The notes beneath the pieces are model-generated. The model saw only the letters and a list, made by a program, of their open reading frames with translations. It had not been told where the DNA came from and searched no databases. A DNA stretch of 64,000 nt from Fidelibacterota bacterium 408169 (GTDB taxonomy: Bacteria > Fidelibacterota > Marinisomatia > Marinisomatales > TCS55), in NCBI GenBank assembly GCA_002256485.1, contig NNSG01000007.1:1-64000 (forward strand), written 5' to 3'. Position 1 is the first letter of the stretch. Each line of letters starts with the position of its first letter. Positions 1-64,000 of the stretch are shown here, one piece after another. The translations under genes and the position numbers were made by a program.

Positions 1-350
1 TCATCACCGTCAGTTCCAAAACGAGTCATAAGAGATTGCCTGTACCCTGAATTCATTTCAAGATACACTTCTGCTTCAATAGCATAGTCTGTCATGGAAG
101 CCGAACCTCCGTATACTACACCAAGAGCAGCATAATCAAGGTCCACAGTCATCTGACCTACATAACCATCACCGCTAGGGGCAGAAGCATCTTCCACAAC
201 TTCCAAAGGCGTAGACATACTATCTGCCCACATTTGTGCCCATACAATATCTGGACCGTCTTCAGTAAATTCATCAGTGATTTCGGAAGCAATTAAAAAA
301 TTTCCACAACTGACAAGTATTAGAGGAACCATTATCATTTTATTATTCAT
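1..350 (-). CDS. secreted protein, N-terminal part only (cut by left edge)
   Basis: The ATG at 350 is preceded by AGGAG at normal spacing and opens a reading frame that runs off the left edge after about 116 codons. The first 20 or so residues form a signal peptide (MIMVPLILVSCGNFLIASEI), with an SCG that could serve as a lipobox. The visible mature part is acidic and Gly/Ser-rich and looks like the start of a beta-sandwich of the LamG/concanavalin type, but this is only an impression from a fragment. A GntR-type operator (413-431) lies 60 bases upstream, so the gene probably belongs to the same regulon as the TonB and catabolic operons. Function not recognised. Confidence 0.75.
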   Translation of the reverse strand, partial: MNNKMIMVPLILVSCGNFLIASEITDEFTEDGPDIVWAQMWADSMSTPLEVVEDASAPSGDGYVGQMTVDLDYAALGVVYGGSASMTDYAIEAEVYLEMNSGYRQSLMTRFGTDGD

Positions 351-412
351 TATAACTCCTTTGATTATTTTGTTTTGATTGTTTTATGATCCTTAAGAGA
401 AAAACCCATGAT

Positions 413-431
413 TGGTATGATGGTATGACCA
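413..431. promoter_or_regulatory. GntR/FadR-type operator, copy 1
   Basis: The 19-bp core TGGTATGATGGTATGACCA, flanked by AT on both sides, contains the TGGT-N3-ACCA pattern typical of FadR-subfamily GntR operators. It lies upstream of the minus-strand gene starting at 350. Near-identical copies occur at 15119-15137, 23367-23385 and 48129-48147. Confidence 0.75.
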
Positions 432-518
432 ATTCTATTTATATTTCTCTCTATATTATGTGGAAGGTAAACACCATGATTGAAAATGTCAATTTTTCTT
501 TTTTATCGATTTAATTGT

Positions 519-3500
519 TTATCTTTCAATAAGTGTAATGATTACTTCTTCTTTTTTACCATCACGTTCTATCGTAAAAGTAACAGTATCACTTGGTTGG
601 TGTAGTTTTAAGAAGTTTGAATAATCTTTCAAGTTGTTGACCTCTTTTCCATTAAAAGCAGTGACAACATCGTTAATTTTTAAACCAACAATTGATGCAG
701 GAGAATCGTCAGCCACTCCGGCGATTCGTACACCCACTCCTGAATAGGTAAAGTCAGGCATGATGCCAGTCGATGCTTTTCGCTCACCAGTTTTTTTATT
801 CTTGGAGGGTGCTTGCGAATGACTCTTTCTTGCTTTTCCCGTAAAATCCATGGGTTCTTCTCTTCCAGTAAGATACTTTGAAACTTCGTATGCAACTGTT
901 GCTGTTTTAATCAATCCGGAAGCATCAATCTTTTGAGCATCATCTTCTGGGACATGGTAGTCTGAACCAACGCCGGAGTAGAATAATTGTACACCGGGGA
1001 TTTCTTTCTCAATAAATGCCACTTGATCACTTGCATCTAAATCTTGTGGAATGATTGATGTTTCAATCCCTGAGGAATATTTAATGCCCATAAAAATATA
1101 TTTCCATTCAGCAGCAGAGTTACTATTTAAAACCATCAACTTATTTTCAAATAATCTCCCAACTGTATCAATATTTAAGTTGGCCAATATTGAATGTTTT
1201 TTGTAATTATTAACAAAATAACGAGATCCGACAAGTCCTGCTTCTTCGGCAGTAAAAGCGACAAATATAATGGTCCGCGCAGGTTTTCCTATTTCTCCAA
1301 ATGATTTAGCAAGTTCTAACATAACGGCTACACCACTTGCATTATCATCAGCTCCATTATGGATTTTACCATTATTCCCTTTTTTAGCATTAGGCCATCC
1401 AAATCCCAAATGATCATAATGGGCAGAAATAACAACTGCTTCAGATAATTTTGGATTATTTCCAGGAATAATTCCAATTACGTTTTGTAAATCAACTCCA
1501 TTTTTATCTAAAACGTCTTGGGTCCATTTCTGAAAATATGATCCCACGTCACTCCCAGGATTTAACCCATATTCTTCAAATTTATTCGCAATATAATTTG
1601 CTGCATCATCAATTTCTTTTGTACCGATACCACGTCCTTTTAGTTTATCATCAGCAAGGTAATTAACGGTGTTCATCATTCTATCACTAGAAAATGTTGG
1701 TGGTGCTGATTCAAGTGCCTTTTGGGTTCTAATTCCAACTTTCCCGTCATCATTTAAGTTTTGCATTAAAGGAGAATTGCCTACATACCATTGACCTTTT
1801 CCCACATTTTTGGATCCTTTAAAAACGAGATAAGAATATTTTCCATAATGGGGAACCAGTTGACCTATACGTGGTAATGATTCAAAATCTCCAGATAAAA
1901 TAAGGAGTAGATTTTTAAATCCATTCCAATCTTGGCCAGTTAAAATAAATGTATGTCCTGATTTTGGATAACTTTTTCCAGCGATTGTAATTGTTTCATC
2001 AGTTATTTCGATCCGTTCAGAAAAAAACGCCGGCAATTCTTTCAGATTAAGAATAATTGGTAAACTATTATTGTCTTGAGATGAAATATCTTGTGTTGAG
2101 TGAATAGAAATATCACTTTCTGTTACATTATCTCCAAATTTTTTGAACTGACTTGGATCATCATCTGTGAAAAATAGTTTATTTTTATTTCCTAAGGCTG
2201 CGGATAAAATAGGTTCAATTTCTACAGGGTAGAGCCGGCGGAATAAATGTAAATCAGGATCAACTGAAATAGAATTTGCTTTTTGAGATAATTTCATATA
2301 ATAAGATGTAGATGGCGAATTAAATATAACGGTCGTATCAAAGCCACTATCAAAATGAATTGGCACTTCTAATCGATAATTTTGGCCGCTCTTTTCAAGT
2401 AATGTAAATTTAATCGAATGGTCGGTAGCGTTGTCTATTTGTAAATCTAAAATAGGAGCTCCATCTTGGTTAATCCATTGGGGAATTATATGACTTAAAT
2501 CTTTACCTGACGTATTTTCAAATGCAGATACCCATTCTTCCCAAGAAATTTTTTGTTCTTGGTGTTTTGTATTGACCAATTTCCATGCTTCGAAAAAAGG
2601 TTCTGTTCCAATTTCTTCTTCAATCATATGATATACCATCATAGCTTTATTGTATCCGATGGTTCGAGTTTCAGGACTCGTGCGATTAATAAATTCGCGA
2701 ATAGGAAAATCATTTTCTTCAGTAACATAATTCACATATTGCTTCAAAATATCCTTTCGATATGTTTTTGCAGCATCTGCAGATCGCTTTAGTTTATATC
2801 GATAATCGGCTCCATAAACGGTTGCGGATTCACACCAATTTCCACGTTCATAATCCACATAAACGCTGTTTCCCCACCAGTTATGAAGCACTTCATGTCC
2901 AAGTGAAGTAAAAACAATAAAGGGGAGACGTATAACTTGTTGTCCCAATAGCGTCCAAGCAGGCATGCCATATCCTGTGGGAAAGAAATTTTCTACCACC
3001 GTAAAACGCTTATAAGGATAAGGTCCAATTAATTCAGAATATTGACGAATATATCCTGCCGTTGCAGGAAGGTATTGATCAAACAATCCCGTATCCGCTT
3101 CAAAGAAATAACAAGCCACTTCAATATCATCAACCCAAGTGGATTTCGTTACGAAGGGTGCAGCCATGAACATATTACCATCATTTTTGAATGGATTTCC
3201 CCAAGATTGGATTTTTCTTCCGTCCTTTGTTTCATTGGATAAACGATTGCCATCACTGATGGATTCCCAATTGGCTGGAATATTCGCAGTGAGTTTGAAA
3301 CTAGCCATAGACTCTTTCCCGGTGGGGTAGTAGGTAGCAGCGGGACTAAAATAGGCACCTAGTTCAGAAATCGTAGCAGCCACTTCTCGTCCCACATTTT
3401 CATTGGAAAAATGAACATCTTTTACGTCTTCAAAAAATGTCCCGGAATAAGAAATGGAAAAAGTTACCAACCCATCTGAATTGGATTGAAATGCAATTAT

Positions 3501-3821
3501 TTGCTCTTCTTCATGGGGATTATCGAATGAAATGATTTGTTTATATTCATCGGGATATTGAGCAGAATCTTTTGAAAAAAACGTCTGATACTGAACAGGT
3601 GATTCATTCACTTCGAAGGACTGAATTCCGACTGTGCCATTCAATTTAAACAAATTCCAACCAGCTGAAACTTTCATTTTGCCAGTATCAATAAGTTTAG
3701 CAAAATGTTGGTTTACATCAATTTTGAGTTGAATGTGGTGTGAATCAAATTCCACGACGGAAATATGTTTTTCATTGCATGAAATGAAAAATAAGAATAA
3801 TAAGATTAAAATACGTTTCAT
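519..3821 (-). CDS. lipoprotein with fused M1-like, M28 and PDZ domains (metallopeptidase)
   Basis: Start chosen at ATG 3821 (GGAG 7 bases upstream, lipoprotein signal MKRILILLFLFFISC), giving 1100 residues; an in-frame ATG further upstream would overlap the M16 gene. The N-terminal half is M1-aminopeptidase-like, with HEVLH at about residues 309-313 followed by NWWG and a downstream Glu in GNWCES (18 residues after the last His). The middle-to-C-terminal part is an M28 Zn-peptidase: SAHYDHLGFG, HNGADDNASG, FTAEEAGLVGS and YHVPEDD supply the metal and catalytic residues. The last 75 or so residues are a PDZ domain. It probably degrades peptides at the cell envelope. It follows the M16 gene by 10 bases, so the two are likely co-transcribed. 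Three peptidase-type modules in one chain is unusual. Confidence 0.88.
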   Translation of the reverse strand: MKRILILLFLFFISCNEKHISVVEFDSHHIQLKIDVNQHFAKLIDTGKMKVSAGWNLFKLNGTVGIQSFEVNESPVQYQTFFSKDSAQYPDEYKQIISFDNPHEEEQIIAFQSNSDGLVTFSISYSGTFFEDVKDVHFSNENVGREVAATISELGAYFSPAATYYPTGKESMASFKLTANIPANWESISDGNRLSNETKDGRKIQSWGNPFKNDGNMFMAAPFVTKSTWVDDIEVACYFFEADTGLFDQYLPATAGYIRQYSELIGPYPYKRFTVVENFFPTGYGMPAWTLLGQQVIRLPFIVFTSLGHEVLHNWWGNSVYVDYERGNWCESATVYGADYRYKLKRSADAAKTYRKDILKQYVNYVTEENDFPIREFINRTSPETRTIGYNKAMMVYHMIEEEIGTEPFFEAWKLVNTKHQEQKISWEEWVSAFENTSGKDLSHIIPQWINQDGAPILDLQIDNATDHSIKFTLLEKSGQNYRLEVPIHFDSGFDTTVIFNSPSTSYYMKLSQKANSISVDPDLHLFRRLYPVEIEPILSAALGNKNKLFFTDDDPSQFKKFGDNVTESDISIHSTQDISSQDNNSLPIILNLKELPAFFSERIEITDETITIAGKSYPKSGHTFILTGQDWNGFKNLLLILSGDFESLPRIGQLVPHYGKYSYLVFKGSKNVGKGQWYVGNSPLMQNLNDDGKVGIRTQKALESAPPTFSSDRMMNTVNYLADDKLKGRGIGTKEIDDAANYIANKFEEYGLNPGSDVGSYFQKWTQDVLDKNGVDLQNVIGIIPGNNPKLSEAVVISAHYDHLGFGWPNAKKGNNGKIHNGADDNASGVAVMLELAKSFGEIGKPARTIIFVAFTAEEAGLVGSRYFVNNYKKHSILANLNIDTVGRLFENKLMVLNSNSAAEWKYIFMGIKYSSGIETSIIPQDLDASDQVAFIEKEIPGVQLFYSGVGSDYHVPEDDAQKIDASGLIKTATVAYEVSKYLTGREEPMDFTGKARKSHSQAPSKNKKTGERKASTGIMPDFTYSGVGVRIAGVADDSPASIVGLKINDVVTAFNGKEVNNLKDYSNFLKLHQPSDTVTFTIERDGKKEEVIITLIER

Positions 3822-3831
3822 GGGTTCTCCT

Positions 3832-6381
3832 TTACCGAACAACAATGGAAATGGGGTTATCTCCATCCATATATTTTTTAACAACACGCTTCACATCATC
3901 AAGTGTTACAGATTTTAATCTATCTAGAAATTCAGAATCAGAATTCATATCTCCATCGAAGTAAAGAGAATGTCCCAAATAATAAGCTTGATTTATGCTG
4001 GAGAGTCGCCGAAACATCATACGTCCCAAATACATATTTACCGATTTCTCTAAAGTGGCATTGTCCACATCATTCAGCATTTCCATAGAGAAAAATCCTG
4101 GGAATTGGGGAACCAGAACATCTACATTTTCTGGTCGAGTGCCAAAATTGATGGAAAATAAGGCTTTATTCTTTTTCAATGAAATGCCCGCATGCATTCT
4201 ATAAGCCATGCCTTGTTTTTCGCGAATATCAAAAACAATTTTATCTTTCAAGATTAAGGACAAGGCTGTAAGAGCAGGCTTATCACTAGTATCAATTTCT
4301 TTCATAAATCCCCAAAATAAGTATGCTTGTGCACCACCGCCATCTTCTTCAATGGTAATAGCTTTTTTATTCAAAAGATACAATTGCTCTTTTGGTGGAG
4401 TTGAGTCTTTTTCTTTTCCCGTGCCAAAGCCTGAAAATAATTGATTCACACTTTCCGGAGAATTCGGTGACACAACTGTCATTATGACGTTTTCGGGTGT
4501 CCAATATTTTTCTGCAAATGCCAAGAGTGATTCGTATGTCAATTGTGGTGGTTCTTTATTATCCTTTTGCTCTGGGTAAATCTGTGCATCTACCAACTTA
4601 TTGAATGTTTCCTTCGCCACATTTTTATGACTCATACCTCCATAACCACCATGGGATGGTGCATTTGCTCTATCGTATTCTTCTTGAGATGGGGTAAAAT
4701 TCATAAATGCGTTATTTAAAAATTCAATCCCGCCATCCATATCATCCGCCAATCCTTCAACACGAATATATCCAAAATCATCATGGAGATATATATTATC
4801 CATGGGAATCCACGGATTGTCATTCACTGTAAATGTGAATCCAAAAGATGAAATTTGATCTACAATTTTTACAGACTTCATCCTTTGCCCAAAACAATCA
4901 TGGAGTATTTTTGCCGCATCTTTTCCAAACTCATTTTGAAGTTTTGCTTTATGTTTGAATAAATAATGTACAGCTAGAAGTGGACTAGATGCGTTTTGCT
5001 TGGCAATAAGCGTAGTTCCAGACCCTTCTTGATCAAATAGTTGAACTGATTCAGATTGTGATTCATCGTCCGTTTGTGTATTCATTGGGTGATGGATGAT
5101 AATAGTTGGGTCATTATTAAAGCGGTGTTTTTTTAAGGATTTTGCAGCATTAACGTATATGGTCTCATCAAAGGAAGATAAAAAACCATCGATTCCTTTT
5201 TGAGCAAATACATGCGCATTATAAATCCCAAACATATGTGGTTTTTCCAAGCTTTTATAAAAGGCAGTCTTTTTTGCAGTTGTGAAAGCGGATACTGCAT
5301 CTGTTTTAATTGAAAACTTCATATCTGATACTTCATTTGAAATAGTATTAATTATACTATTTACATTTTCATTGGACTTTAGAGTTGCTTTTACAATGAG
5401 GTAATTTTCTATGGGTGATTGCTTGATACTACCAACAAGGGATTGAAAAGAAGATCCATTTTCTTTTTTTAAGCCTGCTTGAATGGCATCAATTTTATCA
5501 GACAATCCATCTTCCATAAGATCAAAAAAACCAGGAATAGGGTTTGTTGGTAATTCAAAAGCTAAATGAATGATTGTGGTAGAATCAGCATGGGAACGAT
5601 GATAAGTGGTATTACCCATTTTGTCTGGTAAATCAAAGCCAGTTTTGAAGTCAGAATCCTGTGGCCGATAAACACTTCCCGGCCCTGGTTTCCCGTAAAT
5701 ATCTTTAACCCATTCTAACATTTCATCAGAATCAAAATGTCCCACCACACTTAAAATCATATTGTTGGGAACATAATTCCCTTCATAATACTTTCGAACG
5801 GGGGAAAGGGGGAGAGACTCAATAGTGGAATATGTTCCTAATGTGGGTAAAGAAAGAGAATGCCCATTAAATAAAATAGACTGAATATCTGTTTCAATCT
5901 GTGTCCCGGGTCTTGCCAAACTTTGAGCAATCTCTTCTAGAACAATTCCCTTTTCCTTCTCATATTTCCCTTCAGGAAGTATTGAGTTAAAAAGCATATC
6001 TGCTTGAATTTCCATTCCATCCTGAATGTGCTCCGTTGGCGTGACCATCATATAATTGGTATAATATTCACCTGTGTTTGCATTGTTATAGGCACCAATT
6101 CTATCTCCATCGTCATACAATTCTTTTTGTTTGCGAGTCGTCGTTCCATTGAATAGTAAATGCTCCAACATATGACTCATCCCACTGGTTGCATACGTTT
6201 CGTAGGCGGATCCGGTTTTGACGACAACATTTGCTCCAACCATCGGTAAGGACTGATTTTCAATTAGAATAACTTCCATTCCGTTATTTAAACGATGGAC
6301 TGATATTCCAGAAGGGAGAGAATCCCCTAATCCAATGGAAAAAATGAGTGGAATAAATAAGTAATTTGTATATTTTATCAA
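3832..6381 (-). CDS. M16 family zinc metallopeptidase, secreted
   Basis: 849 residues from a TTG start at 6381 supported by GGAGG 6 bases upstream, with a hydrophobic signal peptide (residues 1-20). The inverted zinc motif HMLEH lies at residues 70-74, and the distal Glu is in VLEEIA near residue 150, as expected for HxxEH-x76-E. A second, non-catalytic M16 repeat fills the C-terminal half, giving the two-lobed clamp of the pitrilysin/PqqL type. Likely periplasmic or outer-membrane processing of peptides. It is directly followed by the M1/M28 lipoprotein gene, and together they look like a peptide-degradation operon. Confidence 0.9.
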   Translation of the reverse strand: MIKYTNYLFIPLIFSIGLGDSLPSGISVHRLNNGMEVILIENQSLPMVGANVVVKTGSAYETYATSGMSHMLEHLLFNGTTTRKQKELYDDGDRIGAYNNANTGEYYTNYMMVTPTEHIQDGMEIQADMLFNSILPEGKYEKEKGIVLEEIAQSLARPGTQIETDIQSILFNGHSLSLPTLGTYSTIESLPLSPVRKYYEGNYVPNNMILSVVGHFDSDEMLEWVKDIYGKPGPGSVYRPQDSDFKTGFDLPDKMGNTTYHRSHADSTTIIHLAFELPTNPIPGFFDLMEDGLSDKIDAIQAGLKKENGSSFQSLVGSIKQSPIENYLIVKATLKSNENVNSIINTISNEVSDMKFSIKTDAVSAFTTAKKTAFYKSLEKPHMFGIYNAHVFAQKGIDGFLSSFDETIYVNAAKSLKKHRFNNDPTIIIHHPMNTQTDDESQSESVQLFDQEGSGTTLIAKQNASSPLLAVHYLFKHKAKLQNEFGKDAAKILHDCFGQRMKSVKIVDQISSFGFTFTVNDNPWIPMDNIYLHDDFGYIRVEGLADDMDGGIEFLNNAFMNFTPSQEEYDRANAPSHGGYGGMSHKNVAKETFNKLVDAQIYPEQKDNKEPPQLTYESLLAFAEKYWTPENVIMTVVSPNSPESVNQLFSGFGTGKEKDSTPPKEQLYLLNKKAITIEEDGGGAQAYLFWGFMKEIDTSDKPALTALSLILKDKIVFDIREKQGMAYRMHAGISLKKNKALFSINFGTRPENVDVLVPQFPGFFSMEMLNDVDNATLEKSVNMYLGRMMFRRLSSINQAYYLGHSLYFDGDMNSDSEFLDRLKSVTLDDVKRVVKKYMDGDNPISIVVR

Positions 6382-6414
6382 AGAAGTCCTCCTTTTATAT
6401 AAAATTGACCAAAT

Positions 6415-6798
6415 TTAGATTTGACTCATACCAACAAATGCCCCAGTAAAATATGCAATTACCCAAATAATATAGGCAGATTTATAATATATATGTGCCT
6501 TTTCATCCAGTAAATAATCATGTTTGTTGGATAAAATTGACTTCCAACTGAATAATACAATACTGATCATAATTATTATACCCGCTAATCCAATCAAGCC
6601 ATGAGGTGTTGTTATGGGTTGTGTGGATCCTATAGCCATGCAACTGACAGCAATTAATTCTGATACAAGTCCAATAGTTAAAAACCATGTAATCTTTTTT
6701 GTTATGAGTCGGTTTTTTAATGCTGGAATCATTCCCATTGAGTACAGAACCAGAGATAGTGTAATGGTTGCCGTACCTACCATAATAATCGGTTTCAT
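6415..6798 (-). CDS. four-helix membrane protein, HsmA-like
   Basis: 127 residues with four predicted membrane helices and an HGLIGLAGI segment in the middle. GGAG lies 7 bases before ATG 6798. The pattern (HGL.G..AI..M, W, then a final IW-I-YFTG helix) matches the protein encoded at 52802-53179, so the two are paralogues of one small membrane family (HsmA/TIGR03987-like). The gene sits at the end of a cytochrome b/Rieske/cytochrome c run, so a role beside electron transfer or heme is possible. That role is inference. Confidence 0.7.
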   Translation of the reverse strand: MKPIIMVGTATITLSLVLYSMGMIPALKNRLITKKITWFLTIGLVSELIAVSCMAIGSTQPITTPHGLIGLAGIIIMISIVLFSWKSILSNKHDYLLDEKAHIYYKSAYIIWVIAYFTGAFVGMSQI

Positions 6799-6838
6799 TT
6801 GTTACTCCATTTAAAAAAATAGGCTGAAGTTAACCACA

Positions 6839-7222
6839 TCAAGGCCAATCTTCATCATCTGGATTATAGGGTTTTATCTCAGCGCTACCATTATGGCAAG
6901 TAAAACAAGTGAACTCTTCAGTTTTGTAATCTTTTGAAAAATATTTTTTCCCATCTTTTCGAACCATTCTTGTTAATTGAATCATTTTTCTTGCAACTTG
7001 TTTATGCTCTTTATCGTCTTTATGATACTCATCAAGAATATGACAGAAAGAACATTTAACGTCCAGATAATCCGCAAAGTTGTTCATAGTAGCTTTTAAA
7101 TCATCTTTGCTGATATTTTTATTTAGCACTTGCAGGTTTTTGAATTCGGGTTGAGATAATAATACAGTACCTATTGCAATGAAAAATATTGATAATTTGA
7201 AAAGGTATTTATTTGGTTTCAT
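6839..7222 (-). CDS. small diheme c-type cytochrome
   Basis: 127 residues with an N-terminal signal/anchor helix and two heme c sites, CSFCH (57-61) and CFTCH (106-110). The layout (CxxCH, helix with KM, second CxxCH) resembles the short cytochromes related to the photosynthetic reaction-centre cytochrome subunit. AAGGA precedes the ATG. It follows the Rieske and cytochrome b genes on the same strand and is a natural periplasmic electron acceptor for them (inferred). Confidence 0.85.
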   Translation of the reverse strand: MKPNKYLFKLSIFFIAIGTVLLSQPEFKNLQVLNKNISKDDLKATMNNFADYLDVKCSFCHILDEYHKDDKEHKQVARKMIQLTRMVRKDGKKYFSKDYKTEEFTCFTCHNGSAEIKPYNPDDEDWP

Positions 7223-7308
7223 CGTTTTCCTTAATCCTTTATTGATTTTTAAGTTTTTTGTTTCTCATAAAATTGAGAAATATTGGGTATTTAATTTAAC
7301 GATTTCTA

Positions 7309-8514
7309 TTATTTCAGTGTTGAGAAAGATCGTTTAATATAATCTACCATCGCTTCAATTTGATGGGTATTCAAATTTTTCTTGAAATCAGGCATATCTT
7401 TACCTTTGCCATCACGAATGGTTTTTATCATTTTGAAATCGTCTGTCTCCAACCAGTATTTTTCGGTTGTAAAATCGGGCGTTTCCAAGTCAAAAGTTTT
7501 TGATTGAGGTCCATCACCTTTTCCCACAGTTCCATGGCAATCATAGCATAAGCTTGTATAGTTTTCACCTGCCTGAATAAACATAGCTGCTTCATAATCT
7601 AATTTATTAGGAAGATTTCGATCTGCGTATAATGTTAACCCTGTTAATATTAACCAAACACCACACCATACAGTTGCAATGGTGAATCGTTGTTTTAATG
7701 AATGCTGTTTAAGAAGGGGGAGCCCAATTAAAAAAAGTGTCCCAGCGAAGGGAAGAAGAGTGCTCCGAATCCAAGGCGCCCATTCAACGTATTTCCCAAA
7801 TTCAAATAACCAGAGAAAATACCACTCAGGACGTGGAATATATTCCACATCAATTGGGTTAGCTGGAAGTTCAAGTGGTGCTGAAATGGAATATGTCCCA
7901 ATATAGATTAGAACCATACCAAGACTAGTCCCGATCAGAATGGAAACTTTTGATAATACTGTTTTTATGGATTCCCACTGATATTGAATAAGTAAAAGAG
8001 AAATGATAGACAATATTAAAGGAAAAAGAGACCCATGAATTGTGAAAAAACGTGATAATGTTTCTGATCCAAAAGTCAAGCCACCTCTTAAAAGGTTGGC
8101 TAGGGTTAATCCTATGAAAGGAATTGTTTCGACAATCCCTAATCTTATCTGTGTTCCCCAAAAAGCATTTTGATCCATTGGAAGCAAATAACCTGTGAAG
8201 CAACTACCTATAACAAGAAAATAAATAGCCAATGAGAAATACCATTGTTTTTTATAGAGTGAAACATACCCTAGTAAATAGAAGGTGATTAAAAATATAA
8301 ACCCTGATATAATAAGTCCGGATGATAAATAAAAATGGATACTCCGAATCATTTGTCCAATTCCACCCATTTTTCGAAGATATAAGATTGAAGAAAACGC
8401 TTCAGATTCTGAGGGGATATATCCGCCACTCAATCCCCAGCCTGAAACCATTAAAAGGGTTAGAAATAAAAAACTAATTCCCGCACTCATTTTAAATATG
8501 GGTTGAAAATTCAT
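7309..8514 (-). CDS. cytochrome b fused to C-terminal cytochrome c; second b-heme ligands absent
   Basis: 401 residues. The N-terminal 300 form a cytochrome b/b6-type membrane core: IRSIHFYLSSG (helix B), FTGYLLPMDQ, LLRGG, RFFTIHGSLFP (helix D) and PRPEWYFLWLF (PEWY at 229-232). The C-terminus carries a heme c domain with CYDCH at 323-327 and a likely Met ligand in KDMPDF (374). H60 and H160 match the two ligands of heme bL/bp. The partners that should follow 14-15 residues later are Phe74 and Leu174/Leu175, and no other His lies in either helix. The protein therefore appears able to bind only one b heme. It begins 4 bases after the Rieske stop codon. Confidence 0.88.
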   Translation of the reverse strand: MNFQPIFKMSAGISFLFLTLLMVSGWGLSGGYIPSESEAFSSILYLRKMGGIGQMIRSIHFYLSSGLIISGFIFLITFYLLGYVSLYKKQWYFSLAIYFLVIGSCFTGYLLPMDQNAFWGTQIRLGIVETIPFIGLTLANLLRGGLTFGSETLSRFFTIHGSLFPLILSIISLLLIQYQWESIKTVLSKVSILIGTSLGMVLIYIGTYSISAPLELPANPIDVEYIPRPEWYFLWLFEFGKYVEWAPWIRSTLLPFAGTLFLIGLPLLKQHSLKQRFTIATVWCGVWLILTGLTLYADRNLPNKLDYEAAMFIQAGENYTSLCYDCHGTVGKGDGPQSKTFDLETPDFTTEKYWLETDDFKMIKTIRDGKGKDMPDFKKNLNTHQIEAMVDYIKRSFSTLK

Positions 8515-8517
8515 TTT

Positions 8518-9018
8518 TTAGCTAACAACTTCTTTGGTTTTTAACCCGGTTCGGAATTGTTCATATTTAACATATAGTCGGCCCTTTTTTACGGTCCATT
8601 CCATGGTATCTAAAGGGCGGGGAGAAGGGCCTTCAATTACAGACCCTTTTTCATCAAAAAAACTTTTGTGGCACGGGCATACAAATCCACTCTTTTCTGT
8701 TTTAATGAGGCACCCGGCATGGGGACAAATGGAGCTTATAATTGTCACATTTCTTCCATCGCGATAAACATAAAGCATTTCTTGTATGATTCGAGTCTTC
8801 CAACGATCTTGAATATTAAATGAAATGGGACGTTTGAGCCATTGGTTCTCATTGATTTTTTTTGCTTTGCCTAAATCAATCCAGCTTTCAGTGTTTTTAG
8901 GTTTATGCGGTTGATCCCACCACCAGTAATAAAGTGATGGAATTGTGGCCATTGTAGCTAAAGCGCCTACAACTACTTGCCATGTCTTAAGAAAATTTCT
9001 GCGTGTTATTTTAGTCAT
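8518..9018 (-). CDS. Rieske iron-sulfur protein (Tat-exported)
   Basis: Start taken at ATG 9018, giving 166 residues; a TTG 30 bases upstream is possible. The Tat-type leader TRRNFLKTW is followed by one membrane helix. The [2Fe-2S] boxes are intact: CPHAGC (98-103) and CPCHKS (114-119) provide C98, H100, C114, H117 and the C103-C116 disulfide. It is the first gene of the Rieske / cytochrome b-c / small cytochrome c / HsmA-like run and should form a quinol:cytochrome c oxidoreductase with them. A strong hairpin at 9026-9060 covers its upstream region. Confidence 0.92.
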   Translation of the reverse strand: MTKITRRNFLKTWQVVVGALATMATIPSLYYWWWDQPHKPKNTESWIDLGKAKKINENQWLKRPISFNIQDRWKTRIIQEMLYVYRDGRNVTIISSICPHAGCLIKTEKSGFVCPCHKSFFDEKGSVIEGPSPRPLDTMEWTVKKGRLYVKYEQFRTGLKTKEVVS

Positions 9019-9025
9019 TATATTT

Positions 9026-9060
9026 AAAGAAGGACGTTTGAAGATCAAACGCCCTTCTTT
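9026..9060 (-). terminator. hairpin between DUF3386-like gene and Rieske gene
   Basis: A 16-base stem (AAAGAAGG.CGTTTGA against its complement, one G-T wobble) with a three-base loop. It lies downstream of the gene ending at 9122 and only 7 bases upstream of the Rieske ATG. It may terminate the upstream operon, but it also occupies the place of the Rieske ribosome-binding site. Confidence 0.6.
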
Positions 9061-9121
9061 AATTAGTCAAGTTGTTTTATTCAAATTATATTGCATTATA
9101 AAATGATAAATTAACTTCAAA

Positions 9122-11155
9122 TTATTGCATATATGTCACATTTTGAAATAATAATTCTAAATCCACATCAATAACAGTCATATCAGGTTGTGGTAACTTT
9201 CCCTTTAAAATACGATGTTCTGGGAGCCACCATTTTCCATCTTTGACGAATTTATCATCATAAACGACTTCTCCTAAATCATGTCTCTTATCCCCATCTT
9301 CAATATAAAATTTGACGGGATAATAGTTAGCAATGTAATTCCCTTTTTCTGTTATGATATTTTTTTCATGATGAATCATAAATTTGACAGGTCCACCCAA
9401 AGTACGAGTTAATTGGCGAACTTCATTTGTCTGCGAATCTATCAAATACCAGGAACCCATAGCGGTTTCTCCGTCAGCAGTTATTTCCCACATTCCCTTA
9501 GGGCGTTTTTTAACAATTTGAAAGAAAGCCTCACCCTGTGCATATTTTTCATCAAAGGGTTCGTAAACACGATGTGTAACGAATTGACTAACTTGAGCAC
9601 GAACCAAGGATCTTAATTCGCCTCCACAATCATCGCACTCAAAATCAACTATCAGGTTACGATCCACTGTAATTTTGGCAGCAATTGGTTTATTTCCATG
9701 ATTTATGATATTTAAATCTGCTGTAAGTCCAGGGAACCCATCTTTCCAAGTATAGCGATTTTCAAAAGCATCTTTAAATATCCTCCGCGCTTTTGGATCA
9801 TCTTTCAATTTTGCCATGGCAGCTTCTACATTTTTAACATGTGTTGCTAATTCGGCAAGATTAGCAACTTTATCACCTTGAAGCGTTGCTTCTTTTACAC
9901 GAGCAACCAATCCAATAACACGTTTGCCCGTAATTTTATCGATTGCTTCATAATCCATCCCAACAATTCCAATGTTTTCAGCTAAATAATACCATTGACT
10001 TACCCAAGCTTTTGATGTGCTCCATGAAAGTCGAACTCTCAAAACATCAAATAAACCAACTTCAGTTTCCAATGTTTGGAATCCCTCGGCTTCGGATGTC
10101 CAATGCTGGTACCGTTTATAACGTCCGATATTACTAGGTTGGTTTGCTTCTGGCTCGCTCCAAGTGTATTCACGGCCAATCACTTGGTCTGCTCTCAATA
10201 AATGGAGTGCTGGCTGATAAGTAAATACCTGTCCACCAGCCCGACTTTCATAAGATCCGTGAATCATGATGCCCTTATTGGAAAAAGAACTATAATAAAG
10301 ATAACTTCCTTTATTATCTAGCAATTTGAACGCAACGCCAATATCAAAAAATTCTACTCCAGAAAATGATCTTACGCGATCTTCCGATCGCGTTGTTCCA
10401 TCTGCCATTGTATATGACCAATCATAAGTCCAAGAATCACCTTGGTAAAAGGGAAAATAATCTTTCCAATTATCAACAGTTGGTGAATTTTTCCCTCCTA
10501 CTTTTTGTCCCTTAATATTTGCATGTATTAATTCACGGTCAAAACGCAATGTTTGTCCAGCTTTAGGGGAAAAAATAGAGAATTCTTTTTTAACGACTCC
10601 CACGCCCTTTGCAAGCCAAGTCACTGATTCAAATGTTGAACCGTTCGGATTGATATAAGTAAATGTACTTTTCAAACAATTTTTAAATTCACCGGCTTGT
10701 GTGCGAATACTTTCATAGCCATGGAATACTACTTCTGTTCCCCGAGCAGACCCATCGCTGATTGCATGTGCAAAAGAATATTCCTTACCATAAGCAAAAT
10801 TGGTATCAAAAAATCGAAAGGGTGGATCATTGGTAACTAGACCACTATTTTCATGTTCTCCCCAATGGAGATAGCGATCTTTCTCAATTGTGATTAAATA
10901 ATACCATCCGCGCTGGTCTTCCAATTTTTTAACTACTTCTCCATTTTCAAGCTCAAGATCACCGGTAACAGTATAGGTCTTAATACTGTATTTAATTTGA
11001 CCATCTGGTTGAAAAGCTCGGAATTGATATACCCATTGATTACCATCCTCCAATGGATAATAATCTCGCAAATCAGTTGTTTTGCTGAATCCAAACGATA
11101 AGATTGCCATTATTGAAATGACAAAGGTGTGTTTAGTTTTATTGATTATTTGCAT
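9122..11155 (-). CDS. large secreted protein with two repeats and a DUF3386-like C-terminus
   Basis: 677 residues from ATG 11155 (AAGGAG 8 bases upstream; an earlier ATG at 11176 overlaps the previous gene). A signal peptide is followed by two related segments of about 200 residues, opening with DYYPLEDGNQWVYQF and DYFPFYQGDSWTYDW and closing with a WLAKGVGVV / YYLAENIGIV element. The last 230 or so residues (from ENRYTWKDGFPGLTAD) resemble DUF3386, a domain of unknown function. It is the last gene of the TonB / HmuY-like / cytochrome operon. No catalytic motif is visible; a substrate-binding or scaffold role in the periplasm is possible. Confidence 0.75.
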   Translation of the reverse strand: MQIINKTKHTFVISIMAILSFGFSKTTDLRDYYPLEDGNQWVYQFRAFQPDGQIKYSIKTYTVTGDLELENGEVVKKLEDQRGWYYLITIEKDRYLHWGEHENSGLVTNDPPFRFFDTNFAYGKEYSFAHAISDGSARGTEVVFHGYESIRTQAGEFKNCLKSTFTYINPNGSTFESVTWLAKGVGVVKKEFSIFSPKAGQTLRFDRELIHANIKGQKVGGKNSPTVDNWKDYFPFYQGDSWTYDWSYTMADGTTRSEDRVRSFSGVEFFDIGVAFKLLDNKGSYLYYSSFSNKGIMIHGSYESRAGGQVFTYQPALHLLRADQVIGREYTWSEPEANQPSNIGRYKRYQHWTSEAEGFQTLETEVGLFDVLRVRLSWSTSKAWVSQWYYLAENIGIVGMDYEAIDKITGKRVIGLVARVKEATLQGDKVANLAELATHVKNVEAAMAKLKDDPKARRIFKDAFENRYTWKDGFPGLTADLNIINHGNKPIAAKITVDRNLIVDFECDDCGGELRSLVRAQVSQFVTHRVYEPFDEKYAQGEAFFQIVKKRPKGMWEITADGETAMGSWYLIDSQTNEVRQLTRTLGGPVKFMIHHEKNIITEKGNYIANYYPVKFYIEDGDKRHDLGEVVYDDKFVKDGKWWLPEHRILKGKLPQPDMTVIDVDLELLFQNVTYMQ

Positions 11156-11168
11156 TATACTTTCTCCT

Positions 11169-11765
11169 TTATACATTCTTTTTTGCTATTATTATAACAA
11201 GGTCAAGAAGTTCTTTCGCTTCGCTTTCTGAAATTTTTCCCGCATGTCCAATCATTTTATCTTTTCCCAATAAGATAATTTTTAATAATTCATCATATTT
11301 AGGCGCACGTTCATTTATCCACTTCTTATTTGCCCAGGCAGGCACCCCCTGAAAAGGATCACCATCGCCATATTTCCCATGACAATTTTTACATTCTTCT
11401 CTATAATATGTTTTTAAATTGAAGGGTTTATTCCCCGGGACATCTGCTATAATTTTATCTGTTGATTCTTCTAACCTAGCCAATTCAGTAATACTTTTGC
11501 CTTCAACATTAAAAAGATTAGGATATTGCAGAACTATTGCATCCGACAATTCCAGGTTTGCACGGTCATATTTTTCCCCAAATCCGGATAGGGGCCCCGA
11601 ACCGTCAACTTGAACATGGCAAACCAAACAATCATCTCGGTATTGGGGTAAGCTCAAAGGATGATCATTATAATCATCCATTAAAATGGGCATCGATTTT
11701 GCAACAATGACTGTACATATAACTATACTTAACCCCATAATGAAACTAGATTTTGAAATGTGCAT
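11169..11765 (-). CDS. periplasmic diheme cytochrome c
   Basis: 198 residues with an N-terminal signal/anchor helix and two heme sites, CLVCH (near residue 46) and CKNCHGKYGDGD (near residue 128); the second site is in a class I-like domain. AGGAG lies upstream of ATG 11765. It sits between the HmuY-like lipoprotein and the DUF3386-like gene and is probably co-transcribed from the TonB promoter. A cytochrome inside a TonB/HmuY operon suggests the imported ligand is heme, or that the operon serves a periplasmic redox enzyme. Confidence 0.82.
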   Translation of the reverse strand: MHISKSSFIMGLSIVICTVIVAKSMPILMDDYNDHPLSLPQYRDDCLVCHVQVDGSGPLSGFGEKYDRANLELSDAIVLQYPNLFNVEGKSITELARLEESTDKIIADVPGNKPFNLKTYYREECKNCHGKYGDGDPFQGVPAWANKKWINERAPKYDELLKIILLGKDKMIGHAGKISESEAKELLDLVIIIAKKNV

Positions 11766-11787
11766 GTAATTTATTCTCCTGATAGAT

Positions 11788-12870
11788 TTAAATTATTTTT
11801 TCGTACATAAACCAAATTAATTGTCCATCGTTACTTGAACTATAACTGTCTTCTTCTAATTTTATTTTATATACATTATTATCAATACGAATGAGGTAAA
11901 TACCATCCGGGTTCAATACCTGCATAAAATGACTATTGTATGTTGGGAAGTCGTAAATGAGGACGGCGTTTGCGCATTCCTCTAAATTGGCAACACCGTC
12001 TCCGGCACATGACCAAAGTTTTTTAATGTCAGATTCAGTAGTCCACCAATGAGCATTTGCAGGCACATCAATTATTTCTTCAAAAGTTTCACCCGTTATT
12101 ACGGCAACTTCTACCTCAAGGTCAAAGTTTATTAAAGCAGTGGGGACATAGGTCAAAGATTGAAGTTCTACTGAAAAATTCAGTAAGTTGCCAAAACCAA
12201 TATGCCATGCCTCCGGTGTGTTTATCTGACCGTTTGAGAATGAAAAAAATGTTGGTTCACTCATTGTTCCAATATCACCTGGTGCAATATGATCGGTTTG
12301 ATTAAACGGAATTTCTACCGTATCCGTGGCACTGTAATTACCGTCACCTGAATCAATGGCGTACTGAATAAAGAAGGATGTACTAGCTTTTAATACTTCC
12401 ATTTTGACCCATTCATTTTGGGCTGTAAAAATAAAATAAATTGTGCTGTCCCCAGCCATATAATGTGTTACTCCATCATATTGACCATACCAACTTGATC
12501 CGATAACATAATTAGATGAATCATCAAAATTATACCCAGAATCAGGACGAACAGCACTTAAAAAATCAGAACCGGTCATACTTATACCCGTTACGGCCGC
12601 AGCGGTATTTAACCCTATTTTTGATACAAAAGGATAAGACGAAGAAGCATCAGGATCTGTTGGGTCAAAAACTTCGAAAAGGTAAATATCGTAGGTCGCG
12701 TCGATAAAATCTTCATCGGTTAATGAGAACAATTGGGGTGCTCCATCAGGAAATCGAATATTTTCAGTAATAGTTATTCCACCATCATCAGATTCGTCCT
12801 TTGATTCTTCGCACCCTGAAAAAGCTATGATTGTTATAATTATAAAGATTAATAATTTATTTAACCGCAT
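11788..12870 (-). CDS. HmuY-like surface lipoprotein
   Basis: 360 residues with a lipobox signal (IAFSGC, near residue 20) and an excellent GGAGG ribosome-binding site. The C-terminal 180 residues follow the HmuY pattern: FFSFSNGQINTPEAWHIGFG, then VAVITGETFEEIIDVPANA, then a closing DGIYLIRIDNNVYKIKL segment. HmuY proteins bind heme and partner with a TonB receptor. The receptor gene is immediately upstream with a one-base gap, as in hmuRY operons. The N-terminal 160 residues are unfamiliar. The family call rests on reading motifs by eye. Confidence 0.65.
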   Translation of the reverse strand: MRLNKLLIFIIITIIAFSGCEESKDESDDGGITITENIRFPDGAPQLFSLTDEDFIDATYDIYLFEVFDPTDPDASSSYPFVSKIGLNTAAAVTGISMTGSDFLSAVRPDSGYNFDDSSNYVIGSSWYGQYDGVTHYMAGDSTIYFIFTAQNEWVKMEVLKASTSFFIQYAIDSGDGNYSATDTVEIPFNQTDHIAPGDIGTMSEPTFFSFSNGQINTPEAWHIGFGNLLNFSVELQSLTYVPTALINFDLEVEVAVITGETFEEIIDVPANAHWWTTESDIKKLWSCAGDGVANLEECANAVLIYDFPTYNSHFMQVLNPDGIYLIRIDNNVYKIKLEEDSYSSSNDGQLIWFMYEKII

Positions 12871-12871
12871 A

Positions 12872-15043
12872 TTAGTTACCTCCGAAATTGCTTCCTAACT
12901 CGAAATACATTGTCCTTCCTATGAATGGACCATATTGTTGATCCATAACATTATTAATATTTCTAATTCCAAAAGACAGGGTTACCCATGAATGCAACTT
13001 TATTTTACTATCAATGTCTAACAAAACATAGCCATCTCGATCTCTTATATCAAAATATCCTTCGTTTTGTTCTTCACCAGACCCTTCTGGAACAAACTCC
13101 TGTACTTTATAAGGTGCCACCACTTTAATTTTTAATGAAGATCTGAATTTACTGGTTGAACTTTTATAGCTTACTTTTACATTACCCGAATGTTCAGGAC
13201 TCCCGGGGACAACTTCGTCAGTGGCAACATTGCGGTTATGACTTAAGTTATATGCAAAGTACCCTGTAAAATGTTTAGAGTAATTCGCCCTATGTTGAAA
13301 TTCTATACCGGTAAAAAATACTTTATCAACATTGGAATATGTAAATAGCCCCGGCTCTAATTGATCATCAATTATCATATTTTCAAATGTATTACGATAT
13401 ATCATTATACTGTATTTGTATTTCCCAGGATGATAATATTCTATACCAATATTATAACCAGAAGATGTTTCAGGTAACAGATCAGGATTCCCAATTATCG
13501 CATAACCAAATTGCCAATGATTCCAATCCATATACTTGTCCATAAAAGAAGGCATACGAAAGCCTTTTCCCCAAGAAGCACGAATTTTATATCTCTCTGA
13601 AATTTTAAACATTGCAGCAATTCTTGGGCTCACAATTGTAGAATCTAGTTCATTATTATAATCTGCCCTTAATCCAGTTACAACAGTCAATTTTGGTATA
13701 ATTAGTTGTTCATATTGAAAAAATAATCCCGTTCCAGCCAATGACTGAACTTTGCCACTATCAACTCTGGCATTTGAATACGATTCATTCCAGTATTCAC
13801 CCCCAATATTAATTGTCACTTTTTCATTAGTATATACAGAATTCATTTCTAGTTCAATTTTATGTTCTTTGGTCGTATCAGATTTAACGAGGTCATTGGT
13901 TTGCGGTCTCCTTTCTGTATACAACCTAGTATAGTCTTCTTTATGAAAAATACTTTGAATATTTATATTATCGTTAATTGTCCAAGCATGATCTCCATTC
14001 CAGTTATTCTTGATTATTCTTGTTTGGCCCTCCAGCAGGGTTGAGTGATTTTGCTCATTATTATAATATTGTCCAACATTTAGTTTCAATAATTGGTTTT
14101 CGTTTATTGACCAATCAATGTCACCTCTTGCTGAATATTTGTCATAATTATCTACATCAATGTATTGGAGATTCTTGTCAACATTTGCATTCAGATAATC
14201 AATATCAGTATGAAATACGAATGATTTTTTTCTTCCATTCAAATTTAACCTGACATCTCTTTTACCCACACCAAAGTCTATTGGGTTAAATGATTCATCA
14301 ATAGGATCTGAAAACCCCCCACTATATCGCATTGTTACAGATACAGGATTTTGATATACATTCCTTTTTGTAATAATATTTATGACTCCTCCCATGGCTT
14401 CACTACCATAGAGAGAAGAGCTGGGTCCTTTTATTATTTCTATTTTGTCAATCACAGCAGTAGAGATTTGATCAAGATTTATACGGCTATTAAATTTGCC
14501 AATTACTGGTTGTCCATCAACTAATATGAGGATGTATTTTGAATCCATGCCCAACATATTGACAATTTTTCCACCTTCTTTTGATGCAGCAACAGAAATA
14601 CCAGATCTTTCTTCTAATAATTCAGCTACATCCCTTGCTCCAGATTCAGTAATATCATTTCTGGAAATTACTTCTGTGGCTATCGGTGAATCAGTATTTA
14701 TTCTTTGATTTCTGGTTCCAGTTACAACGACATGTTTCATTTGTAAAAATGTTTCAGTCATCCAAATTTCAAGTGGTTCCTTTAATGGAACATTAATTAC
14801 GTCTAATGATTTATCAAATCCAATAGCTGAATAAAAAATATTATAATTCCCCTCTGGAACGTTATTTATTATAAATGATCCATCTTCCAAAGAAGCTGCT
14901 CCTAGTTCAGTGTCGACAAGTATTACATTTACTCCTGCTAAAGGTTCAGCAGTTTCTGCATGAAAAACATGACCTGTAACTTTATGAGTATTCCCCAATA
15001 AAAGTGTACTAGCAATTAATATCATAATTAAATTTATTTTCAC
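12872..15043 (-). CDS. TonB-dependent outer-membrane receptor
   Basis: 723 residues from a GTG start at 15043 (no clear ribosome-binding site; ATG 15025 is an alternative). A signal peptide is followed by a carboxypeptidase-regulatory-like domain (VTGHVFHAETAEPLAGVNVI), a plug domain with the TonB-region signature (VVVTGTRNQR, ILVDGQPVIG, IEIIKGPSSSLYGSEAMGG) and a 22-strand barrel ending in an aromatic-rich strand. The next gene encodes a HmuY-like lipoprotein, so the pair resembles a heme uptake system. A GntR-type operator at 15119-15137 lies in front of the gene. Confidence 0.9.
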   Translation of the reverse strand: MKINLIMILIASTLLLGNTHKVTGHVFHAETAEPLAGVNVILVDTELGAASLEDGSFIINNVPEGNYNIFYSAIGFDKSLDVINVPLKEPLEIWMTETFLQMKHVVVTGTRNQRINTDSPIATEVISRNDITESGARDVAELLEERSGISVAASKEGGKIVNMLGMDSKYILILVDGQPVIGKFNSRINLDQISTAVIDKIEIIKGPSSSLYGSEAMGGVINIITKRNVYQNPVSVTMRYSGGFSDPIDESFNPIDFGVGKRDVRLNLNGRKKSFVFHTDIDYLNANVDKNLQYIDVDNYDKYSARGDIDWSINENQLLKLNVGQYYNNEQNHSTLLEGQTRIIKNNWNGDHAWTINDNINIQSIFHKEDYTRLYTERRPQTNDLVKSDTTKEHKIELEMNSVYTNEKVTINIGGEYWNESYSNARVDSGKVQSLAGTGLFFQYEQLIIPKLTVVTGLRADYNNELDSTIVSPRIAAMFKISERYKIRASWGKGFRMPSFMDKYMDWNHWQFGYAIIGNPDLLPETSSGYNIGIEYYHPGKYKYSIMIYRNTFENMIIDDQLEPGLFTYSNVDKVFFTGIEFQHRANYSKHFTGYFAYNLSHNRNVATDEVVPGSPEHSGNVKVSYKSSTSKFRSSLKIKVVAPYKVQEFVPEGSGEEQNEGYFDIRDRDGYVLLDIDSKIKLHSWVTLSFGIRNINNVMDQQYGPFIGRTMYFELGSNFGGN

Positions 15044-15118
15044 AATAAAAATCTAATTTTGTGTAACTATTCTCTGAGTTTTTTCTTCTGTCCAAAAGGA
15101 AAAATTCAATCAAAATAT

Positions 15119-15137
15119 TGGTATGATGGTCATACCA
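15119..15137. promoter_or_regulatory. GntR/FadR-type operator, copy 2
   Basis: The core TGGTATGATGGTCATACCA, with AT on each side, forms a perfect inverted repeat (10-base arms, TGG centre, 15117-15139). It is located 76 bases upstream of the TonB receptor start. Its reverse complement is identical to the core of copy 3. Confidence 0.8.
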
Positions 15138-15234
15138 ATTATGAAAGGTAATAATAAAGATTTTTTTAGACAAAGTATTTTTTATAATTTAGAATTCTAA
15201 AAGGATTAAAAATTTGTTAAATAACATTATCAAG

Positions 15235-17211
15235 CTAATTATTATACAATGAGTAGTTTTGAATAAATAATACAAGACGTTTTGTTTCATCATAAGAAAA
15301 TTGAGGGAAACCAGGCATAATTCTACCTGTGTAATTATGAGGATCTGCTAATGGGCGACCCTCACGAATATGGCGTGATAATTCATTTATGTCGCTTTTC
15401 TCAACATAATCATTCTTGATCAGTGGTACGCCTAAGTACTCCAGCCCATCTAATTGTTCTCCATGGCATACTGCACAATTAGACATATATATATCTTTAC
15501 CCCCCTGAAGAGCAAATCGTTTTCCAATATCTACGGGGTTTTTATTAGTCACGTCGAAGGCAGTTGCAGGACGGACCACTTTTAGTTTTTGGAATCTATC
15601 ATTTAATATGGGTTTCATTTTCAGCGTAGATGAACTCCCAAGAAAAGTCATCCCTGCAAAGCCAATCACTAATGTTATTCCAATGGTACCCCAATTAGAA
15701 AAATGTTTTATCGTTTTATTTGGAATGGAAAAGAATAGAGTAATTAATAGGATGGATGAACATAAAATTACTGACATTTTAAAAATATATAATAAAACTT
15801 CTGGCGACCAAACACTTCCATTGTGGAAAAAAGATGATATATCTTTTGCTGTGCTTTCTTGAATATTTCCTAGTGCAGCCCCAGCCCAATTTTCTTCAAA
15901 CCGATCTTGAAACGCAGTAACCATACTGGCAATGACAGCAAACCCAACCGCATATCCGGTTTGTCGAAATGTGCCAATAAGCCCGCTAGCCATGGAAGTA
16001 CGTTCGGGTGGGACGCTAGACATAATAATACTATTATTAGGAGAAAAGAATAGCCCTGTCCCAATACCAAATACAGCCATGGCTAAATATAGAATTCTAA
16101 TTGATCCATTTAACGGTACCGCCATCATGAGCCCATAGCCAATTATGGCAAGGATTGTGCCAATGGTACACAATCGTTCAGCCCCAAACTTGTCGGCTAA
16201 TTTTCCTGCTTTTGGACTAATGAAAAAGGTGACTACCGCGCCTACAGCCATAAGTAAACCCACGTCCCATGAGCGAATTTCTAACCCTACAATGAGTAGC
16301 ATGGGTAAAACAAAAAGTTCGGCTGGAAAACTTGCAAACATGACGGAATAGGCCATTCCTGCTCGAGTAAATTTTTTATTATTCTTAAATAAATTTATAT
16401 CAATAATTGGGTCGGGGCTCCGTTGCTCATGCTTAATAAAGATGGGAAATAAAATGACACCTCCAAGGAAAATTGCCCAAGTCATAAAGTCTAGATGATT
16501 ATCTTCAACAGGGAGACGGTTAAACCCATAAAGCAGTCCGAATAAGCTAAACGTTAAAAGGGTGGCACCCACAATATCATAATGGCTTCGTTCTGTTTTT
16601 GTTCTTCCGATATTTTTCCCAAATACCGTAAATCCTAAAATGATTGCAATAAGACCTAGAGGAATCCGAGATAAAAATAAAGCATGCCAATCATATGCAT
16701 CCAAAAGCCATCCTGCAAAGATGGGACCCAATAAAAACCCAAATGCATTTCCCGAAGCCATAATTCCAAGTGCTTTCCCTCGTTCTTCTGGTGGGTACAC
16801 TTCTGTAGCTAACGTAAATGTAGTAGGAAGAAACATAGCCATTCCAAACCCTTGGATGATTCTAAACATGATAAGCATGGAAACAGAATCGGCATAACTA
16901 CAAGCAGACATAGCAACAGCATATACTAATGTTCCAATCCCAAACATCTTGGCTCTGCCAATTCGGTCTGCCACACGTGCCATGAATAACATGGGTCCTG
17001 TTGCTGCTATGAGATATCCCAATGCAACCCACACCACTTCACTTGTACTTGTATCTAAATCATCGATTAAGTCCGAAAATGCAATGGGAACAAAACTGGA
17101 ATCCAAACTTGCCATAACGCTGGAGAGTAAAAGGCCAGATAGAACCCACAGTCGACGAGAAGATGAAATTTGGAAATTTGGATTATTGGATTGTTGCATT
17201 GCTGATTTCAT
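15235..17211 (-). CDS. MFS transporter (DHA2-like) fused to a cytochrome c domain
   Basis: 658 residues in one uninterrupted frame. Residues 1-500 are an EmrB/QacA-type MFS permease (ARVADRIGRAKMFG motif A, RIIQGFGMAMFLP, PPERTSMASG). I count 14 transporter helices plus a 15th (GITLVIGFAGMTFLGSSS). The odd number would place the C-terminus outside, where heme attachment occurs. The C-terminal 80 residues hold CAVCHG (579-583) and a Met ligand in GRIMPGF (632). It lies between the TonB and molybdoenzyme operons on the same strand. The substrate is unknown and the fusion is unusual. Confidence 0.85.
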   Translation of the reverse strand: MKSAMQQSNNPNFQISSSRRLWVLSGLLLSSVMASLDSSFVPIAFSDLIDDLDTSTSEVVWVALGYLIAATGPMLFMARVADRIGRAKMFGIGTLVYAVAMSACSYADSVSMLIMFRIIQGFGMAMFLPTTFTLATEVYPPEERGKALGIMASGNAFGFLLGPIFAGWLLDAYDWHALFLSRIPLGLIAIILGFTVFGKNIGRTKTERSHYDIVGATLLTFSLFGLLYGFNRLPVEDNHLDFMTWAIFLGGVILFPIFIKHEQRSPDPIIDINLFKNNKKFTRAGMAYSVMFASFPAELFVLPMLLIVGLEIRSWDVGLLMAVGAVVTFFISPKAGKLADKFGAERLCTIGTILAIIGYGLMMAVPLNGSIRILYLAMAVFGIGTGLFFSPNNSIIMSSVPPERTSMASGLIGTFRQTGYAVGFAVIASMVTAFQDRFEENWAGAALGNIQESTAKDISSFFHNGSVWSPEVLLYIFKMSVILCSSILLITLFFSIPNKTIKHFSNWGTIGITLVIGFAGMTFLGSSSTLKMKPILNDRFQKLKVVRPATAFDVTNKNPVDIGKRFALQGGKDIYMSNCAVCHGEQLDGLEYLGVPLIKNDYVEKSDINELSRHIREGRPLADPHNYTGRIMPGFPQFSYDETKRLVLFIQNYSLYNN

Positions 17212-17224
17212 CTGGGTAATTATT

Positions 17225-17250
17225 TTGCGAAAGTTTTTTTACTTCCGCAA
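17225..17250. other. hairpin in the gap between Fe-S subunit and MFS-cytochrome genes
   Basis: The arms TTGCGAAAGT and ACTTCCGCAA pair over 10 bases with one wobble and enclose a T6 loop. The element lies just upstream of the MFS-cytochrome start at 17211. It has no T-tract on the coding strand, so it is more likely a leader structure or weak attenuator than a terminator. Confidence 0.35.
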
Positions 17251-17315
17251 AGTTTTGCTTTTCATTTTTTACGTTCATCCAATTATCCATCAATCCATTA
17301 TTCCAGTTTTTTCCA

Positions 17316-18305
17316 TCAAATCAACTTGACATCCGGAATTCCAAACATGGCTTTCCAATCTTTGGCAATCAAGAGATCCATCAATTCTGAATCTTTCCCA
17401 TCGTCTTTCTTTTTCATTTCTGTCTCCAATATTTTTAATGCTGCTTGGGTTCCTTTGCCAAAAAGGGATTCCATATATTCCAAGGGAACTCGGGGTGTGT
17501 CGGAAATATTTCCATTTTCATCAAAAGTAGGAGGAAGGACCGGCGGCACATAAAACACATTAGGTTCACATCCATATTCTTCATGCAAAGGGAGAGCCAC
17601 TTTCCATTTGTAAACCAGTTTATGGATTGGACCGTTTTCGTCATCTAAATATCCAATGAAACGTAATCGACCAGGACATTGTCGGGCACAAGCTGGTGGA
17701 ATTCCTTCTTCTAATCGTGGGAAACAGAAGATACATTTTTGAGATGTTTTTGTTGCCATGTTAAAATAGATTTTATCATAAGGACATGCTTTATTGCATT
17801 CACGATGCCCCTCGCATCGATCTTGATCAATAAGAACAATGCCATCTTCTTCTCTTTTATATATAGCTCGAACTGGGCATGCTTCCAAACACGTAGGATT
17901 GGTGCAATGATTGCATATGCGGGGAACATAAAAATGGTAATTGTTTGGATATTCACCCGCACTCGAATCCTCATTCCAATTTGGGCCAAACTCCATGGAT
18001 TCTTTTCTTCCCAAGACTTTTTCTTTCCCGTCAAAAAACACTTCTTGTGCGTTTGTATCACACACACTTCCGAAGTCTGCAGGGTTGGGAATCGTTCCTG
18101 GGTTGATGGATCCATCTTTATCCCATCCGCCGCCATTCTTCTCCCAATTTTTAGGATAGCCTTCGCCGGGCTTCGTTTCCACATTATTCCAAAACATATG
18201 GTCTTGTCCTGGTTCATCTGTCCACATAGATTTACACGCTGCAGTACAGGTTTGGCAACCAATACATTTATTTAAATCCATGACCATTGCGATTTGTCGT
18301 GCCAT
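17316..18305 (-). CDS. Fe-S (beta) subunit of a type II DMSO reductase-family enzyme
   Basis: 329 residues with four ferredoxin-type cysteine groups: CIGCQTCTAAC at 14-24, CNHCTNPTCLEACP, DRCEGHRECNKACP and KCIFCF...CARQCP. The segment FWNNVETKPGEGYPKNWE is characteristic of beta subunits related to ethylbenzene dehydrogenase, dimethylsulfide dehydrogenase, selenate and chlorate reductase, and NarH. It passes electrons between the Mo subunit and a cytochrome. Its ATG shares a base with the stop of the chaperone gene, so the genes are translationally coupled. It has no signal peptide and would be co-exported with the Tat-bearing alpha subunit. Confidence 0.9.
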   Translation of the reverse strand: MARQIAMVMDLNKCIGCQTCTAACKSMWTDEPGQDHMFWNNVETKPGEGYPKNWEKNGGGWDKDGSINPGTIPNPADFGSVCDTNAQEVFFDGKEKVLGRKESMEFGPNWNEDSSAGEYPNNYHFYVPRICNHCTNPTCLEACPVRAIYKREEDGIVLIDQDRCEGHRECNKACPYDKIYFNMATKTSQKCIFCFPRLEEGIPPACARQCPGRLRFIGYLDDENGPIHKLVYKWKVALPLHEEYGCEPNVFYVPPVLPPTFDENGNISDTPRVPLEYMESLFGKGTQAALKILETEMKKKDDGKDSELMDLLIAKDWKAMFGIPDVKLI

Positions 18306-18934
18306 TAAATTGCTTCCTTTAATTCATTTGTTTGATTTTTCAGCCAATTCAAGTCCTTTTGGATAAATGTAAATAATGCGGAAAAAATGGCCATCCAAAA
18401 AGGGTGAGCATCTAATTGTTCCATTTTATAATGAACCGAAGCCAACCATAATATCAAATGGCGATCAATAAAGTCTTTTTGTGCCAATTGAAATGAAAGG
18501 GCATCTTCGCTCTCACGTTCTCCTTGGCACAAGAAATGAATGAATTCCAGCTCAATGGATAAATGATCAGATTCCCACTTTCGATTTTCAGAAACGGTAT
18601 ATCCAAAATAGTCATAGTAACGCGTGATTTCTTCTTTTTTAAATGCCAAAGAATCATTGGCGCTTTCCCTGATAGGAATCGGAGGACCGTCATCTCCAAC
18701 TTCGAATAAGGCGCTATAAGATTGGACAATATTTTTCCAATTATTATCAGTCACTTTGTTAGTTTCATTGATAATGGATGAAAAATCAACTTCGAAGGGA
18801 AGGACCTGTTCAATTTCTTGAATCACGTTTTCTAAATCAGAAAAAATGATATAATCTTCGTGGGGAGAATGTGCCAAGTTTGAAAAAAGAGCATAAGCTG
18901 CAGATCTAGCGAAAAGAGTTCTGGATTTATCCAT
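18305..18934 (-). CDS. TorD/DdhD-like chaperone for the molybdoenzyme
   Basis: 209 residues from ATG 18934, which has AAAAGG upstream and overlaps the alpha-subunit stop by 8 bases. All-helical, with the TorD-family segments YYDYFGYTV and FIHFLCQGE and no cofactor motif. Members of this family bind the Tat leader of the catalytic subunit and help insert the Mo cofactor in the cytoplasm. The position between alpha and beta genes matches ddh/ebd/ser operons. Confidence 0.8.
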   Translation of the reverse strand: MDKSRTLFARSAAYALFSNLAHSPHEDYIIFSDLENVIQEIEQVLPFEVDFSSIINETNKVTDNNWKNIVQSYSALFEVGDDGPPIPIRESANDSLAFKKEEITRYYDYFGYTVSENRKWESDHLSIELEFIHFLCQGERESEDALSFQLAQKDFIDRHLILWLASVHYKMEQLDAHPFWMAIFSALFTFIQKDLNWLKNQTNELKEAI

Positions 18935-21740
18935 GGGTTGCCTTTTCAAAATCGCAGGTGAAATCTTTGTATGTTTGGTTGGGCGCATAGGCCAATACCT
19001 TATAACCTAAATGGCCATAATCCCCAGCCATGGATGTAGGCTTAATGAGTCCGGATGTGGAAATAACAGCAGAGAAATTTTGTTGATCTTTAAACATCAT
19101 TGGGTCCCAGCCATGATACATAAATGTCATTCCAGGTTGAATACCAGCGCTAATGTGAGCCATGGCGAAAAATTCTCCACCAGAATTGAATATGCGAAGT
19201 TTATCTCCATCTTTAACACCACGTGTTTTAGCATCATCAGGATTTACATAAATGTCTGGTTCTCCGCGCTGGAGTGTGAGCATGAGCGGATCATCACGCC
19301 ACATACTATGAATTCCGTGGCGAGCGTGTCCCATCATCATTCGTAACGGATATCCTTCAATACTTAACGGTTCTTTATGGGTTGGGAGCTGTTCGCCATA
19401 TTCAATAAACCAATCATGGTCTATGTAAAATTGTTGCCGGGATGTCAATGTTTCATAGGGCCGTTTTTCATTGACACTTTCCATAATTTCCGAGTGGTAG
19501 GGGGCATCTTTATCGTAATACGTTTTATCCGATCCTTCTACGCGGACTTTTCCTTTTGCCGCTAATTCTTCAAAGGACATTTTTGGAATTCCGGGTGTCG
19601 TATTGATGATAAATTGAATCACATCCTTTACATCCTTAACCTTCCCATCCATAGTAAATTGTTGGTGTGCTCGTTTAAAATCACGGCGGACACTTTTGCC
19701 ATCCACATTATCTCGAATCACTTTCATGTGTCTTTTTTTTGCCCTTTTTTCGAGTATTTTGGCAAAATCATGTACGATAGTAAAGTCATCTTTGGATTCA
19801 CCTATCGGTGGCACAGCCGCATCTAAAATTTGCACGTAAGGCGTCCGCGCTTGAAGCATAATATCTGCTCTTTCATAATGGTGAGCGACAGGTAAAACAT
19901 AATCTGCGTAATGTGCGGTTACGCCCATATCTGGCACAATAGCCACAATGGATTCTAATTTTTCAAAAGCGTCTTTCCGCCATTTATTCCCTGATGCTCG
20001 CCAATTGGCGCCATTATTCCCAGCGAAGAAACCCATTTTCCAGCCCTTCTTTCCATATTGGGGAAACCAGTCTTCTTTGATGGACTCTTGATATTTCGCA
20101 TCCCATTCTTCAGCTAATTCTTCACCATATACATTTTTGGTGAGTTCTTTCATATTGCCTTGCTCATAGTCCCAGTTTGTAGCAGAAATCATGCGAGTTG
20201 CCGGACCCATTCCATTGAATGCAAAAGCCATGAGTCCCCGTACTTTAGGTGAATTGGAAATTTGGAGTCCACTTCCTTCCGGGCCAATATTACCTGTTAG
20301 AGACAGGAGTAATACGAATGCTCGTTGTAATAAATCACCGTGAACCCATTTGCACGCCGCATATCCTGCATAAATCATGGCTGGTTGAGCTTGGGCAAAA
20401 TCTCGGGCAATTTGGCGAATAACTTCTGGGCTGACCCCTGTGATTTCTGATGCTTTTTCTGGTGTGAAATTTTCTGCTTCATCTTTCAATAATTCATAAA
20501 CGGTGGTTACTTCTACATCACCGTCCAAAGTAGACATAGTCCATCGACCCTCTAACGCTGGGTCTATATCACCTAGATCAATCGTATCAAATTTCCGCCG
20601 ATCTCTTCCTGGTGGCGGATCGGTGAGCCCCGTTCCAGGTGCAATCACTGGTTGGTTAGTCTTTTTGTCCCAAAGATAAAATATATTGTCTTCAACTGCT
20701 AGGGTAGACACAATGGATGTATCTTCTTTTCGAAGGAATTTTTTATTATCTGTTCGAACCAAAAAAGGAAGATCTGATTGTTCTTTAATGTATTCATGGT
20801 TAACTAAATTTTCCTTTATAATAGTATGAACCATGCCCATCGCAAGAGCAGCATCCGTTCCAGGTTTTGGATTCACCCACAAACTGGAATGCATGGCTGT
20901 GGGAGTAAATTCTGGAGAAATAGAAATCACTTTTGTGCCGTTATATTTGGCTTCCCAAAAGAAATGCGCATCTGGAATGCGTGTAACCGCCGGGTTGGAC
21001 ATCCACACCAAAACACAATTAGATTTATATATAGCAGACATCGTATCGCCAACATACACTTTCCCAAGTGTTGTATAAACTCCTGTAGGTAAATCTCCCA
21101 CACCAGAATAAAATTCAGGAACTGTAACACCTGTAATATTTACAAGGCGTGCCAGTGCAGCATACGATGCAATTTTTACACTCATCTGAGTTCCGCTTCC
21201 CCAAGAGATACTTTCAGGACCATCTTTTTCTACAACATCAATAAATTTATCGGCGATTTCAGTTAATGCTTGTTCCCAGCTGACTCGTTCCCATTTTCCT
21301 TCACCTCGTTTCCCAACTCGTTTCATCGGATAAAGAACACGTTGATTTCCATACATATATTTGGCATGCCGGAGTCCTTTTTGGCAACCACGTGGACCAT
21401 AATCCGGTGTATCATCTGTGCTTTCATAATCACCTTGTTGCTCTTCCCGCCAAACAATTCCATCTTTCACGAATACATTAAATGCACAATTTCCGGCACA
21501 GTTAGTGCCATGTGTTCCACGAGCTACTTTATCCCATGTGAATTTATTACGCATTAAATCTTCGAACTTTCGATAGGGGCGATTTGGCGTTACGGCAGCT
21601 TTTAATGGAGAAAATTTTAACATAAGACCCAAACTAGCTAATCCAGAAGCTGATAAAAATTTCCGCCGAGAAATGGGCGGAAAATAATCCACTTTCATTT
21701 CATTAATGACTTCAGGTTTTGAGAGACTTTGGTTTTTCAT
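18927..21740 (-). CDS. molybdopterin catalytic (alpha) subunit, type II DMSO reductase family
   Basis: 937 residues. The Tat leader SRRKFLSASGLASLGLML is near residue 24. The FS0 cluster motif is H77-x3-C81-x3-C85-x33-C119, and the His ligand marks type II enzymes (NarG, EbdA, DdhA, SerA, ClrA group). Asp216 in YSGVGDLPTG aligns with the Asp that binds Mo in this group. It should act in the periplasm on a small substrate, either oxidising (hydroxylase or dehydrogenase) or reducing an oxyanion; the sequence does not say which. The operon order is marR, alpha, chaperone, beta, with an ATGA overlap between marR and alpha. No gamma (heme b) subunit is adjacent. Confidence 0.9.
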   Translation of the reverse strand: MKNQSLSKPEVINEMKVDYFPPISRRKFLSASGLASLGLMLKFSPLKAAVTPNRPYRKFEDLMRNKFTWDKVARGTHGTNCAGNCAFNVFVKDGIVWREEQQGDYESTDDTPDYGPRGCQKGLRHAKYMYGNQRVLYPMKRVGKRGEGKWERVSWEQALTEIADKFIDVVEKDGPESISWGSGTQMSVKIASYAALARLVNITGVTVPEFYSGVGDLPTGVYTTLGKVYVGDTMSAIYKSNCVLVWMSNPAVTRIPDAHFFWEAKYNGTKVISISPEFTPTAMHSSLWVNPKPGTDAALAMGMVHTIIKENLVNHEYIKEQSDLPFLVRTDNKKFLRKEDTSIVSTLAVEDNIFYLWDKKTNQPVIAPGTGLTDPPPGRDRRKFDTIDLGDIDPALEGRWTMSTLDGDVEVTTVYELLKDEAENFTPEKASEITGVSPEVIRQIARDFAQAQPAMIYAGYAACKWVHGDLLQRAFVLLLSLTGNIGPEGSGLQISNSPKVRGLMAFAFNGMGPATRMISATNWDYEQGNMKELTKNVYGEELAEEWDAKYQESIKEDWFPQYGKKGWKMGFFAGNNGANWRASGNKWRKDAFEKLESIVAIVPDMGVTAHYADYVLPVAHHYERADIMLQARTPYVQILDAAVPPIGESKDDFTIVHDFAKILEKRAKKRHMKVIRDNVDGKSVRRDFKRAHQQFTMDGKVKDVKDVIQFIINTTPGIPKMSFEELAAKGKVRVEGSDKTYYDKDAPYHSEIMESVNEKRPYETLTSRQQFYIDHDWFIEYGEQLPTHKEPLSIEGYPLRMMMGHARHGIHSMWRDDPLMLTLQRGEPDIYVNPDDAKTRGVKDGDKLRIFNSGGEFFAMAHISAGIQPGMTFMYHGWDPMMFKDQQNFSAVISTSGLIKPTSMAGDYGHLGYKVLAYAPNQTYKDFTCDFEKATHG

Positions 21741-22258
21741 ACTGCTAATTCAGATTCAGAAACGTGGGGAAAATCACTGACTGTTTCTAATAAATGTTTT
21801 AAAGACTTGATCAATACGGATTGATCTTCATTGGAAATAGAATCAAATAATCGGTCATTTAGATATCGTCTTTCATCTTGAATAGATTTTAAAGCTGATA
21901 TTCCTTTGTCTGAAACATGAAGCGTTTTTCGTCTTCGATCCGATGGGTGATCAGCTTGGGTAACAAATCCATTACTAATTAATGTGGATATAACCTGACT
22001 AATATTTGCACGAGATACGCCGCGGTTTGCTGCAATTTCAGATGCCAATACTCCGGGATGGGGTTCTGCAACATCTTTGACTATCGGGAGGTTAGGATCG
22101 CGTGCAATATTGAGTAAAACGATCCATTGTAGAGTTGTGAGTCCTGCTTTTTTAGCAATCAAATCCCCTTTTTTATTGAAGAAATTTCCAATATCAGATA
22201 AAAGAAAAATGATTTCATCATGTGTATTTTTAGTAAAAATATTTTGTGAATTATTCAT
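21737..22258 (-). CDS. MarR-family transcriptional regulator
   Basis: 173 residues. The winged-helix core shows LTTLQWIVLLNIA, SRANISQVISTLISNGFV and DRRRKTLHVSDKG, the standard MarR recognition helix and wing. It is the first gene of the molybdoenzyme operon (ATGA overlap with alpha), so it probably controls its own operon and possibly the divergent BASS transporter. The intergenic region contains overlapping CTTAA/TTAAG inverted repeats (22291-22311) that could be its operator. Confidence 0.85.
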   Translation of the reverse strand: MNNSQNIFTKNTHDEIIFLLSDIGNFFNKKGDLIAKKAGLTTLQWIVLLNIARDPNLPIVKDVAEPHPGVLASEIAANRGVSRANISQVISTLISNGFVTQADHPSDRRRKTLHVSDKGISALKSIQDERRYLNDRLFDSISNEDQSVLIKSLKHLLETVSDFPHVSESELAV

Positions 22259-22290
22259 TGTTGACCATTTTAAAGTATTTTGTAAATTAA

Positions 22291-22311
22291 CTTAATTGTT
22301 AAGAAGCTTAA
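22291..22311. promoter_or_regulatory. candidate MarR operator (overlapping inverted repeats)
   Basis: CTTAATTGTTAAG (22291-22303) and TTAAGAAGCTTAA (22299-22311) share a half-site, giving three CTTAA/TTAAG arms. They lie between the divergent marR gene and BASS transporter. MarR proteins bind palindromes of this size. Being AT-rich, the match could be chance. Confidence 0.45.
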
Positions 22312-22365
22312 TCATATTACAACAAATCTTTTCGAAATTCAATAAAAAAGAAATTAGGTTTTTGG

Positions 22366-23235
22366 ATGTCTACACAGTTTATCTCGACACTTTTATTGCC
22401 AGGACTTCTCTTTCTCATTATGATGGGAATGGGGATGACACTCACGTTCGACGATTTCCGGCGTGTTGGTACTGACCCAAAAGGTATTATTGTTGGGTTG
22501 GGGAGTCAATTAATTGTTTTACCCATTATTGCATTTTTATTGGCAATCGTACTACAGTTACCCACTCATTTGGCAGTTGGACTTATGATAATTGCAGCTT
22601 CCCCCGGCGGTGCCACATCAAATCTATATTCTCATTTATCAAAAGGAGACACAGCTTTATCCATTTCTCTCACAGCTTTTTCAAGTATGATAACCATTTC
22701 CACAATTCCCTTTATTGTGAACTATTCTTTATCCTATTTTGGGATTCCTGGGAAAGAAATGCAATTGCCTATTCTCAAAACGATATATAATATTTTTAGG
22801 CTTACCGCGTTGCCAACTTTTATTGGAATGTTAATCCATATCAAGTTCCCTGACTTTAGCAAGAAAAGTGAATCAGTATTAAAATGGCTTTCAGGTGGAT
22901 TTATTCTTTTGGCATTATGGGGTATGTTGACACTTCTCGAGGAACAAGGTCCTATTTGGAATTATGTCCTTTCAGCTGGGCCGAGTGTGATACTATTAAA
23001 TATAGTTACTTTAGCAGCAGGGTGGGGAGTCGCTTCTCTATTCAAATTAGATCTAAAACGACGCGTCACAATTTCCATAGAAGCAGGACTTCAGAATGGC
23101 GTGATGGGTATGACGATTGCTTCGGCACCTGCCCTATTGGGAAATGCAGAGTTTGCTGTGTCATCTGGCGTTTATGGTTTGGTCATGTGTATTAGTGGCC
23201 TATTCATTATTTATTTCGGGAATAAAACTTTATAA
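22366..23235 (+). CDS. bile acid:sodium symporter (BASS) family transporter
   Basis: 289 residues with nine or ten membrane helices. The family signature AASPGGATSNLYSHLSKGDTALS is present around residues 78-100. BASS transporters import organic anions with Na+. The gene is divergent from the marR/molybdoenzyme operon and likely shares its control region, so its substrate may relate to the molybdoenzyme (inferred). The methyltransferase operon follows 178 bases downstream behind its own promoter and operator. Confidence 0.88.
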   Translation: MSTQFISTLLLPGLLFLIMMGMGMTLTFDDFRRVGTDPKGIIVGLGSQLIVLPIIAFLLAIVLQLPTHLAVGLMIIAASPGGATSNLYSHLSKGDTALSISLTAFSSMITISTIPFIVNYSLSYFGIPGKEMQLPILKTIYNIFRLTALPTFIGMLIHIKFPDFSKKSESVLKWLSGGFILLALWGMLTLLEEQGPIWNYVLSAGPSVILLNIVTLAAGWGVASLFKLDLKRRVTISIEAGLQNGVMGMTIASAPALLGNAEFAVSSGVYGLVMCISGLFIIYFGNKTL

Positions 23236-23332
23236 ATCATGTCTCGAATAGAATTGTACGCTTATTTTATACAAAATAGTTTTATTAGGGATTGGGTATA
23301 TATCATCAAATATTTTTTTTACTTCTTGTGTA

Positions 23333-23361
23333 TTGCAAAACATAGTAGTATTAAGTACATT
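23333..23361 (+). promoter_or_regulatory. predicted sigma70-type promoter of the methyltransferase operon
   Basis: TTGCAA (23333-23338), 17-base spacer, TACATT (23356-23361). The GntR-type operator starts 3 bases after the -10 box and would cover the transcription start, an arrangement expected for repression. Confidence 0.5.
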
Positions 23362-23366
23362 CATAT

Positions 23367-23385
23367 TGGTATGACCATCATACCA
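23367..23385. promoter_or_regulatory. GntR/FadR-type operator, copy 3
   Basis: The core TGGTATGACCATCATACCA, with AT on each side, is a perfect inverted repeat (23365-23387) and the exact reverse complement of copy 2. It is located 28 bases upstream of the methyltransferase ATG. Confidence 0.8.
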
Positions 23386-23413
23386 ATTTAATTTCGTAAA
23401 CTAGGAACTTTTT

Positions 23414-24616
23414 ATGGACAATATAGATTATACTAAAACATTGCCGCCGGTGTATACTAAAATTGACAAACATGATGTTTTTCCCGAAACAACCCATGAT
23501 GAAACTGCGCGTTTTAATTTTATTGCGAACCTCAATCAACATTTGGCGACGATTTCGGCTGGTAATAAAACAATTTATGATAAACGGGTAAAACCCAATT
23601 TTCAAAACGAAAATGGTAGAGATTTTAAAAATAGGCATGAAGTTCATCGTGCGCTAAAAAAAGATCCCTATTGGCAGACATGGTCTGCTCTTCGAAGGAA
23701 TACCATGGAAATGCGACAACAGGCAGGAAGATCAGTGGTCCTTCGTCAAATCAATGAGCTCAATGAAAAAGCGGCACAATTGAATGAAGGGAAATCCTCT
23801 CTTCAATTAAACACTGAAATCAAATCACCACGGTATGCTTCTGCTGTGGATATCCATTGCCAAGTAGGCGGGTACCATACAGAATTGGGCGAAGGAGATG
23901 TTTCTGTTGGCGCCAATTATGATTCGGGTATTTTTGTAACAACTACAGGTGGTGTTGGACCGGGAATTGACGGTGGTGGTAGAGCCGTAGCTTCTGCGGT
24001 AAAACAGAAATTCCCCGACTTCAAACCAAAGCGCATTTTAGATGTGGGTTGCACTATTGGACACAATGTATTGCCGATTGCCCAAGCGTATCCGGAGGCA
24101 GAAGTAATTGCTATTGATGCGGGAGCACCTGTTCTACGTTATGGCCATGCACGGGCAAAATCATTAGGCATTGATAATGTGAATTTTATTCAGGCAGATG
24201 TAGAAAATTTGGAATACGAAGATGGATATTTTGATTGGATTCAAACTACCATGTTTTTGCATGAATTATCATCAAAAGCCATCAAAAGGATTATGAGCGA
24301 AATCGGTCGTATGCTTCAACCTGGTGGACTTATGCTTCATGTAGAACAACCCAATTATACTTCGGATATGGATTTATTGGAACAGGCCATTCGGGATTGG
24401 GATTGTTGGTATAATAATGAACCGTTTTGGTCAAAAATGCATGGTATGGATACGAAGGAAATTATGCGAATGGGTGGTTTTACTAATGAAAATTATATGG
24501 AATTTAAAGCAGCAGCTGATACAGTAGATGGAGATGTAACCAAACCAGCGAAAGCTGTTTCTGAAGATCATGGCAGAGAAGCATTATGGACCGTATTTGG
24601 AGCGTGGAAATCATGA
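23414..24616 (+). CDS. class I SAM-dependent methyltransferase
   Basis: 400 residues. The Rossmann SAM-binding core starts at RILDVGCTIGHNVLPIAQ (around residue 205), followed by EVIAIDAG, IQADVENL and a DWIQTTMFLHE segment after strand 4. The N-terminal 190 residues are an extra domain without a recognised motif. It heads a tight operon (ATGA overlap with the next gene) of methyltransferase, helical protein, cupin and NmrA-like protein, all behind the GntR-type operator. The acceptor substrate is unknown; a small molecule is likely given the neighbours. Confidence 0.82.
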   Translation: MDNIDYTKTLPPVYTKIDKHDVFPETTHDETARFNFIANLNQHLATISAGNKTIYDKRVKPNFQNENGRDFKNRHEVHRALKKDPYWQTWSALRRNTMEMRQQAGRSVVLRQINELNEKAAQLNEGKSSLQLNTEIKSPRYASAVDIHCQVGGYHTELGEGDVSVGANYDSGIFVTTTGGVGPGIDGGGRAVASAVKQKFPDFKPKRILDVGCTIGHNVLPIAQAYPEAEVIAIDAGAPVLRYGHARAKSLGIDNVNFIQADVENLEYEDGYFDWIQTTMFLHELSSKAIKRIMSEIGRMLQPGGLMLHVEQPNYTSDMDLLEQAIRDWDCWYNNEPFWSKMHGMDTKEIMRMGGFTNENYMEFKAAADTVDGDVTKPAKAVSEDHGREALWTVFGAWKS

Positions 24617-24984
24617 AAAAAATAGACATTGACTATATTGCAGAAGCAGGAAACAAAGCCAAAGGGAAACGCCCATGGTTTATGGAAAACAAAGAAGTGG
24701 AAAAAGTTTTATCTATAACCATGGCAATTGCAGGTGAATTGGCCGTAGCGAGAGAACGGCTTGATACATTGGAACGCATCTTGGAATCCAAAGGAATTAT
24801 GAGCAGGGACGAAATTGAAGCATTTGTACCATCTGAAAAAGAAGCTGGAGAGCGTCAAACCTGGCATGCAGAATATTTGGCTAGAATAATGCGTATTATT
24901 CAACAAGAAAGGGAAGCATTGGAAACTGCGCCCGATATGAATGAAGCGGTAGAAGATTTAGCTAAAGAATTCACGACGGAATAA
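24613..24984 (+). CDS. small helical protein of unknown function
   Basis: 123 residues from ATG 24613 (ATGA overlap with the methyltransferase, GGAG upstream). Highly charged and almost wholly helical, with a predicted coiled coil (VARERLDTLERILESKG) and a second amphipathic stretch near the C-terminus. No known motif. Translational coupling to the methyltransferase suggests a partner protein of that enzyme. Confidence 0.7.
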   Translation: MKKIDIDYIAEAGNKAKGKRPWFMENKEVEKVLSITMAIAGELAVARERLDTLERILESKGIMSRDEIEAFVPSEKEAGERQTWHAEYLARIMRIIQQEREALETAPDMNEAVEDLAKEFTTE

Positions 24985-25350
24985 TTGCCAAATTATATTA
25001 AATCTACAGATCCTTTCCGTGTGCCAACCACAGACGGAAAATTGATTGAAGAGTATTTTGGTTTAGCGAGTAGCCAGACAGACACTTTTAGTGTAGCGCA
25101 TATGGTTGCACCATCTGGATGGTCAGAACCTTCCCAAACACCGGAATTTGATGAAATAACCATCATGATTTCAGGAAAGAAACAAATATCAATTGATGGG
25201 GAATTAATAACTTTATCGGTGGGCGAAACATTAAAAGTAAATAAAGGTGCAAGAGTGCAATATGCCAATCCTTTTGAAGAGCCAGCTGAATATTGGTCTG
25301 TATGCCTTCCCGCTTTTTCACCCGATCGTGTTCATCGGAATGAACTTTAA
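24985..25350 (+). CDS. cupin-fold protein
   Basis: 121 residues. The start is a TTG directly after the preceding stop codon. Cupin box 1 is degenerate (EFDEITIMISGKKQISIDG) and box 2 lacks the usual His (GETLKVNKGARVQYANP), so metal binding is doubtful. It resembles EutQ-like single-domain cupins. Possible roles are a sugar or small-molecule isomerase or a sensor; the operon context gives a metabolic rather than structural role. Confidence 0.7.
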   Translation: MPNYIKSTDPFRVPTTDGKLIEEYFGLASSQTDTFSVAHMVAPSGWSEPSQTPEFDEITIMISGKKQISIDGELITLSVGETLKVNKGARVQYANPFEEPAEYWSVCLPAFSPDRVHRNEL

Positions 25351-25370
25351 CATTAACTTACCTGGATAAT

Positions 25371-26255
25371 ATGAAATACACAATTCTTGGCGCTACAGGA
25401 CAGATTGGCTCTCAAATCACAGAATCTCTATTAAGCCTTGGACACGAAGTACGTGCAATAAGTAGAAATCGTGAATCCCTTGATGCGATGGCTAAATTAG
25501 GAGCAGAACCCTTTGTCAGTACATTGGATGATTCACAAAAATTAACAGAAGCATTTTCAGATGTGGATGGTGCTTTTACACTCATTCCCCCAGACTTATC
25601 TGCTCCAAATGTTCGAGAGTTTATGCGTAATACCAGTAGGGCTCAGGTGAAGGCAATCCAAGATTCTGGAATTAATCAAGTAGCTATATTGAGTAGTATT
25701 GGTGCTCATATACCGGATAACGATAGTCATATATCTGGGCATTATGAACATGAACAGCGATTGGCAACTCTCACGGATGTTGATTTGCATATTTTTCGTC
25801 CCGATTATTTCATGGAAAATGTATTATTTAGTGCGGGAACCATACAAAATATGAATTTTTGGTCATCTCCATTGAAAGCAGATTTACCTATAAATATGAC
25901 AGCTACAAAGGATATCGCGGCACATGTTGTGTCTGCATTAACCGAAGATCAAGAAACGGGTGTGAAAGAATTAATTGGCCACGAATCCATTAGTTGCTTA
26001 GAAGCTACATCCATCATGGCAGAAGTATTAAATCGACCGGAACTGAAATATATTGAAGCCACCTATGAAGATACGAAAAATGCTATTATTCAATATAGGG
26101 GAGCATCAGAAAATTATACCGATGATTTAATTAACATGTATAAAGCATATAATGATGGCATCTTAGTCCCCGAACATTCCCGAACGCCAGAAAATACTAC
26201 ACCTACCAGTTTTAGAGAATTTGCTGAATCAACATTGGCTTTTTTGAAAGCCTAA
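25371..26255 (+). CDS. NmrA-like NAD(P)-binding protein
   Basis: 294 residues. The Rossmann motif GATGQIGSQI at residues 7-16 is typical of the NmrA/QOR2-type atypical SDRs. A second region, HIFRPDYFMENVL, is also family-typical. There is no clear Tyr-x3-Lys pair. It probably reduces or senses NAD(P)-linked intermediates. It is the last gene of the methyltransferase operon and begins 20 bases after the cupin stop. Confidence 0.82.
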   Translation: MKYTILGATGQIGSQITESLLSLGHEVRAISRNRESLDAMAKLGAEPFVSTLDDSQKLTEAFSDVDGAFTLIPPDLSAPNVREFMRNTSRAQVKAIQDSGINQVAILSSIGAHIPDNDSHISGHYEHEQRLATLTDVDLHIFRPDYFMENVLFSAGTIQNMNFWSSPLKADLPINMTATKDIAAHVVSALTEDQETGVKELIGHESISCLEATSIMAEVLNRPELKYIEATYEDTKNAIIQYRGASENYTDDLINMYKAYNDGILVPEHSRTPENTTPTSFREFAESTLAFLKA

Positions 26256-26308
26256 ATCATCAATAAAAAAAAGTATTTGGAAGAAGAGTCATTTTAGTTT
26301 AATATGCG

Positions 26309-26324
26309 TTAGTGAATACTAACA
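26309..26324. promoter_or_regulatory. TetR-type operator, copy 1
   Basis: GTTAGTGAATACTAAC is a perfect 6-base inverted repeat with a 4-base centre, located 23 bases before the TetR gene start. A near copy occurs at 26947-26962 in front of the next gene. Confidence 0.75.
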
Positions 26325-26346
26325 AACGCAACATTATCATAAGCAA

Positions 26347-26928
26347 ATGAACAATTACACCGAGAGACAAAACCAAATTATTCAGGAATCAATCCAATTG
26401 ATTGCGGATAAAGGGATTCAAGGATTAACCATTAAAAATATTTCAAAAGCAATTGGAATTACTGAGCCTGCTATATACCGTCATTTTGAAAGTAAGAATG
26501 ACATCATTCTTGCGATCATCTCAACAATGAAAGAATCCACAGCGGAAGAATTATCTCATATTGATGATGAAAACCCAACCCTAGAAAAAATCAAAAAAAT
26601 GATTCAAGGGCATACAAATCGATTTATTAAAAACCCATCTTTAACGGCTATAATATTTTCAGAAGAGATATTCAATAATAATAGTATTCTCGCAAAGCCT
26701 ATTCGAATGATGATGAAAATGAATCAGAATAAATTAATTACCATGATTGAGAAAGGGCAAGTTTCAGGTGATGTAAGATCAGATATTCAAGCTGAACAAA
26801 TATCACTAATGGTCATTGGCAGCTTTAGGTTTTTAGTGAGTAAATGGCATATTATGAATTTCGATTTTGATCTCAAAAAAGAAGTCAATGAAATGCTTGA
26901 TGCAATAGAAAAGGTGCTAGAAGTCTAA
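26347..26928 (+). CDS. TetR/AcrR-family regulator
   Basis: 193 residues. The N-terminal helix-turn-helix reads IQGLTIKNISKAIGITEPAIYRHFESKNDII (residues 25-55), a textbook TetR recognition helix. The C-terminal ligand domain resembles regulators of fatty-acid or efflux genes. Matching inverted repeats before this gene and before the MMPL gene indicate that it represses itself and the export operon. Confidence 0.9.
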   Translation: MNNYTERQNQIIQESIQLIADKGIQGLTIKNISKAIGITEPAIYRHFESKNDIILAIISTMKESTAEELSHIDDENPTLEKIKKMIQGHTNRFIKNPSLTAIIFSEEIFNNNSILAKPIRMMMKMNQNKLITMIEKGQVSGDVRSDIQAEQISLMVIGSFRFLVSKWHIMNFDFDLKKEVNEMLDAIEKVLEV

Positions 26929-26946
26929 AATTTTTTAATCAAAAAT

Positions 26947-26962
26947 GTTAGTGAATATTAAC
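26947..26962. promoter_or_regulatory. TetR-type operator, copy 2
   Basis: GTTAGTGAATATTAAC differs from copy 1 by one base and lies 17 bases upstream of the MMPL transporter start. Confidence 0.7.
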
Positions 26963-26979
26963 TAATAAAAGGAAAAACA

Positions 26980-29280
26980 ATGTTAAACATACTTATGAAA
27001 TTATTAAAACAACCAATAATCGTTTTGATTGTCTTCTTTGGAATTACATTATTCTTTCTTTCAGAAATGAAAGATAATACACGGATGGAAACAGACTTGG
27101 ACAAATATATGCCCCAAGATCATCCTGCATTTATTTATAGCGACCAAGCGGCTGAATGGTTCGATATAAAAGATGGAATTATTATTGCGGTAGAAAACCC
27201 AAATGGAATTTATAATACAGGAACTTTGACAAAAATCAAACAACTCACCAAAGATTTGCAAAAGATGGATGAGATTGAAAAGCATGATGTAACTTCATTA
27301 TATACGGCTGATAATATTGTTGGGACCGATGATGGTATGGATGTGAAAGCATTCTACAAACGTGTTCCAAATACACAAGGAAAATTAAACGAACTCCAGG
27401 AAAAAGTTCGCTCTAATGGAATGGTTTATGGACGGCTTGTTTCTGAAAAAGAAACCGTTTCGGTGATAATTGCCAGAATTAATGATGATGTATTTACACA
27501 GGAATTTTATAATGAAATTCTTGAACTGGCTCATTCCTACGAAGGTGATGAAAATATTCATGTAGCAGGTCGGCCAATTGTAGAAGGAACCATGGCTGTA
27601 TTAGGACCAGCGGATATGAAAAAAATGGTTCCTATTGTTTTAACTGTTATAATTCTTATTCTTCTCTTTTTACTTCGAAGTGTAAAAAACACAATTTTAA
27701 CAATGATAGTTGTTTTATTTAGCACTATTTGGACATTCGGATTATTGGCAGTAGTCGGGATCCCAATCTATGCTGTGTTTACCACGATTCCGGTGATGCT
27801 CATTGCTATTGGCGTGGCAGATGGGATTCATTTATTTAGCCATGTTGATTTATTTAGAGTTGAAAATCCAACCGCATCAAAAATGGATACCATTAAAAAT
27901 ATGATTCAAGAAATGTGGAAGCCTGTAGTCATGACATCCGTAACCACTGCTGTTGGGTTTATATCATTATTGACATCTCAAGTATACCCCATTAAATATT
28001 TTGGTATTTTTACAGCCTTTGGTGTATTAGTAGCCATGGTTCTTTCATTGGTATTAATTCCAGCAGGAATGATGATTGTGGGTTTACCTAAGGTTCGAAA
28101 AATTAGAGTGCATAGTAAAAATGATAAGCAAGCAGTTGTCTTTGCTCATTCATTTGCATCGGGCTTGTTGAAATATAAAAAATACACTTTAGGAATTACT
28201 GCATTAATCATTGTTTTATCCATATTTGGAACAAGCAAAGTTTGGATTAATTCCAGCTTCTTAGACAAATTTGAAAAAAATAGCGACACTGTATTAACAG
28301 ATAAATTCATTAATGAGAATTTTGGTGGCACATCCACATTAAATCTTGTTTTGGAATCGAGCGAAAAAGGCATTTTTAAATCACCGGCGATATTGGACAT
28401 TGTTGATAAAATGCAATCGGACGTAGAGTCCATTGAAGTAGTGGGAAGTTCTTTCGGACTTACGGATTATTTATTACGTATGAATAAAGTCATGCATGCG
28501 GATGATGAATCATATAATATTATCCCGGAAACATCTGATTTAATTGCTCAATATTTACTTCTTTACGAAATGTCAGGTGACCCTGAAAATTTATGGCAAG
28601 TTACTGATTTTGATTATCAAAAATTGAATGTGACATTCCAATTAAAAAGTGACGATTCAAAAAGTATTAACGCTGCTATGGGCCGAATTGAGTCTTATCG
28701 CGATGAGTTTAAGTCACTTAATATTGAAATGAATTTTGCGGGTTCTGGTTACAAAGCATTGGTGTTTACTGATTTGATATTAAAAGGGCAGGTTGCCAGC
28801 TTGCTTATGTCTTTGGTGATTGTGGCAGTGCTATTGAGCTTTATGTTTAAGAATGTTGTGGCAGGGTTAACTGGAACGGTTCCCATTATTATTACAGCGG
28901 CCATTAGTTTCGGCGTCATGGGACTTTTAAATATTCCTTTAAGCACAACCACGGCTCTCATGTCCAGTATTTCTATAGGAATTGGAATCGATTATGCAGT
29001 GCATTTTATTGATCGATATCGAGAGAATACGAAAAAAACAAAGAATATGGAATTAGCCATTCAACGCACAATGCATCACAGTGGACGTGCCATTGTCTTT
29101 AATGCCGCTGTGGTAATAGCTGGTTTTATGGTGATGCTTTTTTCTGTCTTTCCACCTAACAGAGAATTGGGATTTTTGGTCTCACTCAATATGTTTACCA
29201 GTTTTGTCGGCACGATTACTGTAATGGTGCTTATCATTGAACAGAAAAAACTTTTTTGCAAAAGAAGCAATAATAAATAA
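26980..29280 (+). CDS. MMPL/RND-family exporter
   Basis: 766 residues with twelve membrane helices in two sets of six. Each set follows a large periplasmic loop, as in MMPL and HpnN lipid exporters. Sensitive segments include GVADGIHLFSHVD in the first half and SIGIGIDYAVHFIDRYRE in the second, which carry the acidic residues of RND proton relay helices. It probably extracts lipids or hydrophobic compounds from the inner membrane. The operon continues with a LolA-like carrier and an outer-membrane barrel, a complete envelope-spanning route. Confidence 0.9.
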   Translation: MLNILMKLLKQPIIVLIVFFGITLFFLSEMKDNTRMETDLDKYMPQDHPAFIYSDQAAEWFDIKDGIIIAVENPNGIYNTGTLTKIKQLTKDLQKMDEIEKHDVTSLYTADNIVGTDDGMDVKAFYKRVPNTQGKLNELQEKVRSNGMVYGRLVSEKETVSVIIARINDDVFTQEFYNEILELAHSYEGDENIHVAGRPIVEGTMAVLGPADMKKMVPIVLTVIILILLFLLRSVKNTILTMIVVLFSTIWTFGLLAVVGIPIYAVFTTIPVMLIAIGVADGIHLFSHVDLFRVENPTASKMDTIKNMIQEMWKPVVMTSVTTAVGFISLLTSQVYPIKYFGIFTAFGVLVAMVLSLVLIPAGMMIVGLPKVRKIRVHSKNDKQAVVFAHSFASGLLKYKKYTLGITALIIVLSIFGTSKVWINSSFLDKFEKNSDTVLTDKFINENFGGTSTLNLVLESSEKGIFKSPAILDIVDKMQSDVESIEVVGSSFGLTDYLLRMNKVMHADDESYNIIPETSDLIAQYLLLYEMSGDPENLWQVTDFDYQKLNVTFQLKSDDSKSINAAMGRIESYRDEFKSLNIEMNFAGSGYKALVFTDLILKGQVASLLMSLVIVAVLLSFMFKNVVAGLTGTVPIIITAAISFGVMGLLNIPLSTTTALMSSISIGIGIDYAVHFIDRYRENTKKTKNMELAIQRTMHHSGRAIVFNAAVVIAGFMVMLFSVFPPNRELGFLVSLNMFTSFVGTITVMVLIIEQKKLFCKRSNNK

Positions 29281-29295
29281 TAAAAGGAGCTGAAC

Positions 29296-30066
29296 ATGAA
29301 ATTCAAATCAATACTAATAAATACTATCTTATTCACAGGAATGATTTTTGCCCAAGACTTAAGTGGTCTTGAAGTGATTCAAAAGGTGTATGATCGTCCA
29401 ACTGGAAATGATATGACAGGCGATTTAATTATGACCATTGAAAATTCCCGTGGAAATCAACGGATTCGAAAGATAAAACAGTTTGTAAAAACAGTCAAAA
29501 ATGGTGAAAAGAAAATAATGTTTTTTCTTTCTCCTGCCGATGTGAAAAATACTTCTTTCATGACTTGGAGTTATGATGAAGCAACAAAAAGTGACGATCA
29601 ATGGATATATCTACCAGCGCTTAAAAAAGTAAAACGAATTTCCAGCGATAGTAAAGGGGATTATTTTATGGGTTCCGATTTTACGTATGATGATTTAGGC
29701 GATAGACATCCATCTGATGATAATCACACAATTTTAGGGGAAGAATTGATCGATGGTAAAAAAACGATTATCATTGAAAGTGTTCCTAAAGATGAAGAAT
29801 ATATGTATGCCAGAACTGTTACTTGGGTGGTGAAAGATTCTTGGATTGGTTTGAAAAAGGAATTTTATGATGAAGATGATGAATTGTTAAAAATATTAAC
29901 GGTGGATGGACAAAAAGCATTTGGCGATGTAATTATTCTAACGAAAGTTAAAATGAATAATGTTCAAAAAAATCAATTTACAATTATGGCATTTTCAGAT
30001 GTGAAAATTGATCAAGGTATACCAAATAATAAATTTACAGAACGCATTATGAAGCGGGGGATATAA
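29296..30066 (+). CDS. outer-membrane lipoprotein-sorting (LolA-like) protein
   Basis: 256 residues with a signal peptide. The core FLSPADVKNTSFMTWSYDE and WIYLPALKKVKRISSDSKGDYFMGSDFTY is typical of the LolA-like family encoded beside MMPL exporters. AAAGGAG precedes the ATG. Likely a periplasmic carrier of a lipid or hydrophobic molecule from the MMPL exporter to the outer membrane. Its stop overlaps the start of the porin gene (ATATAATG). Confidence 0.88.
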   Translation: MKFKSILINTILFTGMIFAQDLSGLEVIQKVYDRPTGNDMTGDLIMTIENSRGNQRIRKIKQFVKTVKNGEKKIMFFLSPADVKNTSFMTWSYDEATKSDDQWIYLPALKKVKRISSDSKGDYFMGSDFTYDDLGDRHPSDDNHTILGEELIDGKKTIIIESVPKDEEYMYARTVTWVVKDSWIGLKKEFYDEDDELLKILTVDGQKAFGDVIILTKVKMNNVQKNQFTIMAFSDVKIDQGIPNNKFTERIMKRGI

Positions 30067-31322
30067 TGAATAAAAAATCACTAACATTCAGTTTAGTTTT
30101 ACTATTAGGGGCAAATTTATTTTCTCAAAATTTGGATATTAATGGATATGTTCGCACTTATTTTGGTGTGTTGGCTAATGATAACTATGACTATTCCATT
30201 AATCAAAATACATTGGATTTAAAATTGAAACGCACCGATGATATTGTGTCCTTTTTTGCAAATCCATATGTGTATCAATACCCTAATCAAGATGCCCAAT
30301 TAGGGCTTCGAGAAGCCTATGTGGATATGTATTTCAATTCGATGGATTTACGCATAGGAAAACAGCAAATTATTTGGGGTAAAGCGGACGGAATGTTTAT
30401 TACTGATATTGTGTCTCCAAAAGATTTGGGTGAATTCCTTCTTCGTGATTTTGATGAAATTCGCACAGGGATCACATCTATGAAAGCTAATTATTATTTG
30501 GGAGACAATACATTAGAGATGGTTTGGGTTCCTACATTTACACCGACGATTATGCCGGAAGAAACATCCATTTGGTCTCGTATTCCTGAATTTCCATTAC
30601 CTATTACGATTAATGAATCTCAAAAAGAAATTCCAGGACGATTAGAGAATAGTGAAGGGTTTGTCAAATTTTCGGGTATGTCATCTTTATTGGATTACGA
30701 AATAATGGCTGGAATAATGTGGGACGATGATCCAACCTTACATATTACACCAATCGTCACAATAGATAATCCAACGCCAACAGGATTGATGTTATCTCCT
30801 ATACATCACCCATTGACATTAGCGGGGGGAAGTTTTAGCTCTGAATTAGGTGGCGTTATTTTAAGGGGAGAAGGTGCTTATTATATGGGGAAACAGTTTT
30901 CAGCATCTAACCCAGATCAGATGAATTTACCTACACGCTTATTTGAAAAAGATTATGCTCATTATTTGGTTGGGACAGATTTTTCTATTGGGACGACTCG
31001 ATTTAGCACTCAATTTATTCAACGAGCTATACTTGATTATGATGAATCAATAATTCAGGAAGAGTTTGATAATACAATGACATTCTTGGCAAATCGAACA
31101 TTTTTACAAGAAACCTTAACGCTTCAACTTTTTGGGTATGTTGGGCTAAATAATGAAGATGCGCTTATAAGGCCAAGTTTGACTTATGATGTAGCTGATG
31201 GATTTGAAGTGTTAGCGGGTGCGAATCTTTTTATAAGAAATGAAGATAGTGAAAATACCGGATTGTTTGGTCATTATGATGACAATGATATGGTTTATTT
31301 AAAAATGAAATACAGTTTTTAG
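30066..31322 (+). CDS. DUF1302-type outer-membrane beta-barrel protein
   Basis: 418 residues with a signal peptide. Alternating strands end in a terminal aromatic YLKMKYSF. The conserved segment RIGKQQIIWGKADGMFITDIVSPKD is the hallmark of the DUF1302-like porins found beside MMPL/LolA genes. It completes the TetR-controlled export operon as the outer-membrane component. Confidence 0.82.
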   Translation: MNKKSLTFSLVLLLGANLFSQNLDINGYVRTYFGVLANDNYDYSINQNTLDLKLKRTDDIVSFFANPYVYQYPNQDAQLGLREAYVDMYFNSMDLRIGKQQIIWGKADGMFITDIVSPKDLGEFLLRDFDEIRTGITSMKANYYLGDNTLEMVWVPTFTPTIMPEETSIWSRIPEFPLPITINESQKEIPGRLENSEGFVKFSGMSSLLDYEIMAGIMWDDDPTLHITPIVTIDNPTPTGLMLSPIHHPLTLAGGSFSSELGGVILRGEGAYYMGKQFSASNPDQMNLPTRLFEKDYAHYLVGTDFSIGTTRFSTQFIQRAILDYDESIIQEEFDNTMTFLANRTFLQETLTLQLFGYVGLNNEDALIRPSLTYDVADGFEVLAGANLFIRNEDSENTGLFGHYDDNDMVYLKMKYSF

Positions 31323-31379
31323 TTTGGTGTAATTCAACAGAGTTCACAAAAAACACAGTATAAATAAAAGGAAAATAAA

Positions 31380-31910
31380 ATGAGTAAAAAAACAATTTCA
31401 ATTATTGCGGGTATTGCTATCTTGATCATAGGTGCTATGTTTATAAAACATCAATTTGGGAGTCATAATAGTCATGATTCAGCACAAGAAAGTATGAATG
31501 AAAAACATGTTATACATTGGACACAATCTACCAAGTCAGCTTTAATTAAAGAGATGCATTCTATTAACCAAAATTATCAAGCATTGGTTTCTAATTTAGC
31601 TCAAGGGAACTGGAATGATGTTATTGAAAATAGCCATAACATTCATTCGGCCTTTATTTTAAAACAGGAATTATCTGAAGAAGATATGGCTGAATTGCAT
31701 CGCATTCTTCCTGAACGTTTTATAGAGATGGATTCAAAATTTCATGACCATGCATTAAAACTCGCAATGGCAGCTCAAGCAAAAGATGGTGAATTAGCAT
31801 CTATGTATTTAGGGAAAATGGCTGAAGGATGTGTGAGTTGCCATCAAGTTTATGCGAAAGGCAGGTTCGAAGGATTTTCAACTCATGAAGAATCAGTGCA
31901 TGAGCATTAA
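31380..31910 (+). CDS. cytochrome c'-like monoheme protein
   Basis: 176 residues. An N-terminal membrane anchor (IIAGIAILIIGAMFI) is followed by a helical bundle and one heme site, CVSCH, close to the C-terminus, as in cytochrome c' family proteins. His-rich segments lie after the anchor and at the C-terminus. It is 58 bases behind the porin gene and may or may not belong to that operon. Cytochromes c' bind NO/CO or transfer electrons; the role here is unknown. Confidence 0.75.
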   Translation: MSKKTISIIAGIAILIIGAMFIKHQFGSHNSHDSAQESMNEKHVIHWTQSTKSALIKEMHSINQNYQALVSNLAQGNWNDVIENSHNIHSAFILKQELSEEDMAELHRILPERFIEMDSKFHDHALKLAMAAQAKDGELASMYLGKMAEGCVSCHQVYAKGRFEGFSTHEESVHEH

Positions 31911-31916
31911 TAGAGT

Positions 31917-32879
31917 TTATTTCACTCCATATTTTATTACTCGATTTGTGATGGGTGGTAGTGTGTGCAAATAATCATAAATAGCGCCAAGGTCACTATC
32001 TGTCATGCCAGAAAATTGAGTCCACGCCATTGGGGTATCAGACTCTCGAGCACCTTTTGGGATGAGAATCGTTTTTGAATCTTCCGAATCAAAAGCTTTA
32101 AAAATACCGATAAAATTTTCTCTGCTCTTATTCCCAATTCCCGTTTCCATATCTGGAGTCAAATTAGATGACCGAATAATTTCATCATCCGAAAGGGGAT
32201 GATCTAACCCACCAGCATAAAACATATCCGGGTTCGGTTTTCCCTTGATTTGTGGCGTATGACATCTCGCGCAAACGCCCGATAAATATTCTCCGTACTC
32301 AACTGTATTTTCAGGATCGGGTTTTTGGATAAATGTTGCAGGTTTTGGCATAAAACGAACCATAACATTTGCCCATAATTTTGTATCGCGTTTAGGGATA
32401 TCATTTTGAATCGATGGTAATGTTCGTAGATACGCAATGACCGAATACACATCATCTTTATCTTTTGATCCGTATAAGGTGTAAGGATGGAATGGAAATA
32501 ATGCATCGCCGTTTTTATTTACGCCTTCTGTAATTGCTCGGAGTAATTCACCATCCGTCCAATTGTCAATTTCATATGGCGTTATATTGGATGCATAAAT
32601 ATGTCCAAATTCGCTATCGAATAGGAGTCCGCCCATCCCTTCTGTTCCAGGCTTAACTGGATCTGAATAAAATTGATTATTTTTTTGCGAATGGCATTCC
32701 ATACAGACCCAAACATGATTTGCAAGATAATCCCCACGTGCAACACGTTCCGGTGTGTATTCAATGATAATATCTAAAGGGGCAGCAACTTTAGTTGGGA
32801 TTATTTTTGGATCAAAAACCAAAATCAATAATACAATTGCGATCAGGCCAATAACAACTTTACGCACTATATTTATCAA
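31917..32879 (-). CDS. diheme cytochrome c (alcohol dehydrogenase-subunit type)
   Basis: 320 residues from a TTG start at 32879 (the start is uncertain; a GTG lies four codons later). One N-terminal membrane helix, then two class I heme domains with CMECHSQ and CARCHTP. The first domain reads GRLLFDSEFG-like (GGLLFDSEFGHIYASNITP) as in gluconate/alcohol dehydrogenase cytochromes. It is the last gene of the long catabolic operon and would take electrons from a periplasmic dehydrogenase into the respiratory chain. The convergent plus-strand cytochrome c' gene ends only 6 bases away. Confidence 0.82.
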   Translation of the reverse strand: MINIVRKVVIGLIAIVLLILVFDPKIIPTKVAAPLDIIIEYTPERVARGDYLANHVWVCMECHSQKNNQFYSDPVKPGTEGMGGLLFDSEFGHIYASNITPYEIDNWTDGELLRAITEGVNKNGDALFPFHPYTLYGSKDKDDVYSVIAYLRTLPSIQNDIPKRDTKLWANVMVRFMPKPATFIQKPDPENTVEYGEYLSGVCARCHTPQIKGKPNPDMFYAGGLDHPLSDDEIIRSSNLTPDMETGIGNKSRENFIGIFKAFDSEDSKTILIPKGARESDTPMAWTQFSGMTDSDLGAIYDYLHTLPPITNRVIKYGVK

Positions 32880-32880
32880 T

Positions 32881-33366
32881 TTATAATTTATAGGTTTTAT
32901 GTTTTTTTAAATACGGTGCCAGTCCACCTTCATTTAAAATTTCAATCATGACTTGTGGTAAGGGAGTCGAAGAATATTCCGTGTCTCCATCCACTACTTT
33001 CCCCGATTCCAATTCTATCTGGAGACGAGTGCCATTCGAAATATTATGTTCTGGGATTTCCAATATGGGTAACCCAATGTTGATGGCATTTCGATAAAAA
33101 ATACGTGAAAATGATCGAGCAATGATAACAGAAATTCCAGACACTTTTAAAGCAATGGGTGCTTGCTCACGAGAAGAACCGCAACCAAAATTCCAACCGC
33201 CCACTAAAATATCTCCTTGTTGAACTTTATTTCTAAAGTTAGGATCTAAATCTTCCAAGCAGTGATCAGCGAACGAAGACATATCCAGTGTTTTTGTATA
33301 TTTACCGGGTATGATTCTATCCGTATCAATATTATCTATGTCATATAAATGAACGTTACCAACCAT
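32881..33366 (-). CDS. aconitase-family hydro-lyase, small subunit (LeuD-like)
   Basis: 161 residues. The swivel-domain active-site loop is canonical, GWNFGCGSSREQAP, followed by RSFSRIFYRNAINIGLP. It partners with the large subunit encoded one base upstream. Sequence length and loop match 3-isopropylmalate dehydratase/homoaconitase small subunits. The surrounding genes are catabolic and no leuA or leuB is present, so leucine synthesis is not the likely role. Confidence 0.88.
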   Translation of the reverse strand: MVGNVHLYDIDNIDTDRIIPGKYTKTLDMSSFADHCLEDLDPNFRNKVQQGDILVGGWNFGCGSSREQAPIALKVSGISVIIARSFSRIFYRNAINIGLPILEIPEHNISNGTRLQIELESGKVVDGDTEYSSTPLPQVMIEILNEGGLAPYLKKHKTYKL

Positions 33367-33367
33367 G

Positions 33368-34600
33368 TTAATTGCTTTCTTCTGGATCAGTAATTACACC
33401 GGTTAAGGCTGATGCAGCCACAACAGCTGGTGACGCCAAATAAACGTCTGAATTTGGATTTCCCATTCTACCGGGGAAATTCCGATTTGCAGTAGAAAGA
33501 ATGACATCATCATTTCCCGGAACACCTAAATGTGTCCCAACGCAAGGTCCGCATCCGGCTGGAATAAATGTGGCACCAGCTTCAGATAATATATTCATAG
33601 TGCCATCTGCCATCGCTTGATTTAGAATATTTCTAGATGCAGGAGTAATGAGCATTCTAATGTTTGGCGCAAGTTGCTTTCCTTTCATAATTGAAGCCGC
33701 TAATTGTAAATCTTCCAAGCGGCCATTTGTGCACGTTCCAATAAAGGCCATATCAATTTTTGTTCCGATCACTTCATCAATATCACAGATATTATCTGGT
33801 GAATGTGGTTTGGCTATTTTTGGTCGAATGGCAGAAACATCAATCGTTATTGATTGTGAGTATTCCGCATCTGAATCAGGTAAAACGGGTTCAAAGTCAT
33901 AAGGTAGTTCCAGGCCGGTTGTTTCAAAGATGCCTGCTTTTCCACCCATTTCCACCGCCATGTTGGCGATAGTCATTCGATCACCTAAAGAAAGGGTGTC
34001 TAAAGTTGTGCCGGAATATTCCAATGATTTATATGTGGCGCCATTTAAACCAATTTGCCCCACAATTTCTAAAATGATATCTTTTGCTGTAATGCCAGGA
34101 TTGGGTTTCCCATTTAAAATGATTTGAATACTTTCAGGCACTTTTAGCCATGTTTTCCCTGTAAGCATAATTCCAGCTAAATCTGTTGATCCTACGCCCG
34201 TGGAAAAAGCACCAAGAGCACCATATGTTACCGTATGGGAGTCGGCTCCAATAACCAATTGACCAGGCTTTACATGTTCTTCTTCTACCATAATTTGATG
34301 GCAAATGCCAGACCCTTCATCATATAATATTGAATGGGTGCGCTTTGCAAATTCTCGCATCTGTTTATGAAGATTTGCTATGCGTTCATTGGGGGCAGGT
34401 GATGCATGATCAATCACAAATATAGTTTTAGTTGAATCCCAGGGTGACGAACCGCCCATTTCTTCAAAAGCTTTCAATGCCAATGGTGCCGTTGTATCGG
34501 AAGCCATAGCGCCATCTACATCAACAATGGCTAATTCCCCAGCTTTTACATCATGACCAGCATGAGCAGAAAGGATTTTTTCAGTGATTGTTTGTCCCAT
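33368..34600 (-). CDS. aconitase-family hydro-lyase, large subunit (LeuC-like)
   Basis: 410 residues. The [4Fe-4S] ligands are in FIGTCTNGRLEDL and GCGPCVGTH. The N-terminal DHASPAPNE and HQIMVEE segments are family-typical. It should dehydrate or isomerise a hydroxy-di- or tricarboxylate together with the small subunit. This is the second hydro-lyase of the cluster (the other pair is at 46218-48048), and it sits directly downstream of the HMG-CoA-lyase-like gene. Substrate unknown. Confidence 0.88.
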   Translation of the reverse strand: MGQTITEKILSAHAGHDVKAGELAIVDVDGAMASDTTAPLALKAFEEMGGSSPWDSTKTIFVIDHASPAPNERIANLHKQMREFAKRTHSILYDEGSGICHQIMVEEEHVKPGQLVIGADSHTVTYGALGAFSTGVGSTDLAGIMLTGKTWLKVPESIQIILNGKPNPGITAKDIILEIVGQIGLNGATYKSLEYSGTTLDTLSLGDRMTIANMAVEMGGKAGIFETTGLELPYDFEPVLPDSDAEYSQSITIDVSAIRPKIAKPHSPDNICDIDEVIGTKIDMAFIGTCTNGRLEDLQLAASIMKGKQLAPNIRMLITPASRNILNQAMADGTMNILSEAGATFIPAGCGPCVGTHLGVPGNDDVILSTANRNFPGRMGNPNSDVYLASPAVVAASALTGVITDPEESN

Positions 34601-34632
34601 TTAAAAGACCGTGTAAGCCCCATTATAATTAT

Positions 34633-34681
34633 ACCCCCTTAAATCCCCCCTTGAAAAAGGGGGGAATAAAAGGGGGGTTTT
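34633..34681. repeat. nested C/G-run hairpin element
   Basis: Two C-runs (34634-34638 and 34645-34650) can pair with two G-runs (34659-34664 and 34672-34677) as nested stems. Elements of this CCCCC/GGGGG design are dispersed in many bacterial genomes. It fills the 101-base gap between two genes of the catabolic operon and could act as an attenuator or RNA-processing site. Confidence 0.6.
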
Positions 34682-34701
34682 AAATAATGATTTTGTAAGC
34701 A

Positions 34702-35595
34702 TCAGCTTATGTTATAGAGTTTTCCAGAAAAATAAGAATCTCCAATCACAGGAGCTAATGATTGGGATACTGCACTGACTTTTTGAATATCAATACCCGT
34801 ATCATATCCCATTTCATGAATGAGATGAACTGTATCTTCAGTAGCAATGTTTCCAGTCGCGCCTTTTATAAATGGGCACCCACCAATACCACCTAAAGCG
34901 GAATCAAATTGTTTTATGCCCATATTTAAAGCAGCTACAACATTTGCTAACCCCAACCCGCGTGTATCATGCAAATGTAAAACAATAGGGGTTTCTCCAG
35001 CGAGCGGAAGGATTTGGTCTAAAATTTTCTTAATTGTATTTGGATTTCCCATTCCAGTTGAGTCAGACAAAGATAATGTACCCACTCCCAAATTCAAGAT
35101 GGATTTTGACATATTAACAATTCGTTCTATGGGCGGACTCCCATCATACACACAACCCCAAACGGCTTGTAGTCCTGCCCGAACTTCTAATCCATTATTT
35201 TGCGCTAACTGAATCATGGATTCCATATTTGACATGGCTTCATCTAATGTCATATTTGCATTCTTTTTACTATGGGTTTCACTGGTAGAAATAGAAACTT
35301 CTACTCGTTGTAGATTGGACTCAATGGCCCGTTCTACGCCACGATTATTTAAGGCAAGTCCACTGAAAATAACATCGCCGATCTCCGGCAATTGCGCACA
35401 TATTTCTTCCGCATCAGCCATTTGTGGCACCCACTTTGGATGAACGAATGAAGCAACTTGAATTTGTTTTATTCCAGCATCCACAAGACCATTTATCATG
35501 GATAATTTATGCTTCGTTGAAATTGGATCTGAAACGCTTTGCAAACCGTCTCTCGGCCCGACTTCTGTTAGTATAATTTTTTCTGGATAATTCAA
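34702..35595 (-). CDS. hydroxymethylglutaryl-CoA lyase-like enzyme
   Basis: 297 residues, standard length for the family. The TIM-barrel motifs EVGPRDGLQ (residues 11-19), ASFVHPKWVPQMAD, LHLHDTRGLGLANV and GGIGGCPFIKGATGNIATED carry the metal ligands and the catalytic Cys loop. HMG-CoA lyase cleaves a 3-hydroxy-3-methyl acyl-CoA to acetyl-CoA and a keto acid; close relatives cleave other 3-hydroxyacyl-CoAs. With the CaiB CoA-transferase encoded across the divergent promoter, it suggests the route passes through a branched CoA ester. Confidence 0.85.
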   Translation of the reverse strand: MNYPEKIILTEVGPRDGLQSVSDPISTKHKLSMINGLVDAGIKQIQVASFVHPKWVPQMADAEEICAQLPEIGDVIFSGLALNNRGVERAIESNLQRVEVSISTSETHSKKNANMTLDEAMSNMESMIQLAQNNGLEVRAGLQAVWGCVYDGSPPIERIVNMSKSILNLGVGTLSLSDSTGMGNPNTIKKILDQILPLAGETPIVLHLHDTRGLGLANVVAALNMGIKQFDSALGGIGGCPFIKGATGNIATEDTVHLIHEMGYDTGIDIQKVSAVSQSLAPVIGDSYFSGKLYNIS

Positions 35596-35612
35596 TTATT
35601 TAGCCCACTTAA

Positions 35613-35710
35613 TTTCGCCACGAAGACCCCAATACTCGAAGTTGTATATAATTGAAGAAGGTTCTTTTTTTCTTTTCCTTCGTGTATCTTTGTGTTCTTT
35701 GCGGCTAAAA
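35613..35710. repeat. intergenic element with CGCCACGAAG / CTTCGTGT ends
   Basis: The left end has CGCCACGAAGACC. The right end, read on the minus strand, has CCGCAAAGAACACAAAG and ACACGAAGG. Short intergenic sequences of this kind (CGCAAAG.ACAC.AAGG) recur in many bacterial genomes. It fills the 121-base gap between the lyase and DUF1330 genes. No coding potential seen. Confidence 0.4.
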
Positions 35711-35716
35711 AACTCA

Positions 35717-36361
35717 TCAATCTAAATTTAGAACTCTTGGTTTAAACATACCCAATTCAGCATCCGTATAGGATGCGTGGCGTTTTTCTGCGATTTTTTG
35801 ATATTCTGGATCATTGAAAAAAGCGTCTGCTTCCTTCGCAGTAGGAAACTTAAGCAGACTATTAATTTCAAAGCCCGGGTCTGCGTATGATTTATCTAAT
35901 CCTTTTCCGCCTGCCAATAAACTTAATCCGAAATTCTTTGCTATTCCCAATACGCCATGTAAATATGCTTGGTATTGCTCTTCTGTCCCAGGAATCAAAT
36001 TGGCAAAACTGGCAACAACACATTCCGTATCATTTTCTGTAATTGGCATTCCCACTTTAAAGACTGAAATATGAACTTCTTCATAACTTGGATCTCTATA
36101 TTTTTCTTTAATTTTGATATAATCCGGATCAAGAAAATAACCGTCGCAATCTGCTTCTTTTTCAAATGAAACAACAATCGTTAACGGGAGCGTGACATCA
36201 AGATAATCACGAGTCAAAGTATCGCCTACAGCCATGACTTTTGCCCCATACTTTTCAGCAATAGGTGTTGATGCTTCTAAATATTTTCCATAAATCTCGC
36301 CGCTGCCTTCAGCAAGTTTTCCCCTTAATACAACAACAATTGAATGTGCGTTTTCAGACAT
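35717..36361 (-). CDS. protein with two DUF1330 domains
   Basis: 214 residues made of two tandem ferredoxin-like domains of about 100 residues. Each has the pattern Y.K.YLE / QAYLHGV, an AK..AGGKG or AKVMAVGDT strand, and a terminal FFNDPEYQKI or FLDPDYIKI helix. DUF1330/EthD-like dimeric barrels bind small hydrophobic ligands. AAGGA precedes the ATG. In this operon it may be an auxiliary lyase or isomerase; the function is not established. Confidence 0.78.
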   Translation of the reverse strand: MSENAHSIVVVLRGKLAEGSGEIYGKYLEASTPIAEKYGAKVMAVGDTLTRDYLDVTLPLTIVVSFEKEADCDGYFLDPDYIKIKEKYRDPSYEEVHISVFKVGMPITENDTECVVASFANLIPGTEEQYQAYLHGVLGIAKNFGLSLLAGGKGLDKSYADPGFEINSLLKFPTAKEADAFFNDPEYQKIAEKRHASYTDAELGMFKPRVLNLD

Positions 36362-36370
36362 GTTTAATCC

Positions 36371-37612
36371 TTATATAGTTTGAGTTTTATTAGATGAATT
36401 TTTTACCAAGAAGGATAATACAAATGCTAATCCGACTAATACAGCAATCACATTAAAAGGGAGTGTATAAGAACCAGTTTTGTCATACAAGACACCTGTG
36501 AGCCACATTCCCATTCCTCCACCAAATGCATCCAAGATGGACATAGTACCCATGATTTTACCAAATGCTTTCATGCCGAATATATGGGCTGTCAAAATTT
36601 GGAGTAACGTATAGAGCCCACCCCAACCAAGACCAATAAGAATGACTGCAGGCCATAATAGCGATTGTGGGTCAATAACCAAAACAACTACACCAGCAAA
36701 CATGGTGCCAATATTAATATTAAAAACTTGGCGTTTATCCATGTGGTCAGATAAAAATCCGAAGAAAAATTTTCCTAGCAAAGCTAATCCAAATAAAACG
36801 GAGAGACCGGATGCAGCTGTTTGAGCGGTGTGTCCTTGCCCAAGCATAAATAAAAACATGTGATCTGCCAATGCAAGTATTGCATAAAATGTACACATAG
36901 CAATGATGGTCAATTCCCAGAAATTTCTATTTTTCATGGCTTCACCGTATTCCATACCGCCTTTTTCGATCTGTTCTGCAGATGTTGCGTCAGACTCATC
37001 TTCGGTAACACCATCAGGTTTTTCGCCAATGTCAGATGGATATTCTTTTATAATAAATAAAATAATCGGTATGAGAATTATTGGTGCAATGGCTAAATAG
37101 ACAAATGCTGGGCGCCACTGAAGAGATTGGATCAGTTGAACATTAATCTTAGGCACAATCATATTTCCCAAGCTTGTTCCCATAAGAATAAACCCTAAAG
37201 CAGTGCCACGTCGTTTGTTAAACCACCGTGAGACCAACATAACATTAACCACGAGTCCTGCAGATGCTAAAGCACCTGCAAAAAGGATATGAATAATATA
37301 AACATTTGTAAGTGATGTAATTTTGGAATACATGAAATAGCCCATACCAAGTAGGAAAGTTCCTACAACCATTAATGGGCGTACACCATATTTATCTGCC
37401 AATGCACCCATAAACGGCGCCAAAAGTCCTGCAAACAAAAATGTGATTAATCCCTTAAGCTTATAGTCGCCAACTGTCCATCCAAACTCTCTTAAAATTT
37501 CTTTATCAAATACACTCAAACCACCCAAAGTATAGGCTTGGGATATAAACAGCATAACAAATGATGAAATGACAATGATCCATCCATAAAAGAATTTTGA
37601 TTTAGTCGACAT
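36371..37612 (-). CDS. MFS transporter (oxalate/formate antiporter-like)
   Basis: 413 residues from ATG 37612 with AGGA 7 bases upstream. Twelve helices; MFS motif A is GALADKYGVRPLMVVG, and FYGWIIVISSFVMLF at the start is typical of the OFA/monocarboxylate group. It likely imports the carboxylate-type substrate or exports a product of the catabolic operon. It begins 15 bases after the aldehyde dehydrogenase stop. Confidence 0.88.
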   Translation of the reverse strand: MSTKSKFFYGWIIVISSFVMLFISQAYTLGGLSVFDKEILREFGWTVGDYKLKGLITFLFAGLLAPFMGALADKYGVRPLMVVGTFLLGMGYFMYSKITSLTNVYIIHILFAGALASAGLVVNVMLVSRWFNKRRGTALGFILMGTSLGNMIVPKINVQLIQSLQWRPAFVYLAIAPIILIPIILFIIKEYPSDIGEKPDGVTEDESDATSAEQIEKGGMEYGEAMKNRNFWELTIIAMCTFYAILALADHMFLFMLGQGHTAQTAASGLSVLFGLALLGKFFFGFLSDHMDKRQVFNINIGTMFAGVVVLVIDPQSLLWPAVILIGLGWGGLYTLLQILTAHIFGMKAFGKIMGTMSILDAFGGGMGMWLTGVLYDKTGSYTLPFNVIAVLVGLAFVLSFLVKNSSNKTQTI

Positions 37613-37627
37613 AGGTTTTCCTTTCAA

Positions 37628-39034
37628 TTAGTTGAACCACCATGGATCATTCTCTTTATCGGTTTTAGTATATAATACTTTCTTTCTTAAAAATCGTTGG
37701 ATGGATGCAGGTCCCATACGCGAGCCTCCTAACCCAGATGATTTAAATGAATTTTTTTCACCATCATATAATATAGATGTTAATCCAGCATCATTAATAC
37801 TAATGGCGCCAGCTTCCATTTCTTCCGCAATGGATTTTGCAACTGATTCTTCTCCAAAAACAGCACCACTCAATCCAAATTCTGAATCATTCGCATATCG
37901 AATGGCTTCATCATGAGAAGGCACAGACATGATGGGAACGATGGGCCCAAACGTTTCTTCAGTCATGATACTCATAGAATGATTTACTTGAGATAACACC
38001 GTTGGAAAAACCCAATCACCGCCGCCATGATGTTCAATAGTTCCACCACCATGCACTTGGGCTCCTTTTGATTTTGCATCTTCTAAATGTGATTCAATTA
38101 TTTCAGTTTGATTGGGTGAAATGATGGGGCCAATCTCACCGCTGTCCATTTCAGGATAGGCCAATTTTAATGTTTTAGCTTTTTGTGAAATGTGTGAAAC
38201 AAATGATTCATAAATAGTTTCCATACAATAAACACGTTCAATGGATAAACAGGATTGTCCAGCATTAACGACTGAACCCCATAAAATAGCAGATGCTGCT
38301 TTTTCCAGATCAGCACTTTCCAATACTATGGCTGCATCTTTTCCACCTAACTCCAAGAATGCAGGTATAAAGTTTTTGGCCGCTTGTTCTCCCACTTTTT
38401 TGCCTGTTGCAACACTTCCTGTAAAGCAAATAAGGTCCACTTCATCTACTAAAGAAGCACCTGTGTTTCCATCCCCTTGAATATAAGTTAAAACACCCTT
38501 CATTTCGGGGACAGATTTAATAATTTGTTGCAATGGTTCAACAAACCTTGGTGTGAATTCACTTGGCTTAATGATGACAGAACTCCCGGCTAATAGGGCA
38601 GGGATGGCATCAATGTGAGCCAATAAATTTGGCACATTCCAAGGGCTGATAATTCCTACTAATGAATAGGGGATTGATTGCTGCTCCATAGAAATAAATG
38701 GAATGGATGATGGAGATGGTTTTGGTTCTGTAAATAATTCTTTGGCTATACCACACCACCGATCTATGGATTTGGGAATAGTTTCAACTTCCAATTTAGT
38801 TTCATGAATTCGCCCCGTATCTATGGCTAAAGCTTTAACGATTTCATCTTGGTGAGCTTCATACGCCTTTTTCCATTTTTGTAAAATATCAATACGATAA
38901 TTGATTCTATTTTTTGCCCATGTCTTTTGAGCTTTACGTCCTGATTGGCATAAGGATGAAAGATCATCTTTGGAAGGTGAATCAAATGAATAATCCACTA
39001 TCCCTGTCCGGGGATTACGTACCGAAAAAGACAT
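37628..39034 (-). CDS. NAD(P)-dependent aldehyde dehydrogenase
   Basis: 468 residues. Catalytic Cys262 lies in NAGQSCLSIERVY, the general base Glu228 in FLELGGKDA and Asn133 in PWNVP; the Rossmann segment is FTGSVATGKKVGE. It oxidises an aldehyde to an acid, here probably an intermediate of the surrounding pathway. Its start overlaps the stop of the nitrilase-like gene by one base. Confidence 0.92.
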   Translation of the reverse strand: MSFSVRNPRTGIVDYSFDSPSKDDLSSLCQSGRKAQKTWAKNRINYRIDILQKWKKAYEAHQDEIVKALAIDTGRIHETKLEVETIPKSIDRWCGIAKELFTEPKPSPSSIPFISMEQQSIPYSLVGIISPWNVPNLLAHIDAIPALLAGSSVIIKPSEFTPRFVEPLQQIIKSVPEMKGVLTYIQGDGNTGASLVDEVDLICFTGSVATGKKVGEQAAKNFIPAFLELGGKDAAIVLESADLEKAASAILWGSVVNAGQSCLSIERVYCMETIYESFVSHISQKAKTLKLAYPEMDSGEIGPIISPNQTEIIESHLEDAKSKGAQVHGGGTIEHHGGGDWVFPTVLSQVNHSMSIMTEETFGPIVPIMSVPSHDEAIRYANDSEFGLSGAVFGEESVAKSIAEEMEAGAISINDAGLTSILYDGEKNSFKSSGLGGSRMGPASIQRFLRKKVLYTKTDKENDPWWFN

Positions 39035-40071
39035 TAAGTGAGAATGCCAGCCTTGGTTAATCTTTCGATGGTATCTTCTTGCATCTGTTTAAAATGAGAC
39101 CGATCCGCTTCCTTGTCTAACAAGGAATTCACCGGATAGAAACTTGATGATGCATACGAATTTGCATATAGTTCTAAGCGTTGACGCGCAATCATATTTC
39201 CCATTCCGACACGTTTTCGCGCACGACGAACGGCTGCCAACTCGATTGTTGAGAAAGCAGCCATACTTTCGCCTGAACTTGTTTCATTTAATATTCGCCC
39301 TTCAAAGTCTACAATCATGGAACCACCATCCGTGGAAGATGCGGGTATATCGATGCCATAAATTCCGGCGGAATTTGCAGATACAATGTAGGCCATATTT
39401 TCGAATGCGCGCGCTTGTTTAGCAATGCGTTTTGGCGTCGCTACGGGGCCATACACTTCAGATGAAGAATGGCAAATAACTTCCGCTCCTTTTAGGGCAT
39501 GACATCGTGTTACTTCTGGGTAAAGTATTTCTTCTGAAGCAACACAGGCGAGTTTTCCAATTTCTGTATCAATGACGGGGAAAATGGCATCTGCACCATA
39601 TACATCTAAATATTTATCCCATACATCGTGGGGTGTTACCGCAAACATGGAATTGAGACGGCGATACCGTAATACAACATCACCAGAAGGGCTGATTATG
39701 AACGAAGTTTGGAAATAGATTCCTGGGAAATTGGGATCACGTTCATAGACATTCCCAGAAAGGAAAATAGCATTGTTTTGAGCAATTTCTCCTAATGACT
39801 CATATTCTTTGCCATCCATGTCAATCGCAGCTTTTTCTGCCCAGTCTGATATGGATTCTCCCATTGGGAAAGATGTAAGAAAATATTCGGGTAGAACTAC
39901 CAATTTGCAATCTTCACCAATGAATCGTTTGCTGGACGAAATCTGTTTCCCAATTTTTTCTATGGTATGGGACATAAGTTGAGCTGCTTCTTCTCGTGTC
40001 GTTGTTTTATTAACGGCTTGGCAAATTACTTGCAAGGGAAGAGCTCTATATGCTTCTAATGGTTTAGGCAT
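39034..40071 (-). CDS. nitrilase-superfamily protein with altered active site
   Basis: 345 residues, nitrilase/amidase alpha-beta-beta-alpha fold. Glu62 in VVLPEYF is conserved. The catalytic Lys position is Arg138 (RYRRLN), and the nucleophilic Cys, expected six residues before the Pro of the YPE motif, is Ser179 (CVASEEILYPE). Either this subgroup uses another nucleophile (Cys176 is three residues away) or it is not a normal C-N hydrolase. Good ribosome-binding site (AAAGGAG). It overlaps the SnoaL-like gene by 8 bases and lies next to hydantoinase genes, which argues for amide or carbamoyl chemistry. Confidence 0.82.
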   Translation of the reverse strand: MPKPLEAYRALPLQVICQAVNKTTTREEAAQLMSHTIEKIGKQISSSKRFIGEDCKLVVLPEYFLTSFPMGESISDWAEKAAIDMDGKEYESLGEIAQNNAIFLSGNVYERDPNFPGIYFQTSFIISPSGDVVLRYRRLNSMFAVTPHDVWDKYLDVYGADAIFPVIDTEIGKLACVASEEILYPEVTRCHALKGAEVICHSSSEVYGPVATPKRIAKQARAFENMAYIVSANSAGIYGIDIPASSTDGGSMIVDFEGRILNETSSGESMAAFSTIELAAVRRARKRVGMGNMIARQRLELYANSYASSSFYPVNSLLDKEADRSHFKQMQEDTIERLTKAGILT

Positions 40072-40546
40072 TTTGTTCTCCTTTTTCTAACCAATCTCCT
40101 GTACCATATGGATCAGAAGCGGGCTGTGAAAAATGTTCATGTTCAATTTTCCATTCGTCATTTGTGTTTTTCCCTATGACAAATGTTCCGCGGAATTGTA
40201 TTTCTTTTTCTTCACCATTGATATCTACAGTCATATTTATGATATGACCGATCCATGCCATTTTTTCTGTCACGCGACCTTTGGGTCCTTCGACGAATTG
40301 AATATTTTTTACTTTGATGGGGGAATCCACATATCCATTCCAACCTGCGGAAATTTTTTCAAACCCCAATGTGGACCACCGGGGACCTTCTACAAACACA
40401 TATGTATCTGGTGAATCATTATAATGGCTGATAATATCTTTAACCCGCGCTTCAATGACTGCGGAAAATTGTTTGTCGCAAAAAGTGTGAATGATGGATG
40501 GGTTTGATGATTTACTTATTGGATGATTAGTTGAATGTTTTTCCAT
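40064..40546 (-). CDS. SnoaL/NTF2-like protein
   Basis: 160 residues. The cone-shaped alpha+beta fold is suggested by the pattern of an N-terminal helix pair, then VFVEGPRWSTLGFEKISAGWNGYV and a C-terminal FRGTFVIGKN...WKIEHEHFS strand pair typical of ketosteroid-isomerase-like proteins. Such proteins act as isomerases, hydratases or ligand binders. It lies between the hydantoinase B and nitrilase-like genes in the same operon. Confidence 0.75.
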   Translation of the reverse strand: MEKHSTNHPISKSSNPSIIHTFCDKQFSAVIEARVKDIISHYNDSPDTYVFVEGPRWSTLGFEKISAGWNGYVDSPIKVKNIQFVEGPKGRVTEKMAWIGHIINMTVDINGEEKEIQFRGTFVIGKNTNDEWKIEHEHFSQPASDPYGTGDWLEKGEQNA

Positions 40547-40565
40547 TGAGCCAGAAACCTATTTA

Positions 40566-42203
40566 TTAATGAATCAACTTTTTAGTGATATAACCTAATT
40601 CTAAATCACGTTTTATCAATAACGGATCGCGTTCAGTTTCATCCCCATAGCCTCCGCCGCCGGGTATCTCCATGGTTATTTTATCACCTTTTTTCAGACG
40701 CATAATTCCCTTTGGCGGCACTGGTTTATCAGGCTCAATTTTAAGCTGACCCTTGATAGAATCACTCCCGCCTTTCATTCCTTTGGAAACGTTATTTAAT
40801 TTTTCTGTCAAAAGAGACATATTCAATCCAGCTTCATTCACAACCTCAAAAATAATTCGTTGTCCCAAACCGCCTCGATATTTACCTATGCCTGCTGAAT
40901 CGGGAAGAAGTTCCTTACAGTGGTAACGAATGGGAGCCGATGTTTCTTGAACTTCAAGTGGTACATTAGAAATATTTGTAGGGAAACTCAAAATTCCCTC
41001 TCCATCTCGATCAGATCTAGCGCCATATCCCCCATTCAAAAAGAAATATTCTACAAATTCCATGTCATTTCTGTCAGGATTATATCCATTAAGGACCACA
41101 CACCAGCAAGGAGCACCACAGTCTGCTTGAACTTGTTCCGGTACAGCTTGGACCAACGCACCAAATACGGGCGCATGAAGCATATTCCCTGTCATATTTC
41201 TAGCTCCCACGGGGACAAATTTAGTAGCATTGAGCAATGAACCTCGCGGAGCAGTAACAGTAATAGGGCGAAATGCGCCATCATTGTTGGGTACTTCAGG
41301 GCTAAAGGTGCATTTAATAGGATAGGCTGTGTATGCATATGTATAATTCAATACAGAATTGATACCCAAAGTGTGGGCATCACTTGTGCCTTCATAATCT
41401 ACTGTTATTTCATCACCAGAAATGGTAACGGCACATTCAATACGCACCGGTTCTTCATTGCAATCACCATCGGCATGGTAAGTATAACTAAACGTTCCGT
41501 CCGGTGCTTTGGAAATAGCATCCCGCATAGCTTTTTCCGTTGCATTAATAATCTGATTAGACAAATCTTCAATATGTTCCAAGCCTTCTTCATTCAAAAG
41601 AGCTATCAATCCTTTTCTTCCCTGGTCGTTTGCAGCCACCTGTGCACGAATATCACCTATAGTTTGCATGGGCGCTCTTACATTATTTTTTATTAGATTG
41701 AGGAGAGTTTCATTTTCCACACCTTCAGAATACAATTTGGTAGGTGGTATCAATAATCCTTCTTCATAAGCATCTCTGGCACCGGCCCCCCACAGAACTC
41801 CACCAATGTCCGGGACATGGGAAATAGTTCCCAAAAAACCAATGAGCTTTTCTTTAAAAAAGATAGGACTCACCACCCCCACGTCAGGTTTATGTCCTGC
41901 ACACAGTTGAGGATCATTTGTGGTGACTACGTCTCCCGGTCTCCATGAACTTTCTGGGAAATCACCATTTAATAAATATTTTGTCATCATGGGAATCACA
42001 CCCAAAAAAGAAGGCACACTTATTGCTGACTGCGCCACAGATTGTCCTTTTTTATCCATTAATACTACTGCAAAATCATTGGATTCGCGTGTTACAGTTG
42101 AAAAAGATGTGCGTTGCAATGCAGTACCGGCTTCATCCACAATAGCCAGCAATCGTGACCATAAAATACTGAGGGTTACTCCATCAAATTTTTGACTATT
42201 CAT
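40566..42203 (-). CDS. hydantoinase B / oxoprolinase-family subunit
   Basis: 545 residues. Family segments include TVTRESNDFAVVLMDKKG, DVVTTNDPQLCAGHKPDVGVVSPIFF and GGGGYGDETERDP at the C-terminus. It forms a complex with the A subunit encoded just upstream (ATGA overlap) for ATP-dependent opening of a cyclic amide (hydantoin, 5-oxoproline) or carboxylation of a ketone, as in acetone carboxylase. No gamma carboxylase subunit is visible, which favours a ring-opening hydrolase. Confidence 0.92.
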   Translation of the reverse strand: MNSQKFDGVTLSILWSRLLAIVDEAGTALQRTSFSTVTRESNDFAVVLMDKKGQSVAQSAISVPSFLGVIPMMTKYLLNGDFPESSWRPGDVVTTNDPQLCAGHKPDVGVVSPIFFKEKLIGFLGTISHVPDIGGVLWGAGARDAYEEGLLIPPTKLYSEGVENETLLNLIKNNVRAPMQTIGDIRAQVAANDQGRKGLIALLNEEGLEHIEDLSNQIINATEKAMRDAISKAPDGTFSYTYHADGDCNEEPVRIECAVTISGDEITVDYEGTSDAHTLGINSVLNYTYAYTAYPIKCTFSPEVPNNDGAFRPITVTAPRGSLLNATKFVPVGARNMTGNMLHAPVFGALVQAVPEQVQADCGAPCWCVVLNGYNPDRNDMEFVEYFFLNGGYGARSDRDGEGILSFPTNISNVPLEVQETSAPIRYHCKELLPDSAGIGKYRGGLGQRIIFEVVNEAGLNMSLLTEKLNNVSKGMKGGSDSIKGQLKIEPDKPVPPKGIMRLKKGDKITMEIPGGGGYGDETERDPLLIKRDLELGYITKKLIH

Positions 42204-44281
42204 GATGCATCCATATCTACAATAATATTCAATTGATCATCTACGAAAAATTGGCTGTTTGGACCGATAACAAAAGTGGACTCTTTTTCTTCGATTATGG
42301 CAGGACCGTTCATGGCGTCTCCGACTTGTAATCCATATCGATCATAGACAGGACATTCAATGGTTGTATTCAATTGGGCAAATCGCACTTTCCGATGACC
42401 CTTGAGGGCATTCTGACTATTAAACTCAAACTCTTGTTTTAGTCGTATTTTCGGAGATGGACCTGTAGTAAGAACTCTCCACGTAACACTTTCTATTTCT
42501 ACATCATCAATTGTTCGAGAGTATAAAGCTGAATATGTAAGAGAAAAATTCGATTGTATTTCGTTTGTTTTATCTCTACTTAATTCCCCGTTTGGAATGG
42601 GAACATTGATTTCAAACCCCTGACCCAAATAGCGCATATCCGATCGACGACTAATCGAAATATTTTCATCAGGAATGCCTGCTGTATTTAAAAAGGCTTT
42701 TCCTTCATCTTCCATTTTGGAAAGGAATTGATTGGCAAATTCCCAATCCATAGAATTTAATTTCCCAACATGGCTCCGAACATTTTCAACAGCTACCGGG
42801 GAAACAAGAAACCCTATGGCAGAAGCAACACCCGCCCCCACAGGAGCCAGTAATTGAGTAATATTTAATCTACTGGCAACATCAAAAGCATGAACTGGTC
42901 CAGCTCCACCAAACGCCATCATAGTGAAGTGACGCGGATCTTGACCTTTCTCCAAAATATGGACTCGAGCTGCATTAGCCATATTTTCATTCACCACGCG
43001 GTGGACACCCAACGCTGCTTCTTCCACGGATAAACATAATGGTTCGGCTAAATGTTTACGAATAGCACCTTCCGCTTTTTGTCGATTCAAAGTCATGGTG
43101 CCGCCTAAGAAAAAATTTTCATTTAAATAGCCTAATACTAAATCCGCATCCGTGACTGTTGGGGATTCTCCACCTCGGTCATAACAAGCGGGGCCGGGTT
43201 CAGAACCGGCACTTTCCGGGCCAACGGTTAAGAGTCCCAATTGATTGACTTTTGCAATACTACCTCCACCGGCTCCAATTTCAATCATATCAATCACTGG
43301 AATACGCACAGGCAATCCGCTGCCTTTGCGAAATCGTTTTACTCGGCCAGCTTCAAATTGGTTCGTTATTTCAGGTTTATGGTTATGGATAAGAGAAGCC
43401 TTCGCAGTTGTTCCTCCCATATCAAAATTGAATAAATCTTTACGATTTGTTTGTTTTCCCACAAAAACTCCCGCCATAGTTCCGCCGGCAGGTCCTGATT
43501 CTAATAAATGGATGGGCGATTCTTTGGCGCCTTCGACAGTTGTTAAACGTCCACTGGAAAGCATAATGTTGATTACACCGGATATATCCATATCAAGTAA
43601 ACGAGATTCCAACTTTGATAAATATGTATGTGTCAAAGGTTGAACATAAGCATTCATGGTTGTTGCAGAGGTGCGTTCATATTCCCGAATCTCCGGCATG
43701 ATTTGACTGGATGTACTGATATATATTTGCGGATAATTTTCTCGTATAAATTGAGCAGTTTTTTCTTCATGGGACGGATTTAAGTAACCGAATAAATAGC
43801 AAATTGCAATGGCTTCTACACCGTTATTTACCAATGTTTGCACTTGAACAGCCAATTGAGATTCGTCCAATGTAGAAATGACATGGCCATCTTTATCAAT
43901 TCGTTCGTTTACACCCAATCGTAAATTTCTGGGAACGATTGGTTCAGGCATTTGAATATTTAGATCGTAAATATAATAACGTAATTCTCGACCGATTTCC
44001 AAGATGTCTTCAAACCCGGATGTTGTTAGTAATCCGGTTTTCGCACCTTTTCTTTCTATAACAGCATTAGTAACTAAGGTTGTCCCATGAAGAACGCGGC
44101 GGATTGAACTTCCTTCAAGTTTGTTTTCATCCAGAACTTGTTTAATTCCAGTTACAATACCATCAGTTGGATCACCGTGAGTGGTGAGAATTTTACTGAA
44201 GAACAGTTTTTCACTGTTTTCATCCAGCAAAACCACATCTGTAAAGGTTCCGCCAATATCGATACCAAGTTGAAAACTCAT
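42200..44281 (-). CDS. hydantoinase A / oxoprolinase-family subunit (ATPase)
   Basis: 693 residues from ATG 44281, which puts LGIDIGGTFTDVVLLD at the very N-terminus as usual; an ATG 33 bases upstream would overlap the SDR gene. Actin-fold phosphate motifs are present (DIGGTFTD, HGTTLVTNAVIERKGAKTGL, FNFDMGGTTAK), and AFGGAGPVHAFDVA marks the second half. It couples ATP hydrolysis to the B subunit reaction. Confidence 0.92.
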   Translation of the reverse strand: MSFQLGIDIGGTFTDVVLLDENSEKLFFSKILTTHGDPTDGIVTGIKQVLDENKLEGSSIRRVLHGTTLVTNAVIERKGAKTGLLTTSGFEDILEIGRELRYYIYDLNIQMPEPIVPRNLRLGVNERIDKDGHVISTLDESQLAVQVQTLVNNGVEAIAICYLFGYLNPSHEEKTAQFIRENYPQIYISTSSQIMPEIREYERTSATTMNAYVQPLTHTYLSKLESRLLDMDISGVINIMLSSGRLTTVEGAKESPIHLLESGPAGGTMAGVFVGKQTNRKDLFNFDMGGTTAKASLIHNHKPEITNQFEAGRVKRFRKGSGLPVRIPVIDMIEIGAGGGSIAKVNQLGLLTVGPESAGSEPGPACYDRGGESPTVTDADLVLGYLNENFFLGGTMTLNRQKAEGAIRKHLAEPLCLSVEEAALGVHRVVNENMANAARVHILEKGQDPRHFTMMAFGGAGPVHAFDVASRLNITQLLAPVGAGVASAIGFLVSPVAVENVRSHVGKLNSMDWEFANQFLSKMEDEGKAFLNTAGIPDENISISRRSDMRYLGQGFEINVPIPNGELSRDKTNEIQSNFSLTYSALYSRTIDDVEIESVTWRVLTTGPSPKIRLKQEFEFNSQNALKGHRKVRFAQLNTTIECPVYDRYGLQVGDAMNGPAIIEEKESTFVIGPNSQFFVDDQLNIIVDMDAS

Positions 44282-44285
44282 AAGT

Positions 44286-45119
44286 TTAATGCATTTCTTC
44301 GCCGCCGCTGACATTCAGCGCTTCGCCGGTAATATAATCTGCTTGGTCTGATGCTAGAAAAATGCACGCTTTGGCAATATCATCCACCATGCCGACACGT
44401 CCTAATGGAATTCTGTCGCGAATCCCTTGAATATAATCGTCATAATTCATGCCCATCTTCTCACTGAAAAATTTATTTTGCCATTGGCCAAGCCCTGTGG
44501 TGATATGATTGGGACATACTGCATTTACTGTAATTTTATGTTGACCTAATTCTACAGCATTAGAACGTGTCAACCCCACCATCCCATGTTTGGATGCGGT
44601 ATAAGCTGCAGCAAATGGGAATCCAGATTTGGCCGCTTGAGACGCAATATTAATAATGCGCCCGCTTGTACCTTGATTGATCATATGTTTAGCAGAATGT
44701 TTTGTGCACAAAAATGCTCCTTTTAGATTTACATCTAAAACAGCGTTCCAACTCTCTTCTTTAAAGTCAATCAATGGTTCCATGAGATATCCAATTCCTG
44801 CATTGTTTACCATAATATCAAAGGACCCAAAATGATCTACGGTGGTTGAAATTAAATTTTCAACTTCGGATTCGCTCCGCACATCACACGCAACGCCAAT
44901 TGCATCTACTCCTTTATCCTTGGCTTCTTGAACAATGGCTTCCATTTCATCGTTTGTTCCAATGTGGCTTTCATCAAATCGGTGATCTTTTACAATACCA
45001 ATATCGCTAATGACCACATTGCATCCAGCATCTGCGAATGCCATGGCAATACCTTTTCCAATACCTTTGTCTCTACCTGAACCGGTAATGATGGCTGTTT
45101 TTCCTTCTAAAGTCTTCAT
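44286..45119 (-). CDS. short-chain dehydrogenase/reductase
   Basis: 277 residues. The cofactor loop is GSGRDKGIGKG (residues 13-23), followed by NNAGIG, the Ser of NIASQAA and the catalytic pair in YTASK. An Asp in VVISDIG after strand 2 favours NAD over NADP. It likely oxidises a hydroxy intermediate of the pathway. It is separated from the HapK-like gene by 2 bases. Confidence 0.9.
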   Translation of the reverse strand: MKTLEGKTAIITGSGRDKGIGKGIAMAFADAGCNVVISDIGIVKDHRFDESHIGTNDEMEAIVQEAKDKGVDAIGVACDVRSESEVENLISTTVDHFGSFDIMVNNAGIGYLMEPLIDFKEESWNAVLDVNLKGAFLCTKHSAKHMINQGTSGRIINIASQAAKSGFPFAAAYTASKHGMVGLTRSNAVELGQHKITVNAVCPNHITTGLGQWQNKFFSEKMGMNYDDYIQGIRDRIPLGRVGMVDDIAKACIFLASDQADYITGEALNVSGGEEMH

Positions 45120-45121
45120 GA

Positions 45122-45433
45122 TTAGGCGATTTGTTCAGTGAGTATAAACATAGGATTGTCCACCATGCCTTGAAACTTTCCAGCAATCTCTTGTACTTTC
45201 TCATTTTGGACATCTACCCCAAAAGCATCCATATCATTCACATCAATAACTTCGAAATATTGATAGGGGGGAGTGTCATCAGAAAATAAAAGTGCCTGCG
45301 ATTTATAGACTTTAAACTCATCAATGGAATTCAAAGATTTTACACCGGGAACATCTACATTTTTTGCAAATGCTTCATAATCTTCTACTGATTGTCCTTC
45401 TTTTAAATTGAATAATACCACGAGAGTTGACAT
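45122..45433 (-). CDS. HapK/REDY-like small protein
   Basis: 103 residues, ferredoxin-like dimeric alpha+beta barrel pattern: VVLFNLKEGQSVEDYEAFAK, a central SIDEFKVYKS and PPYQYFEVIDV. This matches the REDY-like HapK family, whose function is poorly known. GGAGA precedes the ATG. Together with the DUF1330 and SnoaL-like proteins it makes three small ligand-binding folds in one operon. Confidence 0.7.
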   Translation of the reverse strand: MSTLVVLFNLKEGQSVEDYEAFAKNVDVPGVKSLNSIDEFKVYKSQALLFSDDTPPYQYFEVIDVNDMDAFGVDVQNEKVQEIAGKFQGMVDNPMFILTEQIA

Positions 45434-45453
45434 AGGATTCTCCTTTATTAATT

Positions 45454-46221
45454 TTAATTTTTTGCTTCGTTTAAATATGTTTTACCAGCAGAAACCAATA
45501 GCCCATTTACACCGCCAAGACAAATCTGAACACCCCGCTCTATAAGTCCTTTTGCTGCAACGCCATTTGGAGCAACTGTTCCTACCACCAGACCAGCATC
45601 CGTGACCGTTTTAATCACTTTGTCTACTGTTTCTTTTACATCATTATGCCCTGCAGGACCATCGATATACCCCATGGACATGGCTAAATCTCTGGGGCCA
45701 ATAATAAAGCCATCAATTCCTGGGACCTTTACCAATTCATCTAAATTATCTAAAGCAGAAATATCTTCGAATAAGGGTAAAACCAAAGTTTGTTCATTGG
45801 CGAATGTGACATATTCTTCTTGGCTCATTTTCCCTAACATATAGTCAGCGGCTCGAATAGGACCAAGGCCACGATTCCCCATGGGCGGATATTTAACGGC
45901 ATCTACCATTTCTCGCATCATGTCGGCATTCTTCATACCTGGAACAATAAGCCCCATAATACCAGCATCCATAAATTGAAGAATGAGATGGCGATTTAAT
46001 TCACGGACACGGGCAAGTGGCGTCATACCACGAATCTCACATGCACGGGCAAAGTTTTCCACTTCTACTACACCTGCGGGACCGTGCTCACAATCTAAAA
46101 TGTGATAATCAAAGCCAATAAGTCCCATTGTTTCAATGAGAATGGAATCGGAATTAGGTGCAATGCAACCAAAGACAGGTTCGCCGTTGGTTAATTTTGT
46201 CTTCATTTTATTTTCTTTCAT
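45454..46221 (-). CDS. HpcH/HpaI-family aldolase
   Basis: 255 residues from ATG 46221, which overlaps the small hydro-lyase stop as ATGA. The TIM barrel shows the conserved DCEHG (catalytic His), ARVRE, MDAGIMGLIVPG and IGPRDLAMSMG segments binding the metal and pyruvate-type substrate. It reversibly cleaves a 4-hydroxy-2-oxo acid or a related hydroxy acid into pyruvate or glyoxylate and an aldehyde. Placed right after a hydro-lyase, it would act on the hydrated product. Confidence 0.88.
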   Translation of the reverse strand: MKENKMKTKLTNGEPVFGCIAPNSDSILIETMGLIGFDYHILDCEHGPAGVVEVENFARACEIRGMTPLARVRELNRHLILQFMDAGIMGLIVPGMKNADMMREMVDAVKYPPMGNRGLGPIRAADYMLGKMSQEEYVTFANEQTLVLPLFEDISALDNLDELVKVPGIDGFIIGPRDLAMSMGYIDGPAGHNDVKETVDKVIKTVTDAGLVVGTVAPNGVAAKGLIERGVQICLGGVNGLLVSAGKTYLNEAKN

Positions 46222-46757
46222 CGTAATTCGTCCACTTTTCCTTCTTTTATGACGTTTTGGATATAAGAAATTAATCCACCCGCTTCAGCAACTTCAGCTA
46301 CAAATGGTGCCACAGGTGCAGCTTGAATTTCTTTACCAGTCGAAAGGTTTTTAATCTGCCCTGAAATAGGATCAACTTCCAATTCATCTCCAGTAGAAGC
46401 AATAGCTTCGATGCCTTTACATGTGATAAATGGGAGTCCATAATTAATAGCATTCCGAAATTGAAGTCGAGAAAATGATTCGGCTATAACAGCTTTAATG
46501 CCAGCGCCCATGAGACCTGTAATAACGTGTTCAATACTTTTTCCACCCCCAGCAAAATTATGTCCGGCAACGATAAATGAATACCCATTGGATTTAAATC
46601 CATTTTCTTGATCAAAGTCAGGATGAACGCCACCCATAACCCATTTGCTATTTTCTTCCTTGTCTAATGCGGAAGTCCAAAATTCCTGTTTAATGATATC
46701 ATAAGCAAATACATATCCTTCTGCTTTCCAAACCGTTCCTTTTAAATTATTCGCCAT
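46218..46757 (-). CDS. aconitase-family hydro-lyase, small subunit with unusual loop
   Basis: 179 residues from ATG 46757 (GGAG 9 bases upstream), overlapping the large-subunit stop by 11 bases. The fold markers of the swivel domain are present (GHNFAGGG, AESFSRLQFRNAINYGLP), but the canonical GSSREH loop is replaced by GGGKSIEH. The substrate-contacting Arg is therefore missing. This pair probably uses a different substrate from isopropylmalate or aconitate. Confidence 0.82.
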   Translation of the reverse strand: MANNLKGTVWKAEGYVFAYDIIKQEFWTSALDKEENSKWVMGGVHPDFDQENGFKSNGYSFIVAGHNFAGGGKSIEHVITGLMGAGIKAVIAESFSRLQFRNAINYGLPFITCKGIEAIASTGDELEVDPISGQIKNLSTGKEIQAAPVAPFVAEVAEAGGLISYIQNVIKEGKVDELR

Positions 46758-48048
46758 AGGTGACTCCAAAGTTTTTTGGCATAGGTAAATCTCTTGGATC
46801 AGCAATTCTCCCTGTAAGAGCAGAAGCAGCACAAACCGCTGGAGATGTTAAATATATTTCCGCAGACTTACTTCCCATCCGTCCTTTCATATTTCGATTT
46901 CCGGCACTCAATACAACATCACCATCTCCCGCAACACCACGATGGGTTCCGAAACAAGGTGCACATCCGGATGTGCCAATAGCAACGCCCGCCTTAACTA
47001 AAGTAGAAACATATCCTTTTTCCATGGCTTCCAAATATTGCGTTTGACTTGCAGGTACCATGAGCATATTTATATCTGGATGCACTTGTTTTCCTTCTAA
47101 AATTGCAGCCGCAATACCAAAATCTTCCACGCGACCATTTGTGCAGGTTCCTATGAATATTTGATTCAATTTTGTTCCAACCACTTCATCAACCGTCACT
47201 ACATCATCTAAATTATCCGGTTTCGCAACAACAGGGCCAACATTGGAAATATCAATTTCATATTCTGCTTCATATTCTGCGTTTGAGTCACTGGACATCA
47301 TTTCCCAATCGCCTTTAGCCACTCCATTTAAATAGGCTTGAGTTTTATCATCAGGAGCCACGATGCCATTTTTAGCTCCCAAGTCAACGGTCATATTGCA
47401 AAGAGAAATTCGTCCACCCATGGATAAATCACTCATCGCGGGACCATCATATTCTAACGCTTTATAAATAAGGTCTCCATTCCAATGCATCATATTCATA
47501 ATGTGAAGCGATAAATCTTTTCCCATGACCCAAGGTTGCCATTTCCCGGTTATGTGAAATTTCACTGTTTCAGGAACACGAAACCATCCTTTTCCCGTGG
47601 CCATAGCAACGGCGGCATCAGTGACACTTACAGCATTCCCAACTGCACCAACTGCGCCATATGAATTGGCGTGAGAGTCGGTTCCGATGCTGATGGTTCC
47701 AGGAAGAACATGACCATCTTCTACCATGATTTGATGTGCGATCCCTTGCTTCCCAAAATCATAAAAATGAGTCACATTATGTGCCTTGACGATTTCACGC
47801 CATTCGTTTAGTAAATTGGCAAATGCTTCGGTGGGGGGTGGAACTAAATGGTCTGAAACACAAATAACCTTATCGCGATCAAAGAGATCTTTTGCACCTA
47901 AAGAGTCAAATATATTAAAGGTGGATTTTCCTAAATAATCCATCGTCATGATGGAATTCACATCCGCCCAAACCAATTCTCCGGGTCGCACAGAATCTCG
48001 CCCACTCTGTTGTGCCATAATTATTTCTGTCAGTGTCAAGCCTGCCAT
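46747..48048 (-). CDS. aconitase-family hydro-lyase, large subunit
   Basis: 433 residues. Cluster ligands lie in FIGTCTNGRVEDF and GCAPCFGTHRG; HQIMVEDGHVLPG and GTDSHANSYGAVGA are family-typical. First gene of the long catabolic operon, reading away from the divergent GntR gene, with a GntR-type operator in the shared 180-base gap. Its closest functional partner is the noncanonical small subunit immediately downstream. Confidence 0.9.
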   Translation of the reverse strand: MAGLTLTEIIMAQQSGRDSVRPGELVWADVNSIMTMDYLGKSTFNIFDSLGAKDLFDRDKVICVSDHLVPPPTEAFANLLNEWREIVKAHNVTHFYDFGKQGIAHQIMVEDGHVLPGTISIGTDSHANSYGAVGAVGNAVSVTDAAVAMATGKGWFRVPETVKFHITGKWQPWVMGKDLSLHIMNMMHWNGDLIYKALEYDGPAMSDLSMGGRISLCNMTVDLGAKNGIVAPDDKTQAYLNGVAKGDWEMMSSDSNAEYEAEYEIDISNVGPVVAKPDNLDDVVTVDEVVGTKLNQIFIGTCTNGRVEDFGIAAAILEGKQVHPDINMLMVPASQTQYLEAMEKGYVSTLVKAGVAIGTSGCAPCFGTHRGVAGDGDVVLSAGNRNMKGRMGSKSAEIYLTSPAVCAASALTGRIADPRDLPMPKNFGVTYGE

Positions 48049-48121
48049 TGTTTATCAATTCTCCTTTATTCTTTTCTCATTATATACAATTAACTATATG
48101 ATTATCGAATGAATTATTGTA

Positions 48122-48154
48122 GGTTTAATGGTATGATGGTATGACCTTTAAACC
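48122..48154. promoter_or_regulatory. GntR/FadR-type operator, copy 4 (extended inverted repeat)
   Basis: The 19-bp core is TGGTATGATGGTATGACCT (48129-48147). Additional arms GGTTTAA (48122-48128) and TTAAACC (48148-48154) are centred on the same base. It sits in the divergent gap between the hydro-lyase operon and the GntR gene and could control both directions. Confidence 0.8.
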
Positions 48155-48228
48155 ATTAATATAATAAAGAGACTAAAGATTTATTTCAACTTTTGCAATA
48201 CAATTTTATCCAAAAATAGGACTTTTAT

Positions 48229-48936
48229 ATGATTGTTAAATACAAACCAATAGGACCGCAAAAAAAACTATATAAAAATATTGTAAGCCAAGTTAGAGAA
48301 ATGATTATTTCAGGTACTTTGAAAAAAGGTGATCGCTTGCCATCTGAAAGAGATCTGGCTAATCAATTTGGAGTTAGCAGAACAGCTGTCCGTGAGGCAA
48401 TTAAATCTCTCTCTGAAATAGGTTTAGTTGATATTATGGTAGGTCGTGGAACGTTTGTTGCCAATAACACAGCTGATAGAATTGTAGAATCTGTTGATTT
48501 ATTATTGAATGTTGAGCAGGTAAAAATGGAAGACCTTCATTATGCCCGTAATGTGTTGGAAATGCCAATTGCTCGGCTGGCTGCGAGGAATTGCACAGAT
48601 GAAAATATTAAACAATTGAGTAGTTTATTAGACCAAATGGAATCCAATCAAAAACACACTAAAAAGTTTATTGACGCAGATACAGAATTCCATGTAGAAC
48701 TTGCCAGGGCTACTGGAAACTCAGCATTTGTAGTACTAATACAAGCGATAATACAAATTTTGAAAAGGGAGAGAACATATTCTCTTAATTTTCAAGATCA
48801 AACAACAGTTGCTTTAGAACATCATAAAGAAATATTAGAACTTGTCAAACAAAAAGACGAAAAAGGTGCTGAAAAAGCAATGAAGTCTCACCTGGATGAT
48901 GTACAGCATGTATTGATTTCAATCAAGGATGGTTAA
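48229..48936 (+). CDS. FadR-subfamily GntR transcriptional regulator
   Basis: 235 residues. The N-terminal winged helix reads GTLKKGDRLPSERDLANQFGVSRTAVREAIKSL (residues 29-61), and the FCD ligand domain holds the metal-binding His/Asp pattern (DADTEFHVELARATGN). FadR-type GntR proteins bind TGGT-N3-ACCA sites, as found in front of this gene and at three other places. It probably senses an acid intermediate of the pathway. AGGA precedes the ATG. Confidence 0.92.
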   Translation: MIVKYKPIGPQKKLYKNIVSQVREMIISGTLKKGDRLPSERDLANQFGVSRTAVREAIKSLSEIGLVDIMVGRGTFVANNTADRIVESVDLLLNVEQVKMEDLHYARNVLEMPIARLAARNCTDENIKQLSSLLDQMESNQKHTKKFIDADTEFHVELARATGNSAFVVLIQAIIQILKRERTYSLNFQDQTTVALEHHKEILELVKQKDEKGAEKAMKSHLDDVQHVLISIKDG

Positions 48937-50132
48937 TGACTCAAAATAGTGGATTACCTTTAAATAATATTAAGGTAATAGAATTTACTCATGCAGTAAT
49001 GGGACCCTCTTGCGGTCTCGTGTTGGCAGATTTAGGTGCAGAAATTATACGAATCGAACCGAACACAGGTGACCCCACTCGACGCTTGCGAGGGTTTGGA
49101 ATTGGTTATTATCCATTTTATAATCGAAATAAAAAGAGTTTGGCAGTCAATATAAAAACAAAAGAGGGAATGGAGATCATAAATAAATTGATTGAACAAT
49201 CAGATATATTGATTGAAAACTTTGGCCCAGGAACAATGGATAGGCTAGGTTATGGTTATGAATCAATGAGCAAAATCAATCCCTCATTAATATATGCATC
49301 ATTAAAAGGATTCCTGAAAGGACCCTACGAAAAACGCCACGCTATGGATGAAGTAGTCCAAATGATGGGCGGGTTGGCTTATATGACTGGCCCGCCAGGA
49401 GAACCGACAAGAGCTGGAGCATCCATTATTGATATAACAGGGGGAATGTTTGCTGTCATTGGAATACTAGCAGCTTTGCATGAAAGAGAATTAACAGGAA
49501 AAGGTACATTTGTTAAAAGTGCCTTATTCGAAAGCTGTGTATTTCTTATGGGTCAGCATATGGCATATGCATCTATGACAGATGAACCTGTACCACCAAT
49601 GCCTGCACGAGTAAGTGCTTGGGCTGTGTATAGAATTTTTGATACGAAAGATAATGAAAAAGTTTTTGTTGGGTTAATTAGTGATAAACATTGGGAAAGG
49701 TTTTGTTCAACTTTTGATAGGGACGATCTTTTTAAAGATAACCGACTGGTAACTAATAATGACCGCATTAGAGAGAGAGAATGGTTATTACCGGATTTAG
49801 AAGATATGATGATAAAATTTACCAAATCAGAAATTATTGATTGCTGTCTTGAAGCTGATATTCCATTTGCACCAATAGCAACTCCTGAAGATTTATTTTC
49901 TGATCCACAATTGGATCAATCAAGAGGTTTGCTGGAAACTGTATTCCCCAACGGAACGAAGTCAAAAATGCCTAGAATCCCTTTAGAATTTGGAGAATCA
50001 GATTTCAATTTGCGTTCAAATCCACCTGAAAAAATAGGTTTAAATACTATAGAGGTATTGGAGAATTTAGGATTTGAAACAAATGAAATTGAAAGATTGA
50101 AAGATAATAAAATAATTCATTATGAATCATAA
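48936..50132 (+). CDS. CaiB/BaiF family CoA-transferase
   Basis: 398 residues. Catalytic Asp166 lies in GASIIDITGG; the N-terminal IKVIEFTHAVMGPSCGLVLADLGAEIIRIEP and the GFGPGT-like ENFGPGTMDRLG segment are family marks. Class III CoA-transferases move CoA between acyl-CoA esters. Its start shares a base with the GntR stop, so the regulator and enzyme are co-translated. Supplies the CoA ester that an HMG-CoA-lyase-like enzyme could cleave. Confidence 0.92.
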   Translation: MTQNSGLPLNNIKVIEFTHAVMGPSCGLVLADLGAEIIRIEPNTGDPTRRLRGFGIGYYPFYNRNKKSLAVNIKTKEGMEIINKLIEQSDILIENFGPGTMDRLGYGYESMSKINPSLIYASLKGFLKGPYEKRHAMDEVVQMMGGLAYMTGPPGEPTRAGASIIDITGGMFAVIGILAALHERELTGKGTFVKSALFESCVFLMGQHMAYASMTDEPVPPMPARVSAWAVYRIFDTKDNEKVFVGLISDKHWERFCSTFDRDDLFKDNRLVTNNDRIREREWLLPDLEDMMIKFTKSEIIDCCLEADIPFAPIATPEDLFSDPQLDQSRGLLETVFPNGTKSKMPRIPLEFGESDFNLRSNPPEKIGLNTIEVLENLGFETNEIERLKDNKIIHYES

Positions 50133-50143
50133 TTGAGAATAAT

Positions 50144-51289
50144 ATGGATAAATATTCTGTAGTTATAGCATTTGTTATATTAAGCTTGAATACAACGTCA
50201 ATTTTATCTGGAAATGAACCAGACTGGAAACAACGGGATAAAAGGGAGTTACCCACATATAAAGTTCCAAATCTAGCAGAAAATGGAGAAGCTTATTATG
50301 CACCGGACGGCATTCATCTCATCGCCCAGGTAGATGACCCGGATGCACAAAAGCCGGGCCGAGGAAAAGTGGGTGGCGCCTTGACCTACACCTTCACCGA
50401 TAAGGGTGAAGATATACAGCGCATTAATGACCGGGGACACGATGCCTGTTCATGGTTCTATCCAAATGAAAAACGGTTATTATGGACTTCAACAAGAGAC
50501 CATGTGGATGATATGCCTGCGGGGAATTGGTCAGATGATGATGATTATCCACAAGGATCAGAAATATATTCATCTGATCTAGCTGGTAATGATATAAAAC
50601 GCTTGACAAATAATAAATGGTATGATGCAGAAGGAACAGTTTCTCCTGACGGAAAATGGATTGTTTTCGGTCGTCAAATTAATGGAAATGCTGATCTTTG
50701 GCGAATGAAATCTGACGGTTCAGAACAAACGCAATTGACATTTACATCTGATTGGCAGGAGGGAGAAGCTTATTTTTTGCCGGACAATGAAACTGTAATT
50801 TTCCGCGCCTGGAAAAAAAGCGAAAAAGATGCACTAGATAGAATGGATTTGAAAAATGGTACACATACCCAAACACCTATGAATATTTATTCACTTAAAA
50901 TTTTGGGAGATGATCGAGATGTTCAGCAGAGAACATTTTCTTATGATACGAATTGGGCGCCGTTTCCTGCGCCGGACGGTCGCCATTTTTTGGTGGTTCG
51001 AATAATTGAAGGACATAATTGGGAATTGTATCTTGGTGATTTAGCAGATGGCAGTTATTTAAAACGCATTACCTACAATACCGGTTGGGATGGAATGGGT
51101 GCATTTTCACCTGATGGTAATAAGATGGTCTTTACCAGCGGCGAGCCAGGCAGTTGGTCATTGTATTCCTATGTAATGGATGTATCTTCATTAAACTTGG
51201 GACCAGAAAATTATAAAGGTGTACCCCAAAAGTCTAAGGCTCCCAAGGGATGGTTGGAAAATCCTGCAGATTTTGCAGAGTGGAGATAA
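50144..51289 (+). CDS. TolB/WD40-like beta-propeller protein, secreted
   Basis: 381 residues with a signal peptide. Repeated PD40-type blades: AYYAPDGIHLIAQ, GTVSPDGKWIVFGRQ, AYFLPDNETVIFRAW, PFPAPDGRHFLVV and GAFSPDGNKMVFTS. The fold binds ligands or proteins in the periplasm; no catalytic residues are evident. It starts 11 bases after the CoA-transferase stop, within the regulated operon. Confidence 0.8.
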   Translation: MDKYSVVIAFVILSLNTTSILSGNEPDWKQRDKRELPTYKVPNLAENGEAYYAPDGIHLIAQVDDPDAQKPGRGKVGGALTYTFTDKGEDIQRINDRGHDACSWFYPNEKRLLWTSTRDHVDDMPAGNWSDDDDYPQGSEIYSSDLAGNDIKRLTNNKWYDAEGTVSPDGKWIVFGRQINGNADLWRMKSDGSEQTQLTFTSDWQEGEAYFLPDNETVIFRAWKKSEKDALDRMDLKNGTHTQTPMNIYSLKILGDDRDVQQRTFSYDTNWAPFPAPDGRHFLVVRIIEGHNWELYLGDLADGSYLKRITYNTGWDGMGAFSPDGNKMVFTSGEPGSWSLYSYVMDVSSLNLGPENYKGVPQKSKAPKGWLENPADFAEWR

Positions 51290-51318
51290 TTAATTATTTA
51301 ATCAACGAATGATTCTCG

Positions 51319-52779
51319 ATGCAATTTGATATAATTATTAAAAACGTTCGCTTAGTACGACCGAATGTTTCAACAGTTGACCAAGTGGATATTGGAATAA
51401 AGGGCGGAAAGATTGTCAAAGTAGATCCTTATCTTCATCCACATGAAGCTAAGACCATTGTAGATGGGAAAAATCATATGGCATTTCCAGGATTGGTAGA
51501 TGCTCATATGCATACAGGGATTTATACACATTTAAAAGATGATGCTATTACAGAAAGTCGAGCAGCAGCGATGGGAGGTGTTACATCAAGTATTAATTAT
51601 ATGAGAACAGGTCAATATTATCTGAATAAATCTGGTCTTTATAATGACTTTTTCCCGGAGGTGCTGAACATATCAAATGGAAGATTCCATGTGGATTATG
51701 CTTATCATCTTGCGCCGATGATGGGAAGTCATATTAATGAAATAGAGCCACTTATTGAAGAATTTGGTGTTACATCGTTTAAAATATTTATGTTTTATGG
51801 AAGCCACGGTCTTCATGGAAAATCTGATGATCAATCGAATTTTCTTATGATTGGGCCAGATGATAAGTATGATACAGCTCATTTTGAATTCATTATGCGT
51901 GGAATTCATAAAGCAATGGAAAAATTTCCAGATAAAAAAGACATTATCAGTTTAAGCCTTCATTGTGAAACCGCGGAGATTATGACTGCTTATACAAAGC
52001 TTGTGGAACAGGAGGGAACTCTCTCAGGGTTACGAGCATATAGCGCATCTCGTCCACCACATTCAGAAGGATTGGCTATTTTTATAGCATCATATCTTGC
52101 AAATGAAACGAATTGTGCAAATATCAATTTATTACATTTATCTTCAAGAAAGGCCATAGATGCAGCTATGATAATGGAGGCAACTTTTCCTCATATCAAT
52201 TTTAAAAAAGAGGTTACGGTTGGACATCTTTTGCTCGATGTAGATTGCCCAAATGGGAATTATGCCAAAGTAAATCCACCAATTCGACCCAGAGAAGATG
52301 TAGATGCTTTGTGGGAATCACTTAAGGATGGGCACATTGATTGGGTTGTAAGTGATCATGCATGTTGTTCGAAAGAAATGAAAGTAGATGCTGAAAAACC
52401 TGATGAAATTTTTCTTGCTAAATCCGGTTTTGGAGGTACAGAATATTTATTATCCGGAATATTTAGTGAAGGAACCAATAGAGGTGTGTCGCCAAATAAA
52501 ATAGCTGAATTAGTTTGTTGGAACCCAGCAAAGCGTTTTGGGCTTTTATCCAAAGGTGATATTGCTCCCGGATTTGATGCAGATATTGTTCTTTTTGATC
52601 CGGATGAAACATTTACAGTTCGAGCTGAAGATTCTGAATCTTCCCAAGGATATTCACCTTTTGAGGGATATGAATTAACCGGCAAAGTGAAAACAACATT
52701 ATTAAGAGGAAATATAATTTGCGAAAATGGAAAAGTGATTGGTGAACCAAACGGGAAATATCTTTCACGTCCATATTAA
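51319..52779 (+). CDS. dihydropyrimidinase / D-hydantoinase-like amidohydrolase
   Basis: 486 residues. The binuclear metal site is complete: H63 and H65 in DAHMHTG, Lys155 in TSFKIFMFY as the carboxylated bridging residue, H215 in SLHCETAE, H273 in LLHLSSRKA and Asp346 in VVSDHACC. It opens cyclic amides or imides to the N-carbamoyl or amic acid form. A cyclic amide hydrolase here plus the hydantoinase A/B pair across the promoter points to a nitrogen heterocycle or cyclic imide as substrate (inferred). Confidence 0.9.
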   Translation: MQFDIIIKNVRLVRPNVSTVDQVDIGIKGGKIVKVDPYLHPHEAKTIVDGKNHMAFPGLVDAHMHTGIYTHLKDDAITESRAAAMGGVTSSINYMRTGQYYLNKSGLYNDFFPEVLNISNGRFHVDYAYHLAPMMGSHINEIEPLIEEFGVTSFKIFMFYGSHGLHGKSDDQSNFLMIGPDDKYDTAHFEFIMRGIHKAMEKFPDKKDIISLSLHCETAEIMTAYTKLVEQEGTLSGLRAYSASRPPHSEGLAIFIASYLANETNCANINLLHLSSRKAIDAAMIMEATFPHINFKKEVTVGHLLLDVDCPNGNYAKVNPPIRPREDVDALWESLKDGHIDWVVSDHACCSKEMKVDAEKPDEIFLAKSGFGGTEYLLSGIFSEGTNRGVSPNKIAELVCWNPAKRFGLLSKGDIAPGFDADIVLFDPDETFTVRAEDSESSQGYSPFEGYELTGKVKTTLLRGNIICENGKVIGEPNGKYLSRPY

Positions 52780-52801
52780 TTAACCAATAGAAAGGATAAT
52801 A

Positions 52802-53179
52802 ATGGAATTCAATATTTTACAACTTGCAGTGATTTATATTGTTATAGCATTAATTTTCTATACAATTGCTGTTTGGGGTGAACGAATTGCAGGAAGGTTA
52901 AAAGGATGGCATTTGGGCTTTTTTTGGACAGGTTTAGCTGCAGATTTTACAGGAACAAATTATATGAAAATTATAGCTGGTGGAATTAATCTAAATCTTC
53001 ATGGTCTAACCGGGATAATTGCCATCATCTTGATGCTCGTTCATACCATTTGGGCAACAGTAGTACTGGTAAGAAAAGATGAAAATGCTGTTTTAAGTTT
53101 TCACAAATTTAGTACAATTGTATGGCTGATTTGGTTAATACCCTTTATGACGGGTGTAATAATTGGTTTAATGAAATAG
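52802..53179 (+). CDS. HsmA-family (TIGR03987-like) membrane protein
   Basis: 125 residues with four helices. Segments FYTIAVWGERIAGRLKGWH, LHGLTGIIAIILMLVHTIWA and FHKFSTIVWLIWLIP match this small family. His residues near membrane ends could bind heme. AAAGGA precedes the ATG. A distant paralogue lies beside the cytochrome b genes at 6415-6798. It is the first of three small membrane genes in a row. Confidence 0.78.
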   Translation: MEFNILQLAVIYIVIALIFYTIAVWGERIAGRLKGWHLGFFWTGLAADFTGTNYMKIIAGGINLNLHGLTGIIAIILMLVHTIWATVVLVRKDENAVLSFHKFSTIVWLIWLIPFMTGVIIGLMK

Positions 53180-53199
53180 TATTAATATAGGGAGTGCAA

Positions 53200-53721
53200 A
53201 TGGATTGGTTAACGATTTTAGTTCTCTGGATACATGTTATTTTTATTGTTGTCTGGCTGGGGAGTGATTTTGTGGTTTTCAGTCTTAGTTGGAGCCTGAT
53301 GAACAGGGATTTGCCTATTGATGTACGATTGGATAGAGCCAAACTTGCTCAAAAATTTGACATGTGGGTAACAAAAGTGTTTCTGTCAACCCCGATAATT
53401 GGTTTAGCACTGTCTTGGTTGAGATGGAGAAGTTTAGAACCATTAATAATATTACCATGGATGAATATTAAACTGATACTTTTTAGCATAATTCTATTAT
53501 TGGCTATTTTATTGATTACAGGTGCTGCAGGAACTGTAGGTGTTTTACAGTCCATAAAAGATGGAAATGGGGACGAGGAAGAAAATGAAGCACTTTTAAC
53601 TAAAAGAGTTAAAGATCTTGCATATCCTGCTATTACTCTTCACATTTTATTGGCTCTGATAATTATTATAACATTAGTTGGCTCAAGAATGGGTACACCT
53701 ATGATGGAAGGGGGTTGGTAA
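53200..53721 (+). CDS. CopD/DUF2269-like membrane protein
   Basis: 173 residues from ATG 53200 (GGGAG 5 bases upstream, preferred to a GTG 6 bases earlier). Four helices; WIHVIFIVVWLGSDFVVF at the start has the His/Trp pattern of CopD-like and urate-oxidase-anchor membrane domains. A second His lies in the last helix (ITLHILLAL). Possibly a membrane heme-binding redox partner. Part of the operon of three small membrane genes. Confidence 0.7.
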   Translation: MDWLTILVLWIHVIFIVVWLGSDFVVFSLSWSLMNRDLPIDVRLDRAKLAQKFDMWVTKVFLSTPIIGLALSWLRWRSLEPLIILPWMNIKLILFSIILLLAILLITGAAGTVGVLQSIKDGNGDEEENEALLTKRVKDLAYPAITLHILLALIIIITLVGSRMGTPMMEGGW

Positions 53722-53722
53722 T

Positions 53723-53905
53723 ATGTGGATATTAAAAGTTTTTTGGATAGAAATGATTATTTTTCCAATCATTCTGGTTTATTTGTTTCTGGATGTTTCA
53801 AACAAATCCGGACTGCAAATTGCAGGACTTATAATGTATGCAATCGTTTTCTTTTCTGCTATTGCTGGTTATTTATATACATGGAATAAGAAAAAAAAGG
53901 ACTAA
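53723..53905 (+). CDS. small two-helix membrane protein
   Basis: 60 residues with two hydrophobic helices and a basic C-terminus (KKKKD). The ATG follows the previous stop by one base, which supports it as a real translated gene. Function unknown; likely a subunit of a membrane assembly with the two preceding proteins. Confidence 0.65.
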   Translation: MWILKVFWIEMIIFPIILVYLFLDVSNKSGLQIAGLIMYAIVFFSAIAGYLYTWNKKKKD

Positions 53906-53964
53906 TCAGATAAAGCTGCAAATGAATAATCTGTTAAATAAAATAAAACAATGGTCTTATCTCT

Positions 53965-55161
53965 GTGATTAAATATATTATTAATATTTTGGTATTATCT
54001 ATTGTGTTGTATAATCCATTGTGGTGTAAAAATACCAAAAGTAAAATTGCTGAAGAAGGAAATACAACTCGAAAAGTACATATAGAATATTCTATTAATG
54101 TAATGACTGAATCTATGTCTAACATTTCAGGAGGAATTAAAAAAGGAACAGCGTATAACGGTTTAGTGCAATCTGGTATGGACATTTCTATTGGTTCCAG
54201 CCTATTTAGAGGAAGTTTTCTTCTATTGTCGGGAGACAATCCTTCAGATTTAATTGGAGATGGTTTAGGAGCGAGTAATATGCATGGGTATAATAGTTTA
54301 CGATTGTATGAAATATGGTATGAGCGAAGATTGCTGCATGACAAATTGAATGTTAGAATAGGAAGTCTTTTGGCAGATGCAGAATTTTCAGTAAATGATT
54401 TAGGAGGACTTTTTATCAATAGTGCATTTGGCTGGCCGGCATACATTTCCGGCAATACAGTGAATACCGGACCAGCATTTTTTGTTACAGCTCCGGGAGT
54501 GAGGATTCGTTATACAATAGATGATCAATCAAATTTGCAGGCGGGTATATATGATGGAGACCCTTTTGACAATCTGGAGGGAGATGGGAAAATAACCGCT
54601 CATGGAAATCACTGGAAAATTTCAAAGGGCCAGGGAATATTTTCTATTGGTGAATATGGGAGAAAATTCAAGAAGAGTGATGGTGGAAATGTGAAACTAG
54701 GATTTTGGAATTATTCTAATTGGAATACAGAAGGGTACTATCCAAAAAATATAACCGGACTATATTTTTCATCAGAAGTATTCATGTCCTCTTTGTTACA
54801 ATATAAAATTTTTGGTGTATTTTTCAGGGCAGGAGTCAGTATATCTAATCATGAAGATTTTTATAGTTCAACTGTTGATGGTGGATTCCTATTTAATAAT
54901 CTTTTCCCTTTTTTAAAAAATGATGTATTGGGGTTTGGATTAGCGTTTGGGAAAATTGCAGGCGGAAGGCATTATTATTTACCTGAAAACGATCAATATA
55001 TTCCAATGGATTATGAAATGGCAATTGAATCCTCTTTACGGTTTCAGATTTATCCATGGCTGGAAGCTCAACCTGACATTCAATTTATTTTCCACCCAGG
55101 AGGTGGGTCAATTGTTGAAGATGCAACTGTTACTTCAATTCGGTTTATCATAAGCGATTAA
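53965..55161 (+). CDS. OprB-type carbohydrate-selective porin
   Basis: 398 residues from a GTG start (no clear ribosome-binding site; the N-terminus is uncertain). Signal peptide, then alternating amphipathic strands; LRLYEIWYERRLLHDKLNVRIG, GWPAYISG and QAGIYDGDPFDNLEGDG are family landmarks. OprB porins pass sugars and other small polar solutes through the outer membrane. It would admit the substrate of the catabolic cluster (inferred). Confidence 0.82.
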   Translation: MIKYIINILVLSIVLYNPLWCKNTKSKIAEEGNTTRKVHIEYSINVMTESMSNISGGIKKGTAYNGLVQSGMDISIGSSLFRGSFLLLSGDNPSDLIGDGLGASNMHGYNSLRLYEIWYERRLLHDKLNVRIGSLLADAEFSVNDLGGLFINSAFGWPAYISGNTVNTGPAFFVTAPGVRIRYTIDDQSNLQAGIYDGDPFDNLEGDGKITAHGNHWKISKGQGIFSIGEYGRKFKKSDGGNVKLGFWNYSNWNTEGYYPKNITGLYFSSEVFMSSLLQYKIFGVFFRAGVSISNHEDFYSSTVDGGFLFNNLFPFLKNDVLGFGLAFGKIAGGRHYYLPENDQYIPMDYEMAIESSLRFQIYPWLEAQPDIQFIFHPGGGSIVEDATVTSIRFIISD

Positions 55162-55175
55162 GATAGGAGCCCAGC

Positions 55176-56081
55176 ATGAAACGTTTTACAATTATTTTAT
55201 GCCTTTCAGTTATTCATTCTACATGGATTAGTGCAGAGGACAAAAAGTGGCTTGATCCTGAAAAGCCTGAAGATGCAGTAAAAATCATGCGGAAGGTTTC
55301 ATCCAGCCTGGAAGATGGGAAACCTACTATTTTCTGGTTTTATGGAAGTGTATATAGCCATATAAAAGGTGAAAAAGATAAACTCCTTTTTACATTTCAG
55401 GGTATGAACATTCGAGCGACAAAAACAGTTTCCAATAAGGAAAATGGGTATGGTTATGCATGGGTATCCAGAGAAGTATTGTTATATACCGATCCAAATA
55501 CGGGCGAAATTATTCATACATGGGATAATCCCTGGACAAGGGAAACGGTTGATGTTATTCATATTGCGAATGATCCAGTTAACAGTCATTTCCCGGTGTA
55601 TGCTTATGGTTCCAGAGGACCATTCAAACTTCCGGCAGTAGTGCAAGATGGACATTTCCTCATGACAATGGAAATTCCTCTATTTTATACCAATCCACTT
55701 GGTGGGGAAAACCAGGAATATGTAGGCGGAAAATACCAGGCCCACGAAATGTTTAATTGGTACGCCAGAACTGATGATCTTTTTGATGCTGAAAAAACAA
55801 CAACTACAAATGTAACAGTAGGCTGGGCCCGCAATGCACAATGGCTCCCTTGGATGAAAATGGGTGATCGTTTGGGGGAAACTTTGTATCATGGTACAGG
55901 AAAGCGCCTGGCATCATTTGATGATTTACCAGACGTGTTAAAAAATACAATTAATTCACATTATCCAGAATATAAATCGCCACCTCCATTGAATGATACA
56001 AGACCCAATGAAACAAGCTGGAGTTACTTTAAAAAAATTCTCTCCGGTGAAGAAAAATATCCATGGAAAGAAATAAAATAG
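55176..56081 (+). CDS. DUF1838-family secreted protein
   Basis: 301 residues with a signal peptide cleaved near residue 20 and AGGAG before the ATG. Matches DUF1838 by its WVSREVLLYTDPNTGEII, NPWTRETVDVIHIANDPVN and W-rich centre (VGWARNAQWLPWMKMGDR). The family is uncharacterised. It is the last gene of the plus-strand operon and begins 15 bases after the porin. Confidence 0.78.
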   Translation: MKRFTIILCLSVIHSTWISAEDKKWLDPEKPEDAVKIMRKVSSSLEDGKPTIFWFYGSVYSHIKGEKDKLLFTFQGMNIRATKTVSNKENGYGYAWVSREVLLYTDPNTGEIIHTWDNPWTRETVDVIHIANDPVNSHFPVYAYGSRGPFKLPAVVQDGHFLMTMEIPLFYTNPLGGENQEYVGGKYQAHEMFNWYARTDDLFDAEKTTTTNVTVGWARNAQWLPWMKMGDRLGETLYHGTGKRLASFDDLPDVLKNTINSHYPEYKSPPPLNDTRPNETSWSYFKKILSGEEKYPWKEIK

Positions 56082-56133
56082 TAAGTCCACCTAGTACATT
56101 TACCACTTTTCAAAAAGGAAATCTGATTTAAAA

Positions 56134-56163
56134 TTGACAGATTTAAGTTTATAAGTGTATATT
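56134..56163 (+). promoter_or_regulatory. predicted sigma70-type promoter of the microprotein gene
   Basis: TTGACA (56134-56139) and TATATT (56158-56163) with an 18-base spacer, 37 bases upstream of the small Arg-rich frame. One of the best consensus promoters in the window. Confidence 0.65.
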
Positions 56164-56199
56164 AAACACGAACTAACTTAACTATAATGAGAAAATAAT

Positions 56200-56337
56200 A
56201 TGTCTAATAGAGGAAAAGATCGCAGGCTGAATGAACGGCGCAAGAATAATTCTCAAATGGATAAGAATAGACGGATAGACATTGAACGGCGGAAGGGAAT
56301 GGACCGACGTGAAGGGAAAGATCGTCGTCAAAATTAA
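56200..56337 (+). CDS. 45-residue Arg-rich microprotein
   Basis: An ATG at 56200, with GAGAAA upstream, opens a 45-codon frame ending in TAA. Composition is extreme: about 14 Arg plus many Asp, Glu, Lys and Asn, in a repeating DRR.NERR / DIERRKG.DRREGKDRR pattern. The periodic ERR/DRR repeats suggest a charged helix or a disordered linker of the kind that precedes PilZ or GGDEF domains, but here it stands alone. It has its own strong promoter and lies just upstream of the cold shock gene. RNA or nucleic acid binding is plausible but not shown. Confidence 0.6.
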   Translation: MSNRGKDRRLNERRKNNSQMDKNRRIDIERRKGMDRREGKDRRQN

Positions 56338-56350
56338 AAACTCTATATAT

Positions 56351-56380
56351 TTGTAATTAATCATTAAATTGTACTATAAT
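56351..56380 (+). promoter_or_regulatory. predicted promoter of the cold shock gene
   Basis: TTGTAA (56351-56356), 18-base spacer, perfect TATAAT (56375-56380). The transcript would carry a 40-base leader with a small TAGCTG/CAGCTA stem. Confidence 0.5.
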
Positions 56381-56426
56381 ATGTTAGCTGACAGCTACAT
56401 TGTAATTGAAATAACTAGAGGAAAAC

Positions 56427-56624
56427 ATGCAAGAAGGAACAGTTAAATTCTTTAACCAAAATAAGAATTACGGTTTTATAGCCGGTGACGATGGTAAAGA
56501 TTATTTTGTTCATTCCAGTGGTATTGCCGAAGGCATTTATATCAAGGATGGTGACAAAGTTTCATTTGAAGTCGTAGATGGTGAAAAAGGCCCTAAAGCT
56601 GATAAGGTTGAAATTATAGATTAG
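56427..56624 (+). CDS. cold shock protein (CspA family)
   Basis: 65 residues, typical length. RNP1 reads KNYGFIAGD and RNP2 reads DYFVHSSGI; the start MQEGTVKFFN is standard. Single-domain OB-fold RNA chaperone of the cytoplasm. AGAGGA precedes the ATG and a strong terminator follows, so it is a monocistronic unit. Confidence 0.95.
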   Translation: MQEGTVKFFNQNKNYGFIAGDDGKDYFVHSSGIAEGIYIKDGDKVSFEVVDGEKGPKADKVEIID

Positions 56625-56651
56625 TCTATTAACCATCTTAACGTTTTAGAC

Positions 56652-56690
56652 AAAAGCCCTATCTCCCAGCTGGCGGATGGGGCTTTTTTT
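56652..56690 (+). terminator. rho-independent terminator of the cold shock gene
   Basis: Stem AAAAGCCCTATC against GATGGGGCTTTT (one wobble) with a 12-base loop, ending in a T7 run at 56684-56690, 28 bases after the stop codon. Confidence 0.88.
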
Positions 56691-56753
56691 ATGAACCAAA
56701 ATTGTGTAATATCAGATTGAAAATTAAAAAAATGTCTTAATGAGGAAAAAAAG

Positions 56754-57062
56754 ATGAAAGAACAAGAAATTGGTTATATTTCCAATTATTTTGGCAATAT
56801 CGAAGTCGCAATTATTGAAATGACAAAGGGATCCTTAGTAACAGGGGATACAGTACATTTCAAAGGTAAAACAACAGATTTTACGACGACTGTTTCTTCT
56901 ATGCAGATTGAACATGAACAGGTTGAAAAAGTAAAAAAGAATGACAGGGCTAGGCTTACCATAAAAAAAACAGACAAAAATCACTTTACAGAAATATTTG
57001 AATTAGCTGCACCAAATAAAGAATATGAAACGTATATTCATAATTACTGGACTAAAAAATAG
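56754..57062 (+). CDS. EF-Tu domain 2-like small protein
   Basis: 102 residues. Segments VAIIEMTKGSLVTGDTVHFKG, TTDFTTTVSSMQIEHEQVEKV and NDRARLTIKK copy the beta-barrel domain 2 of translation elongation factors, without any GTPase domain. Such stand-alone proteins occur beside U32 peptidases in other bacteria; no such gene is near here. Possible role in RNA or ribosome binding, not established. Confidence 0.85.
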   Translation: MKEQEIGYISNYFGNIEVAIIEMTKGSLVTGDTVHFKGKTTDFTTTVSSMQIEHEQVEKVKKNDRARLTIKKTDKNHFTEIFELAAPNKEYETYIHNYWTKK

Positions 57063-57071
57063 GAGTAAACA

Positions 57072-57713
57072 ATGAGAAAAATAATTATCATACTTATGTT
57101 TATTTCAGGAATTGTATTCCCTCAATCTTTTGGTGGGGATATTTTGAATGAATCACCTCTAACACCCATTCCGGAAGAAATGACCTTTGAAGAATATCTA
57201 GATATGAATCGCAGGTTAACTATTGGAATTGCTTTTTCGTCGATACCAATACCCGGGTTGATTCATGACTATGCAGGAGAAAAGAAAACAGCGAAACGCA
57301 TTCGTCGGGTTGCCTTAGGTAGTATCGGGCTTATAATTGCCGGTATTGCAATGGCTGAGGAAGAAAAAGGTGCATGGGAAGAAACCAGCTATAAAGTATA
57401 TGTTGAAGGTGAGGGTGAAGATGAAATGCGTTATGAAATGATTCCAACGTATATGACGGATGAAAACGTACATTATGATCTGAAACCACTTAACCGAAAA
57501 GGAGGCGGAGGCACGGGAGGATTAATCGCAGTCCTTGGTTTCGGTCTGTTGATTGCAGATATCATTTATGATGTCTATCATGGCGCTAGGATCATAGAAG
57601 AAAAACGGGATGCTGTTCGCTATAAATATGGGAAAAAATTAAATTTCAGTTATGCTCCTGAAATGAATTTACAAAACAATTTCGCAGGGTTGAAAATGTC
57701 ATACAACTTCTAA
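57072..57713 (+). CDS. exported or membrane protein of unknown function
   Basis: 213 residues with a signal peptide (MRKIIIILMFISGIVFPQ). Two hydrophobic segments follow: IGIAFSSIPIPGLIHDYAG plus RVALGSIGLIIAGIAMA, and a Gly-rich TGGLIAVLGFGLLIADIIYD. A terminal aromatic strand GLKMSYNF resembles the end of outer-membrane proteins. It starts 9 bases after the EF-Tu-like gene. Family not recognised. Confidence 0.65.
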   Translation: MRKIIIILMFISGIVFPQSFGGDILNESPLTPIPEEMTFEEYLDMNRRLTIGIAFSSIPIPGLIHDYAGEKKTAKRIRRVALGSIGLIIAGIAMAEEEKGAWEETSYKVYVEGEGEDEMRYEMIPTYMTDENVHYDLKPLNRKGGGGTGGLIAVLGFGLLIADIIYDVYHGARIIEEKRDAVRYKYGKKLNFSYAPEMNLQNNFAGLKMSYNF

Positions 57714-57747
57714 TTAACCGATTGTATGAATTGTGTTTTCAGGTATA

Positions 57748-57765
57748 CTCTTATGAAAATAAGAG
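57748..57765. terminator. hairpin between convergent genes
   Basis: CTCTTAT and ATAAGAG form a perfect 7-base stem with a GAAA tetraloop in the 60-base gap between two convergent genes. It lacks a long T-run on either side, so termination strength is uncertain. Confidence 0.4.
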
Positions 57766-57773
57766 CATAAATA

Positions 57774-58154
57774 TTAGTTCAAAACGATCCTGTCATTAAT
57801 ATAGACAATCTGCAATTTTTGCAGCATAAGAGGCGATTTCAAATCTTTACGTTTAACGGTTTTTTTTATGAAATCGGCAACAAGCATATCCATAAGGTAG
57901 TAGTTTGGATATTCAAGGTGTTCTGAAAATATATCTATATTCATGCGGCGGCGTTTTCTTAAATCGTTCCAAACTTCGCCATAATATTTCTCAAATACTT
58001 TCAAATGCTCTTTCGCATAAGCATTAAATCTGTCATATTCATCTATTAGCCAATGTTCTTCATCATTGGGTTCATACATACTATCTTTAATCAAATTTTT
58101 GACCAAAGCTGCTACTTTTGTTTTACTTCCTTTATATATTTTTTTATTTGTCAT
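57774..58154 (-). CDS. hypothetical cytoplasmic protein
   Basis: 126 residues, helical, rich in Lys, Asp and Tyr, with no signal or membrane helix. The N-terminus is basic (MTNKKIYKGSKTKV), followed by an acidic/aromatic middle (EEHWLIDEYDRFNAYAKEHL). No motif recognised. It is transcribed alone against its neighbours; codon usage appears similar to them. Confidence 0.5.
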   Translation of the reverse strand: MTNKKIYKGSKTKVAALVKNLIKDSMYEPNDEEHWLIDEYDRFNAYAKEHLKVFEKYYGEVWNDLRKRRRMNIDIFSEHLEYPNYYLMDMLVADFIKKTVKRKDLKSPLMLQKLQIVYINDRIVLN

Positions 58155-58294
58155 TATTTATTTATCCGTTAAATGTGTTAGAAACATGTCGTTATTATAA
58201 TAATAAAAAATATAAAGACAAATACCTCATTGACTTCATTGCGTATTTTTCTTATTAAGAGCTACATTCTTACGAATATACTACAGGAAAATTC

Positions 58295-59452
58295 ATGTCA
58301 GATCAACAAAAAATAGATACAAAACTTATTCATGCAGGAGAACCAAAGGTACGCTACGGAGATGCAGTCAGCATGCCTATTTTCCAATCATCCACTTTTG
58401 AATACAGTGGACAAAAGGATTATCATGATATAAAGTATATTCGGTTAAATAACACTCCCAATCATATTGTTCTCCATAAAAAACTTGCAGCTCTGGAAAA
58501 CGGTGAAGATGCGTTGGTTACTTCCAGCGGTATGGCAGCAATTTCAACAGCATTGCTTTCTTTTCTTTCTTCGGGGGATCATTTCCTGGCCCATGAATCT
58601 TTATATGGTGGAACCCATGACTTGATAAATAAGGATTTTCCTGAAATTGGAATTGAATGTGATTTTATAGATGCAGCTGATTCCTCTGGATGGAGTGAAA
58701 AACTGCGCTCTGAAACAAAATTGATTTATGTTGAAACAATTACAAACCCATTGTTAAATGTTTTGGATTTAAAAGCAGTTGTTAATTTTGCCAAGGAAAA
58801 TAATTTATTGTCATTTATTGATAACACATTCGCATCACCGTTAAATTACCGTCCCTTGGAGCACGGATTTGATCTCTCACTCCACAGTGCCACGAAATAT
58901 TTGAATGGTCATACGGACATAGTTGCCGGTGCTGTCATCGGATCAGAGGAATTGGTGACAAAAGTAAGGCATAAATTAAACCATTTTGGGGGAGCATTGG
59001 ATCCCAATGCCTGTTTCCTTATGCATCGTGGGATGAAAACATTAAGCATTCGTATGGAACGCCAAAACAGTAATTCACTCGCTGTGGCCAAGTTTTTAGA
59101 AACACATGAAAAAGTGTGTAAAGTTAATCATCCCGGCCTTGAAAGTAGTACTAGTCATACTCGTGCACAGGAGCTTCTTGATGGATATGGCGGTATGGTT
59201 AGTTTTGAGATTAATGGAAATATTGATGATGCAGACAAGTTCATTTCAAACTTAACATTATTTATTAATGCTCCCAGTCTGGGAGGAGTAGAGTCCCTAG
59301 TAACACGACCTGCACAATCCTCTCATTCCGGAATGTCCATTGAAGAACGTTCCGCCGCCGGGATTAAGGATGAACTCATTCGCTTGTCCATCGGTATTGA
59401 AGCAGCGGAAGATTTGATTGTTGATTTAGAGCAAGCACTGGAAATAATATAA
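58295..59452 (+). CDS. PLP-dependent Cys/Met metabolism enzyme (cystathionine gamma-synthase/lyase type)
   Basis: 385 residues. The PLP Lys lies in SLHSATKYLNGHTDIVAGAV; DALVTSSGMAAIS binds the phosphate, and YVETITNPLLNVLDL and SLGGVESLVTRPA are diagnostic of the family. It acts in trans-sulfuration or sulfur amino acid degradation; synthase versus lyase cannot be decided from the sequence. The next gene overlaps its stop. Confidence 0.92.
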   Translation: MSDQQKIDTKLIHAGEPKVRYGDAVSMPIFQSSTFEYSGQKDYHDIKYIRLNNTPNHIVLHKKLAALENGEDALVTSSGMAAISTALLSFLSSGDHFLAHESLYGGTHDLINKDFPEIGIECDFIDAADSSGWSEKLRSETKLIYVETITNPLLNVLDLKAVVNFAKENNLLSFIDNTFASPLNYRPLEHGFDLSLHSATKYLNGHTDIVAGAVIGSEELVTKVRHKLNHFGGALDPNACFLMHRGMKTLSIRMERQNSNSLAVAKFLETHEKVCKVNHPGLESSTSHTRAQELLDGYGGMVSFEINGNIDDADKFISNLTLFINAPSLGGVESLVTRPAQSSHSGMSIEERSAAGIKDELIRLSIGIEAAEDLIVDLEQALEII

Positions 59453-60027
59453 TGTCTGACGCAGTCCAATTGGATCAGCCAGGTGCCGGGTTGCCGGTAT
59501 ACGAAACATTTTTTCTACGCTATATATCCTTTCCTCGTTATGTTCGAACAATGACTTGGCATTCGGCTGCGGAATTATTTCATGAGGAGGGGAAAAAAAT
59601 TAATTCCCTGGTCTCTCCGCTGAATAATGAGCAATTATTATTTCCAGTATTAATCGAACGCTTACGGGGGATGGAAGACAGTTCTCGTCACTGGTCACCA
59701 GTTATGGTTATGGAACATTTAATTATGACCGGCAAAGATTTTAAAGATGCTATCATTCATTTGAATGAAGGGAAAGTCCCCGAGAGAAATGTAAATATCG
59801 CCAATTATAAACCATCTCCTGAAATAGGCCGGGAAGTCATTGGGCGATTCAAGGGATTCCAGGAAGAATTTATTACCATAATGAGTGATGAACGCTATCA
59901 CCGAAGTTCAGATATGAAATTCCGTCATCCTTGGTTGGGTCCACTGAATTCGTTTCAATGGTTATGCCTGGCTGCAGGTCATCAGTATTTGCACCGAACG
60001 CAGATAAAGAAAATTTTGGAAACGTAA
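59452..60027 (+). CDS. DinB-like putative metal-dependent protein
   Basis: 191 residues. A four-helix bundle is indicated, with metal-ligand candidates in HWSPVMVMEHL and GHQYLHRTQIKKI (two His near the C-terminus), as in DinB/YfiT proteins, some of which are thiol-dependent S-transferases. Its ATG shares a base with the PLP enzyme stop, which suggests a joint role in thiol or sulfur chemistry. Confidence 0.78.
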   Translation: MSDAVQLDQPGAGLPVYETFFLRYISFPRYVRTMTWHSAAELFHEEGKKINSLVSPLNNEQLLFPVLIERLRGMEDSSRHWSPVMVMEHLIMTGKDFKDAIIHLNEGKVPERNVNIANYKPSPEIGREVIGRFKGFQEEFITIMSDERYHRSSDMKFRHPWLGPLNSFQWLCLAAGHQYLHRTQIKKILET

Positions 60028-60050
60028 TGATTTAGTAAAAAATACAAGAA

Positions 60051-60102
60051 AATGTAGTGCAAACATTCCTGTTTGCACTACGACAAATAGGAATGTTTGT
60101 CG
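60051..60102 (+). repeat. double-hairpin repeat element, copy 1
   Basis: GTAGTGCAAACA and TGTTTGCACTAC (60054-60081) make a perfect 12-base stem with a TTCC loop. A second stem, CGACAAATA with TGTTTGTCG (60081-60102), follows directly with a GGAA loop and one wobble. An inverted copy with compensating or neutral changes lies at 62779-62830. REP-like dispersed element. Confidence 0.8.
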
Positions 60103-60200
60103 TTAAACTAATCACTTCTGCAAAAAATAATAAAAAAAATGTCTATTATTGATTATAAAATTTAGCCGTAGAAAATTCCAACGAGGATACAGGATTCTAA

Positions 60201-61793
60201 TTGAAGATTCAGAAATATAAAACATGCCTCTTCGTTTGGGCAATATGGTTATCTGCATGTGTATATGCAGAAGATTTACATAACCCGGATACATCCAATC
60301 CAATTATAATTGACCATGGTTTATCTTTAAATGGAGATGGTTTTGTATTAGTACAAGACCATGAAAGCTTATCCTTGGATGAAGATTTCACCGTTGAGTT
60401 TTGGTTAAAACCGGATTCTTCATTACGATATTCCCATATTTTAAACAAACACCAACCAGGGAGGAATGATGACGGTAGTTGGGTTTTAAAATTGATTTTT
60501 GGTCCTTCGGGTGAATTGTCATTTGCTTTTTCGTGGCCGTATATACCTTTTGAGATTCATATGAATGTGGAAAAAACTTTTCCTAAAAATGATTGGTTTC
60601 ATTTTGCATTATGTTATTTAAAATCAAAAAAATATTATTCATTTTGGATTAATGGGAATTTAATAAAAGAAGGTTTTGCTGAAATTAATATCAAAGATAC
60701 TAACTGGCCTTTATATATTGGTTCAGAGATATCATATAATTACTACAAGGGGTTAATTGCTGAAATCAGACTTTCTGATATTGTACGGTATACATCCACT
60801 TTCAGATCGCAAGCATCTTTTCATTTAGATCAAAATACTCTTGCTTATTGGCCTTGCAATGAAAAGAGTGGAGATACTCTGAACGATCTCGGACCTTTTG
60901 AAAATCACGGAAAACTCAATAATGTTTATTGGCTAAATCCAAAAAGAGCACAAAACATTACACCCTATTTATATCTATTCCTGTTTTTGATTACTTCTGG
61001 CATTTTTGTTCTTCTTAAAAAAAGAAAAAATGATAAGAGGTCTAGTTTAACGAGCATTTCTTCAGAAGACGCTTTCATTTCTGATCAAAAATATGCTGTT
61101 GAAATACGAGTCTTCGATCACTTTCAATTACGTATCGATGGAAAAGAAATTCATCATAGTGACTGGGGTTCTAAAAAAGCTCGTTTTCTCTTTATTTATA
61201 TTTTGTTACAAAATCATCGGGGTGTAACGCCTGAAAAGATTGCAGTTGATTTCTGGCCGGATGTTGATCACAAAAGTGCTGTGAATAGCCGCAATGTCGC
61301 CCTTTCAAAAATTCGCGGTGTTTTGGGAGAATATGCACATTTGATGCAGCGTTCAGATGATCTTATAAAAATTGTCCCTGATGAAAGCACCTTTTGTGAT
61401 TTTACACTATTTATGTTCGTAAATGGTAATGGACAATTTGAAGTAGATCGCATTGAACAAGCGCTGGAATTGTATGATGCAAAAGGACTATTACCGGAAA
61501 TTCATGAAAACTGGATTGACTCTTTTAGGGATCAAACCAGAGCAAAAGCACGCCAAATGGCGATCAAACTTGGAGCATATTATATTGAAATAAAAAATTG
61601 GGGGAAACTGGAATTATTAGGTAACCAGATGCTGGCTTGGGACAAACTGGATGAGATTGCAATACAATTTGCTGTAAAAGGACTGAAAGAACAGGGGAAT
61701 GCTTCGCGGGCGAAAGCACGCTTTGACCAGTTTTCTTCTTTATACACCTCTGAATTAAATGAACAAATCATTATAGAATACGATTCTTTATAA
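60201..61793 (+). CDS. membrane-spanning LamG-sensor / SARP-type transcription factor
   Basis: 530 residues from a TTG start with AGGA 8 bases upstream. A signal peptide (residues 1-23) is followed by a LamG/concanavalin-like domain (about 35-230: FTVEFWLKPDSS, DWFHFALCY, WPLYIGSE, LIAEIRLSDIVRY). One membrane helix lies near 257-276 (YLYLFLFLITSGIFVLLKKRK). The cytoplasmic part has an OmpR-like winged helix (EIRVFDHFQLRIDGKEI, AVNSRNVALSKIRGVLGE) and a helical BTAD-like tail, as in SARP activators. This looks like a one-component regulator that senses an extracytoplasmic glycan or protein and acts on DNA from the membrane. Confidence 0.82.
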   Translation: MKIQKYKTCLFVWAIWLSACVYAEDLHNPDTSNPIIIDHGLSLNGDGFVLVQDHESLSLDEDFTVEFWLKPDSSLRYSHILNKHQPGRNDDGSWVLKLIFGPSGELSFAFSWPYIPFEIHMNVEKTFPKNDWFHFALCYLKSKKYYSFWINGNLIKEGFAEINIKDTNWPLYIGSEISYNYYKGLIAEIRLSDIVRYTSTFRSQASFHLDQNTLAYWPCNEKSGDTLNDLGPFENHGKLNNVYWLNPKRAQNITPYLYLFLFLITSGIFVLLKKRKNDKRSSLTSISSEDAFISDQKYAVEIRVFDHFQLRIDGKEIHHSDWGSKKARFLFIYILLQNHRGVTPEKIAVDFWPDVDHKSAVNSRNVALSKIRGVLGEYAHLMQRSDDLIKIVPDESTFCDFTLFMFVNGNGQFEVDRIEQALELYDAKGLLPEIHENWIDSFRDQTRAKARQMAIKLGAYYIEIKNWGKLELLGNQMLAWDKLDEIAIQFAVKGLKEQGNASRAKARFDQFSSLYTSELNEQIIIEYDSL

Positions 61794-61983
61794 AATTTAG
61801 TATTTTTTAATTCTCACTATAATCCTCACTGTAATACTCAACTCGTAAACTCCGGCTGTAAATCTAAATCCTGTGTCCTCACAATATTAGGATTATGTGA
61901 ATCCAACTCAGTATAAATCATGCAAGAGTTGGAAAAGCGAATAGTGGTGTTATTGTTTAATTATTTCCTGTATCTACTATAAA

Positions 61984-62018
61984 AAAAAGAAAGCCCCTTG
62001 TGTTTCGCTGGGGGCTTT
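61984..62018 (-). terminator. rho-independent terminator for the minus-strand gene at 62162
   Basis: Read on the minus strand, AAAGCCCCC pairs with GGGGCTTT around a loop and is followed by a run of T residues (the A-rich tract starting near 61981 on the plus strand). Confidence 0.75.
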
Positions 62019-62081
62019 CTATTGGTGGTCTATTGCAACCATACATTGTTAACAAAACTAATAACAATGACAAAAAATAAG

Positions 62082-62144
62082 AACCTTGCGAAGGCTCAAA
62101 AAATCCCGTATACAAAATGTAGGGAAACCTCCGCAAGGTTTTTT
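62082..62144. other. 63-base structured element with terminator-like end
   Basis: AACCTTGCG (62082-62090) pairs with CGCAAGGTT (62132-62140), followed by TTTT. An inner AGG/CCT and TCCC/GGGA stem give a bulged hairpin with a 14-base apical loop. It could terminate the plus-strand SARP transcript or be a small structured RNA. Confidence 0.4.
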
Positions 62145-62161
62145 GGCGTTCGTTTTTTCAG

Positions 62162-62599
62162 CTACGGAGAAATAGCATGTGAAAGTGTATTGCCAAGTGA
62201 ATCTTGAACATTTGCTAAATTGCTATCCGGTTGGACAGCAAGAGATTCAGCGGCAGCTTCTTCTACAGTATTGGTTGAATACTGGTTTCCATTCCAAGAA
62301 AATGTTTGGCCTGGGCCGAGAACTTCTCTGGCAACGGAATACGCTTGGGTAAAGGAAATCACTTTCTGTTGTTCCGGAATAGCAATTTCTTCTTCAAGTA
62401 CTTCATTCTCTTCAGTTAAAACCACTTCAGTTATTTCCGGTTCAACCGCAAGTACTTTTTCATTTAGTATGGGTGTTTCCACTTTTACAAATGATTCAGT
62501 AGTATTTTTGTGTTGAATGTAAATCGCAGTGAATACTACCACTGCGAATGTAAGAGTTATAACAAATGCTCCCTTTGAGCTGTTATCGTTTTTTTTCAT
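62162..62599 (-). CDS. single-pass membrane protein, unknown function
   Basis: 145 residues with AAAGGAG upstream of the ATG. A short basic cytoplasmic start is followed by one helix (GAFVITLTFAVVVFTAIYI), an acidic Glu/Val-rich linker (residues 45-75) and a C-terminal globular tail (FTQAYSVAREVLGPGQTFSWNGNQYSTNT). No known family recognised. Monocistronic, with a terminator downstream. Confidence 0.65.
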   Translation of the reverse strand: MKKNDNSSKGAFVITLTFAVVVFTAIYIQHKNTTESFVKVETPILNEKVLAVEPEITEVVLTEENEVLEEEIAIPEQQKVISFTQAYSVAREVLGPGQTFSWNGNQYSTNTVEEAAAESLAVQPDSNLANVQDSLGNTLSHAISP

Positions 62600-62884
62600 G
62601 GCGTGCTCCTTTCATTGAGTTTACGCTTGTGATTAGGGGCTTGTACGACATGGAGTTTTAGCTTGTTCCGTAATAATTTGTCATATTGAATCATATCATA
62701 TTCGTCTTTATAACCAAACCTTCGGAAGGTTGATTATGTTGGCAGAGAAAGATTTCATAACAAAAATGTTCAGTTGTACGACAAACATTTCTGTTTGTCG
62801 TAGTGCAAACAAGAATGTTTACACTACATTATTTTACATGATATACTCTCGCCATCATCCAATGGCTTCAGGGAGATAACGGGA
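62600..62884. other. intergenic region before the minus-strand hypothetical gene
   Basis: Contains the second double-hairpin repeat (62779-62830) and a small AACCTT/AAGGTT hairpin near 62716-62731. No open frame with a plausible start was found. Confidence 0.5.
62779..62830 (-). repeat. double-hairpin repeat element, copy 2 (inverted)
   Basis: The reverse complement aligns with 60051-60102 over the full 52 bases with a few substitutions; the CGACAAACA/TGTTTGTCG stem is perfect here, while the GTAGTG stem has one change. Confidence 0.8.
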
Positions 62885-62943
62885 AATAAAAAAAGGCGGC
62901 TGCGCTTAATCACAAGCTTCCCAATAAAAGGAATGCAGCCGCC
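62885..62943 (-). terminator. rho-independent terminator of the TMEM164/YwaF-like gene
   Basis: GGCGGCTGC (62895-62903) pairs with GCAGCCGCC (62935-62943); on the minus strand the stem is followed by a T7 run. It lies 17 bases after the stop of the gene ending at 62960. Confidence 0.85.
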
Positions 62944-62959
62944 ATGGGGGTATGGGAAT

Positions 62960-63592
62960 CTACGAAAATTTTATCATTTTTAAACGCATAGTAATAAAAT
63001 GAATTAAATAATACCAACCAAGAGCAAGGAGTATATTAACACCAACATAAAGCGGCCAATCTCCAAATAATAGTTCAATATCCAATGTGGCATATCTCAA
63101 ATCCAAAATGTTCTGATCAAATACCAAATTATAAATTGCAATAAATCCGGTATAAACCAGCATCCATTTTAAAGCTGTCCAGACCGCATCTCTATTGAAG
63201 AGCCGTCCTTTTTTGATAAATAATATCGTAAGGGCAAGTGGCGCAATGTGTTTTAAAATAAACCCAGCCCACGATAATGGATTTGTTGCCAAAGGAGGGC
63301 TGACTGGGTTAGGCCAGATTAACAATGTCAGCAAATCTCCAGTCCAGGCAAAATAAAAAAAAATTTCAAAAAGTTTCTGATTAAACATGAATGTAAGGAT
63401 TAAGCCCATAACAGCGGTAATGTTACATAACCAAATTATCAAATGAGGGTTATGCTGGATATTATACCAGCCGGTAGTTATCAATGCATATACGATGCAA
63501 AGTTGAATCAGAATCAAAATACGTTTTTCATTACGCCATGATTCTACAAAAAGTATGACAGAAATAATCAGTGTTATAATTGGACTTATCAG
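62960..63592 (-). CDS. YwaF/TMEM164-like membrane protein
   Basis: About 210 residues if started at CTG 63592. That CTG overlaps the stop of the upstream gene (CTGA) and has AAGGA exactly 6 bases upstream; the first conventional start is TTG 63517 (185 residues), which would remove the first membrane helix (ISPIITLIISVILFVESW). Six or seven helices; HNPHLIIWLCNITAVMGLIL and TGDLLTLLIWPN fit the TIGR02206/YwaF family, of unknown function. Co-transcribed with acetoacetyl-CoA synthetase. Confidence 0.75.
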   Translation of the reverse strand: MISPIITLIISVILFVESWRNEKRILILIQLCIVYALITTGWYNIQHNPHLIIWLCNITAVMGLILTFMFNQKLFEIFFYFAWTGDLLTLLIWPNPVSPPLATNPLSWAGFILKHIAPLALTILFIKKGRLFNRDAVWTALKWMLVYTGFIAIYNLVFDQNILDLRYATLDIELLFGDWPLYVGVNILLALGWYYLIHFITMRLKMIKFS

Positions 63593-64000
63593 AGAATATC
63601 CTTAAAACAATCCAACGCTTCCGGGTTGGACAACGCATCTTTATTGGTAACTTCTTCTCCATGGAGTATTTTTTTCACTGCCAGTTCTACTTTTTTCCCA
63701 CTAATCGTGTAAGGAATATCCTCTACAGATTTAACTATAGACGGAATGTGGCGTGGGGTACAATTTTTTCTGATTGATGATTTAATCTGGTTTATCAAAT
63801 TATCATCTAATATTTCCCCATTGTTCATTTTTAGAAAAAGGGCTACCAATTCATCACCGTCAGATTGAACACCGATAACTAAACTATCTGAAATTTCCGG
63901 CATTTGTTCTACTACACGATATATTTCTGCTGTTCCGATTCGAACGCCACCTGGATTTAATGTGGCATCGCTACGACCATAAATTGTTACACCACCATGA
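63589..64000 (-). CDS. acetoacetyl-CoA synthetase, C-terminal part (cut by right edge)
   Basis: The frame enters from the right edge and runs 136 codons to the stop at 63589. HGGVTIYGRSDATLNPGG matches the hinge region of acetoacetate-CoA ligases, RIGTAEIYR follows, and CTPRHIPSIV with SGKKVELAVKKILHG carries the C-terminal catalytic Lys of ANL-superfamily enzymes. It activates acetoacetate to acetoacetyl-CoA with ATP, which would follow an HMG-CoA-lyase-type reaction elsewhere in the cell. Confidence 0.9.
   Translation of the reverse strand, partial: HGGVTIYGRSDATLNPGGVRIGTAEIYRVVEQMPEISDSLVIGVQSDGDELVALFLKMNNGEILDDNLINQIKSSIRKNCTPRHIPSIVKSVEDIPYTISGKKVELAVKKILHGEEVTNKDALSNPEALDCFKDIL

Follow-up and report, generated by a model that had tools for sequence, protein, structure and literature searches.

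A predicted one-heme cytochrome b kept with an intact Rieske protein and Qo site in Neomarinimicrobiota and Acidobacteriota

What defines complex III, and what couples quinol oxidation to proton pumping, is the two-heme path from the Qo to the Qi site. In cytochrome b, helices B and D start on the P side and end on the N side, and the bovine histidine pairs are H83/H182 and H97/H196. Loss of both heme bH histidines has been described for the bc1 of the acidophilic Acetobacteraceae Acidocella and Acidiphilium; in the latter there is no Rieske gene, in the former it lacks the ligands, and loss of function was inferred (Degli Esposti et al. 2023, PMC10715153). In laboratory bH-knockouts of bc1, the Qo site still reduces heme bL (PMC4330944), the b chain holds one electron only, and the Qo semiquinone can be trapped (PMC4892266). 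In other systems, Rieske/cytochrome b complexes supply specific enzymes: Campylobacter jejuni Qcr feeds the periplasmic Nap and Tor reductases (PMC6195509), and in haloarchaea and Methanoperedens, Rieske/cytochrome b is linked to nitrate reductase (PMC4683180). In the open-access literature, we found no earlier description of a cytochrome b that has one heme and retains its Rieske/Qo half intact, nor any in Neomarinimicrobiota.

Here, we analyzed a 64,000-nucleotide stretch of DNA (referred to as the window) in which positions 7309 to 9018, minus strand, comprise two genes, one for a cytochrome b–c fusion (7309 to 8514) and one for a Rieske protein (8518 to 9018). A sequence-only reading had proposed that this cytochrome b lost one entire b heme and still works. 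We lean slightly toward the view that the derived Rieske/cytochrome b complex is a non-bifurcating, non-electrogenic menaquinol:cytochrome c oxidoreductase, a mechanism that we infer. The operon has the following features.

7309 to 8514, minus strand: 401-aa one-heme cytochrome b with seven predicted transmembrane helices, fused at its C terminus to a monoheme cytochrome c domain
8335 to 8337, minus strand: H60 in helix B, heme bL ligand kept (His in 29 of 29 two-heme relatives)
8293 to 8295, minus strand: F74, helix B +14, site of the absent heme bH ligand (His in 29 of 29 two-heme relatives)
8233 to 8235, minus strand: S94 in helix C, replacing the N-side Gly that packs on heme bH (Gly in 29 of 29 two-heme relatives)
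8035 to 8037, minus strand: H160 in helix D, heme bL ligand kept
7990 to 7995, minus strand: L174-L175, helix D +14/+15, site of the absent bH ligand (His at +15 in 29 of 29 two-heme relatives)
7819 to 7830, minus strand: PEWY motif of the Qo site, residues 229 to 232, invariant
7534 to 7548, minus strand: CYDCH motif for attaching heme c in the fused c domain (CxxCH in all nine aligned members)
8518 to 9018, minus strand: Rieske 2Fe-2S protein with a twin-arginine leader, box I CPHAGC and box II CPCHKS (PF00355, 44.9 bits)
6839 to 7222, minus strand: diheme c-type cytochrome, third gene of the operon, with two CxxCH motifs (NF033196, c_type_nonphoto/CytoC_RC-like, over cut-off)

The fusion protein matches PF00033 (90 bits) and Cytochrome_CBB3 in Pfam. 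AlphaFold2 gave a confident cytochrome b fold (pLDDT 89.6, pTM 0.84), for which Foldseek returned bc1 cytochrome b chains from the PDB (probability 1.00, TM ~0.6). Translation of 7309 to 8514 agreed exactly with the residues named in the sequence-only reading, namely, H60 and H160 with Phe74 and Leu174/175 in place of their partners. Helices B and D of the window protein contain no further His, and the remaining His residues are H270 (in a loop), H327 (in CYDCH, heme c), and H384. Because the helix-D His lies at +15 in 29 of 29 two-heme relatives, L175 is the strict equivalent of the lost ligand. By topology, we assign H60 and H160 to heme bL and the missing pair to heme bH, in support of the claim that both missing residues belong to one heme. 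The other sequence features of that reading also held: PEWY (229 to 232) and the Rieske ligands (CPHAGC...CPCHKS) are intact, and the fused heme c domain is evident from CYDCH and the Cytochrome_CBB3 match. An alternative ligand within helices B and D was sought in the sequence, and none was found. A heme cn as replacement heme was ruled out for want of a suitable Cys in the window protein: helix A and the N terminus have none of this type, and the first Cys, C105, is in helix C near the P side, at the end of the helix.

The loss is shared by a one-heme family of at least 10 genomes from Neomarinimicrobiota and Acidobacteriota. Beside the window, the Neomarinimicrobiota members (L035/G129, L036/G130, L037/G124, and L038/G077) show 50 to 74% identity, and more distant members come from Acidobacteriota (L045, L046, L047, and L129). 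L042, from a Black Sea MAG labeled Bacteroidetes, is 79 to 80% identical to the window cytochrome b and has the same bH loss. This contig (JADHTG010000045.1) holds the closest relative of the window cytochrome b among the matches listed and shares its gene order, a case of misbinning, mislabeling, or recent transfer. For the members among the matches listed, the helix-D bH His is absent in 10 of 10 genomes and the helix-B bH His in 8 of 9, L047 being excluded from the latter count because it ends before helix B. L045 (L045:7974-9176) keeps the helix-B bH His and has Trp at the helix-D position, a state that looks like an evolutionary intermediate of heme bH loss. Substitutes at the bH positions differ among members (F/M in helix B; L/I/V/W in helix D), and neither position holds His, Cys, or a conserved Met/Lys, save for the helix-B His of L045.

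Since the loss recurs in independent assemblies while all four His are kept in 29 of 29 two-heme relatives (alignment A5), it goes beyond chance or error. Sequencing error in helices B and D is refuted by the identical loss in independently assembled genomes, and recurrence in at least 10 genomes likewise rules out assembly error. In the class of G246, a sharp gap lies beneath the family (E values of 1e-136 or better versus 1e-62 or worse). A clade sharing the loss was found, spanning two phyla and monophyletic with support of 100/100 on a long stem (1.88 changes per site); its nearest branch comprises two-heme cytochrome b–c fusions of Armatimonadota (support 85/82), a placement to which a long-branch warning applies. 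An even sample of 396 Acidobacteriota genomes contained no members beyond those already known.

Changes in the family are concentrated on the N side. The helix-C Gly of that side is Ser or Ala in all six A5 family rows that reach the position, and the G077 copy, which is outside A5, retains it. Ahead of helix A, five of six full-length family rows have ~10 residues (L046 has 22), compared to 30 to 37 in the majority of two-heme relatives; the N terminus also appears short in three two-heme rows, probably with the start cut off. The distance from the helix-D His to PEWY is 67 to 69 in the family versus 82 to 103 in two-heme relatives. Given this shorter distance and the N-terminal shortening, the N-side quinone site is mostly gone. 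The P side is unchanged in the A5 family rows reaching it (R57, H60, G25, G108, H160, P165, and PEWY). Loss of a helix-A Gly was dropped as a sign of heme loss because the alignments are one residue apart, with A11 at spacing 14 and G12 at spacing 13. What appears to be retained of the ordinary complex is its P-side half alone, with the Qo site, the bL heme, a Rieske cluster, and the fused heme c. With bH and Qi gone and Qo, bL, and Rieske intact, the low-potential branch would be a dead end, and a normal Q cycle would be impossible because electrons lose the sole route known to lead from bL to Qi.

We consider it unlikely that a shortened, still electrogenic Q cycle runs on one heme, with quinone binding deeper in the vacated bH space and reduced directly by bL. 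Small residues (S94 and A11) and the leucines leave space, so that an N-side quinone cavity is conceivable. However, the N-terminal helix and D-E loop that cover Qi are missing or reduced in length in nearly every member, the N-side residues at the bH position vary between members, and helix A has no Cys of the heme-cn type.

Under the favored linear mechanism, menaquinol would be oxidized at Qo, and the first electron would pass via the Rieske cluster and the fused c domain to the diheme c protein. The second would be held on heme bL and later take the same high-potential route, since there is no exit toward the N side; bL-bL contact within the dimer may pair two half-turnovers. Both electrons would end on cytochrome c in the periplasm; protons would leave on the outer side, with no uptake on the inner side, and the role would resemble that of NapC/NrfH or a “broken Q cycle.” Menaquinone is likely, given that menD is present in the genome; no PF02621 match, indicative of the futalosine menaquinone pathway, was found there. 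The window Rieske protein has F121 where high-potential Rieske proteins carry Tyr, which we take to be consistent with menaquinol oxidation.

Linear oxidation is favored by the precedents of bH-knockouts, antimycin block, and a b6 mutant. In bH-knockout enzymes, bypass flow is slow and tends to produce semiquinone, which counts against the linear reading: efficient linear turnover would therefore need tuning, and none is visible in the sequence. According to a passage in PMC10715153, linear electron passage continues in antimycin-blocked bc1 and in the b6 bH-ligand mutant. Also counted against the linear reading are the judgment that the bH-less bc1 of other bacteria is non-functional (PMC10715153), the retention of one of the two bH His in L045, and the missing link to a molybdoenzyme (described below) in G077 and the acidobacterial copies.

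The operon order Rieske–cytochrome b-c–diheme c is found wherever the contig reaches, in both phyla, and an NF033196-family gene also lies directly downstream of the fusion in the Acidobacteriota copies. Rieske ligands are invariant in five aligned Neomarinimicrobiota copies. Values of omega, which are rough since dS is high, are 0.09 to 0.15 for the cytochrome b (purifying selection) and, in comparisons with finite dS, 0.05 to 0.14 for the Rieske gene. The earlier claim that the complex works gains indirect support from omega of ~0.1, the conserved operon, and the unaltered Rieske and Qo residues. Elsewhere, the genome encodes two further cytochromes b with all four His, L001 and L002 (b6-like), each accompanied by a Rieske gene of its own, as well as two COX1 genes. 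The search for a canonical bc complex in the same genome was therefore successful, and these two proteins rule out the one-heme cytochrome b as the sole copy; together with the COX1 genes, they are available for ordinary respiration.

These observations bear on whether the complex is a structural relic without function, the status proposed for the deranged Acidocella and Acidiphilium bc1; we think this quite improbable. The same His pair is lost in those genera (PMC10715153), and the genome of the window has canonical cytochromes b that could take over. In contrast to the Acetobacteraceae cases, in which Rieske is missing or deranged, the complex here preserves heme c, PEWY, and the ligands of Rieske and bL at omega of ~0.1; its operon persists in two phyla and is inherited together with a molybdoenzyme. 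By a small margin over even, we instead judge this to be a natural, selected one-heme complex without a Q cycle that works linearly beside two-heme complexes and is dedicated to particular periplasmic partners.

Further redox genes follow upstream of the operon.

11169 to 11765, minus strand: cytochrome c with two CxxCH motifs, possible carrier (PF13442; local gene order common to L042, L035, and L036)
17316 to 18305, minus strand: iron-sulfur beta subunit of a type II molybdoenzyme (TIGR03478, 521 bits versus cut-off of 481)
18305 to 18988: molybdoenzyme chaperone
18927 to 21740, minus strand: molybdenum catalytic (alpha) subunit, probably of the type II DMSO-reductase family, with a Tat leader (TIGR03479, 903 bits, below the curated cut-off of 985)

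Directly upstream of the Rieske gene (9122 to 11176) is a 684-aa DUF3386/DUF3108-like protein that is strongly conserved in L042, L035, and L036. At 11788 to 15043, beside the cytochrome cluster, are a TonB receptor and a secreted or lipoprotein-like protein, for which heme or metal uptake is possible; the L042 protein in the same slot of the gene order has a weak HmuY match (E of 3e-4, below cut-off). An odd fusion of an MFS drug-efflux-type (EmrB-like) transporter to a C-terminal cytochrome c domain (CAVCHG) lies at 15235 to 17211 and occurs also in L042 (60 to 1274).

The Tat-exported, periplasmic molybdoenzyme, whose alpha subunit has PcrA-type perchlorate reductase (4ydd and 5e7o) as its best PDB matches, is ~10 kb from the one-heme cytochrome b, a spacing also seen in G129 and G130. 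It is present in 4 of 245 genomes of the phylum, all 4 of which carry the one-heme cytochrome b (found in 5 of 245); the probability of this co-occurrence by chance is ~3e-8 assuming independent genomes, which these are not fully. The alpha subunit is 92 to 95% identical between genera versus 67 to 74% for the neighboring cytochrome b, and the operon (17316 to 21740) is suggestive of a horizontally moved gene cluster. No molybdoenzyme match at cut-off was found in G077 or the four acidobacterial genomes, an absence that rules it out as a universal partner. It is at most a clade-specific partner and a candidate for the role of terminal reductase or dehydrogenase.

Type II DMSO-reductase relatives include both dehydrogenases and reductases, so electrons could move in either direction. 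Periplasmic electrons might thus reduce quinone at Qo via c and Rieske, or bL electrons might leave via the c domain to a second acceptor. We regard such reverse or branched use as doubtful at best, since uphill electron flow is harder without a Q cycle and Phe in place of Tyr at Rieske F121 is consistent with menaquinol oxidation. In the preferred linear scheme, the complex would serve a dedicated periplasmic acceptor, for which the co-inherited molybdoenzyme is the best candidate in the clade of the window. Heme bH still bound by a non-His residue or a His of another subunit, while compatible with sequence alone, is very improbable given the varying substitutes, with no His, Cys, or conserved Met/Lys at the bH positions, and the Ser/Ala in place of the heme-packing helix-C Gly in most members.

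A working relative of complex III may have abandoned the Q cycle and the energy that it saves. If true, a lineage without the low-potential branch but with Rieske and Qo would be a natural counterpart of bH-knockout bifurcation mutants, and a long-standing question would become testable, namely, how Qo oxidizes quinol, with the second electron stranded, without damaging short circuits; such a lineage would also show that complex III is able to evolve into a non-electrogenic electron feeder.

The window complex has the features of the Rieske/cytochrome b superfamily (fold, adjoining Rieske gene, PEWY, and bis-His bL) and lacks the bis-His bH and N-side quinone site (N-terminal helix and full D-E loop) of canonical bc1/b6f; we file it as of the Rieske/cytochrome b kind, outside canonical bc1/b6f. 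Canonical menaquinol-type Rieske/cytochrome b-c complexes (such as L048 and L050-L055) share the fold, bL ligands, PEWY, and Rieske partner; several are also heme c-fused, and they form the nearest two-heme branch in the tree, yet they keep the bH His, the helix-C N-side Gly, a longer D-E loop, and mostly the N-terminal helix. Compared to Acidiphilium and Acidocella, Rieske and Qo are here intact and under selection, in unrelated phyla. The bH-knockouts (R. capsulatus H212N and the chloroplast b6 bH-ligand mutant) are the laboratory counterpart, with Qo, bL, and Rieske but no bH; those are engineered, whereas the window complex is natural, with its whole N-side half remodeled. In C. jejuni and in haloarchaea and Methanoperedens, Rieske/cytochrome b passes menaquinol electrons to a periplasmic or extracytoplasmic molybdoenzyme, as proposed here, but those complexes, unlike that of the window, are regarded as two-heme, Q-cycling, and electrogenic.
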